From contig OY755239.1 of NCBI GenBank assembly GCA_963576725.1, positions 61,535,453 to 61,599,452 of the forward strand: a stretch of 64,000 nucleotides of DNA, read 5' to 3'. The DNA is from Azorinus chamasolen. Its lineage: Eukaryota; Mollusca; Bivalvia; Cardiida; Solecurtidae. The notes beneath the pieces are model-generated. The model was given only the letters and a program-made list of their open reading frames with translations, was not told the DNA's origin and did no database searches. The position numbers and the translations under genes were made by a program. Of the stretch, positions 1 through 64,000 are shown piece by piece (the stretch's first letter is position 1; every line of letters begins with the position of its first letter).

Positions 1-162
1 TCCCAAAGGGGAATTGGTCAATAGGGTGCTTCAGAACGAATACTCTTTTGCCAGTATGACGTTTGGGGTTGAGTTTGGCCTGAGGGCTCCATCTGATGCC
101 CTCTGACCTTGGGTTGCACTGTTTAAGTATGTTCTTATTTAGGGACATTTAGCGCAGATGGG

Positions 163-390
163 TTAACCCTTTCCTTCATATAAACGCATTTTCACGCATT
201 TGCAAACAAAGTAGACCCAGATCTGATCATGGTCTGCTCTGTTTGCTAATGGAATTAAATAGATCTGTTTCTTTACTTTCTAAAATGGCTATAATGTTCC
301 ACCTCTCAATATTCCATTTTAACTACTTTGTCCAAGAATATTCAGTTGGAATTGAAATTTGGAATAAATATAGAATAGGAAAAGGGTTAA
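163..390 (+). mobile_element. TTAA-1 MITE
   Basis: TTAA at both ends with CCCTTTCC / GGAAAAGGG. The hairpin is reduced: the GGCTCC centre is missing and only the outer arms (AAACAAAGTAGACCC / CTGCTCTGTTTGC) remain. Confidence 0.8.
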
Positions 391-427
391 ATAAAAGCAG
401 TTTTTTACCCATTTATTCCCATACTAT

Positions 428-617
428 TTAACATTTAGCCTGCTATGGACGGATGGGTGAATACCTATGTAAACAGTTTGGATCCAGATGAGACGCTGAG
501 TTAACTGTTCTAAACTGTTTGACACCCGGATTGCAAATTAATTAAATCTTGACTTTTGAAAATGTAGAAGGTGAAAATTTCTGTATAAAATAATTTGCTC
601 ACTAGGATAAAGGTTAA
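428..617 (+). mobile_element. TTAA-8 MITE, degenerate
   Basis: Left end TTAACATTTAGCCTGCT as in 3587-3773; right end is a poor AAAGGTTAA. It contains a decayed GATGAGACGCTGAGT core. Confidence 0.45.
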
Positions 618-697
618 AGAAAAACGCTTTCAAATTTTATTCTGGAACCGATTCATTTTTCATATTGAGGGGCCACAGCAAACACAATATTTGCTGG

Positions 698-901
698 TAC
701 AGTACAACCTCTCTATAACAGCCACTAAATTGTGTTAGTTGGTATTTAGGGCAAGTGGCAGCTTAAAGCAAGGTGAAAGTAAAACAGAACGGTCCTATAG
801 GAGCGTTCTGTTTGACGTTCACATTGCTTTAAGAAGCCACCAGCCTTTAACACAAAATACGTGAAGTAGTTTAGTGGCCGTTATAGAGAGGTTTTACTCT
901 A
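698..901 (+). mobile_element. POGO-2 MITE
   Basis: TA then CAGTACAACCTCTCTATAAC, and GTTATAGAGAGGTTTTACT at the right. The core hairpin AAAACAGAACG...CGTTCTGTTT lies between GCTTAAAGCAAGG and TTGCTTTAAG. Confidence 0.8.
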
Positions 902-1088
902 TAAACCATCGACATCTACAGGTTCATCAGACAGTGTAGATCCTGATCCGGGGGGCTCCTTTATTTACCCTTTGGACACATATGGGCTGACTCTTTTGCT
1001 GTCAATGTTGTACCTGTGATTACCTTTGCAAACAGTTTGCGCCCAGGACCCAAGGTGTTTGGTACTGAGGTAATGCTTTTGAAACATT

Positions 1089-1306
1089 TTAACCCTTTCG
1101 GTGCCAGCAGTGTCGTCTGCTGGGCACAGTTTCGTTTATTTTTAGTGTTAGTGTGTGCATTTCTTCCATTTTCTTTATAAAACAGTAAACATAGTGTCAA
1201 ACATTTTGGATCCTGATGAGACGCCGAGTTACTCGGCGTCTCATCCGGATCCAAACTGTTTGCATGTGAATTCATAAACCCGTCATTGTGGCACGGAAGG
1301 GGTTAA
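1089..1306 (-). mobile_element. TTAA-3 MITE
   Basis: TTAACCCTTTCGGTGCCAGC to GGAAGGGGTTAA. Hairpin GATGAGACGCCGAGT-TACTCGGCGTCTCATC near the right end, flanked by TGGATCC arms. Confidence 0.85.
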
Positions 1307-1599
1307 GCAAACAAACATTCTAGAAGACGACAAAGTCTGCATAGGACAATGTTTGCCGGAAAAAGAATTAAGCTATAAACATTGTGGCGATATTTGTTTT
1401 TAGAGAAAAATAATCAACATTCTATTTCAAGATGATTAGAAAATAATATGAAACACGTAAAAGTTGTTTTTGTACAGTGATTCAAATTAATACTTAAATG
1501 TCGTTGACCACAGACACATTCCCTATTAACCGTTTCCAATAGCAACGGTAACGCAAATCTTGTTGGTTCCGTGTTGATTTCATTCATCTGTCTACAACT

Positions 1600-1800
1600 T
1601 TAACATATTTATTTTCATCATAGTCTATTTTTTCTTAGATCCAACCTCTTTGAAAAATTCTACTGAAAAGGAGCATTTACTAGAAAAAAAAGAAGTGTTT
1701 AGAATTGTGTAGTTTTTAAACTATTGAGATAAATAGAGCGCATGGAACAAATGCACTGTTTATCACAAAGATTTCAAAAAATGATTTTTACAAAACATTT
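1600..1800 (-). mobile_element. TTAA-4 MITE, decayed
   Basis: Shows TAGATCCAACCTCTTTGA, AAAAGGAGCATTTAC and a mutated GATAAATAGAGC arm. No intact TTAA ends. Confidence 0.45.
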
Positions 1801-1984
1801 ATGAACGCAAGTCATTGGAAGGCACTGGTTCATCTTTTTGGCATTTAATAGAAGATCATGAATAAATGATTCTTCTTATCATTCTTATTAAACTGGTTGA
1901 CTAAACCGAAACAACGCGATCACTAGCGAACGTTATATTAGTTTAACCAGTTTAATTGAAAAATATACGAAAGAAAAGTGTTAT

Positions 1985-2132
1985 TTAACCCTATAGGAGC
2001 AAATGCTGTATTTCTCACAATTGTTTCAAACTACAAAATTCAAAATTTTCCTTTTCTCTAGTTAATGCTCCTTTTCGGTAAATTTATTCAAAGAGGTTGT
2101 ATCTAAACATAGCATATGAGGTAATGGGTTAA
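1985..2132 (+). mobile_element. TTAA-4 half-element
   Basis: TTAACCC is joined directly to TATAGGAGCAAATGCT, the exact hairpin centre, and then the normal right half runs to AATGGGTTAA. The left half is missing. Compare 22309-22456. Confidence 0.75.
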
Positions 2133-2135
2133 GAA

Positions 2136-2203
2136 ACCACCTGCCTAAAATATCTAAATCATTCTTTACTAACATTCCCGTGTAGAGAGTTTTTACTGTA
2201 CCT
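2136..2203 (+). mobile_element. POGO-4 right-end fragment
   Basis: CCACCTGCCTAAAATATC to GAGTTTTTACTGTA; follows the TTAA-4 half-element with no gap and lacks its left half. Confidence 0.55.
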
Positions 2204-2293
2204 TCAAATATAGCGCGAGGTCACGTGCACGGGTCTTGCAGTAGGACACTCTGACGACTTCTGCCTAAGTCTGACCGATTCATAGGTATTATT

Positions 2294-3042
2294 CAATCTC
2301 CTTGCAGAGTTGTCGTTCATTACTCTCACATACACCTCTGCGATGGGTTCATGCCAGGAATCTTGGCAAACCCAATAGTTTATGTTTTATGGTTATCCGA
2401 GTCGATAGTTTATATCAAAATAGCCTGAATCGAGAATAAATAGCTTTTATTTTATCATAAAACTGGTAATACAATTTAATTTCAGAGCATTTCTGATGAC
2501 CTATTTTCATGCCGCTTTACGCTTCGATTATTGCATAAATGTAAACAAACAAAATGGAATGATGTCTGCTCAATATTTCGAAAACAGTTTCTACAAACCG
2601 TAGATTCCGAACTTCTTATAAGGGCACTGAAATTCTGCTATAACCCCAAAAGACACACAACTTATTGGGAAATCGCAGTCGTTTGCTTTTCTTCCGTTGA
2701 ACTGTCAACGAAACACACAAAACAATTTACTTTCTGTTTTGCACGAGAGTTACATTGTAGTTTCATTTCGGACTACTTTCTGAGCCAACTACAGAGGTAC
2801 AGTAAAACCCCGCTAATGGGACCACCTAAAAGAGGTATAATTCTGGGTGCTAGATGCAGGTAGTAACTTAATGCAGGGCAAAAGTAATGCAGAAAGCTCC
2901 TAGAGGAGCATTCTGTATTAGTTTTGTCCTGCATTAAGCAACCACCTGCTTATAAAGTCAGCCATGTTTATTCATTAAGTGGTCGAATTAGAGGGGTTCT
3001 ACTGTATATGTAATGTAACCGGGTGTAAGAGAGTGAGGTATA
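2294..3042 (+). repeat. Dispersed repeat R1, copy 1
   Basis: About 540 bp (without the nested MITE), roughly 90% identical by eye to the reverse strand of 21245-21757. Both copies keep an open frame of about 75 codons (DSELLIRALKFCYNPK), but they differ by an upstream indel, so coding is doubtful. I do not recognise the family. Confidence 0.7.
2798..3006 (+). mobile_element. POGO-1 MITE nested in R1
   Basis: CAGTAAAACCCCGCTAATG to TTAGAGGGGTTCTACTG with TA on each side. R1 copy 2 lacks it (CAGAGGTGAATGTAATG), which gives an empty site and confirms the boundaries. Confidence 0.88.
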
Positions 3043-3404
3043 ATTGTGACACAGTCACTAAGTATCAAACACTGCTGTGATGTGCGAATAAGAATTAAAA
3101 TCATTATTATCACTGAACAAATCGAGGTTTTTTTTCAAAGAGAGTTATCATTCTTGAATACATCTCTATCGTCTACTGTCCGTTTTGAGTTACAGTGTAT
3201 ACCCGATGTTTTGTCTATATATGTGATGGTAACGGATCAGTGTCGGCAAAGAATTGAGTCCACCCTAAATCGTCTCAATCGTCCCAAAGTTGTATCGAGT
3301 TTCTTCAGAAGTGTTATTGATCAGCTCACCTTGATAAATGCATCGCTCCTTGCAATCCAGTAGGATTGACATTTCCGAACAAGCTAACACAGCCATGTGA
3401 GTAG

Positions 3405-3546
3405 CAGAGGTCTAGATAAAACGAGTGAACTAAAATATTTTCAAGAATAATCTCTTTTTTCTCCACCAGTCTCTTCGAGTTGTCACTACATAGGGTTTGA
3501 AATGACGATTTTAGTACTTGAGTACGCACGTTTATATGTTGTTCTT
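3405..3546 (+). mobile_element. HP-D MITE, degenerate
   Basis: CAGAGGTCTAGATAA at left and GAGTACGCACGTTTATATG at right; the hairpin is reduced to TCTCTTCGAG plus partial arms. Confidence 0.6.
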
Positions 3547-3586
3547 TGAATAGAGATTATCGTAAGCAACCTATACAATTGTATAA

Positions 3587-3773
3587 TTAACCTTTAGCCT
3601 GCTGAGCAAACTATTTTTACATTTTTTTCACCCACTACATTTTCAAAATTCCAGCTATAATCAGTTAGTCTACCAAAATGCTACCAGGGCATCAAACAGT
3701 TTGGATCCTGATGATACGCCGAGTATTTGCACATGGGTAATCACTCATCCGCCCACAGCAGGCTAAAAATTAA
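3587..3773 (+). mobile_element. TTAA-8 MITE
   Basis: TTAACCTTTAGCCTGCTG to CAGCAGGCTAAAAATTAA, clear terminal inverted repeats. The core hairpin GATGATACGCCGAGT has lost its partner arm. Confidence 0.7.
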
Positions 3774-4214
3774 AGTTGATGCAACACTGGCAGACATCTG
3801 TGAAAACTCCTTCGTTAGCGAGAACATTATATCACTACACAAAATACATTATGTAATAGTACAAACAACATTTAAAGACGGAGATAGTACTGCCACGTCA
3901 GCCCTCGGGACGTGTTGATAAAACTGTCTTGACAATGTTCTGTGTGCACTCAGGAAATGCCATGGCTGTCAAACAACAATTTTAAGACTTGTGGAGGATT
4001 GGAAGCTGGCGTGACAAAAATGAATATATACATGTACCTACATTCTTAATGGGATTGTCTAAAGGTTTTTCCCATTATCTCATGACTTTCTTTTGTTCAA
4101 ACTATTCTCCTGTAACATACCTTTATCGTCACTAAACCTAGTTGAATCCATTCTGAATAACAGAAAACGACATATAACGAATATTAGACATTTTAGACTG
4201 AAATGATTGATGTT

Positions 4215-4461
4215 TTAACCCTTCTCTTGCTGAATTTTTAAATACATTTCTCCTTCTTTACCCATGCCGTTGTATAATTACATATATCTTCATCTGTATG
4301 CGTATTTCGCTGTGCAATCACTGCTGTAGATTGCACTGGTTGCACAATTAACTTCTAAATAGTGCAGACCCTGATTAGACAGCTCCTGCAGGAGCTGTCT
4401 CATCTAGGCCTTCACTATTTACAGATAGGTATATTGACGTGAGTAGCAAGCGAAGGGTTAA
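4215..4461 (+). mobile_element. TTAA-5 MITE
   Basis: TTAACCCTTCTCTTGCTGAA to AGCGAAGGGTTAA. Hairpin GACAGCTCCTGCAGGAGCTGTC within AAATAGTGCAGACCCTGAT arms. Confidence 0.87.
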
Positions 4462-4710
4462 GGGGGAAAGGCAGGTCTTATAATATATTGGTTAAATTGG
4501 TTGGAATGGTGCAAACCCTGACACATGTCAGACTATAACTGTACATCTTACGATGCCTTGGTGTCCTGTCAAAGTTGTCATATTGAAACCCGAACCTCAC
4601 AGGAAGATGAATAACGTGCACGATACAGTACAACGTCAGCAACAAACATTACGAGAGGCAAAGAAATGTCGACACTGCATTCATCACAATGTGACCAGCC
4701 TCCAATGTTA

Positions 4711-4805
4711 TAAAACGTCTGAGTCTGAGATCATTCTAAAGTATCTTATTGGTCAGATTCTGAGCAAGCTCAGAATCTGACCTATCAGATGCTTGAGAAT
4801 GATAT
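4711..4805 (+). mobile_element. HP-G hairpin MITE, interrupted by the composite insertion
   Basis: Hairpin arms GGTCAGATTCTGAGC / GCTCAGAATCTGACC meet near 4772. The outer arm ATCATTCT pairs with AGAATGAT, next to the insertion point. The right remainder resumes at 11609-11640. Related copies lie at 15902-16001 and 56979-57069. Confidence 0.6.
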
Positions 4806-5020
4806 TGTTAGACTGATAAATATTTCGTTATTTACAGTTGATCTCCAGATCATTATCTTACGTGATAAATGTCACTCAGAGCGCCGGATACAATCATATA
4901 CCGGCGGTGGGTGATAGCTATTACGTAATATATCATGAATTAAGATGCGATAAGAATCAAAATAAGCTTGCTAAGATCAGATCCTTTGTGTATAATTGAT
5001 ATGTCAAAAAAGTCACAGGA

Positions 5021-5030
5021 TATATAAAAG
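5021..5030 (+). promoter_or_regulatory. TATA box of LTR-A
   Basis: TATATAAAAG; transcription would be expected to start near 5050, giving a U3/R boundary. The same site recurs at 7261-7270 in the 3' LTR. Confidence 0.6.
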
Positions 5031-5228
5031 GTGTCCCCTGATGCAGGGAGTTACAATTTAGAGTTAGGAAAGGAAACAAGTGTTTAGGCCATGCTAGATT
5101 TCTAGTATTCAGGATATCCTGACGAAATTACTTTACTTTCATACAGATACGTTTTATCTTGGACTTGTTATTTTACTGTTTGTGGATTACCACTGTTATA
5201 CTATACGAACTGGAATTCCAGGATACAT

Positions 5229-5234
5229 AATAAA
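5229..5234 (+). terminator. Polyadenylation signal AATAAA in LTR-A
   Basis: Lies about 200 bp after the TATA box, inside the LTR, as expected for R/U5 processing. Repeated at 7469-7474 in the 3' copy. Confidence 0.5.
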
Positions 5235-5334
5235 CATATAAAATACTATCGGAGCAGTTTTACATCTACCAACTCCATATTCTACAGTCTAACACCTGAT
5301 CGTTCTACAGTTCAACAATTCAGCGTTACTACAG

Positions 5335-5352
5335 TTGGTGGTTGAATCGGGA
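5335..5352 (+). promoter_or_regulatory. Candidate primer binding site
   Basis: TTGGTGGTTGAATCGGGA starts one base after LTR-A and begins with the TGG that pairs with a tRNA 3' CCA. CAGTTGGTGG recurs at 9267-9276 before the third LTR-A copy. The tRNA was not identified. Confidence 0.4.
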
Positions 5353-5499
5353 GTACTCACATATATTTTGTGCTGTACACTTTTTCGGAACTTTCATAAA
5401 GCGAGTTGACTCTACCAATTTGAGAAATTCATATTCCCCATTCAAGTGAGCGGACACTGCCAAATTTGAGCTAAATTCAAATTCTTCCCCAAACTAAGC

Positions 5500-6192
5500 A
5501 TGTTGGATCACCACGTGGATTTTTACTTCGGACATCCAAAGGAACTCGAGGGACAGTTTTGCGGACAATATTCTTACTCCAAAGTGCGACATCGGAATTT
5601 TAACGGTAAAATTCGGCCTCACGTCTTACACGGCATAAGAGATTTTTCTTCTCCGTCGTTACAGCGGGAGAGAAAATTAAAACGTGATCGGGCCAGGATG
5701 ACGGCATTTATTCACCGGAAAACGGCAGAAAACCTACCTTTCAACTGCCTGGAAACTCCTGAACTACTGAAGCTAGGCACCAACAACTCACTTCACCAGA
5801 GACCTCGTGCTGCAGTGCCGATACTTACAGCTACGACGTCAACCCAAACAACAGAGGATATCAACGCGGAACTCACAGATCAAATAAAATTGTCAGAATC
5901 AAGAAAAGACGGACTTCTTGAAATTATTCGTTACATTGAAAGTGAATTACATGAGAAAGAACTCGAAAATGAAAATTTACAGGTGCGACTGGATTTAAGT
6001 ATTCGTCAGCAACGTGAAGCTAACGATATTTCTGATATGTTAGAACGAGAACTTTTAAAAGCCCGTTCTGAAATATCTGATCTTCAAACTCGTTGTCAAC
6101 AAAACCGTGGATACATGTACGATGATCATTCGAACACTAGGAACTTTCATACCTTTCCTCATCGTGGTCGGCGAAATCGGCGCGGGCGATAA
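5500..6192 (+). CDS. 230-aa coiled-coil ORF of the LTR element (Gag-like, unassigned)
   Basis: The only long ORF between the two LTR-A copies; it starts at the first ATG after the leader. Residues about 50-75 hold a basic stretch, PSLQRERKLKRDRARMTAF, reminiscent of the SPSxxxRDxxRxxxF motif common in coiled-coil ORFs of invertebrate retroelements (from memory, not searched). Residues about 120-200 are rich in E, K, L and Q with heptad character (LHEKELENENLQVRL, LERELLKARSEISDLQTR), a probable coiled coil. The C-terminus is basic (HRGRRNRRGR), a plausible nucleic-acid-binding tail. There is no zinc knuckle, protease or reverse transcriptase, so the element must be mobilised in trans. It may be a structural/Gag protein of a non-autonomous element; a captured host fragment is possible. 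Confidence 0.6.
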   Translation: MLDHHVDFYFGHPKELEGQFCGQYSYSKVRHRNFNGKIRPHVLHGIRDFSSPSLQRERKLKRDRARMTAFIHRKTAENLPFNCLETPELLKLGTNNSLHQRPRAAVPILTATTSTQTTEDINAELTDQIKLSESRKDGLLEIIRYIESELHEKELENENLQVRLDLSIRQQREANDISDMLERELLKARSEISDLQTRCQQNRGYMYDDHSNTRNFHTFPHRGRRNRRGR

Positions 6193-7045
6193 CGTGAAAA
6201 TGTCGCCAGCTACATGTGGGATGTTGAATTCCAGTTTCATTGCCAGTTTACTATATACTTGTTACTTTTACATTTGGACGGTGCATACATCTTCAATCTT
6301 ATAGCTTTTTTTAATATGTTTGAATTCTTCAATTCAGTAATTAAACGTTCCATTCTAAATTTAAATTACAGTATTCATTTGTTTGATGTTTTGATATGCA
6401 GTAGAATGATTAACTTTATACTATGTGTTGTTCCAGTGCAATTGTCTTTACATGCATTCATATGCATTGTGTATTTAAAAAGGTATGGTTTATCTTCATG
6501 AGTAAATACTTTCATCAGCATCTGTAATGATATTCAGCATACTGAATTGAAATTTTCTATTACATCCATGCTTGTTCTGCAGATTGAGGCAAGTTTGCAT
6601 CTCTACTTTCTCTACGGGACAAGTGCGCTCCCTAAGTTTATAGTTTTTTACTTTAATTCAAAAATATCATTTATGTATTCCACTTCACGTGGGGACATTT
6701 ATATTTGCAATTACTTGTTTACTTTTACGATACATTGCTCCCGTGTTTCATATAACGTTCAGGAACGGTTTCGGTTCCCGTTATAGATTTAAATGCTTTA
6801 CTACATGGCCCGTGTGTTGGTCATTTATTTGTCTGATATTGCAAAATGATTAACCTACGAAGGGAATACATAACTAATCCATTCTGTATATCGTTTATGC
6901 TTTGAACATTTATGTAATTTGCGTTATATTTCACACGTTGAGAATACAGAAAAAAAATGTTGAAATATTAATTGCATGAAAATATAATTGATGTTCTTCA
7001 AATTTTAAATTGTGGGGACACAATCTTTTCTGGAATGGTAGGAAT
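6193..7045 (+). other. Non-coding 3' internal region of the LTR element
   Basis: 853 bp, AT-rich, with no ORF resembling polymerase. It ends in a purine-rich tract (7031-7044, TGGAATGGTAGGAA) directly before the 3' LTR, a plausible polypurine tract for plus-strand priming. Confidence 0.5.
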
Positions 7046-7573
7046 TGTTAGACTGATAAATATTTCGTTATTTACAGTTGATCTCCAGATCATTATCTTA
7101 CGTGATAAATGTCACTCAGAGCGCCGGATACAATCATATACCGGCGGTGGGTGATAGCTATTACGTAATATATCATGAATTAAGATGCGATAAGAATCAA
7201 AATAAGCTTGCTAAGATCAGATCCTTTGTGTATAATTGATATGTCAAAAAAGTCACAGGATATATAAAAGGTGTCCCCTGATGCAGGGAGTTACAATTTA
7301 GAGTTAGGAAAGGAAACAAGTGTTTAGGCCATGCTAGATTTCTAGTATTCAGGATATCCTGACGAAATTACTTTACTTTCATACAGATACGTTTTATCTT
7401 GGACTTGTTATTTTACTGTTTGTGGATTACCACTGTTATACTATACGAACTGGAATTCCAGGATACATAATAAACATATAAAATACTATCGGAGCAGTTT
7501 TACATCTACCAACTCCATATTCTACAGTCTAACACCTGATCGTTCTACAGTTCAACAATTCAGCGTTACTACA
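7046..7573 (+). repeat. LTR-A, 3' copy
   Basis: Matches 4806-5333 base for base by eye. It is followed at once by GTTACATAG, the start of the palindrome arm, not by host flank or a target duplication. This is the first sign that the insertion did not end at this LTR. Confidence 0.88.
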
Positions 7574-9590
7574 GTTACATAGATGATATTCACAATAACA
7601 GATAATGAAGGAAGAAGGGGTTTATATTGAAGTATTTATGTATTTATTAAACAATAATTTAAAGTATAAAGTTCACTATTAAGTATTTATTAAACAAATG
7701 AGTTAAAGTATAATTTACATATATAAGCCACTACAGGCTGATAGTTTTAATACAGATCATTGAAATGAAATAGATTAACTGATTCCAACATCTTCAAATA
7801 TCATCAGTTGTGTAATCTAGATAGATTTAATACTGATCAGTTTCCGTGGTCAGCTTATAAGATAGGGTGTTTGGTGATCGTGCTAAATTCCTAAGTACAA
7901 TAAAACCTGTAGATATTTTTAATTACTTTGCCTTCAGCGGATGGCTAAATAGACTGTCCATTGTGTGTGTAAGCTCCATTGACAATGATATAGATAGTAG
8001 ATACTTTCTTACGCCTTCGGGATATTGAATTCTGCCCTTAAAATTTCATTCTCTGACATCTTTAGCAGATTTATATTTAGATAGGTAGAAGGCCGATCTT
8101 TCACAAAAGCACAGGCATTACTTAGAAAGACCGGCTGACATTTTTATTACAACATCTAACATAAATTGTATTTGAAAATCTTCAAGTGTATATTAGAAAT
8201 CGATTGGCTGATCGTGGCCCCTTCGACACGCCTATTTTTAAGGATCCACAAATCGCAGTTATAATTCGGCACCGTGATTTGCTTAATTGGTTTTAGTCAC
8301 GTGACTGGTAAATTAAATAAATGAGCAGGGTCTACAAGTTATGATCACTTGCCTAGTAACCAGTTGTGTGAAATTAAGTAAAGTTTATAAACGGATTTTG
8401 GATTCCTTATTACTACAGGTTAGTGTTTATCTGTTTGTATTTTAGAGGAGCTCAGTACTTCACTGAAGTCCTGAATAATAAATTGGTATTCTACATGTCT
8501 GAATTGTAACAATGTTGCATATAAATTAATTAATATTTCAGTTATCTATAAGTGTTCATATTATTTGTATTTACTGAATTAATATTCAAAGAATCATCAT
8601 ATAGGTATACACATACATTAATTAAGTGTTCAGTGAGAACACTTAATTATTTATTTGTGTGCCTAAAGATAATTAGACTGGCATAGGAATTTCAAATAGT
8701 TAATTAGAATTTAGAGCAACTGTGCATACATATAATTGATGATTTATAATATGTTCTTATACTGTTTGCAAAGTTACCTTTTCTTATTATGAGGGGAATT
8801 AATGGACTCATACTACAAGCTATCATGTAAATAGAATTCTGATATTCATTGAGCTAATTCGTATCACGAATTACCGGTGGTCTTTATATGATAGGTATTT
8901 TATTATCTGGTAACTTTGTGTGCGAGTGTTATCGTTGTGCATGTATGAGTTACGGTTATACATTAACCGCTCATAGTAATTTGGGAATTTAACTGTTCCG
9001 GTATTAATTATATTTGACGAGACTGGTGTTTACATAACAAATTTCTGTTATATGAACATGCACAATGATACGCTAGCAAATAGAACTATTATTGTATTGT
9101 AACGAAACAAGTTATGATCACTTGCCTAGTAACCAGTTGTGTGAAATTATGTAAAGTTTATAAACGGATTTTGGATTCCTTATTACTACAGACACGTTAG
9201 ACCCCCGGTACCTACTGCAAAGCGAGTAACCTCCCCATTAATTCAACATCGATAACAGCGGTCTAACAGTTGGTGGAGATTGTTAGACTGATAAATATTT
9301 CGTTATTTACAGTTGATCTCCAGATCATTATCTTACGTGATAAATGTCACTCAGAGCGCCGGATACAATCATATACCGGCGGTGGGTGATAGCTATTACG
9401 TAATATATCATGAATTAAGATGCGATAAGAATCAAAATAAGCTTGCTAAGATCAGATCCTTTGTGTATAATTGATATGTCAAAAAAGTCACAGGATATAT
9501 AAAAGGTGTCCCCTGATGCAGGGAGTTACAATTTAGAGTTAGGAAAGGAAACAAGTGTTTAGGCCATGCTAGATTTCTAGTATTCAGGAT
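7574..9590 (+). repeat. Left arm of 4-kb palindrome
   Basis: 2,017 bp, mirrored with no spacer by 9591-11607 (centre between 9590 and 9591). Order: LTR-Y (7574-8417), about 690 bp of internal sequence, an 85-bp repeat of the LTR-Y end (9107-9191), 89 bp, then the first 310 bp of LTR-A (9281-9590). One arm mismatch was found, T9150 against T10031 (A when complemented). Confidence 0.9.
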
Positions 9591-11607
9591 ATCCTGAATA
9601 CTAGAAATCTAGCATGGCCTAAACACTTGTTTCCTTTCCTAACTCTAAATTGTAACTCCCTGCATCAGGGGACACCTTTTATATATCCTGTGACTTTTTT
9701 GACATATCAATTATACACAAAGGATCTGATCTTAGCAAGCTTATTTTGATTCTTATCGCATCTTAATTCATGATATATTACGTAATAGCTATCACCCACC
9801 GCCGGTATATGATTGTATCCGGCGCTCTGAGTGACATTTATCACGTAAGATAATGATCTGGAGATCAACTGTAAATAACGAAATATTTATCAGTCTAACA
9901 ATCTCCACCAACTGTTAGACCGCTGTTATCGATGTTGAATTAATGGGGAGGTTACTCGCTTTGCAGTAGGTACCGGGGGTCTAACGTGTCTGTAGTAATA
10001 AGGAATCCAAAATCCGTTTATAAACTTTACTTAATTTCACACAACTGGTTACTAGGCAAGTGATCATAACTTGTTTCGTTACAATACAATAATAGTTCTA
10101 TTTGCTAGCGTATCATTGTGCATGTTCATATAACAGAAATTTGTTATGTAAACACCAGTCTCGTCAAATATAATTAATACCGGAACAGTTAAATTCCCAA
10201 ATTACTATGAGCGGTTAATGTATAACCGTAACTCATACATGCACAACGATAACACTCGCACACAAAGTTACCAGATAATAAAATACCTATCATATAAAGA
10301 CCACCGGTAATTCGTGATACGAATTAGCTCAATGAATATCAGAATTCTATTTACATGATAGCTTGTAGTATGAGTCCATTAATTCCCCTCATAATAAGAA
10401 AAGGTAACTTTGCAAACAGTATAAGAACATATTATAAATCATCAATTATATGTATGCACAGTTGCTCTAAATTCTAATTAACTATTTGAAATTCCTATGC
10501 CAGTCTAATTATCTTTAGGCACACAAATAAATAATTAAGTGTTCTCACTGAACACTTAATTAATGTATGTGTATACCTATATGATGATTCTTTGAATATT
10601 AATTCAGTAAATACAAATAATATGAACACTTATAGATAACTGAAATATTAATTAATTTATATGCAACATTGTTACAATTCAGACATGTAGAATACCAATT
10701 TATTATTCAGGACTTCAGTGAAGTACTGAGCTCCTCTAAAATACAAACAGATAAACACTAACCTGTAGTAATAAGGAATCCAAAATCCGTTTATAAACTT
10801 TACTTAATTTCACACAACTGGTTACTAGGCAAGTGATCATAACTTGTAGACCCTGCTCATTTATTTAATTTACCAGTCACGTGACTAAAACCAATTAAGC
10901 AAATCACGGTGCCGAATTATAACTGCGATTTGTGGATCCTTAAAAATAGGCGTGTCGAAGGGGCCACGATCAGCCAATCGATTTCTAATATACACTTGAA
11001 GATTTTCAAATACAATTTATGTTAGATGTTGTAATAAAAATGTCAGCCGGTCTTTCTAAGTAATGCCTGTGCTTTTGTGAAAGATCGGCCTTCTACCTAT
11101 CTAAATATAAATCTGCTAAAGATGTCAGAGAATGAAATTTTAAGGGCAGAATTCAATATCCCGAAGGCGTAAGAAAGTATCTACTATCTATATCATTGTC
11201 AATGGAGCTTACACACACAATGGACAGTCTATTTAGCCATCCGCTGAAGGCAAAGTAATTAAAAATATCTACAGGTTTTATTGTACTTAGGAATTTAGCA
11301 CGATCACCAAACACCCTATCTTATAAGCTGACCACGGAAACTGATCAGTATTAAATCTATCTAGATTACACAACTGATGATATTTGAAGATGTTGGAATC
11401 AGTTAATCTATTTCATTTCAATGATCTGTATTAAAACTATCAGCCTGTAGTGGCTTATATATGTAAATTATACTTTAACTCATTTGTTTAATAAATACTT
11501 AATAGTGAACTTTATACTTTAAATTATTGTTTAATAAATACATAAATACTTCAATATAAACCCCTTCTTCCTTCATTATCTGTTATTGTGAATATCATCT
11601 ATGTAAC
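9591..11607 (-). repeat. Right arm of 4-kb palindrome
   Basis: Reverse complement of 7574-9590 in every segment compared, apart from position 10031. Its outer end is the start of LTR-Y in inverted orientation, TGTTACATAG read on the minus strand, which forms the right terminus of the inserted composite. Confidence 0.9.
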
Positions 11608-11608
11608 A
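10764..11608 (-). repeat. LTR-Y, putative second LTR family (inverted copy)
   Basis: 845 bp reading TGTTACATAG...TTATTACTACA on the minus strand: TG...CA ends, and the same TGTTA and TTACTACA termini as LTR-A with a different body. The left-arm copy is 7574-8417. An 85-bp piece of its 3' end recurs at 9107-9191. Its identity as an LTR is inferred from termini only. Confidence 0.45.
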
Positions 11609-12000
11609 ATATCAAATTCAGGCAAAAAGTTTTATAACCTCGGGACCTGGGTCTAATGCGTAGTACTGTGTTTTTTTTATCCCTGGGCGGTTGAATAGTT
11701 ACACGGACTAATGCATTCAATGCATGAAGATACCTCACCCTCACATGTTTCACTCTTAATTATTCTTCAGCGACATCTTGTTGTTTTCCTTTCTTTTGTT
11801 TTGTCTTTTATCTGCTTTCCTTAGAATAATTTATAAGACCGTTTCCTTTTCCGTAATAATCCACGGAAAGAAAGGTCACTAAACTGGCCTTACCTAATTC
11901 AATAATCAATAATCTAAGGAAAATATTCGTATCTTAGAGCTTTGTCATTTGCTTCAGATCTCGTAGTAAACTCTTAATGTGCGTGAACCGAGTAAAAATA
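11609..12000. other. Remainder of HP-G, then unique AT-rich sequence
   Basis: The first 35 bp continue the HP-G arm split by the composite. The rest shows no ORF, repeat or motif that I recognise. Confidence 0.4.
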
Positions 12001-12054
12001 CGTTTGCAAACAGCATAGGCCTAGATCAAAGGGATCCAGATGGCATTGTTTGTC
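12001..12054 (-). mobile_element. TTAA-type hairpin fragment
   Basis: GCAAACAGCATAGGCCTAGATC ... GCATTGTTTGT retains only the outer hairpin arms. Confidence 0.35.
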
Positions 12055-12229
12055 ATAAAATCATTTAAGTCAGTGTTAACTATTGATAAAACTTTTTGTT
12101 GAAATAATATTCGGAAGGGGAGTAGGGGCAGTTTTTATTGTTAAGCAGACTGAGGGTTGATAACAATATTAAGTAGGTACTTGTTTTTTAGGGGATTGTT
12201 GTCGCCAAAAGCTTTTAAGAAACTAAAGA

Positions 12230-12359
12230 AACATATATTTCAAATTCCACTTGCAAACAGAGCAGACCCTGATCAGACGGCTCCTATAGGAGCCGTCTGA
12301 TCTGGGTCTACATTGTTTGCAAATGCGTGAAAACACGTTTATATGAGGGAAAGGATTAA
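12230..12359 (-). mobile_element. TTAA-1 MITE, left end unclear
   Basis: Intact hairpin CAGACGGCTCC-TATA-GGAGCCGTCTG between GCAAACAGAGCAGACCC arms. Right end GAGGGAAAGGATTAA at 12359. The left part has decayed into AT-rich sequence. Confidence 0.65.
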
Positions 12360-12744
12360 GTAGATAATTGTTTTTGGTGGGATTGCCGTCGCCCAAAGCT
12401 CAGCTTTTGTCTTCATATGTGTATCTTGATTACGTTTTGTAATTTCGATCAATGTTACAGTTTCATTTACTTTTTACACTGGAGATGAGAATTTGTCTTA
12501 CAGGCAATTACCACATTACAGTAAAGTCTTTTGTGCTTACAAATTGTTTTAAGTAATCTAAATGAATTGCCAATTCCCTTCCATGTACAAATATATGCAT
12601 ATATACACCAATCACATTGTCAGCTTCTTCGTTTTGTCAATTAATGTTTTACGAAGTACCTTAATTGCCCTTAGTACTCGAACAGGCACTGATGTGCCAA
12701 TCGTGTAGACCTAGATCAGACTGTTCTTATTGTGTCAGTCTTAT
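12360..12744. other. AT-rich sequence, no gene seen
   Basis: Apart from a faint hairpin relic near 12705-12735 (GTAGACCTAGATCAGACTG), nothing recognisable. Confidence 0.5.
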
Positions 12745-13003
12745 TTAACCAGTTGCTCCATAAATACGCATAAATACGCCTATCTACGCGTTTGCAAACA
12801 GAGTTGACCCCGATCAGAAGATTCATGTAGGAGCTTTCAGATCAGGGTCTGCTCTGTTTGCTTAAGATGCAATATAGATATGAATCTACAGCTTCGTCTG
12901 TGACCAAAACTTCATGTGTCCATATGCTATTATAACAATACATTTAATTAATAGTCATGATGCCATTATTTCTTATATGAACATTCATGGAATATAGAGC
13001 TAA
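12745..13003 (+). mobile_element. TTAA-2 MITE
   Basis: TTAACCAGTTGCTCCATAAA; hairpin partly mutated. The right end GGAATATAGAGCTAA abuts the next element and shares its terminal tetranucleotide. Confidence 0.72.
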
Positions 13004-13229
13004 GCCTTTCCTTTATATAAACATGTTTTCATGCATTTGCATAGTAGACCCAGATCAGACGGCTCCTACAGGGTCTGCTCTGTTTGTAATGGATTTTGAA
13101 AGATCTGTTTCTTTACTTTTTAAATTGGCTACAATATTCCACCTCCCATATTTCAGTACATGTATAACTATTTTGTCCATAATATTCAATTTTAATTTTG
13201 GAATAACCACAGAATAGGGATAGGGTTAA
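13000..13229 (+). mobile_element. TTAA-1 MITE, back to back with the previous one
   Basis: CTAAGCCTTTCCTTTATATAA to GATAGGGTTAA. The right hairpin arm is shortened (GGCTCCTACAGGGTCTGC). Confidence 0.72.
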
Positions 13230-13282
13230 AGCTACCAGAGTGGTGCTAAATTACCATGACGACGTGGGATTGGGTATCCGAA

Positions 13283-13402
13283 TAATAGAGGACCTTACAT
13301 GAGTGTTTTTTTTATAAAACGAGTTTACTATAGTAATGTGACACGACGTTTAGCAAGTGTAATATTTATTATCGTAAACGAGTTTCATAAAAACTGCCCA
13401 TT
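13283..13402 (+). mobile_element. HP-K hairpin element, decayed
   Basis: GAGGACCTTACATGAGTG and ACGAGTTTACTATAG...TCGTAAACGAG match the cleaner copy at 28890-29012. Confidence 0.45.
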
Positions 13403-13557
13403 TGCATACAAAAATGCACAAGTGCATTTCCGTGATTTACGACACTCTGCTTCTGCACTCCCACATGGGTAGATTATGTGATAATTAAGGCTATTTAGGG
13501 TATCTTAATCAATTCAATAGAATTGCTTTCTTGTGTCATTTCTTGTGTTTTTATAAC

Positions 13558-13763
13558 TACAGCGGAACCTGTTTAAAGCGGCCATCAAAAAGAGGTCTCG
13601 TTATTGGTCTGTAATACAGGTTGTAGCTAAATGCAGGTCAGAAGTAATGCAGAAAGTTCCTATAAGCGCTTCTTTCTGCACTATGTTTGTCCTGAATTAA
13701 GTAACCATTTTAAGCATCCTATGTCCGATAAAATAATGACCGCTTAGGACAAATTCTACTGTA
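13558..13763 (+). mobile_element. POGO-6 MITE
   Basis: TA-CAGCGGAACCTGTTTAAAGC to GACCGCTTAGGACAAATTCT with ACTG-TA. Core AATGCAGAAAGTTCC...TTTCTGCA. Confidence 0.72.
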
Positions 13764-14072
13764 ATTTACTGTTCAAAAGAACGCAAAAAAGTTTCAAAAT
13801 TGTTGAATGTTAGTGGTTGTATTTTGTTCAAAATTTGCACAGCTTTGTGATATATGCATTTACTAAGGCTCCTTGTTTGATTATATATACATTTTACCAT
13901 GGCCTGGGATGAATAACTTGGGATAAATCATTGGCCATAACCTTCACTATGTATACTTAAATGTACCTATTGGTGTTTGAGGAAACCGGGGAGTTTGAAG
14001 TTAAAAAAATACTAAATAAAATACATACACGACATGCATAAGCATCATAAAGAGGCATAAGCATCTTGTCTG

Positions 14073-14180
14073 TAAGGCAGGTAGTAGCTTAACGTAGGTT
14101 AAAAGTAATGCAGGAAACCCCTATAGGAGCTTTCAACATTACTATTGTCTTGTATTAAGCAACCACGTGCTTTCTTTTAA
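14073..14180 (+). mobile_element. POGO-1 core fragment
   Basis: GGCAGGTAGTAGCTTAACG ... TGTATTAAGCAACCACGTGC; the TIR ends are not recognisable. Confidence 0.5.
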
Positions 14181-14183
14181 TCC

Positions 14184-14418
14184 TTAACCCATTCCCTCAT
14201 ATTGACGACTTTTGACGACTCTGTAAAAGACCATTTGTGAAACCATTGTGATAAATAGAGCATTTGCTCCTATAGGAGCAAATGCTCTATTTATCACAAT
14301 TGTTTCAAGCTACAAAATTCTAAAATTTTCATTTTCTCTCAGACTAGTTAATGCTCCTTTTCGGTAGATTTATTCAAAGAGGTTGTATCTAAACATAGCC
14401 TATGAGGGAAATGGTTAA
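14184..14418 (+). mobile_element. TTAA-4 MITE
   Basis: TTAACCCATTCCCTCATATT to GAGGGAAATGGTTAA. Hairpin AGAGCATTTGCTCC-TATA-GGAGCAAATGCTCT is perfect. Its right TTAA is shared with the next element. Confidence 0.87.
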
Positions 14419-14656
14419 GTCCATAAATACGCCTATCTACGCCTTTGCAAACAGAGTAGACCAAGATCAGACGGCTCCTATAGGAGCCGTCTGACCAGGG
14501 TAAGCTCTGTTTGCTTGTGATATAATATAGATATGATTCCACAGTTAATACCAAGACTAAAACATCGTGTGTATATGTGCCATTATAACAATTAATGTAA
14601 TCAATATGCATGCTTTCATTATTTCTTTCATAAATATTCATGGAGTAAAGGGTTAA
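14415..14656 (+). mobile_element. TTAA-2 MITE
   Basis: TTAAGTCCATAAATACGCC to CATGGAGTAAAGGGTTAA. Hairpin CAGACGGCTCC-TATA-GGAGCCGTCTG intact. Confidence 0.85.
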
Positions 14657-14838
14657 GATGCATGTGTACACTCAATGTATGGTCGCTTAAGATAGGGTCT
14701 ACTATAGTTACAAAACAAATACTTTCGCAGCGGGGGGAAATATGATTTCATTTGAGGTACCGTGTTTTGCAAACATTATGGTTTTGTAGATGTGATAAAA
14801 TGCAAAGACTACTGGAATATATTGTACACAATTTGCTC

Positions 14839-15080
14839 TTAACCTTGGTGCATAGTCATGTAAGAAATATGACACCATGAGTATTTATTAGCTGATATAT
14901 TTAGAATGGCACCTGTTTATAGAATGTTTTTGGCGTATGTAGAAATAGAGTCAGATCTATTATAATTTCAAAAGCAAACAGAGCAGACCCTGATCAGACG
15001 GCTCCTACAGGAGCCGTCTGATCTGGGTCTACTCTGTTTGCAAAGGCTTGAACAGGCGTTTATATGAAAGAAAGGGTTAA
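14839..15080 (-). mobile_element. TTAA-2 MITE
   Basis: TTAACCTTGGTGCATAGTCA to GAAAGAAAGGGTTAA; intact hairpin centred on CTCCTACAGGAG. Confidence 0.82.
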
Positions 15081-15205
15081 GTCTGAAAAATATCCATATA
15101 AACGTCAATGGCACCATGAATGTCAACCAGCTTATTGTTTATGACAGTGTATTAAAATAGTATGCTTCTGTCATAGCAGAAACAGAACATTCTAATCTGA
15201 AAACT

Positions 15206-15284
15206 TCCATCAGCAAACAGTACAGACCCTGACTAGATGGCATCTACATGAGCCATCTGATCTGTGATTTCTCTGTTTGCAAAG
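15206..15284 (-). mobile_element. TTAA-1/2 hairpin relic
   Basis: GCAAACAGTACAGACCCTGA and ATCTGTGATTTCTCTGTTTGC pair imperfectly; the ends are gone. Confidence 0.5.
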
Positions 15285-15556
15285 AAGTCAATGACGTCTC
15301 TGTCAGGAAAAATAAAATAAAGATAAACATGACTCCTCGAAAACATTCCAGAATGTTATCGCGAGATTTCTCATAATTCGTTTTATCAGCATTGTCAGGA
15401 AACATTGTAAACAGTGCGATAAAATATTACAAATCAAATTTACAACAAAACATAAAACCGATTTAGAATATAAATTCAGTTCACGATAAGACGAAGCGTG
15501 GTAAAAATGGGTGAATAATTCTGTTAGCCATTAGTATGGAGATAAACGATGTTTAT
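15285..15556. other. Unique AT-rich sequence
   Basis: No ORF or repeat recognised. Confidence 0.5.
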
Positions 15557-15806
15557 TTAACTCTTTCCTCCATAAATACTCCTTTCTATGCCTTTGCAAA
15601 TTGAGAAGACCCAGATCAGACGGCTCCTATAGGAGCCGTCTGATCAGGGTCTGCTCTGTTTGCTTATGGAATAAAATAGATCTGATTCTATAGTTTCTAC
15701 TTTCGCAAAAAAATCATGCGTTAATACGCAATTCTAAAATTTGATCTACTTAATATTCATGACGTCATCATTACTTACATGAATATTCATAGAGTAATGG
15801 GTTTAA
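15557..15806 (+). mobile_element. TTAA-2 MITE
   Basis: TTAACTCTTTCCTCCATAAA to AGAGTAATGGGTTTAA; perfect GGCTCC-TATA-GGAGCC hairpin. Confidence 0.85.
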
Positions 15807-15901
15807 CTTTGACTTGAAGCAAGTTTCACTTACTAATAATTAGTTCAGGCTTTTGAAAAAATTCAGATCGAGTGTCAAACATTGAGTTCAAGGCTATTAA
15901 A

Positions 15902-16001
15902 ATTCTGAGTCTCAGTTCCTTCTCAAGTAGCTGATTGGTCAGGTTTCGAGAAAGCTCAAAATCGGTCCAATCAGATGTTTGATAATGAACTCAGACTCAA
16001 G
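15902..16001 (+). mobile_element. HP-G MITE
   Basis: TCTGAGTCTCAGTTCC...GAACTCAGACTCAAG arms with CTGATTGGTCAGG inside. No clear target duplication. Confidence 0.6.
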
Positions 16002-16090
16002 CAAAAACGTCTTGTAACCATAGTTACACGTCAGATTACTCCGCACCGTATCTGGATATAAGCTATATTTAGACGATAGCCAGGGCGCGC

Positions 16091-16315
16091 TTAACCCTTT
16101 GCTCCATGAATATTCATGGAATAATAATGACGTCATGACAATGCCATATGAATATAGGAGATTTTGGTCGTGATAGAATCAGTAGAGTCAGGTCTGCAGA
16201 TTTTATAAGCAAACAGAGCAGACCCAGATCAGACGGCTCCTACAGGAGCCGTCTGATCTGGGTCTACTATGTTCGCAAAGGTGTAGAAAGGCGTATTTAT
16301 GGAGTAATATATTAA
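16091..16315 (-). mobile_element. TTAA-2 MITE
   Basis: TTAACCCTTTGCTCCATGAA to GGAGTAATATATTAA; intact hairpin CGGCTCCTACAGGAGCCG. Confidence 0.84.
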
Positions 16316-16458
16316 CGTGATAAGTCTTAAATCAAACAAGCAGCCTGAACAAAAATAAAACATCAACATGGATTGCAAATTTGAAACTTTTTGAACGTTG
16401 CTGCTGTAATACGCTGTGACACAAGATCACGAAATATTCAAAAATAGCCCACCAGTCG

Positions 16459-16672
16459 TTGACTGTTTTCGCTGCTAATCTTTGATTTCCTATGCAAACA
16501 GTTTGGATCTAGATGAGACGCAGAGTAACTCGGCGTCTCATCAGAATCCAAATTGTTTGTTACTGTGACTAGGTTTTTGACACAAAAAAATATAGAAAAT
16601 TAAAAAAAAAGTGAAAACAGTAGCAGGCGACAACGTTAGCAGACGACAGAATTTGGCAGCGAAAGAGTTTAA
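16459..16672 (+). mobile_element. TTAA-3 MITE, left end mutated
   Basis: Left TTGACTGTTTTCGCTGC (TTAA changed), right GCAGCGAAAGAGTTTAA. Hairpin GAGACGCAGAGT-AACTCGGCGTCTC. Confidence 0.7.
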
Positions 16673-16863
16673 TTGTACAGTATGTTTTGTAACTTTATTG
16701 TGAGTTACACCTTCGACACTGCATGTAATTGTTGTCTCACAGATTTTCGTTTCATGCAACACATTACCCAGCACATTTAGAAACAGTTAACGCCTTGGAA
16801 TCATAATGTAAAACTAAAAGAGCCTGTGGTGAGTTCATTTAGAATTATCAGCATGAAATGATT

Positions 16864-16920
16864 GAACTCTTTACCTCGTGAATATTCGTGTCAGAAATGC
16901 CTAGCTCTTTATAATGGCAT
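16864..16920 (-). mobile_element. TTAA-2 end fragment
   Basis: GAACTCTTTACCTCGTGAAT, cut by the following HP-D copy. Confidence 0.4.
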
Positions 16921-17112
16921 TGTGAACCAGATAAGATGCGTAAATTAAAACATTTTCAAGAACAACTTCTTTATTTCTCCACCAAACGCTATGTTGTGAC
17001 CACTCTTTAGAATCGTCTCGAAGAGACGATTCTAAAGAGTGGTCACAACATAGGATTTGGTGTAAAAATGACGATTTTAGTATTTGAGTACGAATCTTAA
17101 TCTGTATCTCTG
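16921..17112 (+). mobile_element. HP-D MITE
   Basis: CCAGATAAGATGCG left end. Perfect hairpin GACCACTCTTTAGAATCGTCTC / GAGACGATTCTAAAGAGTGGTC centred near 17018. Right end ATCTGTATCTCTGG. Confidence 0.78.
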
Positions 17113-17175
17113 GTGAACATGGTAATTTTTACCAATGCAGAAACTGTTGTGTTAAACTTTACATCATTTACCAAG

Positions 17176-17245
17176 CAAACAGGGTAGACCCTAATCAGAC
17201 GGCTTCTGCATGAGCAGTCTGATCTGGATCTACTTTGTTTGCAGA
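17176..17245 (-). mobile_element. TTAA-1/2 hairpin fragment
   Basis: GCAAACAGGGTAGACCC ... GGATCTACTTTGTTTGC with a mutated loop. Confidence 0.55.
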
Positions 17246-17472
17246 AGGTGCCAAACACTTCAATAGGAGAGAATAGATTACATTTAGCGGTTGCTTAACT
17301 CTATGATTACGGGTGCGAGTGTACTGGCTTTTGCACATCGTGTAGACTCAGATCAGAGAAGCCATCTGATAAGGGTTTGTAGTATTTGTCATTCGAAATC
17401 CTCTGGTAAGAGATACCCTTTCATACTGAATGGAATCTACCGTTAGACAGTATTGGACCATCTATTTTGAAT

Positions 17473-17687
17473 TTAACCCTTTCGCTGCCAATGCCGAATC
17501 TGTGATTACCTATGCAAACAGTTTGGATCCAGATGAGACGCCGAGTAACTCGGCGTCTCATCAGGATCCAAACTGTTTGTTACTGTTACTATGTTTTTGA
17601 AATAAAAATGAAGAAAATAAAAAAAATGAAATTTTGTAGCAGACGACAAAGTTAGCAGACGACATAATTTGGCAGCGAAAGGGTTAA
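17473..17687 (+). mobile_element. TTAA-3 MITE, best copy
   Basis: TTAACCCTTTCGCTGCCAAT to TTGGCAGCGAAAGGGTTAA. Perfect hairpin AACAGTTTGGATCC...GGATCCAAACTGTT around GACGCCGAGTAACTCGGCGTC. Confidence 0.9.
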
Positions 17688-17749
17688 AGGTTGATGGAGA
17701 ACGAAAGCAGTACAGAATGTTTTCTGGCGGGGCTATCTCGGAGGTTCAG

Positions 17750-18140
17750 ATAAGATGCGTAAATTAACCCTTCGCTTACTGAATTTTAAAATACATTTCT
17801 CCTTCTTTACCCATGCCCTGTTGTATAATTACATATATCTTCACTGTGTACAAGTATTTCGCTGCGCAATCACTGCTGTGGAGTGCACTGGTTGCACAAT
17901 CAACTTGTAAATAGTGCAGACCCTGATGAGACAGCTCCTGCGTGAGCTGTCTCATCTGGGTCTTAACTATTTACAGGCAGGTATATTGACGTGAATAGCA
18001 AGCGAAGGGTTAACACATTATCAAGAATAACTCCTTTATTTCTCCATAATACGTGATCACTTTTTAGAATCGTCTCTCCCATATGGTTTGGTGGAGAAAT
18101 GACGATTTTTAGTATTTGAGTACGCACTTTTATCTGTTGG
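17750..18140 (+). mobile_element. HP-D MITE split by TTAA-5
   Basis: The left end GAGGTTCAGATAAGATGCG stops at its own AAATTAA, where a TTAA-5 copy is inserted. The element resumes at CACATTATCAAGAATAAC and ends TTTTATCTGTTGG. Its hairpin has lost the right arm. Confidence 0.75.
17764..18013 (+). mobile_element. TTAA-5 MITE nested in HP-D
   Basis: TTAACCCTTCGCTTACTGAA to CAAGCGAAGGGTTAA. Other HP-D copies show the uninterrupted target AAATTAAAACATT. Confidence 0.88.
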
Positions 18141-18150
18141 ATTGTATCTG

Positions 18151-18590
18151 CATTAAACAGGCCCTACAAGCAACCACTAAATGAATGGTCATCGGTGTCT
18201 TGAAAATCAGATGGTTGCTTAATGCAAGACTAAAAAAGAGAAAAGCAGAAAGTTTGAGATTTCTGCATAACTTTCGTTCTTCATTAAGCTATAAAGGTTT
18301 TAACCCTTTACTCCATAAATATCCATTTCTGCGCCTTTGCAAACAGAGTAGATCCAGATCAGACTGCTCCTGTAGGATTCAGTGTCTGCTGTCTTTGCTT
18401 ATGATATAATATAGATATGGTTCTACAGTTTCTTCCGTGACCGAACATTTCTGTATCCATGTGCTATTATAAAAAAACAATCTATTTAATATTCATTATA
18501 TCATTATTTCTTACATGAATATACATGTAGTAAAATGTTTAAAACTCAGAATTACACCTTTTAGGTGGTTGCTTTAGAAATACTTAAATG
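18151..18590 (+). mobile_element. POGO-1 MITE split by TTAA-2
   Basis: The left half carries GGTTGCTTAATGCAAG and CATTAAGCTATAAAGG. The right half (AGAATTACACCTTTTAGGTG) resumes after the insert at 18543. Confidence 0.65.
18299..18542 (+). mobile_element. TTAA-2 MITE nested in POGO-1
   Basis: TTAACCCTTTACTCCATAAA to GTAGTAAAATGTTTAA. The right arm of the hairpin is damaged. Confidence 0.75.
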
Positions 18591-18958
18591 TATTTTGCGT
18601 AATCCCTTTAGAGATAATCTACTTTATTTGTATAATAGGATCAGTTACCAGTTGTCGTTTGAGATAAAAACTTTCTTAAACGAGTCGAGAAAAAGGTTAT
18701 TAAGCGAGCCAAATAACTTTTTTTTCTGTACAATTTTATCTCAAATGACGAGTGTCAACTTCTTTTTATCACATAATTGATTCCCCCATCTTTGTTATTT
18801 AGACGAAGGGGGCAGCAAAATAGTCAGTGATCCCTTCATCTATGAATATTTAGTAGAAATGAGCCCATGCCAACGTGGAATGGGTACCAAAAGTTTACTA
18901 CTGTGCACACAGCTGCAAGAAAATAGATTGTGTGCGTGCGTGCGTGCGTGTGTGTGTG
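18543..18958. other. POGO-1 tail, unique sequence, then GT repeat
   Basis: 18591-18928 shows no recognised feature. 18929-18958 is a (GTGC/GT)n microsatellite abutting the next MITE. Confidence 0.55.
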
Positions 18959-19187
18959 TTAACCCTTTCCCTCATATAGACGACTTTTGACGACTCTGTA
19001 AAAGTCAAATTGTGAAACCATTATGCTAAATAGAGCATTTGCTCCTATAGGAGCAAATGCTCTATTTATCACAATGGTTTCAAACTAAAAAATTCTAAAA
19101 TTTTCCTTTTCTCTAGATAATGCTCCTTTTCGGTAGATTTATTCAAAGAGGTTGTATCTAAATATAGCCTATGAGGTAATGGGTTAA
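18959..19187 (+). mobile_element. TTAA-4 MITE
   Basis: TTAACCCTTTCCCTCATATA to ATGAGGTAATGGGTTAA; perfect GAGCATTTGCTCC hairpin. Confidence 0.87.
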
Positions 19188-19512
19188 GATACGAAAAGGT
19201 TGCTAAGTAATATCGTGTGACGGCACATCTTATATTACACATGTTAGATATAAAAACATACGTTATTGTTATATTAACCAAAACTATGTGATAAAATCGG
19301 CTCTATTCTAAATATATATAAGTGTTATTTGCGTTACAATGGTATCAATGACGAATCACCAAATCAGCTGAAGTGTTAAGGTATCAACACCAAGTCCCTG
19401 TACGGTGATTTCTTGTCCAGCGTTTAACATCACCATAACGGTAGTTTGTGGATATGTAGACACGGTGTGAGGACGATTCGCATGGGTATTATCCAGTGTT
19501 ACTCCGTGAATA
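19188..19512. other. No gene seen
   Basis: Unique AT-rich sequence without recognisable structure. Confidence 0.5.
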
Positions 19513-19827
19513 TACAGTTGAACTTCGATATTTCGAACTCGGATAACTCGAACTTCTGGATAACTCGAACAAAACGTTCAGTACTTCAAAAACTTACAAT
19601 ACAGAATTGCTCCAATAATGTATCTCTACAGATATCTAGAAACACACGCGACAGCTTAATACAGGTCTAAAATAATGCTGAAAGCTCCTACAGGAGCTTT
19701 CAGCATTACTTTAGACCTGTATTAAGCTGTGGCCTTGAGAAATTGTTCAGATTAGAAATCGAACTTCTGTTATCTCGAACTAATGTGTATGGTCCCTTGA
19801 AGTTCGAGTTATCGAAGTTCAACTGTA
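19513..19827 (+). mobile_element. POGO-5 MITE
   Basis: TA-CAGTTGAACTTCGATATTTC to TATCGAAGTTCAACTG-TA. Sub-terminal repeats of ATAACTCGAACTTC. Core hairpin GCTTAATACAGGTCTAAA...GCTGAAAGCTCC like the other POGO cores. Confidence 0.87.
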
Positions 19828-20029
19828 CATGAAACAAGAGTACCGCATACGGTACATAATACGCTCACTTGCAAACTTTCTCTGATTCAACATGCCTTAT
19901 AAGTGTTGACATTTTCTAATCTGTGCTTCAGATCTTGGTTCCCATATTAAGATGATACTATTTTCAAAAATATTGAAGTGAATATCTTATTAAATAAAAA
20001 AGTTACAGCTAATCCTCATATTTGCAGAT

Positions 20030-21016
20030 TTTTGTAAAGGGCAACGGCCATAACTCTGTAAAGACAAACTGAATGAACCTCAAAACTCAGCTTCAGATTT
20101 TGTTGCTTAAAACATTTGTGTTAAGTTTCATTTATATCATTTTAATAGTTTTCCCAGAAAACAAGAGACAAACTAAAAATTGACCGACAAAAAAGCAACG
20201 AACACACAAAGTTCAAGGAAAATAACTTTAGAATAAAATCACATATCAAAAGCCCCGCAATATATGTGAAAATTCATATTAAGGTTTAACCATATAAAAT
20301 AACAAAAACCTTAACCAAACATTCTAAGTTAAAAATGGGCATAATTCGGTCGAAATGCTGGACAGAGTTATGTACTCTTGCCTACAGGTGCAAGTTGTGA
20401 CGGTAAACAACTGTTCCAAGTTTAAACGCTTTATGTAAATAAATGGACTTTAACAAAGCCTTAAACAAAAATTCTAAGTTAAAAAGGGGCATAATTTGGT
20501 AAAAATGCTTGACAGAGTTATTTACTCTTGTCTACAGGTGAAGGTTGTGATGGTGAACAAGTGTTCCAAGTTTCAAAGCTTTATCACAAAGTGTTATGTA
20601 AATAAGTGGACTTGTTCCACATAAATTGAGGTTAACATTTTTGCTTAACGCAAATGCTAAACGCAAATTCTAAGTCCAATTAAGCGACATTGACCTTGGA
20701 TAAACGAGACGAGACTTGGCAGGCTACTGTAGCATGTATAGATAAACATTGTGGTTAAATTTGGGAAGGATTCACCAAGCGGAACTTGAGTTAGAGATGT
20801 TACAGACAGACAGACAGACCGGTTAACATTGTGTGACATTGACCTTGGATAAACAAACCGGGACTTGGCAGGCTACTGTAGAATGTCTAGATAAACATTG
20901 TGTTAAAATTTGAGAAGGATCCACCAAGCGGAACTTGGGTTAGAGATGTTACAGACGGACAGACACACAGACAGCGCCATTCCATAATACGTCCCGTTTT
21001 TTCAAACGGGCGTATA
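20030..21016. repeat. Bivalve-type dispersed repeat with internal tandem units
   Basis: Two imperfect units of about 150 bp near 20320-20595 (GGGCATAATTxGGT...GACAGAGTTAT). Two more near 20683-20965 (ATTGACCTTGGATAAAC...GGCAGGCTACTGTAG...AGAGATGTTACAGAC), each ending in an ACAGACAG run. It ends CGTCCCGTTTTTTCAAACGGGCG, a short hairpin. Repeats of this texture are abundant in bivalve genomes (recalled, not searched). Confidence 0.6.
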
Positions 21017-21075
21017 AAAATTGATGCCCCAATGAATATTACTTGAAAGAGTTTTTATGACAGATTTAGTAGAAT

Positions 21076-21244
21076 CTGACCTTATGTATTCAATAAGCAT
21101 ACGCAGCAAAACCTGATCATACGGCTCTGCTCCTATAGGAGCTAAAGAAGTCAGTCATAGATATATATTTCGCTGCCAAGCATTGTCGTCTGCAAACTTC
21201 GTTTCTAACCAGGTTAATCACAGTTTCTCGTTTGACAGCGATAG
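21076..21244. mobile_element. Fragments of TTAA-type MITEs
   Basis: GCTCCTATAGGAGC centre without its arms, and TTCGCTGCCAAGCATTGTCG from a TTAA-3 end. Confidence 0.4.
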
Positions 21245-21757
21245 ATACCTCACTCTCTTATACCCGGTTACATTACATTCACCTCTGTAGTTGGCTCAGA
21301 GAGTAGTCCAAAATGAAACTAACTCCCGTGCAAACAGAAAGTAAATTGTTTTGTGTGTTTCGTTGACAGTTCAACGGAAGAAAAGCAAAAGGCTGGGATT
21401 TCCCAATAAGTTGTGTGTCCTTTGGGGTTATAGCAGAATTTCAGCGCCCTTATAAGAAGTTCGGAATCTACAGTTTGTAGAAACTCTTTTCGAAATATTG
21501 AGCAGATATCATTCCATTGTGTTTGTTTACGTAAAGCGGCATGAAAATAGGTCTTCAAATATTCTCTGAAATTAAATTGTATTACCAGTTTTATGATAAA
21601 ATAAAAGTTATTTATTATCGATTCATGCTATTTAGATATAAACTATCGACTCAGATAACCATAAAACATAAACTATTGGGTTTGCCAAGGTTCTTGGCAT
21701 GAGCCCATCGCAGAGGTGTATGTGAGCGTAACGAACAACAACTCTGCAAGGAGATTG
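21245..21757 (-). repeat. Dispersed repeat R1, copy 2 (inverted)
   Basis: Reverse-strand counterpart of 2294-3042 without the POGO-1 insert. It keeps an 80-codon open frame on the minus strand (QTVDSELLIRALKFCYNPKG), shifted upstream relative to copy 1 by a small indel. Confidence 0.7.
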
Positions 21758-21770
21758 TAGATGCGTACGA

Positions 21771-21994
21771 TTAACCCATCCCCTCATAGGCTTTTTTAGG
21801 CCCAACCTCTTTGAATAAATCTACTGAAAAGGAGCATTTACAGAAAAAGGGGAAAATACAATTGTGTCGTTTTGAAACCATTGTGATAAATCGAGCATTT
21901 GCTCCTATGGAGCAAATGCTCTATTTTCACAATGGTTTCAAAAAGTGCCTTTTACAGGGGATCAAAAAGGCATCTGTATGAGAAAATGGGTTAT
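21771..21994 (-). mobile_element. TTAA-4 MITE
   Basis: TTAACCCATCCCCTCATAGG to GAGAAAATGGGTTAT; hairpin centred on GCTCCTATGGAGC. Begins 14 bp after R1 copy 2. Confidence 0.78.
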
Positions 21995-22308
21995 AAATGT
22001 TTATACACAAAGATTTTCGACCAATCATCAAGCCGGATATTTGAAAAATATGCCCGATTCAATTGTTAAGAGTTCGAGATTTGGCAAGACTTTCATTCTT
22101 AATTCACCAAGAGTTGGATAATTCATTATTTAGTGTTTACGAGGTACTGTGCATGAAAGGGGTTTGATTCAAGACCCGCCCAGCCTCGTGATCGCTTTAT
22201 ATGGCAATGTTTACTTCACTTTCACGTGGAGTGCGACGAGACCCGTTTTCGTTTGTATAATGAAAAAGAAACAAGACGAATAGTTTATAGACAAAATTCT
22301 TGAACACA

Positions 22309-22456
22309 TTTAATATAGGAGCAAATGCTCTGTTTATCACAATGGTTTCAAACTACAAAATTCTGAAAAATGTCCTTTTCTCTAGTTAATACTCCTTTTC
22401 GATAGATTTATTCAAAGTGGTTGGATCTAAGAATAGTCTACGAAGGAATGGGTTAA
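22309..22456 (+). mobile_element. TTAA-4 half-element
   Basis: TTAA joined directly to TATAGGAGCAAATGCTCTG, then the full right half to GGAATGGGTTAA. Same breakpoint as 1985-2132, in a different flank. Confidence 0.75.
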
Positions 22457-22565
22457 AACAGGTTGTAGTGTAGTCTCTCAGTATTTACGTTTTATAACAA
22501 TTCATCCTTACTGACACCATGTAATTACCTATAAGCTGTTAGCAATTTTACAGTCAGTAGTACAT

Positions 22566-22795
22566 TTAACCCTTTCCCTCATATTGACGACTTTTGACGA
22601 ATCTGTAATAGTCACTTTGTGAAACCATTGTGATTAATAGAGCATTTGCTCCTATAGGAGCAAATGTTCTATTTATCACAATGGTTTCAAACTACAAAAT
22701 TCTAAAATTGTTCCTTTTCTCTAGTTAATGCTCCTTTTCGGTAGATTTATTCAAAGAGGTTGTATCTAAAAATAGCCTATGATGTAATGGGTTAA
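22566..22795 (+). mobile_element. TTAA-4 MITE
   Basis: TTAACCCTTTCCCTCATATT to GATGTAATGGGTTAA; near-perfect hairpin. Confidence 0.86.
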
Positions 22796-22809
22796 AGTGG
22801 GTTTTAGTG

Positions 22810-23038
22810 TTTACGTAGTATATATGGTTTTACTATATTAGTAGTATATAGAGACATTTTACTTTATTAGTATTCTATAGAGACGTTTTACTTTATTAGT
22901 AGTATATAGAGACGTTTTACTTTATAAGTAGTATATAGAGACGTTTTACTTTATAAGTAGTATATAGAGACATTTTACTTTATTAGTATTCTATAGAGAC
23001 GTTTTACTTTATTAGTAGTATATAGAGACATTTTACTG
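22810..23038. repeat. Minisatellite S1, about 27-bp unit
   Basis: Tandem TATAGAGACGTTTTACTTTA-TTAGTAG with small variants; resumes after module J. Confidence 0.8.
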
Positions 23039-23376
23039 TATAAATTCTGAAGGGTGGTGATCCCTCGAAAGCAAAAATTGCAACACAAAAAGAGAAAATT
23101 GCAGACTCGGTTTTATTGAGTCTGTTCATGAGCAGTAATTGAAAGTGCAACACTGCTCACGCCCCCTAGCACCGGCTTAAGCGGTATTCAATTTTCAGAA
23201 CAAGAAGTACTGAAATTCATGATCTCGAAGGATCAGAAGGTATAACAACACTGAGAATGAATTACGGGGCGACGTTTTACGGCCGCCACACAAGCACTTA
23301 ACACCTGCTGTTGTGAAGATTATAAATTCTGAAGGGTGGTGATCCCTCGAAAGCAAAAATTGCAACACAAAAAGAG
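23039..23376 (+). mobile_element. Module J, 56-bp direct terminal repeats
   Basis: TATAAATTCTGAAGGGTGGT... is repeated at 23039-23094 and 23321-23376 around a 226-bp body with GACTCGGTTTTATTGAGTC and CCTAGCACCGGCTTAAGCGG. It interrupts minisatellite S1. An inverted copy with only one terminal repeat lies at 32603-32820. Confidence 0.65.
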
Positions 23377-23705
23377 TCGTATATAGTAGTATAAGTCGTA
23401 TATAGAGACGTTTTACTGTATAAGTCGTATATAGATACGTTTTACTGTATAAGTCGTATATGCAGAGGTTTTACTTTATTAGTAGTCTATAGAGTCGTTT
23501 TACTTTATTAGTAGTAAAACGACTCTATAGACTACTAATAAAGTACTTATATTATTTATATAATACTTATATATTACTTATATTATATACTTTATTAGTA
23601 GTAGTTTTGGCGCTATATGACCTACTTAGTGTCGCGGTGCCGTAAAACCCAACTCACTCACTCACTTATTAGTAGTATATAAAGATGTTTTACTTTATTA
23701 ATAGT
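23377..23705. repeat. Minisatellite S1, continued, with a mollusc-type tail
   Basis: More 27-bp-like units, an inverted pair around 23510-23545 (GTAGTCTATAGAGTCGTTTT and its complement) and GTGCCGTAAAACCCAACTCA followed by CTCACTCACTC at 23638-23665. Confidence 0.6.
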
Positions 23706-23708
23706 ATA

Positions 23709-23991
23709 TTAGTTTTTAGGGTGGTGATGGAATAAGTGTGAGGTTGGGTGCCCCTAAACCGGTTTAAATCCCCAGTGACTTTTGCCACTGACCGTTTTAA
23801 AGACATTACCCAGGTCCATTCAATGATTCCCCCCCCATTGTTCTCAATAGGCGTGAAAGTAACAGTAAAAGCATGATACAAGTGTGCAAAATATGGCAAG
23901 CCGTCTCATTCTGTCTAGAGAGGCCCTGACATACAATTAGTCAAGGGGAACACACTCAAAAGACCATTGTTGGTCAGAACCCAATAGAAGT
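23709..23991. other. Low-copy repeat-like sequence
   Basis: Includes AGTGACTTTTGCCACTGACC (23770-23789), which recurs with changes at 32825-32845. No gene seen. Confidence 0.4.
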
Positions 23992-24196
23992 TCAACCCTT
24001 AAGAAGCCTACCACTAACAAACAAAGGGCCATATGCAAACAGGTTGGATCCAGATGAGACGTCAAGTAACCCGGCATCTTATCTGGATCCAAGCTATTTG
24101 ACAGACAACATTTTCACAAATCTTTACAAACTATGAAGCACTTTCACATTTGAAGCAGACAAGCAATTTAGCAGATGAATATTTTATAAGGATTAA
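23992..24196 (+). mobile_element. TTAA-3 MITE, degenerate
   Basis: TCAACCCTTAAGAAGCC to ATAAGGATTAA; hairpin GATGAGACGTCAAGT...CCGGCATCTTATC. Confidence 0.55.
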
Positions 24197-24884
24197 ATAC
24201 ATTAAAAAAACCTGAGCGCTTATGTATATCAGAGATAAAACTCTGGACATTTGGCCTGCAGTAGAATCCATTTAACCTGCAGTGGAGGAGAGCTATAATA
24301 TGTTCAAAGGCGCCCTAATTAAAGCTGAGAATTCAATTTTGTCTTGTAGAGCTGGCGTTCATATATACATGCCATGTTTGTTTGTACAGTGGAGAAAACG
24401 TTATCATTTCCCGTTTAAACGTATCTATACGCAAATGCATTGAAGAAAATGTAGAAAAATACACCTTGTTGAAATATCTCAAGATATTTTTTATCTGAGT
24501 GGCAAACCGTTTGGAGCCTGATCAGACGCCGGGTTACTGCTCAGAAAGTTATAATTTAACCCCTGCACTTGATCTCAATGAGATATATTTGTATGTCATG
24601 AATGTAGGTTGAGCACTTTAGAAGACATTCACAGGCCGAACGGACAAAGCGGGGCCTATATGCTCCTTCTTATAGTTTCAGGGAGCATAATAAAAAATAA
24701 AAACATATACTGCATTAGTGACAATCTAATCATTTCCAAATCATCAAATGTAAGAGACGGGCCTCACATGGAACGCTCCAGTGGTTCTTGACAGGCAGAC
24801 TGCTATAGCTCTTACCATGTGCCGCATGCTTTTTCACAGGTTAGCTGTAAAGACTCAAGCCGGCCAAGGGAATGTCTTTAAGGC
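24197..24884. other. No gene seen
   Basis: Mostly unique. A TTAA-3-like fragment at 24504-24545 (CCGTTTGGAGCCTGATCAG). Confidence 0.45.
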
Positions 24885-25055
24885 GATACTTCCATCTTCC
24901 CCTATTGTTTGTTTGTTTTGTCTTTGTCTTTGTGCGTCTCTTTATGTTTTTGGTAGTTATATACATTTGCTGCGTTTTCTTGTGTTGTTGTTCGAGCGGC
25001 TGTTTGTTGTGTATGTGGTGTTTCCTGCATGACTCATATTTGTACTTTTACTGTT
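24885..25055 (+). repeat. Module H, copy 1
   Basis: TTCCCCTATTGTTTGTTTG ... GTATGTGGTGTTTCCTGC...ATGACTCATATTTGTAC. Also at 32850-33000 and 34940-35040, each time next to a minisatellite. An 83-codon frame here is low-complexity (VLLFERLFVVYVV) and not conserved as protein. Confidence 0.6.
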
Positions 25056-25700
25056 TAAGTAGTATATAGAGAGGTTTTACTATATCAGTAGTATATTTAG
25101 AGGGGGTTTACTGTATTAGTAGCATATGGAGACATGTTACTATATAAGTAATATATAGAATGGTGTTTCACTATATGAGTAGCATATAGAGTGGTTTATT
25201 TATACTACATATTTAGAGGGGTTTTACTGTATTAATAATATATACAGAGGTTTTACTACACGAGTAGTATATTTAGAGGGGTTTAAGTGTAAGTGGTATA
25301 TAGAGATGTTTTACTTTATTGGTAGTATAATAGAGAAGTTTAACTATATTAGTTGCATACAGAGAGGAATTTTTACTATATTAGTTGCATACACAGAGGG
25401 GTGTAACAATATAAGTAGTATTTAGAGAGGTTTTGCTATATTAGCTGTATATTTAGATAGGATATACTATATTAGCAATATAGAGAGAGAGGGTTTACTA
25501 TTTAGTTGTTTATTAAGAGATGTTTTACTATATTAGTATTATATTAAGAGAGGTTTTACTATGTTAGTATTATATCAAGAGAAGTTTTATTGTATTAGTA
25601 TTATAGTAGTATTTTTAGAGAGGTTTTGTATATTGATAGTATATTTAGTGAGGACATTCTTTATTAGTAGCTTATTACGATAGGTTTTACTATATTGTGC
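25056..25700. repeat. Minisatellite S1, degenerate block
   Basis: GTAGTATATAGAGAGGTTTT-ACTATATTA units, period about 27-30 bp and strongly diverged, opening immediately after module H. Confidence 0.7.
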
Positions 25701-26530
25701 TGCGGCCTATGTCATAGCACAAGGTATGTAATGGTTTGGTATGACCTGCTATTTTGGCAATGGAGTAACATTTTTACCTTCTGCCTCGAAGAGCTTATTT
25801 GTTATGAACGAAAATAAAACTGGAAAAAAACTTCAAAACACACACGCGAATATTTGGCAAGTCAGTTATTACATGAGTTTCAACTTCAAGAGAGACCAAG
25901 TGCACAAAACTGCAAAAGCACAATAAATGTAAAATAGATCTATCGATTCTGTAAAATAAATCTTATCTGGTGTGGCCTAATTGTCGGGTCGTTTCGAACA
26001 CAACCCGTTTCGGCCACATGTCATTTCGGACCCAATCCGTTTCGGCCCACTATAAAATATAGTCCGTTTTACGTAAAATGTAGACCAAACGATTTGCATT
26101 CAAAGGTATATAAATGGCAGTTGTGACATGATTGAACGGAAAGTACCAATATACGCAGAATTAAATCCAATAGATAAATGTTTTTGATTAGATGATAAAT
26201 AAGCGTTCAACACCAGTATATGCCGTATTATGATATGCAAGTATGGAGAATGATGTCAGTAAGTATCCTGTTTAATTTGAATTAAAAAGTTGTGGACATT
26301 GTAAAGTAAAGGCACGGAATTTAAAATAAAATCTTGGTTCATTTGAAATTGGAATTTTATTGTGATAAGAAACAAATAAGAAAACACACGTATCAAACAA
26401 CAACTATACCGAACAAATCTGAATAAGCAAACATACTTATCAAGCAAGAAATATACAGAGCAAATAGATAAGGAACAAATAGCAATGACTGAGCTATATA
26501 CATATAGCGACATAATAAAAATATATATGA
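25701..26530. other. Unique AT-rich stretch, no gene seen
   Basis: A cluster near 25980-26060 has short reiterated GTTTCGG/CCGTTTCGGCC words. Open frames here are short and compositionally AT-driven. Confidence 0.45.
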
Positions 26531-26542
26531 TTTTTTTTATTT

Positions 26543-26616
26543 AATAAGCAAACAGAGCAGACCCTGATCAGACTGATCATACAGTAATATTGAATCTGGA
26601 TCCATTCTGTTTGCCA
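26543..26616 (-). mobile_element. TTAA-1/2 hairpin relic
   Basis: GCAAACAGAGCAGACCCTGA ... GGATCCATTCTGTTTGCC; centre mutated. Confidence 0.5.
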
Positions 26617-26929
26617 AGGTGTTAAATTGCATATGTATCTTTGTTCCGGATTCATTTTACATCTGTTCATTGAAAAAACTGACTTGTTTATACCGTGACA
26701 ACCGGAAATGACGATGTGCGGTCTAGCGCCGTAATGTATATCAACGTCAGAACCATATTAGAGTACTAACTATGATATAACTGGCCATACAAACATTATA
26801 TTTTTGCATATTGACGCCAAGGTGCCCCGCTCACATCGGCGTAACGTTGCTATGGTGACAATATATCGCGTGTTGCTTGTACCTACGTTTAATTATGGCA
26901 ATAAATCAATAGCATAAAAAAGGTAAAGG

Positions 26930-27213
26930 TGAGGTTTATAGTCTGGAACTACATACAATGTACATATTCTCCCGACTTCACAATTTACCCCCTGATCACT
27001 GGGTTATAAGTCGGCCATTAACACTCGGCGCTCAAGGCAGCCATGGCACATTGGCTTATTTCCCTAACAGGTACCTATTTATACACCTGGGTAGAGAGGA
27101 GCAAACGTGGGATGCATTTTTTGCTCAGAAAAATTCTGATAGTCCGATGGCAGGATTCGAACCGGGGACCCTTCGATCCCAAGTCTAACGTCCTACCACT
27201 GGACCACCACTCC
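26930..27213 (-). mobile_element. tRNA-headed SINE
   Basis: Read on the minus strand from 27213, the head GGGAGTGGTGGTCCAGTGG carries an A-box-like segment, and GGTTCGAATCC (27152-27162) is a textbook B box. The body (ACCCAGGTGTATAAATAGG, GTACCTGTTAGGG) is of a type seen in marine-invertebrate SINEs (recalled). It runs to an A-rich end near 26930. Confidence 0.7.
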
Positions 27214-27319
27214 CACCACTCCCAGCATACAGTTGCAGCTATAATTTATGAAAATTTCATAGAAAATATTAACAAATAAAAACATTACAGCACATTACTG
27301 ATATTTGTTTTAACATTTA

Positions 27320-27710
27320 GTACCACCCACCCCTTCCAACTAGTTGAGTTGAGGGGGATATAATGCAATCACTATGTCTGTTGATCAGTCTGTCTGTCCG
27401 TTCATCGGTCTGTCCGGATTTGTCCAGAGCATTACTCGGTTATCTTTCTATGAATCTTTCTTAAGCTTTGTATACTTCTTGTTCATCATATGGCATTGTG
27501 CACCTGTGATTTGGGTCATGATCACTTGACCGATAAAACAGTTAGAGCATTGTCACACACTTTTTACTTTGAGGAATGTGGCCTGAGCATTAGTAATACC
27601 AAATGGACAATACTTATTCAATATCATATGAACCTGTAAATATGCCATTTTGGTCATGGTGTCTTGACCAATAAGTTAATTAGGGTATTCTTTATGAGCC
27701 CTCATATCAG
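27320..27710. repeat. Putative dispersed repeat
   Basis: GAGGGGGATATAATGCAATC, a CTGTCTGTCCGT run and repeated GGTCATGxTxxCTTGACC phrases resemble non-coding bivalve interspersed repeats. No second copy in this window. Confidence 0.35.
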
Positions 27711-28806
27711 AATCTGCACTGTTAGCGAATTCAGAACAATATCTGTAAAATATCCGTAGTTCCTAGTAAATAATTCTTATTTTGGAGTCAAAATATCTGC
27801 ATTGGACATAAAAGTCACTTGGTTTTGAAAATATTAAATTATTCACCTATTTCTTTAGTCTCATTGGAAGTTTTTGACTTGTTTACCTGTGGTACAAAGT
27901 CTTGTATATTACACTGTTCGTTTGTTATCACTGCTTTATAAAAACATATGTTACCAGTACTTTCTTTGTGTTGATTAAGTTATTTCAAATGTTTATTTTT
28001 AACATTTTCTCACACAGATACAATTAAACATTTTTGCGGAGTAAACTCAGATCTGAAAGTTTCTAAAGAAGCTGTTTCATTTTCGTCTGCTACATTTAAA
28101 AATAATTATATTAAAATACTGTATATCTCAGCTAACACTATATCTACTACTGTCAGTGAAAATTATTTATTCAACAAAATATTCACCAAAAATAAACTTC
28201 TGTATAGATAAACGATGAAACAGTTAATCATTCTTGATTTTGCTCATGTTGTAATGAGGAACATTAGTTGTTTATTTTCAAATAAAAGAACCCATGCATT
28301 GTTTTTTAAAAAAGAAGCTTCTACTTTTATCAAGAAAAAACAACTAACCAATGTCCCTCATTGTCATTTACTTAGTAGTTTTAATTATGCAATCATTAAC
28401 TTTGTTGTTCCTTTTCTATACCCGACTTTTGCTCTTCTTATTACTTCCTAGTATAATAAATTCATATCAACATCATAAAACCAGCCTTTCGTATACTAGT
28501 ATACTCGAAATAAAAATGGTATTTTACCAGTGTATGTACTGCTTAAAACCACTTTGCTTTCATTGCCCAAGTAATAAACACTGTACACTTCACTAAAATC
28601 ATTTAAAACTTATTAAGCAAATAATAATGTTTACGTAAGCTTTGTTTTGCCGCAGCACTTACTTACTTTGCTGTACATGTACAACACTTTTCACTTGTCT
28701 TCAAATGTGTCACACAGTCCGCTCTCTTTTGGACAGCATCGTTTATTATTTAGCATGCTAAACAAGTTCGCACAAATCTTCGTCTACCTTATTTCAGTAT
28801 ACATGT
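27711..28806. other. No gene seen
   Basis: About 1.1 kb of AT-rich sequence. Short open frames on the plus strand (28215-28832) are Leu/Phe/Ser-rich, without motifs or splice structure that I can support. Confidence 0.4.
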
Positions 28807-28889
28807 ACAGTAGAACCCTTCTAAGACGATGACGAAGGTTTCCAACTGGTTTGTTCTACCGTTAAGTCCTTCCGTGTACGGAACATAGA

Positions 28890-29012
28890 GGATCTTATAT
28901 GAGTGTTTCTAACAAATTGATTTTATGAAACACGAGTTTACTATAATAATGTAATCATTATAGTAAACGAGTATCATAAAAAAGAATTTGTAATGAACAC
29001 GAATGTAAGACA
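28890..29012 (+). mobile_element. HP-K hairpin MITE
   Basis: ACGAGTTTACTATAATAATG / CATTATAGTAAACGAG centre, with outer arms GTCTTACATTCGTG/TATGAGTG. A POGO-like CAGTAGAACCC at 28809 precedes it. Confidence 0.55.
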
Positions 29013-29409
29013 TTCTATCACATAACCATTACAAAGTGCCATAGAAAGTGAAATGGGCTACATCTCACTGCTGTCGACTGTTGTTTACAAACAGCGTAGT
29101 AATACGATAGAGGACGCACATGTAGTGAATCGGTCATGCAGCGCTACGATTGGCTAACGATTAAATACGCCATGCATTGATTCCACGTATTCTCCTTCAG
29201 ATTCATTATCCACCGGATTCAAACTGCTAATTTGACTTTAAAAATAACTATGGCATTTCCGCGTTTAAGGACACTCTGTTTCGGTACTCCATCACCGCAG
29301 CTTATGTGATAAAATGAAATTTGATCTATGTACGGAAACCCTCTGGTGTCTTCCTCTATCTGTCATTAGTTGGATGTCGCGATATGATTTAAGTACTGTT
29401 AAAGTGACG
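29013..29409. other. No gene seen
   Basis: Unique sequence; nothing recognised. Confidence 0.4.
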
Positions 29410-29481
29410 TAAACCCTGATACAAGCAAACCTCCAAGGCGGTCTCTTAATAGACATTGGCGTTTTTAAAATATGTGACTGC

Positions 29482-29731
29482 TTAACCCTTTCCTTCATAT
29501 AAACGCGTTTTCACGCATTTGCAAACAGAGTAGACCCAGATCAGACGGCTCCTATAGGAGCCGTCTGGTCAGGGTCTGCTCTGTTTGCTAATGGAATTTA
29601 ATAGACCTTTTTCTTTACTTTCCAAAATAGCTACAATGTTCCGCCTTCCATATTTCATTATAGCTATTTTGTTCATAAATATTCAATAGGTATTAAAATT
29701 TGAAATAAACATAGAACAGGAAAAGGGTTAA
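29482..29731 (+). mobile_element. TTAA-1 MITE, best copy
   Basis: TTAACCCTTTCCTTCATATA to ACAGGAAAAGGGTTAA. Hairpin CAGACGGCTCC-TATA-GGAGCCGTCTG intact. Confidence 0.9.
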
Positions 29732-29790
29732 TGCAAGACGAATGTCATGCAGAACGTTCCAATATTAACTTGCATAACGTTCGTCCTGTA

Positions 29791-30024
29791 TTAACCCTTT
29801 CCCTCATATGAACGTGTTTTCACGCATTTGCAAACAGAGTAGACCCAGATCAGACGGCTGATCAGGGTCTACTCTGTTTGCTTATAGAATTTGATAGATC
29901 TGTTTCTTTGCTTTCTAAAATGTCTAAAATGGTCCAACTTGCATGTTTCTTTATAACTATTTTGTTAATGAATATTCATTAGGTATTGAAATTTGAAATA
30001 GACATAGAACAGGGAAAGGGTTAA
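29791..30024 (+). mobile_element. TTAA-1 MITE, second insert
   Basis: TTAACCCTTTCCCTCATATG to CAGGGAAAGGGTTAA. The hairpin centre is shortened to GACGGCTGATCAGG. Confidence 0.87.
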
Positions 30025-30095
30025 ACAGTAACATGACCTTAAGATTCGAAATTATGCCTCTTATAAAGGTCGTCCATTTCATTCATATTTATAAA

Positions 30096-30270
30096 CCCGC
30101 TGTCACGTCTTTACAAACAAAGTAGACCCAGCTCTGTAGGAGCCGTCTGATCAGAGTATGTGCTGTTTGTTTATGGAACTATAGACATAGTTTCTGGTAT
30201 GGCCATAGTTTCTTGATTATGTACCATTATAAAGATGCAGTGAATGAATAATCATGGGATAAAAGTTTAA
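30096..30270 (+). mobile_element. TTAA-2 MITE, decayed
   Basis: TTACAAACAAAGTAGACCC and GTCTGATCAGAGTATGTGC arms; right end ATGGGATAAAAGTTTAA. Confidence 0.55.
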
Positions 30271-30489
30271 AGATATTTTTCCTGTTCTATTTATAGGATA
30301 TGTCATTACAAAAATGACACCTATGTACTTAAAAGTTGTCGAGTCTCATTTGGCTCTGGACATTAGTTTGCAATATAATGATATCCTAAGTGGACCATTT
30401 CATGATAAAAGTTATGAACAAGTACATTAATCACAATGGTAACAGTAATTAACCCCTCTGGACCAATATCGAATTTGTAATAACCGACA

Positions 30490-30696
30490 TTAAACCCTCG
30501 ATATTTCGAAATATTAGTTTAGAAGAATTTCGACATATTAGGCAGGTGACCGTTTAATGCAGAGTGAAAGTCATGCGGAGAGCTCATAGAGGAGCTTTCT
30601 GCATGACGTTCAGCCTGAATTAAGCTGTCACCTGTCTCCAAGACTGATATTCATACTAACTTGAACGTCCGGTTAAGAGGGGTTCTACATACTGTA
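30490..30696 (-). mobile_element. POGO-4 MITE
   Basis: Core GGCAGGTGACCGTTTAATGC ... GAATTAAGCTGTCACCTG with AGAGCTCATAGAGGAGCT loop; right end CGTCCGGTTAAGAGGGGTTC. The left TIR is decayed. Confidence 0.65.
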
Positions 30697-31321
30697 AATG
30701 TATATTCATACAAATGTAGTTAGAGTCCATACTTGTACATGTAATTGGTTGTACCAGTCAATAAGTATACATATATTAGTGTTCGAATAATCGAGTTTTT
30801 CTGTATTTCAAAATATTGTTTCTCGATGAGACACTAATATCTAAGAGAAATGGGAAACCAAAACTTAAGTTTGAGAATTGTTGCAAGAAGCAAATGACAA
30901 TTGGTTAGATTGCATGGTGTCGACCGTTCATCCGCCAAGTGCGAATTGATTAGCATTTGAAAACAGTGGCGACCCAGATGAGACAATTTTCAGTATCTAT
31001 CATGTCTGACTCTCGATCAATAGTTTCTCAAAAGCTTGATTCCCTCGGAAGTAGTCAAAATTGTATCAGTTCCAAATTAAAACAGACATGATTTTTGTAC
31101 AGTCTTGTAAGTGTTAGAGGACAGGCCATCGGCAATATCGCTATTGACATTGTGTTTATTGGCACGATTCTTGCCGTGGATTGGTGTTCTAGAATGACAA
31201 TATTGTATCCATTTCCGTCTCTTGAGTACCAGATAGCTATATATAACAGGATGATGATGCTTCGATATCGTTTGGATGGTTTAGAAGAGTTACGCAAACA
31301 AGTTGGCGTTACTATTAACTC
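30697..31321. other. No gene seen
   Basis: Overlapping open frames of 76-80 codons on both strands (31055-31325) share sequence and show no motif. Short MITE scraps near 30960-31030. Confidence 0.4.
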
Positions 31322-31530
31322 TTAACCTGCCGGAAAAAAATAATGTCTGCTCAAATTTGGATCCGGTGCAAAGTGGACTACTTCCGACTCGACGAAGCTA
31401 TTTACGAAATTATTGACCGAGTGTCAAACAGCTTGGACCCTGATGAGACGCCGAGTTACTCAGCGTCTCATCTGGATCCAAGCTGTTTGCAAATAGGAGT
31501 CAAGTCGAGATTAACGAGAAAAAGGGTTAA
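31322..31530 (-). mobile_element. TTAA-3-type MITE
   Basis: TTAACCTGCCGGAAAAAA to GAGAAAAAGGGTTAA; perfect hairpin GATGAGACGCCGAGT-TACTCAGCGTCTCATC. Confidence 0.78.
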
Positions 31531-31745
31531 TATATGTTATGGAGACACTCAGAAAAGCATTTTGACAGACATTAAGAGAATATCCCAAACAGTCAATCAT
31601 TAGCAATAAACTTTAGTCAAAAGAATGCCCATTAAATCGACACACTGCGATTACAATGTGTCAAATTTGAAGTTTAGCCATCAGGGGCCTAGCTAGTGAT
31701 AAGCACTTCCGTACGTACGTAACATCAATCTAAAAGGTGAATAAA

Positions 31746-31991
31746 TTAACCATTTCGGCGCCAAATTTCTAATTGTCGTCTGCAATCCAAGTTTGTTAAA
31801 TCATTCAGTAAAATAAGGAAATGAGATAAATAAATGCACATTTCAAAGGAATAAAGCACATATATAGAAATAGAGATTTAGACAAATAGTGAAGTCCCTG
31901 ATCAGACGCCGCCTTGAAAAGGCGGCGTCTGATCTGGGACTGCACTATTTGTCGTGGTGCATTTATGCGACTGCAGCGATGAAAGGGTTAA
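31746..31991 (-). mobile_element. TTAA-6 MITE
   Basis: TTAACCATTTCGGCGCC to GCGATGAAAGGGTTAA. Hairpin GATCAGACGCCGCCTT / AAGGCGGCGTCTGATC, outer arms AAATAGTG. Confidence 0.86.
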
Positions 31992-32003
31992 TATGCACAT
32001 TGA

Positions 32004-32341
32004 AGAAAATATTCCAAAAAAGGAATTAATATAATACACAAATACTTGAATAGCTCTGATCAGATTCAAGCTATTCAAGTATTTATGTATTACAAATTAA
32101 TATGGTCAAAATGGAAATCATATCGAAGACTATATGCAAGACTATTTAAAAATTATCTGAAGGCCGATACTAGAAAATATTCCAAAAAAGGAATTAATAT
32201 AATACACAAATACTTGAATAGCTCTGATCAGATTCAAGCTATTCAAGTATTTATGTATTACAAATTAATATGGTCAAAATGGAAATCATATCGAAGACTA
32301 TATGCAAGACTATTTAAAAATTATCTGAAGGCCGATACTAT
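32004..32341 (+). repeat. 168-bp tandem duplication containing a hairpin
   Basis: Two near-identical units (offset 168 bp, divisible by three). Each includes AATACTTGAATAGCT / AGCTATTCAAGTATT around a TGATCA centre. A 99-codon frame spans both, so it is probably a by-product. Confidence 0.75.
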
Positions 32342-32600
32342 ATAAACTTAGTATATAAAAATGATCTGACGGTGTGTAAGAATGATAGTGCATAAAAATG
32401 GACTGATGGTATACAAAATAAAATGAAATGATGATATATAAAAATTAACTGGTAGTTTATGAAATTAATGAATGATATATAAAATAAGCTGCTGGTATAT
32501 ATAATGAACTGATGCTGATAAAAATGACATGGTATGTATAATGGACTGGCGCTATATACGAGTATAAAATGAAATGATAGTATATCAATGAACTGATGAT
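32342..32600. repeat. Minisatellite S2, first block
   Basis: TGATGGTATATAAAATGAAC-like units, period about 20-21 bp. Confidence 0.7.
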
Positions 32601-32602
32601 AT

Positions 32603-32820
32603 TTCATTCTCAGTGTTGTTATACCTTCTGATCCTTCGAGATCATGAATTTCAGTACTTCTTGTTCTGAAAATGGAATACCGCTTAAGCCGGTGCTAGGG
32701 GGCGTAAGCAGTGTTGCACTTTCAATTACTGTTCATGAACAGACTCAATAAAACCGAGTCTGCAATTTTCTCTTTTTGTGTTGCAATTTTTGATCTCGGT
32801 GATCACCCCCTTTCAGAATG
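32603..32820 (-). mobile_element. Module J, second copy (inverted)
   Basis: Reverse complement of the module J body with a single terminal repeat (GCAACACAAAAAGAG on the minus strand). Lies between two S2 blocks and beside module H. Confidence 0.65.
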
Positions 32821-33005
32821 TTTAAGTGACTTTTGTCACTGACCATTCCAAGGCGGTACTTCCATCTCCCCCCTATTGTTTGTTTGTTTTGTTTTTATGT
32901 GTATCTTTATGTTTTTGGTAGTTATGTACATTTGCTGTGTTTTCTTGTGTTGCTGTTTGGGCGGCTGTTTGTTCTGTATGTGGTGTTTCCGGCATGACTG
33001 AAGAT
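32821..33005 (+). repeat. Module H, copy 2
   Basis: AGTGACTTTTGTCACTGACC then CTCCCCCCTATTGTTTG ... GTATGTGGTGTTTCCGGC. Confidence 0.6.
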
Positions 33006-34930
33006 GAATAAATAGACTAATGGTATATAAAATGGACTAGAGATATACATGTATATAAATGATTTTAATTAACACGAACTTAGTATATATAAAGTGAACC
33101 TGGTGGTATATAAAATGAATTGAAGATATATTAAATGGACTCGTGGTATATAAAATGAACTAGTGATATAAATAAATGATTTTAATTAACATAAGCAGAG
33201 GGTATATTAGATGGACATGTGGTATGTATAGGTGGACTGATGTTAACTAAAATGGTATATAAAATGCACTGATGCTATATTGAATAAATGACCTGATGGT
33301 GTTTAAAATGGAATGACTGTACATAACATGAACTGGTGGTAAATAAAATGAACTGATTGTATATATAATAAGTAGCTGAAGGTATATAGAATGAACTGAT
33401 GGTAAATAAAATGCACAGGTGGAATTTGAAATGAACTGATAGTATATAAAATGAACTAACGGTATATAAAATGAAGTGACTATATATAAAATGAATTGAT
33501 GGTATATACGATTAATTAGTGGTATATTAGGTCAACTGCAGGTGACTATATGGAGATGGTGGTATATACATTGAACTGACGGTGTATGAAATGAAGTGAT
33601 TAAGTGATCGTATATAACTTGAAGTGATGACATATTAAATGAACCGATGGTATGTAAAAATAAACTGATAACTTAACTGAACTTAAGGTACATAAATGAA
33701 CTGATGATGTATAAAACGAACTGATGTTAAACTGATAATACATAAAATGAAGTGGTGGTATTTAAAATGAACTGTTGGTGTATACAGTAAATTGACGGTA
33801 AATAAAAAGGACCAATTGTGTACAAAATGATCTGGCTGTACATCAAATGAATTGATAGAATATAAAATGAACTGATGGTATACAAAAATGAGCTGACGGT
33901 ATAAACAGATAAACTGACGGCAAATGAAATGATAGTTTGGTATATGACATGAACTGGTGGTATATCAAATGAATTAATGAATTATTAACTGAAAGTATCT
34001 AAAAGGAACTGGTGGAAATATAAAATGAACAAACTGATGGAAAATAAGAGTAACTGACTGAATATGAAATGAACGGACGGTAAAACAATAAAGTTTTGGT
34101 ATATAAATTGAATTGATGGTATATAAACTGAAGTGCCGGTATATATTTAAATGAACTGGCGATATATAAAATGAAATAATCTTATCCAAAATGAAAACAT
34201 TGTACATAAACTGAACTGATGATGCATAAAATGAACTGACTGTAAATAAAATGAACTGATGGTATACATAATGAATTGATGGTATAGAAAAAATAGACAG
34301 TATATAAAATGAACTGATGACATATACAATGAATTGATGATAAATAAAATGAACTGACTGTATGTAAAATGAACTGACTGTACATAAAATGAAATGATGG
34401 TCTATAAAATTAACGGACGGTAAATAAAATGAGCCAATGGTATCTAAAATGAACTGAGAATATATAATAAAAAACATTAGCGTTATATAGAGCGAAATGA
34501 TGGTAGATAAAATGATCTGACACATAAATAAAAAGAATTATAATATATAAAATTATTTTACGGTATGAAACAAGGTAATTGACGTTATACATGAAGGAAC
34601 TCGGGGATATAAAATGAAGTAGTGGCATATAAGATAAACTGAGGGTAAATAAAACGAGCTGATGGTCTATAAAATGAATTGGCAGTTTACAAAACTTAAC
34701 TGAAGGTACGTAAAATGGAATGATAGTACACGTATATCAAAGATATTGAACGGGTGGTTAATAAAATTACCTGATGGTCAACAACATTAACTGGAGGTAA
34801 ACAAAATGAACTGATGGTGTATAAAATTAACTGAAGGTGTATACAAAAATGAACTGATGGTGCATAAAATGAAGTGACTATGTCTTAAAGATCTGATGGT
34901 ATACAAAAGGCTTTTATGTATATAAACTGA
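33006..34930. repeat. Minisatellite S2, main block
   Basis: About 1.9 kb of diverged 20-21-bp units (TATAAAATGAACTGATGG). The 21-bp copies generate a 183-codon open frame on the minus strand (33974-34525) with a 7-residue period. Confidence 0.85.
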
Positions 34931-34939
34931 AGTGTTTTA

Positions 34940-35040
34940 TAGACATGTATAGTTGCTGTGTTTTCTTGTTGTGTTGCTGTTCGGGTGGCTGTGTGTTTTG
35001 TATGTGGTGTTTCCTGCATGACTCATGTTTGTACTTTCTA
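34940..35040 (+). repeat. Module H, copy 3 (5'-truncated)
   Basis: GTGTTTTCTTGTTGTGTTGC to GACTCATGTTTGTAC. Confidence 0.55.
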
Positions 35041-35174
35041 TAAATTAAAACGAACTGATTGTAGATATTTTGAAAGGCGTTTTATAACATTATGACTTAT
35101 GTTTTACTCTTGTGTAAGTTGTGGCATCACATTTTGTCTTGTGTTTGTTTTCGATGAGTTTGATATAGTTTTGA

Positions 35175-35389
35175 TTAACCAATTCCCTCCTACTGACGCT
35201 TTTCGATGTATGTCATTTCGTGGAACCATTATGATAAATAGAGCATTTGCTCCATAGGAGCAAATGCTCTATTTATCACAATGGTTTCAAAACTGCACAA
35301 TACTAAAAATCCGTTCTTTATTAAATGCTATATCGGTATATATATTCAAAGAAGTTGGGCCTAAAATAGCTTATGAGGGAATGATCTAA
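35175..35389 (+). mobile_element. TTAA-4 MITE
   Basis: TTAACCAATTCCCTCCTACT to ATGAGGGAATGATCTAA; perfect hairpin AGAGCATTTGCTCCATAGGAGCAAATGCTCT (read as arms). Its right end seeds the next minisatellite. Confidence 0.78.
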
Positions 35390-35700
35390 ACTAGTCTATA
35401 AGGGAATGGTAAATGAGGGAATGGTCTAAACTAGTCTATAAGGGAATGGTAAACGAGGGAATGGTCTAAACTAGTCTATAAGGGAATGAGAGAATTGTCT
35501 AAACTAGTCTATAAGGGAATGGTAAATGAGGGAATGGTCTACACTAGTCTATAAGGGAATGGTAAATGAGGGAATGGTCTAAACTAGTCTATAAGGGAAT
35601 GGTAAATGAGGGAATGGTCTAAACTAGTCTATAAGGGAATGGTAAATAAGGGAATGGTCTAAACTAGTCTATAAGGGAATGGTATATGAAGGAATATGTT
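35366..35700 (+). repeat. Minisatellite S3, 40-bp unit derived from a MITE end
   Basis: About eight units of GAGGGAATGGTCTAAACTAG-TCTATAAGGGAATGGTAAAT. The first half equals the terminal sequence of the TTAA-4 element just upstream (TATGAGGGAATGATCTAA). Confidence 0.82.
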
Positions 35701-35869
35701 AACGGCACTGTGACATCTTTTGGCTAACGTGTTGTCGGTGTTGAGTAGGCAAGGAACAGTTCTGTGAAGGTCGTGTATGTGGGTGCGCATTTCATGTTGT
35801 GCTTCTGCTGTGTTGCTGGATACATTCGTCTATCAATTCCTAATTCCCTGTCTGACTTCTGGTCTATTT

Positions 35870-36065
35870 TTATGGTGTATAAAATGAACAGATGGTATGT
35901 AAAATGAACTGATTGTATGTAAAATGAGCCGATAGTATATTCAATTGACTAATGGTATATAATTTTAAATGAACTAACGGTAAATAAAAATGAAATGATT
36001 ACATGTAAAATGAACTGACGGTGTATAAAATAAAATGAACTTATGGTATCAAGCAAGAGAAACAA
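35870..36065. repeat. Minisatellite S2, last block
   Basis: Further AAAATGAACTGATGGTAT units, ending at an HP-D element. Confidence 0.7.
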
Positions 36066-36246
36066 ATTTAGGTGTGTACTCAAATACTAAAATCGTCCTT
36101 TCTCCACCAAACCCTATGTCTTGACTACTCTTTAGAATAGTATGGAAGAGACGATTCTAAAGAGTGGTTATAACATAGGGTTTGGTGGAGAACTAATGAA
36201 GTTATTGTTGAAAATGGTTTAATTTACGCATCTTATCTGGAGCTCT
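36066..36246 (-). mobile_element. HP-D MITE
   Basis: Ends ACGCATCTTATCTGGAGC-TCTG at right. Hairpin CCACCAAACCCTATG...CATAGGGTTTGGTGG with a slightly mutated left arm. Confidence 0.78.
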
Positions 36247-36535
36247 GTAGTATATAACATGACGTTCGTAGAATGAAACCCATCCTCCGTACATTCTAGT
36301 GTATATATTATATAGATCATGCGTCAATGTCAATTGCACCATACAAATCCATAATGACTTTCCGTCAGTGTTTAGTTGCCTGCTAGTTCTCTATTCATAA
36401 TTATTCTAACAACGAACAACTAGTTCGTTATTTGCATGCCAATAGTAAAATATTGAAACGTTCGTCAGTTGAATAATAAAATGCTGGAGAATACGCTCGT
36501 CTTTGACTGAAACGTTATATGAATAAGCTCTAAAT
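36247..36535. other. No gene seen
   Basis: Unique AT-rich sequence. Confidence 0.4.
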
Positions 36536-36996
36536 GTGCAGTGATAATATCCTAGACTGTATGCTCAGATAATATTCTAAATTGTATGCTCTGATGATAT
36601 TCTAGACTGTATGCTCAGATGGTATTCTAGATTGTATGCTCAGATGATATTCTAGATTGTATGTTCAAATGATATCCTAGACTATGTGCTCAGATAATAT
36701 TCTAGACTGTATGCACAGATGATATTCTAGACTGCAATCTCCGATGACATTCTAGACTGTATGCTCAGATGATATTCTAGACTATGTGCTCAGATAATAT
36801 TCTAGACTGTATGCACAGATGATATTCTAGACTTCAATCTCAGATGATATTCTAGACTGTATGCTCAGGTGATATTCTAGACTATGTGCTCAGGTAATAT
36901 TCTAGACTGCAATCTCAGATAATATTCTAGACTGTATGCTCAGATGATATTCTAGACTGTATGTTCAGAAGATATTCTAGATTGTATGCTCAGATT
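36536..36996 (+). repeat. Minisatellite S4, 25-bp unit
   Basis: About 18 units of TGATATTCTAGACTGTATGC-TCAGA with point changes. Confidence 0.88.
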
Positions 36997-37060
36997 AATG
37001 TCAATTCAAAGTTTGTATCAGTAATCCTAAACAATTTTACAATTCGGCATTCGATCAACC

Positions 37061-37335
37061 GCGGACGTGGTCGAGGGGCTAACGCGCTCGACTGCAATAC
37101 CAGGGGTCCCGAGTTCGATTCTCCACCGGACCAAGTCCTTTATACAAGACTATAAGCTGAGGTCCGATGTATCATTGCTTTACACTGGGTATCTAAAAGA
37201 ACCAGATAAACTCTGTCGATAATAGGAGTAGGGCATCTCGCCTGTGTTTCTCTGCATCCGCTCCCCTCTCTATGGCGTCCAATTAGCCCATAATTGACAG
37301 AAGCGGACGTAAATCAACACAAACCAAATAGATCA
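37061..37335 (+). mobile_element. tRNA-headed SINE
   Basis: The 73-bp head ends in CCA (37131-37133). A-box-like GTGGTCGAGGGGCTAACG and B box GAGTTCGATTC are visible; anticodon-loop-like CTGCAAT. The body has GTATCTAAAAGAACCAGATA and GTGTTTCTCTGCATCCGC; the tail is rich in CAACACAAACC. A second, 5'-truncated copy lies at 49993-50180. Confidence 0.8.
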
Positions 37336-37439
37336 ACGAATATTGAAATGGTTATAACATGCTATAAATACGAAATAGTGATATTCAAGACATTGCACAA
37401 CCAATTCACTGTCGATATCAAGTTTACATAAAAAACCTT

Positions 37440-37660
37440 GTCCATTCCACAGGTCGTAATTCGAGTAACGAAATCTTTCGAGAGATTAAGTTTTATAATG
37501 GCACATGCGCACGGGGATAAAGGCATAGCAGGAACTGTAGTCATATCTATATTATTTTATAAGCAAACAGAGTATATCCTACAGGGGCCATCTGATCTGG
37601 ATCTACTCTGTTTACATAGGCATAGAAAGGCGTAGTTATGGAGTAAAGGCCAAGGGTTAA
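37440..37660 (-). mobile_element. TTAA-2 MITE, hairpin shortened
   Basis: AAGCAAACAGAGTATATCC ... CTACTCTGTTTACATAGGC, right end GGAGTAAAGGCCAAGGGTTAA. Left boundary uncertain. Confidence 0.55.
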
Positions 37661-38220
37661 GACACTGTTGATCCCAACTATGATCGATTTAAAGTTTAAT
37701 AAATATCAACCATCCATATTCTCAATTCGACTAACAAAATATTTGGTCAGTTTGGTTTTCGAAAAATGAAATGCAAACTGCAAACTTGCAGCCAACGTTT
37801 CGCCGTCTGACTTTCCAAACCATCGACCGTAATGGCAACGTCGATACAAGAACAAGAAGCAATATACAAGAAGCTTTATTTAAAGTAGGTTGTATTAATA
37901 AAATAACATTAGCATGTAGCTAATTGCCGACATTTAAACAAAATTATTAACATATCAAAAGTAAAAACAAAGAGAAGGAAAGTTCTGTAAGAGAATTTCA
38001 TATAAGATATAATAAACTAGTTTTCGTTTATGTCTCCTCAAGTTGTTCACTAATTAACACACATTCCGTACCAAGAGATGGTTTTAGGATATAGAGTGAA
38101 CTATGTTCTATATTTCTCTGTCAACCCTTTACCTGCAGGTACTCTTCGAATCGCCTCTCCAAGCCAATTCTAATAAGTACCAACCAGATAAGGTTTGACT
38201 GATAAAGAGACATGTACAGA
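37661..38220. other. No gene seen
   Basis: Unique AT-rich sequence without recognisable features. Confidence 0.45.
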
Positions 38221-38322
38221 CAGAGCTCCAGATAAGATGCGTAAATTAAAACATTTTCAAGAATAGCTACTTTATTCCTCCACCAAACCCTATGTTGTGA
38301 CCACTCTTTAGAACCGTCTCCT
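38221..38322 (+). mobile_element. HP-D half-element
   Basis: Intact left half CAGAGCTCCAGATAAGATGC to CTCTTTAGAACCGTCTC, ending at the hairpin centre. The right half is absent. Confidence 0.7.
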
Positions 38323-38519
38323 TTTAACAGCTTAAATTTCATTATTATCCAATGACGATGACAAACAATATTGTACAATATTAAAATATGTTTCCCTGAC
38401 GACGGATTTATCCTTTTCTTTCTGTTTGCAAAACATTCACTGAACTATATCTAATTGAGCTGTGGATCAATGCATTTGGCCAAAGAACACCATAGAAAAC
38501 TAACAAATGTAATCTGAAA

Positions 38520-38635
38520 AACCGATTGTTGCAGAATGCTGTGCAAAAGTTTTACAGAAAGCTCTTTTTGGAGTTTTCTGCATTACATTTTTTTGGTCCT
38601 GTATTAAATTACCACCTTCGTAAAGACCTAGAATT
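38520..38635 (+). mobile_element. POGO-1 core, decayed
   Basis: AGAAAGCTCTTTTTGGAGTTTTCTGCATTAC then TCCTGTATTAAATTACCACC; ends lost. Confidence 0.5.
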
Positions 38636-38803
38636 AAACGCCTTTTTAATAGGTTTTAGTTTATTATGCACAATTAAATAGTCATGCAATAGACTTGACA
38701 CATTTCACTAAAACCAATTTACTTCACTTAATTATTTTTCAATCAGACATTCTTAAACTTTATCACTTTACACATTTATCTCAGTTTCCATCCTAAAAAC
38801 ACA

Positions 38804-38994
38804 TTAACCCTTTCCTTCATATAAACGCGTTTTCATGCATTTGCAAACAGAGAAGACCCAGATCAGACGGCTCCTATAGGAGCCGTCTGATCGGGATCTG
38901 CTCTGTTTGCTAAAGGAATTTGATAGATGTGTTTCTTTACTCTCTATAATGGCTACAATGTTCCACCTTCCATATTTTATTATAACTATTTTGT
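38804..38994 (+). mobile_element. TTAA-1 MITE truncated into a TTAA-3 fragment
   Basis: TTAACCCTTTCCTTCATATA and a perfect hairpin. The right end is replaced after ATAACTATTTTGTCAAACAG by TTAA-3-type GGATCCACGCTGTTTGGC. Confidence 0.7.
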
Positions 38995-39059
38995 CAAACA
39001 GGATCCACGCTGTTTGGCACTCGATCAATAGCATCTCACAAACTTGATCGACTCAGTAG

Positions 39060-39228
39060 TACAGTAAAATCTCTCTATAACGACCACTTAATTGTGTTAA
39101 TTAGTTGGTATTTAGGGCAGGTGACTGCTTAAAGCAAGGTGAAAGTAAAACAGAACGCTACAACCACCTGCTTATGAAGGCAACTATTGTTCTTCGTTAA
39201 GTGGTCGCATTAGAGGGGATCTACTGTA
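39060..39228 (+). mobile_element. Hybrid POGO-2/POGO-1 MITE
   Basis: The left half is POGO-2 (CAGTAAAATCTCTCTATAAC, then GCTTAAAGCAAGGTG to AACAGAACGCT). The right half is POGO-1 (CAACCACCTGCTTATG, GTGGTCGCATTAGAGGGG, TCTACTG-TA). The two halves meet at the core hairpin. TA at both ends. Confidence 0.78.
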
Positions 39229-39326
39229 CGTACGTGATTACCTTTGCTAACAGTCTGGATCCAGATCAGATGTCGAGTAAATGGTTAAATAACAATACAA
39301 GCAAGCTTTATCTACCGGTATTTCCA

Positions 39327-39452
39327 TTAACCCTTTATTCCATAAATATTCATGTAAAAAAGAATGACATCTTGAATATTAATTAGATTAATTATAATTA
39401 CACATGGACACGGGAGGTTTTGGTCATTGAAGAAGCTGTAGAACCATATTTC
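39327..39452 (-). mobile_element. TTAA-2 half-element
   Basis: TTAACCCTTTATTCCATAAA through CACATGGACACGGGAGG to CTGTAGAACCATA; stops before the hairpin. Confidence 0.55.
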
Positions 39453-39593
39453 TTTACTCAAAGTTCGGATCAGCATTTCTTTTTCTGTAGACTAAAGTAT
39501 TATGAAGCATGTTAATGAGTTCATTACTTTAGGAGCGTTTTTTAATGTTAAATCAGCTGAGATATGACTGATATTTTACCCCTATAAGCGAAA

Positions 39594-39958
39594 TACAGTG
39601 CTCCCTCTCTACAACGACACCCTTTGGGATACGAATATTGTATGTGTTGTTCAGAGGGAGTTGTAATAGGGAGGGAATATCAAACATAATTAGCTTGTTT
39701 GCAGATCCCCAGATAAGGTGTATTTCGAGAACTAAAACCGTTATGCCTCATCCAAACCCTATGTTGTGACCACTCTTTAGAATCGTCACTTTGTGACGAT
39801 TCTAAAGAGTGGTCACAACATAGGGTTTGATGGAGGCATAAGGAAAATACGATGGAAAAAGTTGTTTCTGGAGCCTTGTTGTTTCGGAAACAGTGACATG
39901 CGTTGTTGTAAGGAGGGAATCGTTATTGAGAGGACCGTTGTAGGGAGGGAGCACTGTA
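39594..39958 (+). mobile_element. POGO-7 MITE with an HP-D core
   Basis: TA-CAGTGCTCCCTCTCTACAAC to CGTTGTAGGGAGGGAGCACTG-TA, with internal copies of the GAGGGAxT motif. The centre is a perfect hairpin CAAACCCTATGTTGTGACC...CTTTAGAATCGTC, the HP-D core. Right TA shared with the next element. Confidence 0.8.
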
Positions 39959-40151
39959 CAGTAAAACACCTCTAAGCCGGACGTTCAATTTAGTATAAAT
40001 ATCGGTCTTGGAGACAGGTGGTGGCAGCTTAATGCAGGGTGAAAGTCATTCAGAAAGCTCCTCTTGGGGCTTTCTGAATGACTTTTACCCTGCATTAATC
40101 AGCCACCTGCCTAAAAGTATCTAAATTATTCTCTACTAGAACTTTTACTGA
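39957..40151 (+). mobile_element. POGO-4 MITE
   Basis: TA-CAGTAAAACACCTCTAAGCC; core GCTTAATGCAGGGTGAAAG...CTTTTACCCTGCATTAA. The right TIR is partly deleted (ACTTTTACTGAA). Confidence 0.72.
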
Positions 40152-40321
40152 ATTTACTAAAGTTAGCTTTGTTTTCAATGATATGGTCATGACATGCTCA
40201 GAAATGTTCGCAAAATATTGTTTTCCCAGTTAATATGCATCTTTTCTTATACACATTTTAGATAATGTAATTACTACAAGTCTGGAATTAAACCTTATGC
40301 CGCCATTTCCGACCTAACTCG

Positions 40322-40412
40322 TATTTGCAAACAGCTTGAATCCAAATGAGACAGCGGACGGCGAGTAACTTGGCGTCTCGTCATAAGCCAAGCTGTCTGA
40401 CACTCGGTCAAT
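40322..40412 (-). mobile_element. TTAA-3 hairpin fragment
   Basis: GCAAACAGCTTGAATCC...GGCGAGTAACTTGGCGTC...AAGCTGTCTGAC. Confidence 0.5.
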
Positions 40413-40619
40413 AGCAGCTTGATCGAATTGGAAGCAGTGAACATTGCACCATGTCCAGATTTGAGCACACGGTATTTGTTCACAACCCGGTAAGCGTTAA
40501 TAGAATGTAGTGTTTCATGTTTTAATTGCACATTAAATTGATTCTGTGTAATAAAAACAAAACTCTGGTTTACAAATAGCAAAAGTCTAGAAAGCAATAC
40601 TAAAATTTAAACAGATTAT

Positions 40620-40834
40620 GTACAGTGAAATATATCTCACACGACCACTAAAACGTGGTATAATTCTGGATCTTAAAGGCGGGTGGTGGCTTAACGCAGG
40701 GCAATAGCTATGCATAAAGATCTCGTAGGCGCTTTATACATTACGCCCTTCCTGCATTATGCAACCATCTGCTTTTAAAATCGCCTGGGTTTTTTTTAAT
40801 TATTATGTGATGAATTTATAGAGGTTCTGTTGTA
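40620..40834 (+). mobile_element. POGO-1 MITE, diverged
   Basis: TACAGTGAAATATATC; core GCTTAACGCAGGGCAATAGC...CCTTCCTGCATTATGC; right end TAGAGGTTCTGTTGTA. Confidence 0.6.
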
Positions 40835-41102
40835 TCTATATTCAGAGATTTACTGACTGAATTATACAAAATCTATTTTAGGTTAGACTTTTTGCGACAG
40901 GCAGATTACAGTCGTAAATTGCTTACATTTATTCCAGAGTCGAGAACAAAGACAGCATTATATGTATCCAGGGACTATCACTAGATTATAATTAATATAA
41001 ATCATGAAAAAAATACAAATTCCAATGAGGCAATACGCTCAACTGTCTAATATACACAGAGTGTATGAAATGGCTGTGACATGTACAGTAACATGTACAG
41101 TC

Positions 41103-41347
41103 TTAACCCTTTCACCGCCAATGTCGCATAAATGCACCACGACAAATAGTGCAGTCCCAGATCAGACGCCGCCTTTTCAAGGCGGCGTCTGATCAGGGAC
41201 TTCACTTTTTGTCTCAAACTCTATTTCTATATCTGTGCTTTATTCCTTTGAAATTTGCATTTATTTATCTTATTTCCTTATTTTACCAAATGATTTAACA
41301 AAAGTGGTTTGCAGACAACAATTAGAAATTTGGCACCAGAAGGGTTA
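41103..41347 (+). mobile_element. TTAA-6 MITE
   Basis: TTAACCCTTTCACCGCCAAT to GGCACCAGAAGGGTTAA. Hairpin GACGCCGCCTTTTCAAGGCGGCGTC (as arms) intact. Confidence 0.88.
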
Positions 41348-41480
41348 AGCGACCATTCAAGAGAAGTCTAATTCTGGATATTAAAACAGATGACATCTAA
41401 AAGTGTAACGCACAATCAACGCATATTTTCAATAACACTATAAAACAATGATTTTTTATGAAAATTGTCAATTTGAACTT

Positions 41481-42355
41481 GTATCGAAAACTGCCCCTGC
41501 GTTACAAAATAACCCTTTTTCATCGATGCTTACAAGTGTTGTTCTACAACAAAATCTCATCGGCCTTAATAACAATAACAATAATCCCAGTGTAAATATG
41601 CCATTATAAAATATCAATTAATAATATTCAACAGGGAAATGGTTAAATTACTAGAAAACTCGCTTCATGTATACTTATATGCTTTATGGCCGAGTAGTTT
41701 AACTTTCTGAAGTTATTTTTATTACTAGATTAGCAGAATCTGTCTTAACCCTTTCCCTCATAGACTATTTTAGATCCAACCTCTTTGAATAAATCTACCG
41801 AAAAGGAGCATTAACTAGAGAAAAGGAGAATTTTAGAACTTTGTAATTTGAAACCATTGTGATAAATAGAGCATTTGCTCCTATGGGAGCAAATGCTCTA
41901 TTTATCACAATGGTTTCAACAGGTGACTTTTACAGAGGCGTAGAGAGGCGTATTTATGGAGGAAAGGGTTAAGAGATCATTGATAAATTATTGTTAAGAC
42001 TCCTGTGTTCCTGGGTATACTCTCTTTGCTTATGTAGTAATGTATACTCAACACATTTTCTAATTGGACATCCGTTAATTTTAAATATATTTAAAATAAG
42101 TGATATATTTTCTCTTAAACTCTGCATACAAGTTGACATACACATAACCTTCCGATGATTATTCTATTTGCAAAAAAAATTATTCTTCCTTTTATGCATA
42201 TTACATTTGCATACAAACGTTTGGTTTTCATATTTTGGTCAAAATATCATGTGACCAATTAGAAATTTTGCTGAATATAGATCTGATTTTACAGTTTCTG
42301 CCTGAGCCAAAATGTCATGTGTCCATGTGCTGTTATTAAAAAAAATTAATACATT
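41481..42355. repeat. Segmental tandem duplication, unit 1
   Basis: Begins GTATCGAAAACTGCCCCTGC; offset to unit 2 is about 880 bp. Includes a TTAA-4 MITE. Units differ by scattered substitutions and small indels (estimated above 90% identical by eye). Confidence 0.82.
41745..41972 (-). mobile_element. TTAA-4 MITE (unit 1)
   Basis: TTAACCCTTTCCCTCATAGA to GGAGGAAAGGGTTAA; hairpin centred on CTCCTATGGGAG. Confidence 0.87.
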
Positions 42356-42362
42356 AATTTCT

Positions 42363-43236
42363 GTATCGAAAATTGCTCCTGCGTTACAAAATAACCCGTT
42401 TTCATCGATACTTATAAGTTTTGTTCTACAACAAAATATCATCGGCCTTAATAATAACAATAATTTCTGTGTAAATATGTCAATATAGAATTTCAATTAA
42501 TAATATTCAACAGGGAAATGGTTAAATTACTAGAAAACTCGCTTCATGTATACTTATATGCTTTATGGACGAGTAGTTTAACTTTCTGAAGTAATTTTTA
42601 TTACTAGATTAGCAGAATCTGTCTTAACCCTTTCCCTCATAGACTATTTTAGATCAAACCTCTTTGAATAAATCTACCGAAAAGGAGCTTTAACTAGAGA
42701 TAAGGAGAATTTTAGAATTTTGTAATTTGAAACCATTGTGATAAATAGAGCATTTGCTCCTATGGGAGCAAATGCTCTATTTATCACAATGGTTTCAACA
42801 TTTGACTTTTACAGAGGCGTAGAAAAGCGTATTTATGGAGGAAAGGGTTAAGAGACCATTGATAAATTTATTGTTAAGACTCCTGTCTTCCTGGGTATAC
42901 TCTCTTTGCTCTATAGCAATGTATACTCAACAAATTTTCTAATTGGATATCCGTTAATTTTGAATATATTTAAAATTAATTGACATATTTTCTCTTGAAC
43001 TCTGCATACAAGTTGACATACACATAACCTTCCAATGATTATTCTTTTGGCAAACAAAATTATTCTTCCTTTTATGCATATTACATTTGCATACAAACGT
43101 TTGGTTTTCATATTTTGATCAAAATATCATGTGATCAATTAAATTTTTTGCTGAATATAGATCTAATTCTACAGTTTCTGCCTGAGCCAAAATGTCATGT
43201 GCCCATGTGCTGTTATACAAAAAAAATTAATACATG
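42363..43236. repeat. Segmental tandem duplication, unit 2
   Basis: Begins GTATCGAAAATTGCTCCTGC and ends near TTAATACATGTATACGTG. The MITE occupies the same position in both units, so it predates the duplication. Confidence 0.82.
42624..42851 (-). mobile_element. TTAA-4 MITE (unit 2)
   Basis: Same boundaries relative to its unit as 41745-41972. Confidence 0.87.
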
Positions 43237-43441
43237 TATACGTGATGTCATTATTACTTGCATGGATATGCAACAGGCAAATGCGGGTCAGGCCTGGATT
43301 AAGAGTGCCACACAGTTTTTACCATCACTAACACTTTGTGGTATAGTTTGACCGCAAAGGACACAAACTCGGACATTATTGGCCGGTGCTATGGATATTC
43401 TCTAGATGCTACTTGTATCATTAAAGAATATTCATTTGGTA

Positions 43442-43597
43442 TACATTGAACCCCGACTAACGCGACCAATTTATCAATGAACATATGTGTATTTAAAAGC
43501 AGGTAGCTGTTTAATTAATGTATTACAAAAGTAATGAAGAAAGCCATTGCATGAGCTATCTGCCACACGTTTCTCCTGTATTACTCTACCACCAGTC
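43442..43597 (+). mobile_element. POGO-1 MITE, right end lost
   Basis: TACATTGAACCCCGACTAAC; core AAGTAATGAAGAAAGCC...; stops at the TTAA-2 insertion near 43598. Confidence 0.5.
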
Positions 43598-43786
43598 TTA
43601 AGTCTTTACTCCATAAATACGCCTTTCACGCAGTAACACTCGGAATAATATACATATAGATCTGATAATACAGTTTCTTCTTTGGCAACCATTCATGTGT
43701 TAATATGTCATTAATATAATTAATCTAATAATTATTCACGATGCCATAAATTTCCTACATGACTAGTCATGGAGTAAAGGCTTTAA
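43598..43786 (+). mobile_element. TTAA-2 MITE lacking its hairpin
   Basis: TTAAGTCTTTACTCCATAAA to GGAGTAAAGGCTTTAA. The stretch from GCAAACAG through the hairpin is deleted. Right TTAA shared with the next element. Confidence 0.7.
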
Positions 43787-44042
43787 CCCTTTCACCGCCG
43801 ATGTCGCATAAATGCACCACGACAAATACTGTGCAGTCCCAGATCAGACGCCGCCTTTTCAAGGCAGCGTCTGATCAGGGACTTCACTTTTTGTCTCAAA
43901 TTTCATTTCTATATATGTGATTTGTTCCTTTGAAATTTGCATTTATTTATCTTATCTCCTTATTTTACCGAATTATTTTTTTTTTAAAAAAAAAAAAAGG
44001 TTTTGCAGACGACAATTAGAAATTTGGCGCCGAAATGGCTAA
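43783..44042 (+). mobile_element. TTAA-6 MITE
   Basis: TTAACCCTTTCACCGCCGAT to GGCGCCGAAATGGCTAA; hairpin nearly intact; an A/T run (43975-43998) expanded inside. Confidence 0.82.
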
Positions 44043-44261
44043 GACTCAGGATAAGACCCTTTCTTGATGATCACATTAGACCGGGGAACTTGTCGAAGTT
44101 GTTATCTGTCAGAGATAAGGTTTGGTCTCATTACAAGACGGATTGCATTCAGAGACCCATTTAAACCAGTATACAAATAGGGCAAAATGGTTCATACAGT
44201 ATTATTTATTGGCTTTTTATTCTCTTTATCACAGGTACTGTATATTTAAACTAGTTCTTTA

Positions 44262-44511
44262 TTAAGCCGTTCCTTCATCTGAACACCTTTTCACGCATTT
44301 GCAAACAGAGAAGACCCAGATCAGACGGCTCCTAGAGGAGCCGACTGATCAGGGTTCGCTCTGTTTGCTAATGGGCTTTGATAGATCCGTGTCTTTAGTT
44401 TCTAAGATGGCTGCAATGTTCCAGCTTCCATCTTTCATTACAACTATTTTGTTCATGAATATCCAATAGGTAATAAAATTTGGATTAAATATAGAACAGG
44501 GAAAGGGTTTT
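44262..44511 (+). mobile_element. TTAA-1 MITE
   Basis: TTAAGCCGTTCCTTCATC to GGGAAAGGGTTTT; hairpin CGGCTCCTAGAGGAGCCG. Confidence 0.78.
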
Positions 44512-44514
44512 GGT

Positions 44515-44820
44515 ATTTGTGGTGATGACAACGAACCCGGGGACCGTTATTGTAGTAGTGTTGGTAATTGTGGTGGCATCGGCGTTGGTCGTGGCCATAT
44601 TGTAGAGCATGGTTGTGGTGGCAGAAGCATTGGTAGATGACAGTGAAGACACTTGTAGTAGTGGTTGGTGGGTTGGATGGTTATGATGAAGATGATGATG
44701 ACGTTGATGTTGTTGTTGATTATCATCATAATCATCATGATGGATCATAATGCTACTACTAATGATGATGATGATGATGATGATGATGATAGTGATGCTG
44801 ATGATGATGATGATAACATA
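44515..44820 (+). repeat. GAT/GGT-rich simple repeat
   Basis: (GATGAT)n at about 44685-44815 preceded by diverged GTxGTGGTG units. It creates a His/Ile/Thr-rich minus-strand frame that is not a gene. Confidence 0.8.
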
Positions 44821-45300
44821 GATCCGCAATAAAAGATCGTTATTTATTTAGTGTTAACTTGAATGTACATTTCTCAGTCGCATATTCAAAAATGCCATCT
44901 CAGAAGAAAGCAAATACATTTTGCACATATACATTGTGTATCAGAATAACCTCAAGAATAGAACAAGTAGACGAGTCTGCTTCATTGTTTAAATAAGTGT
45001 ACACATTTACAGACGTAACAAACTACTGCAATTTCTTGTTATCTGGTGTTCTTTATTAGCTCATTGACAATAAAAGATGCCAACTGATACATACATAAAC
45101 TATCTCAATATCGCATTACTATACTCTCTGTAATGGAATGCCTGATCCTGATAACTGGAAAGTCCACACTTTCTTCAGACATCAGTATGGACGACTTCAA
45201 TAATGGCCGTTAGGTCTACCTGTATATCTTATCAGAAAAGCGTAGATCAGTTCGCCAATGGTCACTTATTCTGTTATCCCATTACTCAATAAAAACATTT
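44821..45300. other. No gene seen
   Basis: Unique sequence. Confidence 0.4.
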
Positions 45301-45304
45301 GTAT

Positions 45305-45470
45305 CGAATTTGCAAAAAGAGTAGACCCAGATCCGTCAGGTCCTGTAGAAGCATTCTGATCAAGGTCTGCTCTGTTTGTTTATTGAACAATATATACCTG
45401 GTTTTACAGTTTCTGCCATGTCTAAATATTCATGTGTTCATATGTCTTTATAAAACTTCGTGTAAATACA
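45305..45470 (+). mobile_element. TTAA-2 fragment
   Basis: TTTGCAAAAAGAGTAGACCC ... GGTCTGCTCTGTTTG, then TTCTGCCATGTCTAAATATT. Cut by the following POGO-3. Confidence 0.55.
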
Positions 45471-45476
45471 GTAAAG

Positions 45477-45747
45477 TCTCGATTATTCGAACACTAAAAT
45501 TCGTATTATTATCGACCTTTAACCCTTTACCTCATATTGACGACTTTTGACGACTCTGTAAAAGTCACTTTGTGAAACCATTGTGATAAATAGAGCATTT
45601 GCTCCTATAGGAGCAAATGCTCTATTTATCACAATGGTTTCAAACTACAAAATTCTAAAATGTTCCTTTTCTCTAGCTAATGCTCCTGACTAAAAAATAT
45701 CTAAATCCTTCTATACAGAAAATTCGAATAATCGAGATTTTACTGCA
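45477..45747 (+). mobile_element. POGO-3 MITE whose core is replaced by TTAA-4
   Basis: TA-CAGTAAAGTCTCGATTATTC to AATAATCGAGATTTTACTG. The core left arm stops at TTAA; a TTAA-4 element (45519 to about 45686) follows and lacks its own right end. Confidence 0.72.
45519..45686 (+). mobile_element. TTAA-4 MITE, right end deleted
   Basis: TTAACCCTTTACCTCATATT and a perfect hairpin, then AGCTAATGCTCC where the copy stops and POGO-3 resumes. Confidence 0.7.
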
Positions 45748-46512
45748 ATACTTATTATGTCATTATCTCTTACAAGAATTTTCATGACGTAAAAGTATAA
45801 TTAAGATTACTTCAATTAATTGATTGTGGACTTCCTGTTATCCGAAACGCACAAAGTCTTATAAAACATTTAATGGTACGGTTATTATTGTTAACTTTCT
45901 ATTTATTGCATGCATACACATGGTGTTTGTTTTTGGCGTCAGCTATTTTTGTTGTTGTTGCTGTTTTTGTTGTTGGTTTTGGTTTCTTTCTTATTGTTGT
46001 TTTTGTTTTGTTTTGTTTTGTTGATATTGGGTGGGGTTTTTGTTCCCCTTTTTATTCTAAACTCATGTTTGCTACTAAGAAATTAATGACTTCTGATATG
46101 TAGTTAATAACAGAAATTTGAAAATATTGTTTTATATAACATGATGAGCAATGCGTTTCCATTATTGTCTTGTTGGCATTCATTTATCTCATTAAGAATT
46201 TCCTGAATGTCACTTGACTTATTACCGAGCAAGGTTTGTTTTTCTATTTCTCTTAATTCCAATTTCCACGTTATTTACATGAAACATAAATTTCAGAGAA
46301 AATACCAAGGTTCGCGTGGAATAAGATTTCCACTTGCATGCCTGTATTTTGTTCAATAATATTATGATCAAGGGGAACAAATGAAAACCCCTTCCGCTGA
46401 CTTGCTGGAAGTCATTGGTGCTACCCGGTTGTTCTGTGCATTCAGCAACGACTCTAGTGTTCCTCCACTTGTAGATAGCTGGATAGCGATTATGGCTGAA
46501 TTACTATTACTA
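45748..46512. other. Mostly unique; one coding-like patch
   Basis: A Val/Phe-rich frame at 45824-46103 is low-complexity GTTGTT-type repeat. 46381-46500 (MKTPSADLLEVIGATRLF) has less biased codons, but I find no splice context and assign no gene. Confidence 0.35.
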
Positions 46513-47006
46513 TTAACCCTTTACTCCATGGGTATTCATTTAAGAAATAATGACATCATGAGATATTAATTAGATCAATTGTTAACCCTTCTCTTGCTGA
46601 ATTTTAAAATGCATTTCTTCTTCTTTACACATGCCTTGTTGTATAATTACATATATCTTCACTGTGTACAAGTATTTCGCTGTGCAATCACTGCTGTGGA
46701 GTGTACTGGTTGCACAATCAACTTGTAAATAGTGCAGACCCTGATGAGACAGCTCCTGCAGGAGCTGTCTCGTCTGGGTCTTCACTATTTACAGGTAGGT
46801 ATATTGACGTGAATAGCAAGCGAAGGGTTAAAATAGCACAGGGCGTTTTGCCCATGGCGGAAAGTGTAGAATCATATATTTATTATATCAAAAGCAAACT
46901 GAGCAAACCAAGATCAGACGCATCCTACTGGGACTGTCTGATCTGGTTCTACTCTGTTTGCACATGCGTATACGTAGAAAGGCGCATTTATGGAGTAAAG
47001 GATTAG
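46513..47006 (-). mobile_element. TTAA-2 MITE split by TTAA-5
   Basis: TTAACCCTTTACTCCATGGG; interrupted at CAATTG-TTAA; resumes AATAGCACAGGGCG; ends GGAGTAAAGGATTAG. Its hairpin (GCAAACTGAGCAAACC) is diverged. Confidence 0.72.
46582..46831 (+). mobile_element. TTAA-5 MITE nested in TTAA-2
   Basis: TTAACCCTTCTCTTGCTGAA to CAAGCGAAGGGTTAA; perfect ACAGCTCCTGCAGGAGCTGT hairpin. Confidence 0.88.
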
Positions 47007-47127
47007 GGCGACGTAATGTGCGATACAAACAAACAAACTAGACAATCCAGTGTTAGACACAATAGGAATATCGTATTAGTACGGTCGAATCATTACCGTA
47101 CATGTACTAGGTAGATATCAATGTAAT

Positions 47128-47401
47128 TACAGTTGAACTTCGATACATCGAACTTCAAGGGACCATACAAATTACTTCGAGATAACAGAAGTTCGAGTTA
47201 TACGATTTCTGATCTTGATCATTTCTTACGTTCATAGCTTAATGCAGGTCTAAAGTAATGCTGAACACTCCTGTATTAAGCTGTCACGCGTGTTTCTATA
47301 TAGAGCAATTCGTACTGTAAATTTTAGAAGGACTGAACTATTAGTTCGAGTTATCCCGAAGTTCGAGTTATCCGAGCTCGAGATATCGAAGTTCAGCTGT
47401 A
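47128..47401 (-). mobile_element. POGO-5 MITE
   Basis: TA-CAGTTGAACTTCGATACATC to ATATCGAAGTTCAGCTG-TA; core shortened to GCTTAATGCAGGTCTAAAG...CTGTATTAAGC. Confidence 0.82.
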
Positions 47402-47403
47402 TT

Positions 47404-47849
47404 TACTTCACATAAACGCCTTTAACCCATTACCTCATAGGCTATTTTTTTATACAACCTCTTTGAATAAATCTACCGAAGAGGAGCATTAACTAGGGAA
47501 AATGAAATTTTTAGAATATTGTAGTTTGAAACCATTGTGATAAATAGAGCATTTGCTCCTATAGGAGCAAATGCTCTATTTATAACAATGGTTTCACAGA
47601 GTGACTTTTACAGAGTCGTCAAAAGTCGTCAATATCAGCGAGTGGGCTTTGCAAACACAATAAGACGGTCTCTGTAGGAGCTGTCTGGTCGGAGTCTGTT
47701 CTTTTCGCTTGTGGAATAAGATTATCTGATTCTACATTTCGTTTCGGACAGGACCATCAAAATTCCCTCTTCATGTGCCATTGTAATATCTTAGTTAATC
47801 AATATTCATTATATCATTATTTCTTACATGAATATTGATGTAGTAAATA
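47404..47849 (+). mobile_element. TTAA-2 MITE interrupted by TTAA-4
   Basis: ACATAAACGCCT, then the insert, then CTTTGCAAACACAATAAGACGG onward to ACATGAATATTGATGTAG. Ends decayed. Confidence 0.55.
47422..47648 (-). mobile_element. TTAA-4 MITE nested in TTAA-2
   Basis: TTAACCCATTACCTCATAGG to ATCAGCGAGTGGG; perfect GAGCATTTGCTCC hairpin; right TTAA lost. Confidence 0.75.
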
Positions 47850-47873
47850 AGTAGTGCACATATAGACGATGTG

Positions 47874-48262
47874 TTAAACCTTTCTTTTCGTACAAACGCC
47901 ATTTCACTCATTTTGCAAACAGACCAGACAGCCCCAAAAGGGTTTGCTCTGTTTGCTTATGGTGTAATATACAGTAAAAACCCTCTAATGGCTTATGCGA
48001 CCACTTAATGAACAAACATGGCTGTTTTCATGAGCAGGTGGTTGCTTAATGCAGAACGAAAGAGGAGCTTTGCATAACTTTCGCCCTGCATTAAGCTACC
48101 ACCTGCCTTTGCCACTGTGAATTTGCCCCTTCTTGGTGGTCGCATTAGAGGGGTTTTACTGCATAACCGATTATACAATTTCTGCCTGAGTCAAAATGCC
48201 CTGTTTTCATATGCCAATATAAAAACTTATTCTAATTGATATCCATTATGTCATTATTTGGA
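47874..48262 (+). mobile_element. TTAA-2-type MITE carrying POGO-1
   Basis: TTAAACCTTTCTTTTCGTAC; short hairpin GACAGCCCC; POGO-1 sits in the GGTGTAATATA segment; resumes ACCGATTATACAATTTCTGC. Right end lost. Confidence 0.6.
47970..48163 (-). mobile_element. POGO-1 MITE nested in TTAA-2
   Basis: TA-CAGTAAAAACCCTCTAATG to CATTAGAGGGGTTTTACTG-CA; core arms GGTTGCTTAATGCAG...CTGCATTAAGCTACC, shortened centre. Confidence 0.8.
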
Positions 48263-48494
48263 ACCGGATAGGGTGCCTTTTCTGGGTCCAAACTGTTTGA
48301 CATCTGATTGTAATTTTGAAAGAAAATGGAAGAAGCATTACATTTTTTTAGAATTGCAGCAGACTAGATTTATTTGCAGACGACACTTATATAAAGTTCT
48401 ATTTAAAACCTTATACAGGTATTTTGATTGGTCCTCATTTGTTTCAAAGTATAAATAATTACCTTAGTAGATACAGATCCGAAATAAAGTTAAG

Positions 48495-48671
48495 AACAGT
48501 AAAACCCCTCTAGTGCGACCACCTAAAATAGGTATAATTTTGGGTGGTAGAGGCAGGTTGTAGCTTCTAAAATCTTTTTGCATTATTTTTGTCCTGCATT
48601 AGGCAACCACCTGCTTATAACGACACCCTTGTTTATTCATTAAGTGGTCGCATGAGAGGGGTTCTACTGTA
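48495..48671 (+). mobile_element. POGO-1 MITE, core reduced
   Basis: CAGTAAAACCCCTCTAGTGC to GTCGCATGAGAGGGGTTC-TACTG-TA; most of the left core arm is missing. Confidence 0.75.
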
Positions 48672-48706
48672 CTCACAATCTCATCAAGGTAAAAACCTTT
48701 CGGAAT

Positions 48707-49105
48707 TACAGCAAAGTCTCGTGAATTTATCAACATACGGGTCTGAAAACGCATGTTGTTGGTTAACTCATTCTCTCTTAGACTACTTTCAGGCCCAACC
48801 TCTTTGAATTAATCTACCGAAAAGGAGCATTAACTAGAGAAAATGGAAAAAATAGAATTTTGTAGTTTTGAAACCATTGTGATAAATATAGCATTTGCTC
48901 CTATGGAGCAAATGCTCTATTTATCACAATGGTTTCTAAATGTGACTTTTATAGAGGCGCCAAAATGCGTCACTATGAGAGAATGTGTTAATGCAGGGCA
49001 AACGTAATGCAGAACGATCCTTTTTGCATAACTTCTGTCCATAATTAAGCTGCCACTTCTTGTCAGACTTCTTGTCAGTGGTCATGTTAGTGAGGCTTTA
49101 CTGTC
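48707..49105 (+). mobile_element. POGO-type MITE split by TTAA-4
   Basis: TACAGCAAAGTCTCG; interrupted at TTAA of its core; resumes TGCAGGGCAAACGTAATGC to GTGAGGCTTTACTG. Confidence 0.6.
48763..48991 (-). mobile_element. TTAA-4 MITE nested in a POGO core
   Basis: TTAACTCATTCTCTCTTAGA to GAGAGAATGTGTTAA; hairpin centred on CTCCTATGGAG. Confidence 0.82.
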
Positions 49106-49118
49106 TCTAAGATCGAAC

Positions 49119-49285
49119 CAGTAAAGTCCCTCTAAACCGGATGTTAGATATAGTATGACTATCAGCATTGGAGAAAGGTTGCAGCTTAAAGGGTGACAGT
49201 CGTAGAGGAGCTTTCTGCAATCACCTGCCTAAATTATCTATATTCTTCGCTACTAGAATTCTGGTTTAGAATGGGTTTTACTATA
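49119..49285 (+). mobile_element. POGO-4 MITE, core reduced
   Basis: CAGTAAAGTCCCTCTAAACC to TGGTTTAGAATGGGTTTTAC. A second TIR-like end (CCCGGTTTAGATGGGTTTTC) follows at 49314-49335. Confidence 0.62.
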
Positions 49286-49336
49286 TTTATACTAATTAGA
49301 TCGCCCGGTTTAGATGGGTTTTCCTGTACATGTTAA

Positions 49337-49400
49337 TCCCAGTTTGGATCCAGATGAGACGCCGAGTAACGCGGTGTCTCATTAGGATCCAAACCAACAT
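49337..49400 (-). mobile_element. TTAA-3 hairpin fragment
   Basis: AGTTTGGATCCAGATGAGAC / GTGTCTCATTAGGATCC; ends absent. Confidence 0.55.
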
Positions 49401-49520
49401 TCTGTTATCTTTTGACTGCGTTTAGTTGGCTGTCAGTTCACAATTCGTTTTGTGAATAATAAACAGCGAACTAAAAACCGGTCGTCAGCTTAATGCAGCC
49501 GTTGTGATTTTGTAAATACA

Positions 49521-49735
49521 TTAACCCTTTCCCTGCCAAATTATGTCGTCTGCTAACTTTGTCGTCTGCTACAAATTTTCATTTTTTTTTATTTTCTACA
49601 TTTTTGTTTCAAAAACATAGTAACAGTAACAAACAGTTTGGATCCTGATTAGATGCCGAGTAACTCATCTGGATCCAAACTGTTTGCATACTTATAAGGT
49701 AATCACAGATCCGGCATTGGCAGCGAAATGGTTAA
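49521..49735 (-). mobile_element. TTAA-3 MITE
   Basis: TTAACCCTTTCCCTGCCAAA to TGGCAGCGAAATGGTTAA; right hairpin arm shortened (GAGTAACTCATCTGG). Confidence 0.84.
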
Positions 49736-49788
49736 AGAAAACCTTTTAACATACGACAAATTGTTTGGCGGAGACAGGGACATACGAG

Positions 49789-49975
49789 GATAGTAAAACC
49801 CCTTTAATGCGACCACCAAAAAGGGGCAACATTCTGGGTGACAGAGGCAGGTGGTAGCTTAATGCAGGACAAAAGTCATGCATTAAGCTCTTTTGTCCTG
49901 CATTAAGCAACCACCTGCTTATTAAGACAGCTATGGTTAATTTTTAAGTGGTCGCATTAGAGGGGTTCTACTGCA
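49789..49975 (+). mobile_element. POGO-1 MITE
   Basis: TAGTAAAACCCCTTTAATGC to CATTAGAGGGGTTC-TACTG; core GCTTAATGCAGGACAAAAG...CTTTTGTCCTGCATTAAGC with a compact loop. Confidence 0.82.
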
Positions 49976-49992
49976 CATATATATACAAAGAT

Positions 49993-50180
49993 GTTCCCGC
50001 GGAACCAAATCCTTCGGGTGGTCTATTAGCACTGGGCATTTAAAAGAACCAGAGACAATATGTCGATGATAAGAGTAGGGCATCTCGTCTGGGTTTCTCT
50101 GTATCCGCGCCCCTCTCTCTGGGTCGTTCATTTAGTCCATATTTGGCAGAAACGGGCGTTAATCAGCACAAACAAACAAA
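49993..50180 (+). mobile_element. SINE, 5'-truncated, adjacent to exon A
   Basis: Body matches 37061-37335 (CATTTAAAAGAACCAGA, GTAGGGCATCTCGTCTG, GTTTCTCTGTATCCGC) and ends in AACAAACAAACA at 50180. The tRNA head is missing. Confidence 0.75.
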
Positions 50181-50214
50181 CATGTTCACTTTGCTGTTTC
50201 TGTCACCCTGTCAG

Positions 50215-50404
50215 GCTATCCCGGCGCCCGGGCATGGAGTTCTTGCGGGCTACTGTAAAACTAGCCAAGACTGCGCGGCTGACGAATGCTGTGTGAGCTT
50301 TATCCAGCCCAGAGGCAAGAGGACCGTCGTTTGGCCGAACCTGTCACCTGAACTCATGAGACTTGTGGACGGAATGTGTCAGAAGCTGGCCACAGAAAAT
50401 GAGA
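50215..50404 (+). CDS. Prokineticin-like secreted protein, exon A (first half of domain 1)
   Basis: Internal exon coding 63 codons plus one base. A strong pyrimidine tract ending CAG precedes 50215 and a GTAAGA donor starts at 50405, so phase is 0 in and 1 out. The protein runs from AIPAPGHGVLAGYC through KTSQDCAADECCVS to GMCQKLATENE, giving C-x5-C-x4-CC and a later Cys. A GKR basic patch follows the CC pair, where prokineticins carry their RGLR segment. Joining to exon B yields the family's C-x9-C spacing across the splice. Prokineticin/colipase-fold proteins are small secreted ligands (astakines in arthropods); the role here is inferred from cysteine spacing only. The signal-peptide exon is not seen. 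An in-frame ATG at 50182 (MFTLLFLSPCQA) lies in the pyrimidine tract and I treat it as intron. A SINE tail ends about 35 bp upstream. Confidence 0.72.
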
Positions 50405-50439
50405 GTAAGAGCGACTGTCAAGGGACAGTATAATCCTAT

Positions 50440-50637
50440 TCTTTGACCTATTTACCTCATGAATATTTATGTAACAAATAATGACGTATGATCGAATGAG
50501 TATTTTCGCGATGGATATACTGTAGAATCATGTCTACATTGTCCAATAGGCAAACAGAGCAGATCCTTGTTAGACGATTCCTACAAGGATCCTGTCTGAT
50601 CTGGGTCTGCACTGTTTTCAAATGCTTCAACAGTATC
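50440..50637 (-). mobile_element. TTAA-2 MITE, decayed
   Basis: TTGACCTATTTACCTCATGA; hairpin AACAGAGCAGATCC...GGTCTGCACTGTT. Confidence 0.55.
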
Positions 50638-50640
50638 ATG

Positions 50641-51031
50641 CAGAGGTCCAGATAAGATGCGTAAACTTTATGTTATGAGAGATACAGTAAAACTTCGATT
50701 ATCCGAACACTAAAATACGTATTATTATCGATCTTTAAGACAGGTGGCAGCTTAATGCATGGCGAAAGTCATGCAGAAAGCTCCCCCAGGAGCTTTCTGT
50801 ATGACTTTCACCATGCATTAAGCAGCCACCTGCCTAAAAGGGTCTAAATTCTTCTATACAGAAAATTCGAATAATCGGGATTTTGCTGTATGTTTCAAGA
50901 ATATCTCTTTCATTTCTCCACCAAAGCCTATACTGTGACGATTCTAAAGAGTAGTCGCAGTATAGGGGATGATGGCGATATGACGATTTTAGTATTTGGG
51001 GTACTCATCTTTATCTGTAGCTCTCTATATG
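50641..51031 (+). mobile_element. HP-D MITE carrying POGO-3
   Basis: CAGAGGTCCAGATAAGATGC at left; interrupted at 50683; resumes TGTTTCAAGAATATC; hairpin CTATACTGTGACGATTC...TCGCAGTATAG; right end TTATCTGTAGCTCTC. Confidence 0.75.
50683..50890 (+). mobile_element. POGO-3 MITE nested in HP-D
   Basis: TA-CAGTAAAACTTCGATTATC to AATAATCGGGATTTTGCTG-TA; core hairpin GCAGAAAGCTCC-CCCA-GGAGCTTTCTG. Confidence 0.87.
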
Positions 51032-51356
51032 CATTGTATAAGATATATACAATCGTAATTCATTTTGAAGCAAGAAATATTTCGAATTCTGTTGAAAGTT
51101 TTAAAAGCTTTAGCCTTTTCGCCGTCCAATAAATTTCATTTGGTAAGAATACCTTCTGCTTTAGCTTTCGAATTTGATCGTTTTCAATTACTTTTCAAAA
51201 ACAGAAATAGTGTCAAATAGTTTGGATCCTAATAAGATGCTAAGTAACTCTTCTACGCGTCTCATCTAGATCCAAACTGTTTGCAATGATCATCACGGTT
51301 TCACATATGGTGGCAAAAGAGTTGACCTTTTCCTGTTAAATATTCATAAATATTAA
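50899..51356 (+). repeat. Intronic tandem duplication, unit 1
   Basis: From GAATATCTCTTTCATTTC (inside HP-D) to CATAAATATTAA. Offset to unit 2 is 683 bp, including the TTAA-5 element between them. Contains a TTAA-3 fragment at 51210-51290. Confidence 0.85.
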
Positions 51357-51581
51357 CCCTTCGCTTGCTAATCGCGTCAATATACCTACCTGTAAATAGT
51401 GAAGACCCAGATGAGACAGCTCCTGCAGGAGCTGTCTCATCAGGGGCTGCACTATTTACAAATTGATTGTGCAACCAGAGCACCCCACATCATTGGTTGC
51501 ACAGCGCAATACTTGTACACAGTGAAGATATATGTAATTATACAACAGGACATGGGTAAAATTCAGCAAGCGAAGGGTTAA
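51353..51581 (-). mobile_element. TTAA-5 MITE at the duplication junction
   Basis: TTAACCCTTCGCTTGCTAAT to GCAAGCGAAGGGTTAA; hairpin perfect. Sits exactly between the two duplicated units. Confidence 0.87.
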
Positions 51582-52038
51582 GAATATCTCTTTCATTTCT
51601 CCACCAAAGCCTATACTGTGACGATTCTAAAGAGTAGTCGCAGTATAGGGAATGATGGCGAAATGACGATTTTAGTATTTGGGGTACTCATCTTTATCTG
51701 TAGCTCTCTATATGCACTGTATAAGATATATACAATCGTAATTCATTTTGAAGCCTGAAATATTACTAATTCTGCTGATGGTTTTCAAAGCTTTAGCCAT
51801 TTCGCCGTCCAATAAATTTCATTTGGTAAGAATACCTTCTGCTTTAGCTTTCGAATTTGATCGTTTTCAATTACTTTTCAAAAACAGAAATAGTGTCAAA
51901 TAGTTGGATCCTAATAAGATGCTAAGTAACTCTACTCGACGTCTCATCTAGATCCAAACTGTTTGCAATGGTCATCACGGTTTCACATATGGTAGAAAAA
52001 GAGTTGACCTTTTCCTGTTAAATATTCATAAATATTAA
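51582..52038 (+). repeat. Intronic tandem duplication, unit 2
   Basis: Starts directly after the TTAA-5 copy with GAATATCTCTTTCATTTC and ends AAATATTAA, followed by TTAGGTG. Differs from unit 1 by a few substitutions and small indels. Confidence 0.85.
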
Positions 52039-52215
52039 TTAGGTGATTTTTTATGATAGGATATGAATACAGGATTTGTTTTACCTTTGGGGAAACTGCA
52101 AAGTCATATCTATATCATGGCATAAGCAAACAGAGCAGACCCTGGTCAGGCGGCTCCTACAGGAGCTGTCTGAACTGGGTCTACTTTGTTTGCAAATGCA
52201 TGTAAAGGAGATTAA
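52004..52215 (-). mobile_element. TTAA-2 MITE beside exon B
   Basis: TTGACCTTTTCCTGTTAAAT to GTAAAGGAGATTAA; hairpin CGGCTCCTACAGGAGCTG. Confidence 0.72.
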
Positions 52216-52250
52216 TATGACGGTTTTTAGATATTTTCTTTATGACACAG

Positions 52251-52370
52251 CCTGTATCATGCCCGGTGGTCTGATGCCCTGGCAGGCTGGTGTCTACTAC
52301 GATTGTCCATGTGCTAACGGTCTTGCATGTCATGGTACAGGACGGATGGCCATCAACAAAGGAGAAATAG
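52251..52370 (+). CDS. Prokineticin-like secreted protein, exon B (second half of domain 1)
   Basis: 120-bp exon, phase 1 in and phase 1 out, between an acceptor (TATGACACAG) and a consensus donor (GTAAGT at 52371). It codes CIMPGGLMPWQAGVYYDCPC then ANGLACHGTGRMAINKGEI. The CPC followed five residues later by Cys matches the C-x-C-x5-C of the prokineticin second half. The first Cys stands nine residues after the last Cys of exon A once spliced. A TTAA-2 MITE ends at 52215, only 35 bp before the exon, and intron 2 downstream is full of MITE pieces. Phase 1-1 symmetry would allow exon duplication or skipping. Alternative reading: a Dickkopf/colipase-type domain with the same fold. Confidence 0.72.
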
Positions 52371-52421
52371 GTAAGTCATACTATTTAGATGTGACACTGA
52401 ACTCTTTTAGCAACAAGAATA

Positions 52422-52519
52422 TAGGAGCTTTCTGCATCACTTTTATTAAGCTACCACCTGCCTCTGCCAGACAGAATTATGCCCCTTTTTGATGGTCGCA
52501 TTAGAGGGGTTTTACTGCA
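52422..52519 (+). mobile_element. POGO-1 half-element
   Basis: Begins at the hairpin centre (TATAGGAGCTTTCTGCATC) and runs to CATTAGAGGGGTTTTACTG. The left half is absent. Confidence 0.7.
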
Positions 52520-52596
52520 ATTAATATTCATCATGTCATTATTTCTTACATTTTCTACTTACTTCGGATTCGTTCAAGATGTTGAGAAACTTTTGA

Positions 52597-52866
52597 CAAA
52601 GTGTCTTGATGAGACGTCGAGTTATCGGGGTCTCGTCAGGATCCAAGCTGTTTGTAAATGCCAGTCATGTCGCGGCGAACACAAACATGGTTAGTTCTTG
52701 CGACATATCGACCAACAGCACACTCGGGCAACAGTTTGAGGACTTAGCGAAAAGCTACCGTGGGTACGAACTATGCGGCATTACAGTGATGACATCTGCA
52801 AACAGTTTGGATCCTGATGAGACACTGAGTCACTCGGCATCTCGTCAGGATCTAAATCGTTTGACA
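52597..52866 (-). mobile_element. Two TTAA-3 hairpin fragments with unique spacer
   Basis: Hairpin remnants at 52597-52660 and 52795-52866 (GATGAGACACTGAGTCACTC). The spacer 52661-52794 is GC-richer and open on the plus strand, but has no in-phase splice acceptor. Confidence 0.5.
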
Positions 52867-52947
52867 CACACCCTGATCATACATTCGGGCAAAATGAAAG
52901 ACAACATCGGATATTATCTGAGAATGAAAGAAGAGGACATTGTGCAG

Positions 52948-53087
52948 ATTAATGCAGGGAGAAAGTCAAGCAGAAAGCTCCTTGAGGATCTTTCTGCTTG
53001 ACGTCCATCCCACTTTAAGCAGCCACCTGCCTAAAAGTATCTAACTTCTTCTTTACTGAAATTCCGGTTTAGTAAAGTTTTACTGTA
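52948..53087 (-). mobile_element. POGO-4 MITE, left TIR missing
   Basis: ATTAATGCAGGGAGAAAGTC hairpin and right end CCGGTTTAGTAAAGTTTTAC-TG-TA. Confidence 0.68.
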
Positions 53088-53120
53088 TATGTTGAAGACT
53101 GTAACTATAACAGTTTTATA

Positions 53121-53325
53121 CCACAGAACCTGTCCTAAGCAGTCATTCATTTATTGACCATAGCAGTGTTTAAAAGCAGTGGTTGCTTAATGCAGTTCAA
53201 AAGTAATGCAGAAAGCTCCTATAGGAGATTTCTGCATTACTTTGACATGCATTAAGCTACCATCTGCCTTACAGACCCGTACTTATACCTCTTTTTTATG
53301 GCCGCTTAAGACAGGTTCTATTGTA
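53121..53325 (+). mobile_element. POGO-6 MITE
   Basis: CAGAACCTGTCCTAAGCAG to GCCGCTTAAGACAGGTTC-TATTG-TA; perfect core GCAGAAAGCTCC-TATA-GGAG. Confidence 0.77.
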
Positions 53326-53454
53326 TTACAAGTACGCCCTCAAAATATGTTACTGCAATAACTCCCAAGTTGTGAAGTGAATAGTTCTACTGTCAATGTC
53401 TATTAGCTATACATTCACAGAACGCTAATATTTGAACAGGCTGAAACTATAATG

Positions 53455-53663
53455 TACAGTACATCCAGATTAGTATGATCACTCAAGTAAAGGTAGCATT
53501 ATCGGTTTTTACGGCAGGTGGAAGCTTAATGCAGGGTGAAAGTCATGCGGAAAGCTCCTAGTGGAGCTTTCTGCAGGACTTTCATCCTGCATTAAGCGTT
53601 CACCTGATAAACGTCCTCATTTCGTCTTTACTAATAGCTCAGATTAGCTAGGTCTTACTGTAA
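53455..53663 (+). mobile_element. POGO-4 MITE
   Basis: TA-CAGTACATCCAGATTAG to TTAGCTAGGTCTTACTG-TA; core GCTTAATGCAGGGTGAAAGTC. Confidence 0.75.
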
Positions 53664-53922
53664 ACCAGTTTGCTTATAGAAATTAGGGAATAAATACATT
53701 TGTCCAACTTCTTTATCTCGTATAAACGTTCACAGAAGGAGGGATCGGCTTTGTGCTAGTAATGTCAATTACAATATGTTTTGAATCAAATAGTGTTATT
53801 ATTTCTCGGAAAGCTATTTCAAGTATTGTCAACAACGTTAAAAGTTATACATTTAATCATGTTTGGAGACACCCGCTTGTTTGCATTTTGGTTCTCACCT
53901 AATGGATTCTTCATAAGTAACA
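53664..53922. other. No gene seen
   Basis: AT-rich intronic sequence. Confidence 0.4.
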
Positions 53923-54073
53923 ATGTTGTACGTAAAAGCTATTTGTATTGTCTCTTATATTATAATATGAGATGACAATGTTTACCTAACCAACCCACGT
54001 TTGGTCCATTGTTGTGTGATTTAAATAAGTTAACCTTTTACTTCATAAATATTCATGTAAAACAATGACGTCA
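53923..54073 (+). repeat. Tandem duplication around HP-D, unit 1
   Basis: GTACGTAAAAGCTATTTG to AAACAATGACGTCA; repeated at 54304-54448 after an HP-D element. Both carry a TTAA-2 end (GTTAACCTTTTACTTCAT). Confidence 0.75.
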
Positions 54074-54267
54074 CAGAGCTACAGATAACGATGCGAACCC
54101 AAATACTAAAATCGCCATTTCTCCACCAAACCATATACTGTGACCACTCTTTAGAATCGTCTAGAAGAGACGATTCTAAAGAGTGGTCCCAGTATATGGT
54201 TTTGATGAAGAAATAAAGGAGATATTGTTGAAAATGTTTAAATTTACGCATCTTATCTGGAGCTCTG
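54074..54267 (-). mobile_element. HP-D MITE
   Basis: CAGAGCTACAGATAACGATG to GCATCTTATCTGGAGCTCTG; hairpin GACCACTCTTTAGAATCGTC strong. Confidence 0.82.
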
Positions 54268-54303
54268 TTTAAAAATAAATATATATAATAGTAATTCCAT
54301 GTC

Positions 54304-54448
54304 GTACATAAAAGCTATTTGTATTGTCTCTTAGGTCATAATATGAGATGACAATGTTTAACTAACCAACCCACATTTGGTCCATTGTTGTGTGATTTAA
54401 ATACGTTAACCTTTTACTTCATGAATATTCATGTAAAACAATGACGTC
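54304..54448 (+). repeat. Tandem duplication around HP-D, unit 2
   Basis: Second copy of 53923-54073; here the TTAA-2 end continues into a full element. Confidence 0.75.
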
Positions 54449-54749
54449 ATATAATTAATATTATTATAAATATATATATCGAGGGCTTGGTGCAAAACTA
54501 TTGTAACTCCTTCACTTTGTGAAGGAGTTACAATAGTTTTGCACCAAGCCCTCGATATATAATATTAAATTCCATGAATTTTGTAATGGCATATGACCAG
54601 AGGAATGTTGGCTAAGGTAGACACTGTAAAATTCTATAAGCAAACGAGACAGACCCTGATCGGACGGCTCCCACAGGAGTCGTCTGATCTGGGTCTATCG
54701 TGTTTGCAAAGCCCTAAAAAGGCGTATGCGTGGAGTAGTACATGCTTAA
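54406..54749 (-). mobile_element. TTAA-2 MITE carrying a hairpin insert
   Basis: TTAACCTTTTACTTCATGAA to GAGTAGTACATGCTTAA; hairpin CGGACGGCTCCCACAGGAGTCG. A separate perfect hairpin (54473-54559) sits in its AT-rich part. Confidence 0.7.
54473..54559. repeat. Perfect 87-nt hairpin, singleton
   Basis: Arms of about 41 bp with no visible mismatch: ATCGAGGGCTTGGTGCAAAA...GTAACTCCTTC / GAAGGAGTTAC..., loop ACTTTGT. Not related to the other families; no TA or TTAA duplication is evident. Confidence 0.75.
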
Positions 54750-54950
54750 AGGCATCGCTCACTTTTCTTTATTTGATTCCTCCAAATTAAATATTCATAT
54801 AAATTGTAAAGTTATTGTACGTGTTTAAGTTAAGTGGTATGCACTGTACTACATGTATGCATTGTATAGTTTCTGATAAAACTATTTGTTTATTCATTTA
54901 CCGTCAGTCTTCAAAGAATTATTTTAGTAATGAATACATTGACTGACTAA

Positions 54951-55157
54951 TACAGTAGAACCCTTTAAACCAGGACTTTAAATTTGGTATAAATGTCAGT
55001 CTTTTGGACAGGTGACTGCTTTATGCAAGGTGAAAGCCATGCAGAAAGCTCCTAGAGGAGCATGACTTTCACCTTGCATTAAGCAGCCATACACCTGCCT
55101 AAAAGTATCTAAATTCTTCTCTATACTAGAATTCCGATTTAGAGGGGTCTTAATGTG
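54951..55157 (+). mobile_element. POGO-4 MITE
   Basis: TA-CAGTAGAACCCTTTAAACC to TCCGATTTAGAGGGGTC; core CATGCAGAAAGCTCCTAGAGGAG with a shortened right arm. Confidence 0.75.
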
Positions 55158-55328
55158 CAGTATTGAATAAGGGACCTTCATTGTTGATTGGTAATAAGGA
55201 TTTGAATCCCAGTAACACACTTCAACTTGCGGTAGGTCGGTTATTCTACCCGTGTGTTCCTCTATATACATGTATATACTCTTTATTTCCTGCTCAACGG
55301 AGATTTTAACTGGTACAAAAAGTTAAGT
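55158..55328. other. No gene seen
   Basis: Unique intronic sequence. Confidence 0.4.
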
Positions 55329-55650
55329 GAGCAGGCGCAGATTAAGAGGGGCGTACGCCCCCCCCCCCCCCCCTAAAATTGCCAAAGCAATTTTTAGTAA
55401 TATTTTAGATCTATATATGTATCTACTAAAACATCAATAAAACAATGATTCAGTAGGAGTGTTTTATTTCCCTCACCCAAGTAAGCTCTTTTTCAACATG
55501 TATTACAAACACACTATTTATGTCATCAAACATAAAAATCTACGCCCCTCCCCCCCCCCATCCCTCCAATAAAAAAATTCCCTCCAGTAAAAAAAGTTCT
55601 AACCCCCCCCCCCCCCCCCCCAATCTGAAATCCTGGATCCGCACCTAGTG
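55329..55650. mobile_element. hAT-like non-autonomous element with poly-C tracts
   Basis: AGCAGGCGCAGATTAAGAGG at left and AATCCTGGATCCGCACCTAG at right resemble the CAGGGGCGGATCCAGGATTT ends common in invertebrate hAT MITEs (recalled). Contains C-runs at about 55360-55372, 55550-55559 and 55604-55621. Confidence 0.5.
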
Positions 55651-56229
55651 AGAGTAAGAAATAAATACCATGCTGTAACAAAAGATAAATTTATGTCCAT
55701 ATCAGCAAACAAAGAAACGTACACAGTACCATGAGTACTAAAACTATATTGTATACATTAGGTAATTAGAAAGACGCTACTATTGGTGATATGCGAAGCG
55801 GCATACATGTGCATATGCATACAAATGATGGAATGGACAAATACGCCCACAGACATTCGTGACATGTTGTAGGATTTCATCGTTGATACACGTTTCATCA
55901 CCCTAATATGTGCTAGAAACATAAAGTGAAGAATAAAGTTACAACTAGCATTGTACTTATCGATCTAACAACCGTTACGTTGCGAAACGAAATTAGAGTT
56001 ACGATAGAGAAGGTGCGCAAGTGGCTATGACTTCGAGTTCTATCAGTTAACTACGTGAATAACTAGATGACATAAGTTCAAAATGGTTTACAAGAACGAC
56101 AGTCCAGCTATACTATAATAACCGATACTGTATTAGCTATTTAGACATAAGATTTGTAAGTTCTCACAGATTCCATTGAATATCGACTGCTGTTTCGAAT
56201 GAACTGTTCATACAGAAAACAATACATAA
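55651..56229. other. No gene seen
   Basis: Unique intronic sequence. Confidence 0.4.
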
Positions 56230-56381
56230 GACAAGTAAAATCCCGCTAATGCGACCACGTAAAAGAGGTATCATTCTGGGTGCTAGATGCAGGTGGTAGC
56301 TTCCTGCATTAAGCAACCACCTACTTATAAAGACACCCATGTTTATTCATTAAGTGGTCGCATTAAAGAGGTTCTACTGTA
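56230..56381 (+). mobile_element. POGO-1 MITE without core hairpin
   Basis: CAAGTAAAATCCCGCTAATG to CATTAAAGAGGTTC-TACTG-TA; GGTAGCTTCCTGCATTAAGC shows a deletion of most of the core. Confidence 0.74.
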
Positions 56382-56619
56382 TACTACAGTCTAACAGGGT
56401 ACAGTATGTCTCTTCGTCATTCAGACCTGTCACTTCAAACGAAGTCAGTGACAATAAGCAGTTTCTTTCATGGTGGGAGAAAGGGCATCGCATAACAATA
56501 TGCTTATTAATGTCTCCAGTCACAGAATCGCTTAGTTTACATGGTATATCCAAGTATTTGGATGAAGGTCCTGTTCTTCTGTGCCTGAAACAATGTTGTT
56601 GTTTCATATACAGCCAAAC

Positions 56620-56905
56620 ACAGGGGTCTTCATCCACATATAATGAGTAGTGTGGTCTTCCTCCACCTGCAATGAGCATTCATTTTTGGGCGGGGTCTTC
56701 CTCCACCTGTTATGAGCATCGGAGGGGGTCTTCTTCCACCTGTAATGAGCATTGGGGGTCTTCGTCCGCCTGTAATGAACTATGGGGTCTTCTACTACAT
56801 GAAATGAACATTGGGGGTCTTCATTTGCCTGTAATGGGCATTGGGGGTCTTCTTTCACCTGCAATGAGCACTGAGAGTCTTCATCAACCTGCAATGAGCT
56901 TGTCG
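56620..56905 (+). repeat. Minisatellite S5, 30-bp unit
   Basis: About nine units of GGGGGTCTTCxTCCACCTG-TAATGAGCATT. Being 10 codons long, the unit generates open frames on both strands, which I do not call genes. Confidence 0.8.
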
Positions 56906-56978
56906 CGAAATGGCAGCCACGGTAAACCCAATACTAATCGAAGCAACCAGGCCTCGAGGTTAGAAAACATTTAACTAA

Positions 56979-57069
56979 AGTCTGAGTTCAAACTCAAGCA
57001 CCTGATTGGTCAAATAATTATTATACTCAAATTTTGATCGATCACATAATTGAGATTGAACTCAGACTC
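56979..57069 (+). mobile_element. HP-G MITE
   Basis: AGTCTGAGTTCAAACTCAAG / GATTGAACTCAGACT ends; contains CTGATTGGTCAAATAATTA. Confidence 0.65.
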
Positions 57070-57102
57070 CCATACCCGGAAGTTTTATAACTTGGAGCCA
57101 TT

Positions 57103-57334
57103 TTAACCCCTTCCTCCATAGTCTATTTTCAGGGCCAACCTCTTTGTAATGAATCTACCAATTTGGAGCATTTACTAGAGAAAAGGAAAATGTTAGAATT
57201 ATGTTGTATTGAAACCATTGTGATAAATACAGCATTTGCTCCTATGGAGCAAATGTTCTGTTTATCACAATGGTTTCAAAAAGTGACTATTACAGAGGTG
57301 CATAGAAATGCGTATTTATGGAGGAAAGGGATAA
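57103..57334 (-). mobile_element. TTAA-4 MITE
   Basis: TTAACCCCTTCCTCCATAGT to GGAGGAAAGGGATAA; hairpin CATTTGCTCCTATGGAGCAAATG (arms). Confidence 0.8.
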
Positions 57335-57404
57335 ACAAATGCATAACGGGATATTCATGTATAAACGAGACCCAACAATTTAACACTTCATCTACAGGTA
57401 TACG

Positions 57405-57602
57405 TTAACCTTTAAAACGCTGAATTTTCAAATGGGCTATTCCACAATTCAAACAGGTCAAACTTATAGTGTGTTTTCGGGGATTTTTCTAAAGAAAAAC
57501 GTAACATGACAAACAGTTTAGACCCTGATGAGAGGGCTGCATCTGGGTCTAAATTGTTTGCAAATGACATTAGTGACCCGTATCCTGCAGTATAAAGGTT
57601 AA
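57405..57602 (+). mobile_element. TTAA-7 MITE
   Basis: TTAACCTTTAAAACGCTGAA to CAGTATAAAGGTTAA; hairpin shortened (AAACAGTTTAGACCC / GGGTCTAAATTGTTT). Confidence 0.77.
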
Positions 57603-57779
57603 AGATCAAACGGTGTTATATTTCTTATGTAATTATTGTTATTAATTATTAATCATCGGTTCATGTGAATGTAAGTATCGTGAACTGCTAATGCGTTTTA
57701 AAACACAAGAGCTACAGAGGTGATAGTGTGTACATGACTAATATAATCCATTCTCACCTGTTGTAAACATGGTGTCTGT

Positions 57780-58139
57780 TTAACCCTTTCTATGACAGAA
57801 ACGACTTTTCATGCCCTGTAAAAGCTCTGTAAAAGCCGTCTGACCAGGATCTGATCTGTCTGTTTATAGAAATCACTGGCACTAGATTGAAAACGACTTT
57901 CGTTCTAAATATATAGCGCATATTACATAGATTCATATATTACGTGTTATATTTAGAACTATAGTCTTTTTCGATTTAGTGCCAGTGATGGAATTATAAA
58001 GATCTGATTCTACAGTTTCTGCCATGACCAAAATATACAGTTTCTGCCATGGCCATAATAAGACATTATAACAAATTACCTAATAAATATTCATGGCGTC
58101 ATTATTTCTGACATGAATATTTATGAGATAAAGCATTAA
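57780..58139 (+). mobile_element. TTAA-2 MITE carrying a hairpin insert
   Basis: TTAACCCTTTCTATGACAGA to GAGATAAAGCATTAA. Its own hairpin has lost the left arm. Insert at 57886-57990. Confidence 0.72.
57886..57990. mobile_element. 105-bp hairpin element nested in TTAA-2
   Basis: ATCACTGGCACTAGATTGAA / AATTTAGTGCCAGTGAT-type ends with imperfect arms through AACTATAGTC. Flanks AGAA and GGAA could be a decayed target duplication. Family unknown. Confidence 0.55.
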
Positions 58140-58235
58140 ATTCATTTCTGCTATATGTTTACTACTCCTACATGAACTAAAGTGTGCCTGTAGTCACTGA
58201 CCATCTAGTTTGCTAAACTACTGGAGTATAAATAT

Positions 58236-58356
58236 CAGAGGTCCGGATAAGATTCTTAATTTCTCCACCAAACCCTTTGTTATGACTACAAAGAGTTTGG
58301 TTGAGAAATGACGAGTTTAGTACTTGAGTATGCACCTTTAAATTTCTCCTGCTCTG
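58236..58356 (+). mobile_element. HP-D MITE, core deleted
   Basis: CAGAGGTCCGGATAAGATTC; CCACCAAACCCTTTG joined to CAAAGAGTTTGG; right end CTCCTGCTCTG. Confidence 0.65.
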
Positions 58357-58441
58357 AATATACATCGTGGTTATTTCTAGGAAATTGTAACGATACAATG
58401 AGATTCTAAGATAAAGGAAAAAGGTTCTCTAGCTTTCCATA

Positions 58442-58648
58442 TACAGTAAAACCTCTCTATAACGACCACTAAATTGTGTTAATTAGTTGGTATTTAGGGC
58501 AGGTGATTGCTTAAAGCAAGGTGGAAGTAAAACAGAACGCTCCTATAGGAGCGTTCTGTTTTACTTTCACATTGCTTTAAGCAGACACTGCCTTTAACAC
58601 AAACTATTTGATGTAATTTAGAGGCCGTTTTAGAGAGGTTTTACTGTA
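58442..58648 (+). mobile_element. POGO-2 MITE
   Basis: TA-CAGTAAAACCTCTCTATAA to TTTTAGAGAGGTTTTACTG-TA; core AACAGAACGCTCC-TATA-GGAGCGTTCTGTT perfect. Confidence 0.89.
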
Positions 58649-58685
58649 TAAACTCAATCCCATTACGCTGGGGCAAATTGGTATT

Positions 58686-58836
58686 TGACCCTTTGAATGC
58701 TGAATATTCATTGTTTCAGTACGAAACTTGTATATTCTAGAGAATACTGAATGAAAAATAGTGTAGACTGTTCAGAGGACTATTCTAGGAGTCCTCTGAT
58801 CTGGGTCTACACTCTATGCAAACATCTGTTAAAGGG
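58686..58836 (+). mobile_element. TTAA-7 MITE, decayed
   Basis: TTGACCCTTTGAATGCTGAA; hairpin AGAGGACTATTCTAGGAGTCCTCT with GTAGAC/GTCTAC arms. Confidence 0.55.
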
Positions 58837-58912
58837 GCTCATCAAGGTGCATTCTGATCTGACCATACAGTGTTTGCAATTGTCAGTACACCCGCTTGTC
58901 GCATTCAAAAGA

Positions 58913-59152
58913 TTAACTCTTTTCTTCATGTTAACGCCCTTTTAAGTCTTTGCAAACAGAGTAGACCCTGATCAGACCGTTCCTATAGGAACCGTCTGTT
59001 CAGGGTCTGCTCTAGTTGCTTTTGATATAATTCTTCAATTTTGTCACGATAAAAATATTTTGTTCATAGTGCCATAATAGGAATACATCGTACTAAATAA
59101 TAGTCATGATGTCATTATTTCTTGCCTTAATATTCATGCAGTAAAGGGTTAA
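58913..59152 (+). mobile_element. TTAA-2 MITE
   Basis: TTAACTCTTTTCTTCATGTT to GCAGTAAAGGGTTAA; hairpin CGTTCCTATAGGAACCG. Right TTAA shared with the next element. Confidence 0.82.
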
Positions 59153-59377
59153 CCCTTTCCCTCATATTGACGACTTTTGACGACTCTGTAAAAGTCAATT
59201 TGTGAAACCATTGTGATAAATAGAGCATTTGCTCCTTTAGGAGCAAATGCTCTATTTATCACAATGGTTTCGAACTACAGAATTCTAAAGTTTTACCTTT
59301 CTCTAGTTCATGCTCCTTTTCGGTAGATTTATTCAAAGAGGTTGGATCTAAAAATAGCCTATGAGGGAATGGGTTAA
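59149..59377 (+). mobile_element. TTAA-4 MITE beside exon C
   Basis: TTAACCCTTTCCCTCATATT to GAGGGAATGGGTTAA; perfect hairpin; ends 20 bp before exon C. Confidence 0.88.
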
Positions 59378-59397
59378 ATGAGTTTGTTCAATTACAG

Positions 59398-59562
59398 GGG
59401 TTTGTTCTAACGGAGGATCCAAGAGAGCAGCCGTTGGTCATCCTTGTACGAGCGGCCAAGAGTGTGCTGCGGACCAATGCTGCGTCACCAATAATCGACC
59501 GATCGGAAAGCGTCAACTTCACGGCTCTGGACACTGTCAGCCAATGGGAACGAGTGGTTCTA
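59398..59562 (+). CDS. Prokineticin-like secreted protein, exon C (end of domain 1, start of domain 2)
   Basis: 165-bp exon, phase 1-1, with acceptor TTCAATTACAG and donor GTAAGTCA at 59563. The first residues VCSNGG supply the last Cys of domain 1 when joined to exon B. After a short linker a second domain opens: AVGHPCTSGQECAADQCCVT, then IGKRQLHGSGHCQPMGTSGS. Its C-x5-C-x4-CC and GKR patch repeat those of exon A, so the protein has at least two tandem domains. The next exon should begin with two bases and a Cys codon to give C-x9-C; I find none before 64000. A short 3' exon at 59908-59942 is possible (see findings). A TTAA-4 MITE ends 20 bp before the exon. Confidence 0.7.
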
Positions 59563-60248
59563 GTAAGTCATACACAGGTTCTTTATGACATGTAAACTTC
59601 ATCTGTTCAGTCCAAGGTGTAAATGGCATTTGCAAATTTATTCTAAGCTCGGTCATGCAAAAACACATTAATCCCCTGCGCTCCAACATACCCTCGCACA
59701 CCAAAACGCATACAAACGCACACCACGCAAATACACTTACACCCAAACAAGCACCAAACACACCAAACACACACATACACATACACCCAGTCACACGCGT
59801 GAGCGCACGTGAAGCATTATAATAATTTTAAATCGATTCAGTATAATATGGTCAATATGCGTTACAATAAACACTATAACCGTTTGTTCTTGTTTATATT
59901 TTCATAGTAAATCGAGGCGGCTGGTCAGATTCTAGTTTGTAACACGAATCACCAAAAGCAAAATAGACTCTTGATTTGTGGCTAACCTAGCGGAGTTGAA
60001 CATTCGCCGCGTTTTAACGGCGGTGGATGGTTTGGTCTAGCTACAATACTGTTTGCAAATCCTAAATGTTCGTTTTAGTATATCAGAGCTCAAATGCAGT
60101 ATCCATCACTGAACTTTACAACCCGTGAATCCGGAAAATGAACTAGAAGAAAGCCAGCTTCCAAATCAAATCCTTGGGCGCAGTTTCTTATACAGCAGAT
60201 GGGCTACGTTTTTACTATTTGCCAAGTACCATAACATATAACAGTATG
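59563..60248 (+). other. Intron 3 start / possible terminal exon
   Basis: Contains CACACA-rich sequence (59690-59790). A pyrimidine tract ending TTTTCATAG at 59907 is followed by an in-phase 11-codon reading to TAA (NRGGWSDSSL), a weak candidate 3' exon. Confidence 0.35.
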
Positions 60249-60441
60249 CAGAGCTAAAGAAAAAGGTGCGTAACCAAATACTAAAATCGCCATTTCGCCA
60301 CCAAACCCTTTACTGTGACCACTCTTTAGAGTCGTCCGAAGAGACAATCCTAAAGAGTAGCCACAGTATAGTGTTTGATGGAGAAATAAAGGAGCTATTC
60401 TGGAAATTGTTAAAACATTACTCATATTATCTGGACCTCTG
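60249..60441 (-). mobile_element. HP-D MITE
   Basis: CAGAGCTAAAGAAAAAGGTG to TATTATCTGGACCTCTG; hairpin GACCACTCTTTAGAGTCGTC with a diverged partner. Confidence 0.75.
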
Positions 60442-60467
60442 CATAGCCCATACGTCTTTGCTCCATA

Positions 60468-60675
60468 TACAGTAAAACTTCGATTATCCGAACACTAAAA
60501 TACGTATTATTATCGATCTTTTAGACAGGTGGCAGCTTAATGCAGGGTGAAAGTCATGCAGAGAGCTCCTAGAGGAGCTTTCTGCATGACTTTCACCATG
60601 CATTAAGCAGCCACCTGCCTAAAAGGGTCTAAATTATTCTATACCGAACATTCGAATAATCGAGGTTTTACTGTA
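60468..60675 (+). mobile_element. POGO-3 MITE
   Basis: TA-CAGTAAAACTTCGATTATC to GAATAATCGAGGTTTTACTG-TA; core GCTTAATGCAGGGTGAAAG and AGAGAGCTCCTAGAGGAGCT. Confidence 0.89.
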
Positions 60676-60679
60676 TAAC

Positions 60680-60838
60680 ACTTTTATAGCCTTCGTAAAC
60701 ATAGTAGACTCAGATCAGACAACTGTATGAGCTATCTGATCCGGGTCAGATCTGTTTGCTTATAGAATAATATAAATATTATTCTACATTTTCCGCCATG
60801 GTCAAAGCGTCTTGTGATTTTTAATCATTGTAAAACAT
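60680..60838 (+). mobile_element. TTAA-2 MITE, decayed
   Basis: GTAAACATAGTAGACTCAGA ... GGTCAGATCTGTTTGC; cut at the TTAA of the next element. Confidence 0.5.
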
Positions 60839-61086
60839 TAACCCTTTCCCTTATGTAAGTGCATTTTGACGCATCTGCAAACAGAGTAGACCCATATCAG
60901 ACGGCTCCTATAGGAACCGTCTGATCAGGATCTGCTCTGTTTGCATATGGTGTAATATAGATCTGATTCTACAGCTTCTGTCTGTGCCAAAATGTCCTGT
61001 GTTCATATGCCATTATTGAAAATAATTTTATAAATAAACATGACGTCATTATTTCCTACATGAATATTCATCAGGGAAAAGGTTAA
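60838..61086 (+). mobile_element. TTAA-1/2-type MITE
   Basis: TTAACCCTTTCCCTTATGTA to TCAGGGAAAAGGTTAA. Left end is closer to TTAA-1, body to TTAA-2; hairpin CGGCTCCTATAGGAACCG. Confidence 0.84.
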
Positions 61087-61282
61087 CTAACTATTATTAA
61101 CGATGGCTTTGTTCCATACATTTACTGAGTAAATGGTTAAGATTAATTTTCTCGTGGAACGACTCAAGTTAGAAATATTGTCGATCGATTACCATAAGGG
61201 AAGGGTTGCTTTTTTTGTCTGATATTTTTTCTCGATATCCACAAGTCGTGTTTTTTTCAACACGATGACGTGCAACGTATAA

Positions 61283-61400
61283 CATTAAACCTTTCACAAG
61301 CAACGGACAAGTTCTAACTTTACAAACAGATTGGATCCAGATGAGATGCCGAGTAACTCATCGTCTCTTTAGAATCCAAATCATTCAACAATATCGTCAC
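61283..61400 (+). mobile_element. TTAA-3 MITE, decayed
   Basis: TAAACCTTTCACAAGCAACG; hairpin TTGGATCCAGATGAGATGCC / TCTTTAGAATCCAAAT. Confidence 0.5.
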
Positions 61401-61587
61401 GTGTTTAAATAAAAACGGAAGGAATTTAGCCACAAAGTACTTTTCTGTCGATTAAAAGTTGCCCAGTCTGCTACACGTTAAGCATATTGAGACAGTATTA
61501 CTGGAGCCAAAAATAGCGAAAAGGCTTGCCCTTCGATCTGACATTGGTATCACGACACTTTCTGAAGAAGCGTGACTTGCAATATAA

Positions 61588-61770
61588 TCCTTCGAATGCT
61601 GAATTTTCAAAATGCGATGGCGTCTGTCATAGTTAAACGATAGAATTCAGTATGAAAGGGTACACTTTGCGAAATGATTTTGAATGACAAACAATGCAGA
61701 CTCTGATCAGAGGGTTTCTATAAGAGCCGTCTGATTTGGGTCTACACTGTTTGCTAATGGCAGTCCAATC
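61588..61770 (+). mobile_element. TTAA-7 MITE, decayed
   Basis: AATCCTTCGAATGCTGAATT; hairpin ACAAACAATGCAGACTC / GGGTCTACACTGTTTG. Confidence 0.55.
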
Positions 61771-62543
61771 GTTCTCCGCGTTCAAAGTGATAAAAACACA
61801 GATTATAGTTGAGAAGTATAATTTTTCAAGAACTATGTGCGTCATGCGCTTGAATTGAAAGTGAGCGACGCCATTACTGAAAGCGTATGTCTGCAGATAT
61901 CTATATGCAAACAGTGTACACCCAGTTCAATTACCGCTTCGAAAATGCCGCATTTGATTGGAGTCTACACATTCTGACCTTTCATTAGCACTGTATGTTT
62001 CTGTCCGATTGCCACATTTTGGCAGATATTATTTTTCAAAGCTAGACTGTTGTGCATATTTGTGCCTGCTACAGTAATTTGAAAGTACAATCATTATTCT
62101 ACTAAATAATCAATCGTCTATACTCTGAGCAATTGTCGTCTGCAAATAGTGTCGTCTGTTTTAACTTTAAGAGTACATATTCCTTCCATTTCTTTCCAAT
62201 AAAAGTGTTTGAGTAACAAACAGTGGATCTAAATTGTTAGAAAAAAGTATCGTGCAGTAGTCAGTAGAGTGGATTAAGACTGAATTCTCCCTTTCTGAAC
62301 ATGAAATAAACAAAAAATGTATCAAAACGTATCACTGAAGAAAATTTAGCTTTATGGCAAACTGCTGATCAAGACAGGAATACCGTTTATCTGGATCTAC
62401 AATGTTTGTAAAAGACTTCTATATTCGGTTCCCGCATTTTAAGGGTTAAAGATCGTGTATGATTTTGTTTTCCGAAACATGGTTTTCGTTTTATCTCTAC
62501 TCCTAGTTTTTGTTTTATCTCTTTTCCCGCTGTAAAATATCTG
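61771..62543. other. MITE scraps, no gene seen
   Basis: Hairpin half at 61905-61980 (TATGCAAACAGTGTACACC) and TTAA-3-like phrases near 62120-62250 and 62385. Confidence 0.35.
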
Positions 62544-62773
62544 TTCACCCATTCCATCGTACTGACGGCTTTTGACGACTCTGTAAAAATCACCCGTTGA
62601 AACCATTGTGATAAACAGAGCATTTGCTCCTATGGGAGCAAGTGCTCTTTTCATCACAATGATTTCAAACTACACAATTCTATTTTTTTTTCTTTTTCTC
62701 TAGTTAATGCTCCTTATCGTAGATTTATTCAAAGAGGTTGTATCTAAAAATAGCCTATGACGTAATGGGTTAA
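62544..62773 (+). mobile_element. TTAA-4 MITE
   Basis: TTCACCCATTCCATCGTACT to TGACGTAATGGGTTAA; hairpin GAGCATTTGCTCCTATGGG with a mutated right arm. Confidence 0.78.
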
Positions 62774-62991
62774 AACTCTGATCTGTTGCTACATCTACTT
62801 TTCCCCGATTTATTTAAGTTTTTACAGAATATTTGACTGAATGGAAAACTACTTACTCGTCGTCTCATCTGGATCCAAACTGTTTACAAATGCTAGCCAA
62901 CTGTCTGCTTCACTAAAGATCGTACAGTCAGTGGTACGACTGAAATTAGAAGCTGCGATCGTCGTATGCTAGAACATACGATAGAGTAAAA

Positions 62992-63189
62992 CCTCTCTAT
63001 AACGGCCACTAAATTGTGTTATTTGGTTGGTATTAATGGCAGGTGGCTGCTTAAAGCAAGGTGAAAGTAAAACAGAACGCTCCTATAGGAGCGTTCTGTT
63101 TTACTTTCACCTTGCTTTAAGCATCCACCTGCCTTTAACACAAAATACTTGATGTAATTTAGCGGCCGTTATAGAGAGGTGTTACTGTA
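62992..63189 (+). mobile_element. POGO-2 MITE
   Basis: TA-GAGTAAAACCTCTCTATAA to CGTTATAGAGAGGTGTTACTG-TA; perfect core hairpin GAACGCTCC-TATA-GGAGCGTTC. Confidence 0.88.
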
Positions 63190-63240
63190 ATTTCTATTGT
63201 ACGAAGTAAGTCTTTATGGCTGTACTCAATGCAGTGTGTG

Positions 63241-63290
63241 ATTATTTCGGGTTATTTCGGGTTATTTCGGATTATTTCGGGTTATTTCGG
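63241..63290 (+). repeat. 10-bp tandem repeat
   Basis: Five units of TTATTTCGGG. Confidence 0.85.
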
Positions 63291-63627
63291 GTGTCCGAGT
63301 GGTAGCGATAGTCGTACAATTAAGACCTGCGAAAATTTGGTCACACGATCTTTAGTAAAACAGAGCTCAGGTCGATCTTAGCAGGCGAAGATTTAATCAA
63401 TTCGCAGCCACGTATTGTCGGATTTGACGTGCACTTCAGTTTTGTTCGTTGGATGTTTCAAAAACATAACCACGCACCATCTCATCTGGACCCAAACCTT
63501 GTACAACATTGATCGCAGATTCGCCCTTGGCAGTGAAGGGAGTTTACACTTTACTCCTTGACTATTCATGACAGAAAAATGGTATCATGAATATAAGTTA
63601 CAATATCTTTTTAATATGTCATATTAA
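63291..63627. other. No gene seen
   Basis: TTAA-3-like fragment near 63478-63500 (ATCTCATCTGGACCCAAAC); otherwise unique. Confidence 0.35.
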
Positions 63628-63836
63628 TACAGTAGAACCCCTCTAATGCGGCCACTTAATGAATAAAAATGTGTGTCTTTATAAGAAGGTGTTTGCTTAA
63701 TGCAGGGCAAAAGTAATGCAGAAAGCTCCTCTAAGAGCTTTCTGCATTACTTTTGTCCTGTATTAAGCTACCACCTGCATCTAGCACCCATAATTATACC
63801 TCTTTTAGGTGGTCGCATTAACGGGGTTTTACTATA
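63628..63836 (+). mobile_element. POGO-1 MITE, best copy
   Basis: TA-CAGTAGAACCCCTCTAATG to CATTAACGGGGTTTTACTA-TA; core GCAGAAAGCTCCTCTAAGAGCTTTCTGC within TAATGCAGGGCAAAAG arms. Confidence 0.88.
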
Positions 63837-64000
63837 TATGCAATTTTTACCAAAGCAGACAATATAGTATCAGATTAATATTATTCCATAATACCCCCAT
63901 TCCACTGAGCGGCGATTCCACTACGCTTCGAAATGTTTGTAATAACGCCGCGAATCGTAGCAGGAGCGGCAACAGCGCAGTAGAAGCGCCCTGATCGTAG

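Follow-up and report, generated by a model that had tools for sequence, protein, structure and literature searches.

In cells, long palindromes that lack a spacer are unstable, and chromosome breaks are the usual explanation of how they arise. The palindrome of Tetrahymena rDNA is a case related to foldback inverted duplications, while the large inverted duplications seen in unintegrated retroviral DNA are self-primed foldback products of reverse transcription. In yeast, foldback inversions and inverted duplications associated with double-strand breaks arise at short inverted repeats of 3-15 bp (PMC10622511). No integrated palindromic LTR cDNA was found in the titles and abstract openings of the matches listed, a scope outside which most subscription papers lie, and the term self-prim is absent from PMC12789967.

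We analysed a window of 64,000 nt, position 1 being its first letter, and identified a composite that runs from a 2.77-kb LTR-A element with identical LTRs into a spacer-free palindrome and then into ATAT. We consider it probable that this composite entered by one integration of an abnormal cDNA, made up of a complete LTR-A element and, joined to it, a snap-back palindrome that combines LTR-A sequence with that of a second element, Y. All features named in the original prediction were recovered at their coordinates with a repeat finder and scripts, and the locus is made up as follows.

4700-4805, forward: left half of an interrupted MITE (HP-G), ending in the first copy of the target-site duplication
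4802-4805, no strand: target-site duplication ATAT, left copy
4806-5333, forward: 5' LTR-A, TGTTAG...ACTACA, 528 bp
5334-7045, forward: LTR-A internal region, with GT, primer-binding site, 230-aa ORF and purine tract
5500-6192, forward: 230-aa ORF, no Pfam match
7046-7573, forward: 3' LTR-A, identical to the 5' LTR
7569-7582, forward: junction J1, LTR-A ..CTACA joined to Y (T)GTTACATAG
7574-9590, forward: left palindrome arm, 2,017 bp
7574-9268, forward: LTR-Y, left copy, without its first T
9269-9280, forward: junction J2, GT plus Y primer-binding site TGGTGGAGA plus one T, then LTR-A
9281-9590, forward: first 310 bp of LTR-A, left copy
9584-9597, no strand: palindrome centre TCAGGATATCCTGA, a natural 14-bp LTR-A palindrome
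9591-11607, reverse: right palindrome arm, with LTR-A piece, J2 and LTR-Y, all inverted
9913-11608, reverse: LTR-Y, right copy, inverted, with the exact 5' terminus TGTTAC at 11603-11608
11609-11612, no strand: target-site duplication ATAT, right copy
11609-11656, forward: right half of the interrupted MITE

The predicted arrangement of LTR, ORF and identical LTR was borne out, with 0 differences over the 531 bases shared by the LTR-A pair. The primer-binding site (TGGTGG..) starts at 5336, the purine tract GGTAGGAAT ends at 7045, and the internal region holds only two ORFs of at least 80 aa (230 aa and 95 aa). The element resembles non-autonomous, TRIM-like LTR retrotransposons. The 230-aa ORF gave three weak, unnamed matches in a protein search; it aligns full-length at 99% in three other loci (L023, L024 and L025), is split into two pieces in the L026 alignment and is matched at 71% in an older copy, L028.

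The second family is distinct. LTR-Y is a genuine LTR family elsewhere in the genome and belongs to a Ty3-type element of its own that bears an env gene (pol plus a baculovirus-F-like env). In one copy, C19, domains of protease, RT, RNase H and integrase are encoded, together with a protein resembling Baculo_F. The LTR pair of C19 is flanked by ATTT and GTTT, with no 4-bp duplication, and the beginning of its 3' LTR is divergent for some 25 bp. We rejected the notion that LTR-A and LTR-Y are variants of one LTR, there being no useful alignment between them. The left LTR-Y of the composite contains two 85-bp direct repeats (8334-8418 and 9107-9191). A donor Y copy with exactly the LTR and primer site of the composite was not found in the assembly, where the best LTR match was 99%. 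As an exact pattern, the Y-type primer site TGGTGGAGA occurs outside the composite only in a second hybrid insertion, C4. The identity of Y, the LTR-A piece in the arms and this second two-family insertion all lay beyond the view of the original prediction.

Both families generate 4-bp duplications, which were present in 9 of the 10 LTR-A copies and 7 of the 9 LTR-Y copies tested; L036 and L038 show no exact duplication and L030 none. The flanks of L038 recur at L032, L033 and L037, so that four of the nine LTR-Y copies stem from one duplicated event and the count becomes five of six events. The test left out L052 and L055 (both ends not present) and L035, which runs past its 5' LTR.

A duplication of this size surrounds the composite as a whole. 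ATAT precedes the left TGTTAG and, on the right, GTAACA ends at 11608 and is followed by ATAT, as had been predicted for both sides. The pair matches only when the composite is taken entire: the LTR-A element alone would be flanked by ATAT and GTTA, and the palindrome alone by TACA and ATAT. Moreover, the prediction that the right flank resembles the missing arm of HP-G was confirmed, as left flank, one ATAT and right flank align without a gap to all eight MITE copies tested, matching 33-37 of 40 bases around the rejoined site. These copies (L043-L050) came from 10 loci fetched out of 40 matches, with L041 (the window itself) and L042 (a match further right) set aside. An uninterrupted, paralogous empty site is thus available in 8/8 copies, and this gap-free rejoining makes it most likely that one insertion split one MITE. 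The single duplication around the composite and the cleanly split MITE likewise support the earlier claim that retroelement and palindrome entered as one piece, and the data are best accounted for by entry via two 5' LTR ends. As previously stated, both outer ends are 5' LTR ends (TGTTAG of LTR-A, TGTTAC of LTR-Y). Because they pair the U3 end of A on the left with that of Y on the right, two different families, rather than U3 and U5 of one element, this was not an ordinary LTR-retrotransposon insertion.

The palindrome adjoins the LTR-A element with 0 intervening host bases, CTACA running directly into GTTACATAG at 7573/7574, in agreement with the prediction of no host flank. The predicted 2-kb arms are present and have a 0-bp spacer; "perfect" was very slightly too strong a description, given one mismatch in 2,017 (left-arm 9150, T versus A). 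In each arm the Y LTR and Y primer-binding site are followed directly by the initial 310 bp of LTR-A. J1 is ambiguous over GTT (7574-7576), with 2-3 shared bases, which could be read as a microhomology join or as chance. The inner LTR-Y end is short of its first T, and the true Y terminus, with A at 11608, is present at the outer right end; its absence from the left junction indicates that copying of the right arm did not pass through J1. At J2, a T is retained between GGAGA of Y and TGTTAG, matching the sequence AAT-TGTTAG found just before LTR-A within its own element, unlike the four other Y-type copies, which continue ATC after GAGA.

The palindrome is centred on a pre-existing short inverted repeat. 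TCAGGATATCCTGA recurs in LTR-A at 5109-5122 and 7349-7362, and the centre is the longest palindrome among 2,235 possible centres in the Y, primer-site and LTR-A parent. This stretch alone folds as a 5-bp stem with an ATAT loop. The hairpin is weak by itself (-2.8 kcal/mol, z -1.28, in a 41-nt stretch), and a 33-nt stretch also holding another hairpin gives -4 kcal/mol (z -2.16).

Pattern searches of the genome located the junctions at no other site. J1 was found once with up to 2 mismatches, answering the earlier suggestion to look for other junctions of the LTR-A 3' end with GTTACATAG, and the finished centre was found once with up to 3; the single-copy state of both sets the locus apart from a multi-copy foldback-type mobile element. 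With the exact primer-site pattern, J2 turned up in the two arms and at no other place. The exact Y-type pattern TAACAGTTGGTNGAGA occurs at 8 places, and only the two arms run into TGTTAG of LTR-A; L056 and L061 adjoin no Y LTR, and L057, L058, L062 and L063 are Y-type copies that continue differently from the arms. No genomic parent with A nested in Y was found among these 8 places, an exact pattern that would miss a diverged nested locus, and the T before LTR-A in the arms, which is not Y sequence, counts against such nesting. Incomplete lists of A matches (40 scored out of 383 candidates) and Y matches, compared by eye, showed no meeting of the two families outside the window; neither list includes C4 at 49.94 Mb. 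Genome patterns for head-to-tail, U3-U3 and U5-U5 joins of LTR-A, restricted to exact ends and blind to diverged joins, gave 0 matches for all three, so that direct end-to-end joining of LTR-A seems rare.

We propose the following route. A and Y sequences would first have been joined, likely at the cDNA level; the join of Y, primer-binding site and A is itself observed, and a template switch or the end joining of unprocessed ends may have produced it. A 3' end within the LTR-A piece then likely folded at TCAGGATATCCTGA and would have been copied back to the Y end, yielding the palindrome, a snap-back step strongly supported by the position of the centre. A complete LTR-A cDNA likely then became attached, by its U5 end, to the Y end of the palindrome at GTT, through 2-3 shared bases and with loss of at least the first T of Y. 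Finally, an integrase, likely from a Y-type element, probably used the A-U3 and Y-U3 ends to insert this product, generating a 4-bp duplication; the outer ends, the duplication and the split MITE support this step. The outer ends are exact, whereas the inner junctions fit unprocessed LTR-A ends. Three details, namely the centre on a natural palindrome, the exact outer Y end versus the T-less inner copy, and the unprocessed inner ends, point to formation before integration. Of the predicted use of a foldback cDNA as a linear integrase substrate, the foldback gains support from its centre on the longest natural palindrome of the parent, and a single linear substrate is a likely reading.

Two molecules held in one integrase complex and sealed later would leave the same sequence as one linear substrate. 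In vitro, integrase is known to pair ends of two separate molecules, and it is conceivable, if unlikely, that one complex paired the U3 ends of an LTR-A cDNA and of a separate Y-A hairpin or palindrome, after which host end joining sealed the free U5 end of LTR-A to the inner end of the palindrome. The outer ends are exact while the inner Y end has lost one base, which agrees with this history, and the 2-3 shared bases at J1 are what end joining would leave. For this to happen, a broken chromosome would have to stay open until it was mended with the correct partner, and no observation tells this history apart from a pre-joined product.

A stepwise chromosomal history, in which LTR-A inserted first and a palindromic molecule followed at its edge with a small deletion, or a chromosomal foldback occurred after insertion, is very improbable. 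Nested insertion and inversion have apparently occurred in the LTR-A family (the C8 array L028, with its CCAG/CTGG pair). However, a chromosomal foldback would place flank in both arms, and these contain no flanking chromosomal DNA, the right arm stopping precisely at the end of Y, next to the MITE half; a second insertion would have to hit the identical ATAT and lose 5 bases, and no age difference is apparent between the LTR pair (0/531) and the arms (1/2,017). Unsplit palindromic reads are a known library artefact, but a foldback read or misjoin is marginally less probable still, as it would not be expected to stop at an exact LTR terminus next to a matching 4-bp duplication and the missing half of the same MITE; one arm also has a private base (9150).

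In addition to the pre-joined, singly integrated composite that we favour, C4 is a second, older insertion, in which Y (inverted cap, LTR and primer site) is joined to the interior of A and to LTR-A, the whole being flanked on both sides by GCAG. It does not show snap-back, as its inverted pieces lie 501 bp apart and no palindrome marks their centre. Among 25 loci screened for inverted pieces, two were listed (L028 and L064), and a short hairpin seen in L030 was missed. L028 had been considered as a cDNA concatemer, partly inverted and bounded by a single CATG duplication, and was dropped as a precedent; its inverted part is bounded by CTGG/CCAG from the interior of A, and we read it as nested insertion plus inversion between inverted LTRs. 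We tentatively hypothesize, at somewhat less than even likelihood, that families sharing particles repeatedly make mixed cDNAs with foldback or inverted LTR ends, which their integrase treats as normal substrates and integrates by mismatched ends (U3 and U3 here, U5 and U5 in C4), writing kilobase palindromes into chromosomes.

More generally, the composite points to another source of palindromes, in reverse-transcription by-products inserted by integrase, and suggests that, in vivo, integrase is able to bring together LTR ends from two different families and to use a pair of U3 ends. Its signature, a natural palindrome at the centre with exact outer and unprocessed inner ends, can be scanned for in other genomes.

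The locus shares with ordinary non-autonomous LTR insertions its TG...CA LTRs, a primer site after CA plus GT, a purine tract and a 4-bp duplication, and differs in carrying the LTR of a second family and a palindrome, with both outer ends being U3 ends of two families. Compared with retroviral inverted duplications, it is apparently chromosomally integrated and made of two families. Tandem Cassandra arrays (PMC7215508) are likewise multi-unit LTR elements, of a family said to be without gag, pol and env, but they are tandem arrays and not palindromes. In Ty1 and retroviral autointegration and end-joined circles (PMC4751563), cDNA ends also join each other or cDNA; those products are circles, whereas the composite is linear, two-family and duplication-flanked. 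As in the foldback inversions of yeast (PMC10622511), the palindrome is centred on a short natural inverted repeat; in yeast it is chromosomal DNA that becomes duplicated, whereas the arms described here consist of retroelement DNA only and end at an LTR terminus.

The original prediction of a retroelement carrying an attached palindrome describes a real structure in the window (the window being C5:61535453-61599452 of a 1.72-Gb genome), and its repeat arms, joins, and ATAT ends were all recovered.

Features of the composite insertion (window positions)
4806-7573, complete small LTR element (LTR-A)
7574-9590, left palindrome arm
9591-11607, right palindrome arm

ATAT flanks only the composite, bordering neither the LTR-A element nor the palindrome alone. 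A hairpin MITE is split between the two flanks, its left part on the left and its remainder on the right; joined with one ATAT, the flanks align ungapped across the join to 8/8 MITE copies tested, with 33-37 of 40 bases identical (copies from 10 fetched loci, excluding the window and a match that did not reach the join; 40 matches were listed). These alignments bear out the proposal that the right flank is the missing MITE part and support entry as one piece. Exact 4-bp duplications surround nine of the ten LTR-A copies tested and 7/9 copies of LTR-Y, the LTR of a separate family. The latter represent 5/6 events, since four of the nine copies have common flanks and count as one duplicated event. 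The full-length right flank occurs once in the assembly, so that this search found no second haplotype of the locus. An assembly or library artefact is unlikely.

The window LTR-A element has identical 528-bp LTRs (TGTTAG...ACTACA; 0/531 shared bases differ), a primer-binding site, TGGTGG, starting two bases past CA, and an interior with purine tract GGTAGGAAT and a 230-aa ORF for which no Pfam match was found. Further copies are nearly identical, namely four full ones, with LTRs at 99.4-100% and interiors at 97.0-99.9%, plus a solo LTR at 99.8%, so the family is probably young. Elsewhere, L052 (C13:76871501-76879500) holds a tandem array of LTR-A positions 1-329, four times at 1.9-2.4 kb spacing, and L028 (C8:70870001-70879000, 1849-7447) holds LTR-A elements that are nested and partly inverted (CATG on the outside, CTGG/CCAG on the inside), likely from insertion of A into A and then inversion.

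LTR-Y has 41 matches in the genome. Two copies on C19, 9.6 kb apart and both 99% identical to the palindrome arm, enclose ORFs for a Baculo_F-like envelope protein and for protease, reverse transcriptase, RNase H, and integrase domains, a content suggestive of an errantivirus-like Ty3 element. In this element (L021/L022, C19:5597501-5612500; 1358-aa pol ORF and Baculo_F-like ORF) the 3' and 5' LTR starts are unlike over ~25 bp and the flanks are unmatched. LTR-Y also varies in length through a ~773-bp unit between 85-bp direct repeats, present or absent (window 8334-9191, L031-L040). One solo LTR-Y with matching flanks recurs on four contigs, mostly close to contig ends (L032, L033, L037, L038), apparently within a shared duplicated segment that is possibly subtelomeric. 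At L057 (C3:63673785), a shortened Y-type LTR precedes a doubled primer-site stretch (CAGTTGGTCGAGAATC twice).

From outside to inside, each palindrome arm comprises LTR-Y, GT, TGGTGGAGA, T, and LTR-A bases 1-310. The arms have no spacer and fall very slightly short of the predicted perfect match, being complementary at 2,016/2,017 positions; the sole mismatch (9150) lies in the left arm, inside the second of its 85-bp repeats, where the remaining three copies of that repeat within the palindrome have A. Directly after the 3' LTR-A comes GTTACATAG, bases 2-10 of LTR-Y, preceded by A rather than T, while the right outer end is a complete Y terminus, ...GTAACA. Because a right arm copied through the A-Y join would end otherwise, the palindrome most likely had real Y ends before one end joined LTR-A.

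This join reads CTACA-GT-T.., where GT is the two bases separating CA from the primer site, a pair that integrase would be expected to remove. The inner join of each arm retains a T foreign to Y (four other Y-type copies read GAGAATC) that directly precedes TGTTAG in LTR-A's own AAT-TGTTAG. Both inner joins fit unprocessed cDNA ends, and the cuts at the outer ends fall precisely at TG; this is the pattern to be expected of a molecule put together ahead of integration. The A-Y join could alternatively be a 3-bp overlap of both parents and alone is no proof. A pre-joined linear molecule, assembled from A and Y cDNA and then inserted by its exact outer ends, is preferred over the capture of two molecules by one integrase complex. 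The predicted integrase-mediated insertion is supported and extended.

An exact pattern search found TGGTGGAGA at only one other locus, an older hybrid on C4 (L064 with L066, C4:49932501-49945500).

Order of the C4 hybrid (element sense)
flank GCAG
inverted 152-bp LTR-Y piece, ending at the exact U5 terminus
LTR-Y 1073-1696
Y-like primer site GTTGGTGGAGAATCC
A interior, split by ~4 kb of putatively LINE-like sequence
LTR-A (91.5%), ending CTACA
flank GCAG

The primer-binding site is the place of plus-strand transfer, and the Y-to-A switch, located there, thus falls at the transfer site. Both hybrids join a Y LTR and primer site to A, with an inverted Y end and flanking 4-bp duplications, though the outer ends are two U3 in the window versus two U5 at C4; they are apparently two independent insertions. 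At C4, 501 bp separate the inverted pieces, and snap-back is not shown there. No LTR-A head-to-tail, U3-U3, or U5-U5 joins were found in the genome with exact-end patterns, and such end-joined products therefore seem rare. At L030 (C16:74519001-74523000, 2020-2102), LTR-A has the purine tract GGTAGGAAT ahead of the LTR and, beside it, a 32-bp inverted copy of the LTR-A start (positions 11-42), which may reflect a small foldback formed at the end of a cDNA; no 4-bp duplication was found at that locus.

The parent sequence, made up of LTR-Y, the primer site, and LTR-A, offers 2,235 possible centres, and the observed one, TCAGGATATCCTGA, is the single longest natural palindrome; its 12-bp core is kept in 11/12 other LTR-A loci examined, and the finished palindrome centre has no other genome match at <=3 mismatches. 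As a single strand, TCAGGATATCCTGA is predicted to form a weak 5-bp stem with an ATAT loop, the shape required for a 3' end to snap back and copy itself. A 3' end folding at TCAGGATATCCTGA and copying its own strand would yield the palindrome. In yeast, foldback inversions are described as beginning at natural inverted repeats 3-15 bp long (PMC10622511), and this palindrome is likewise centred on a natural inverted repeat.
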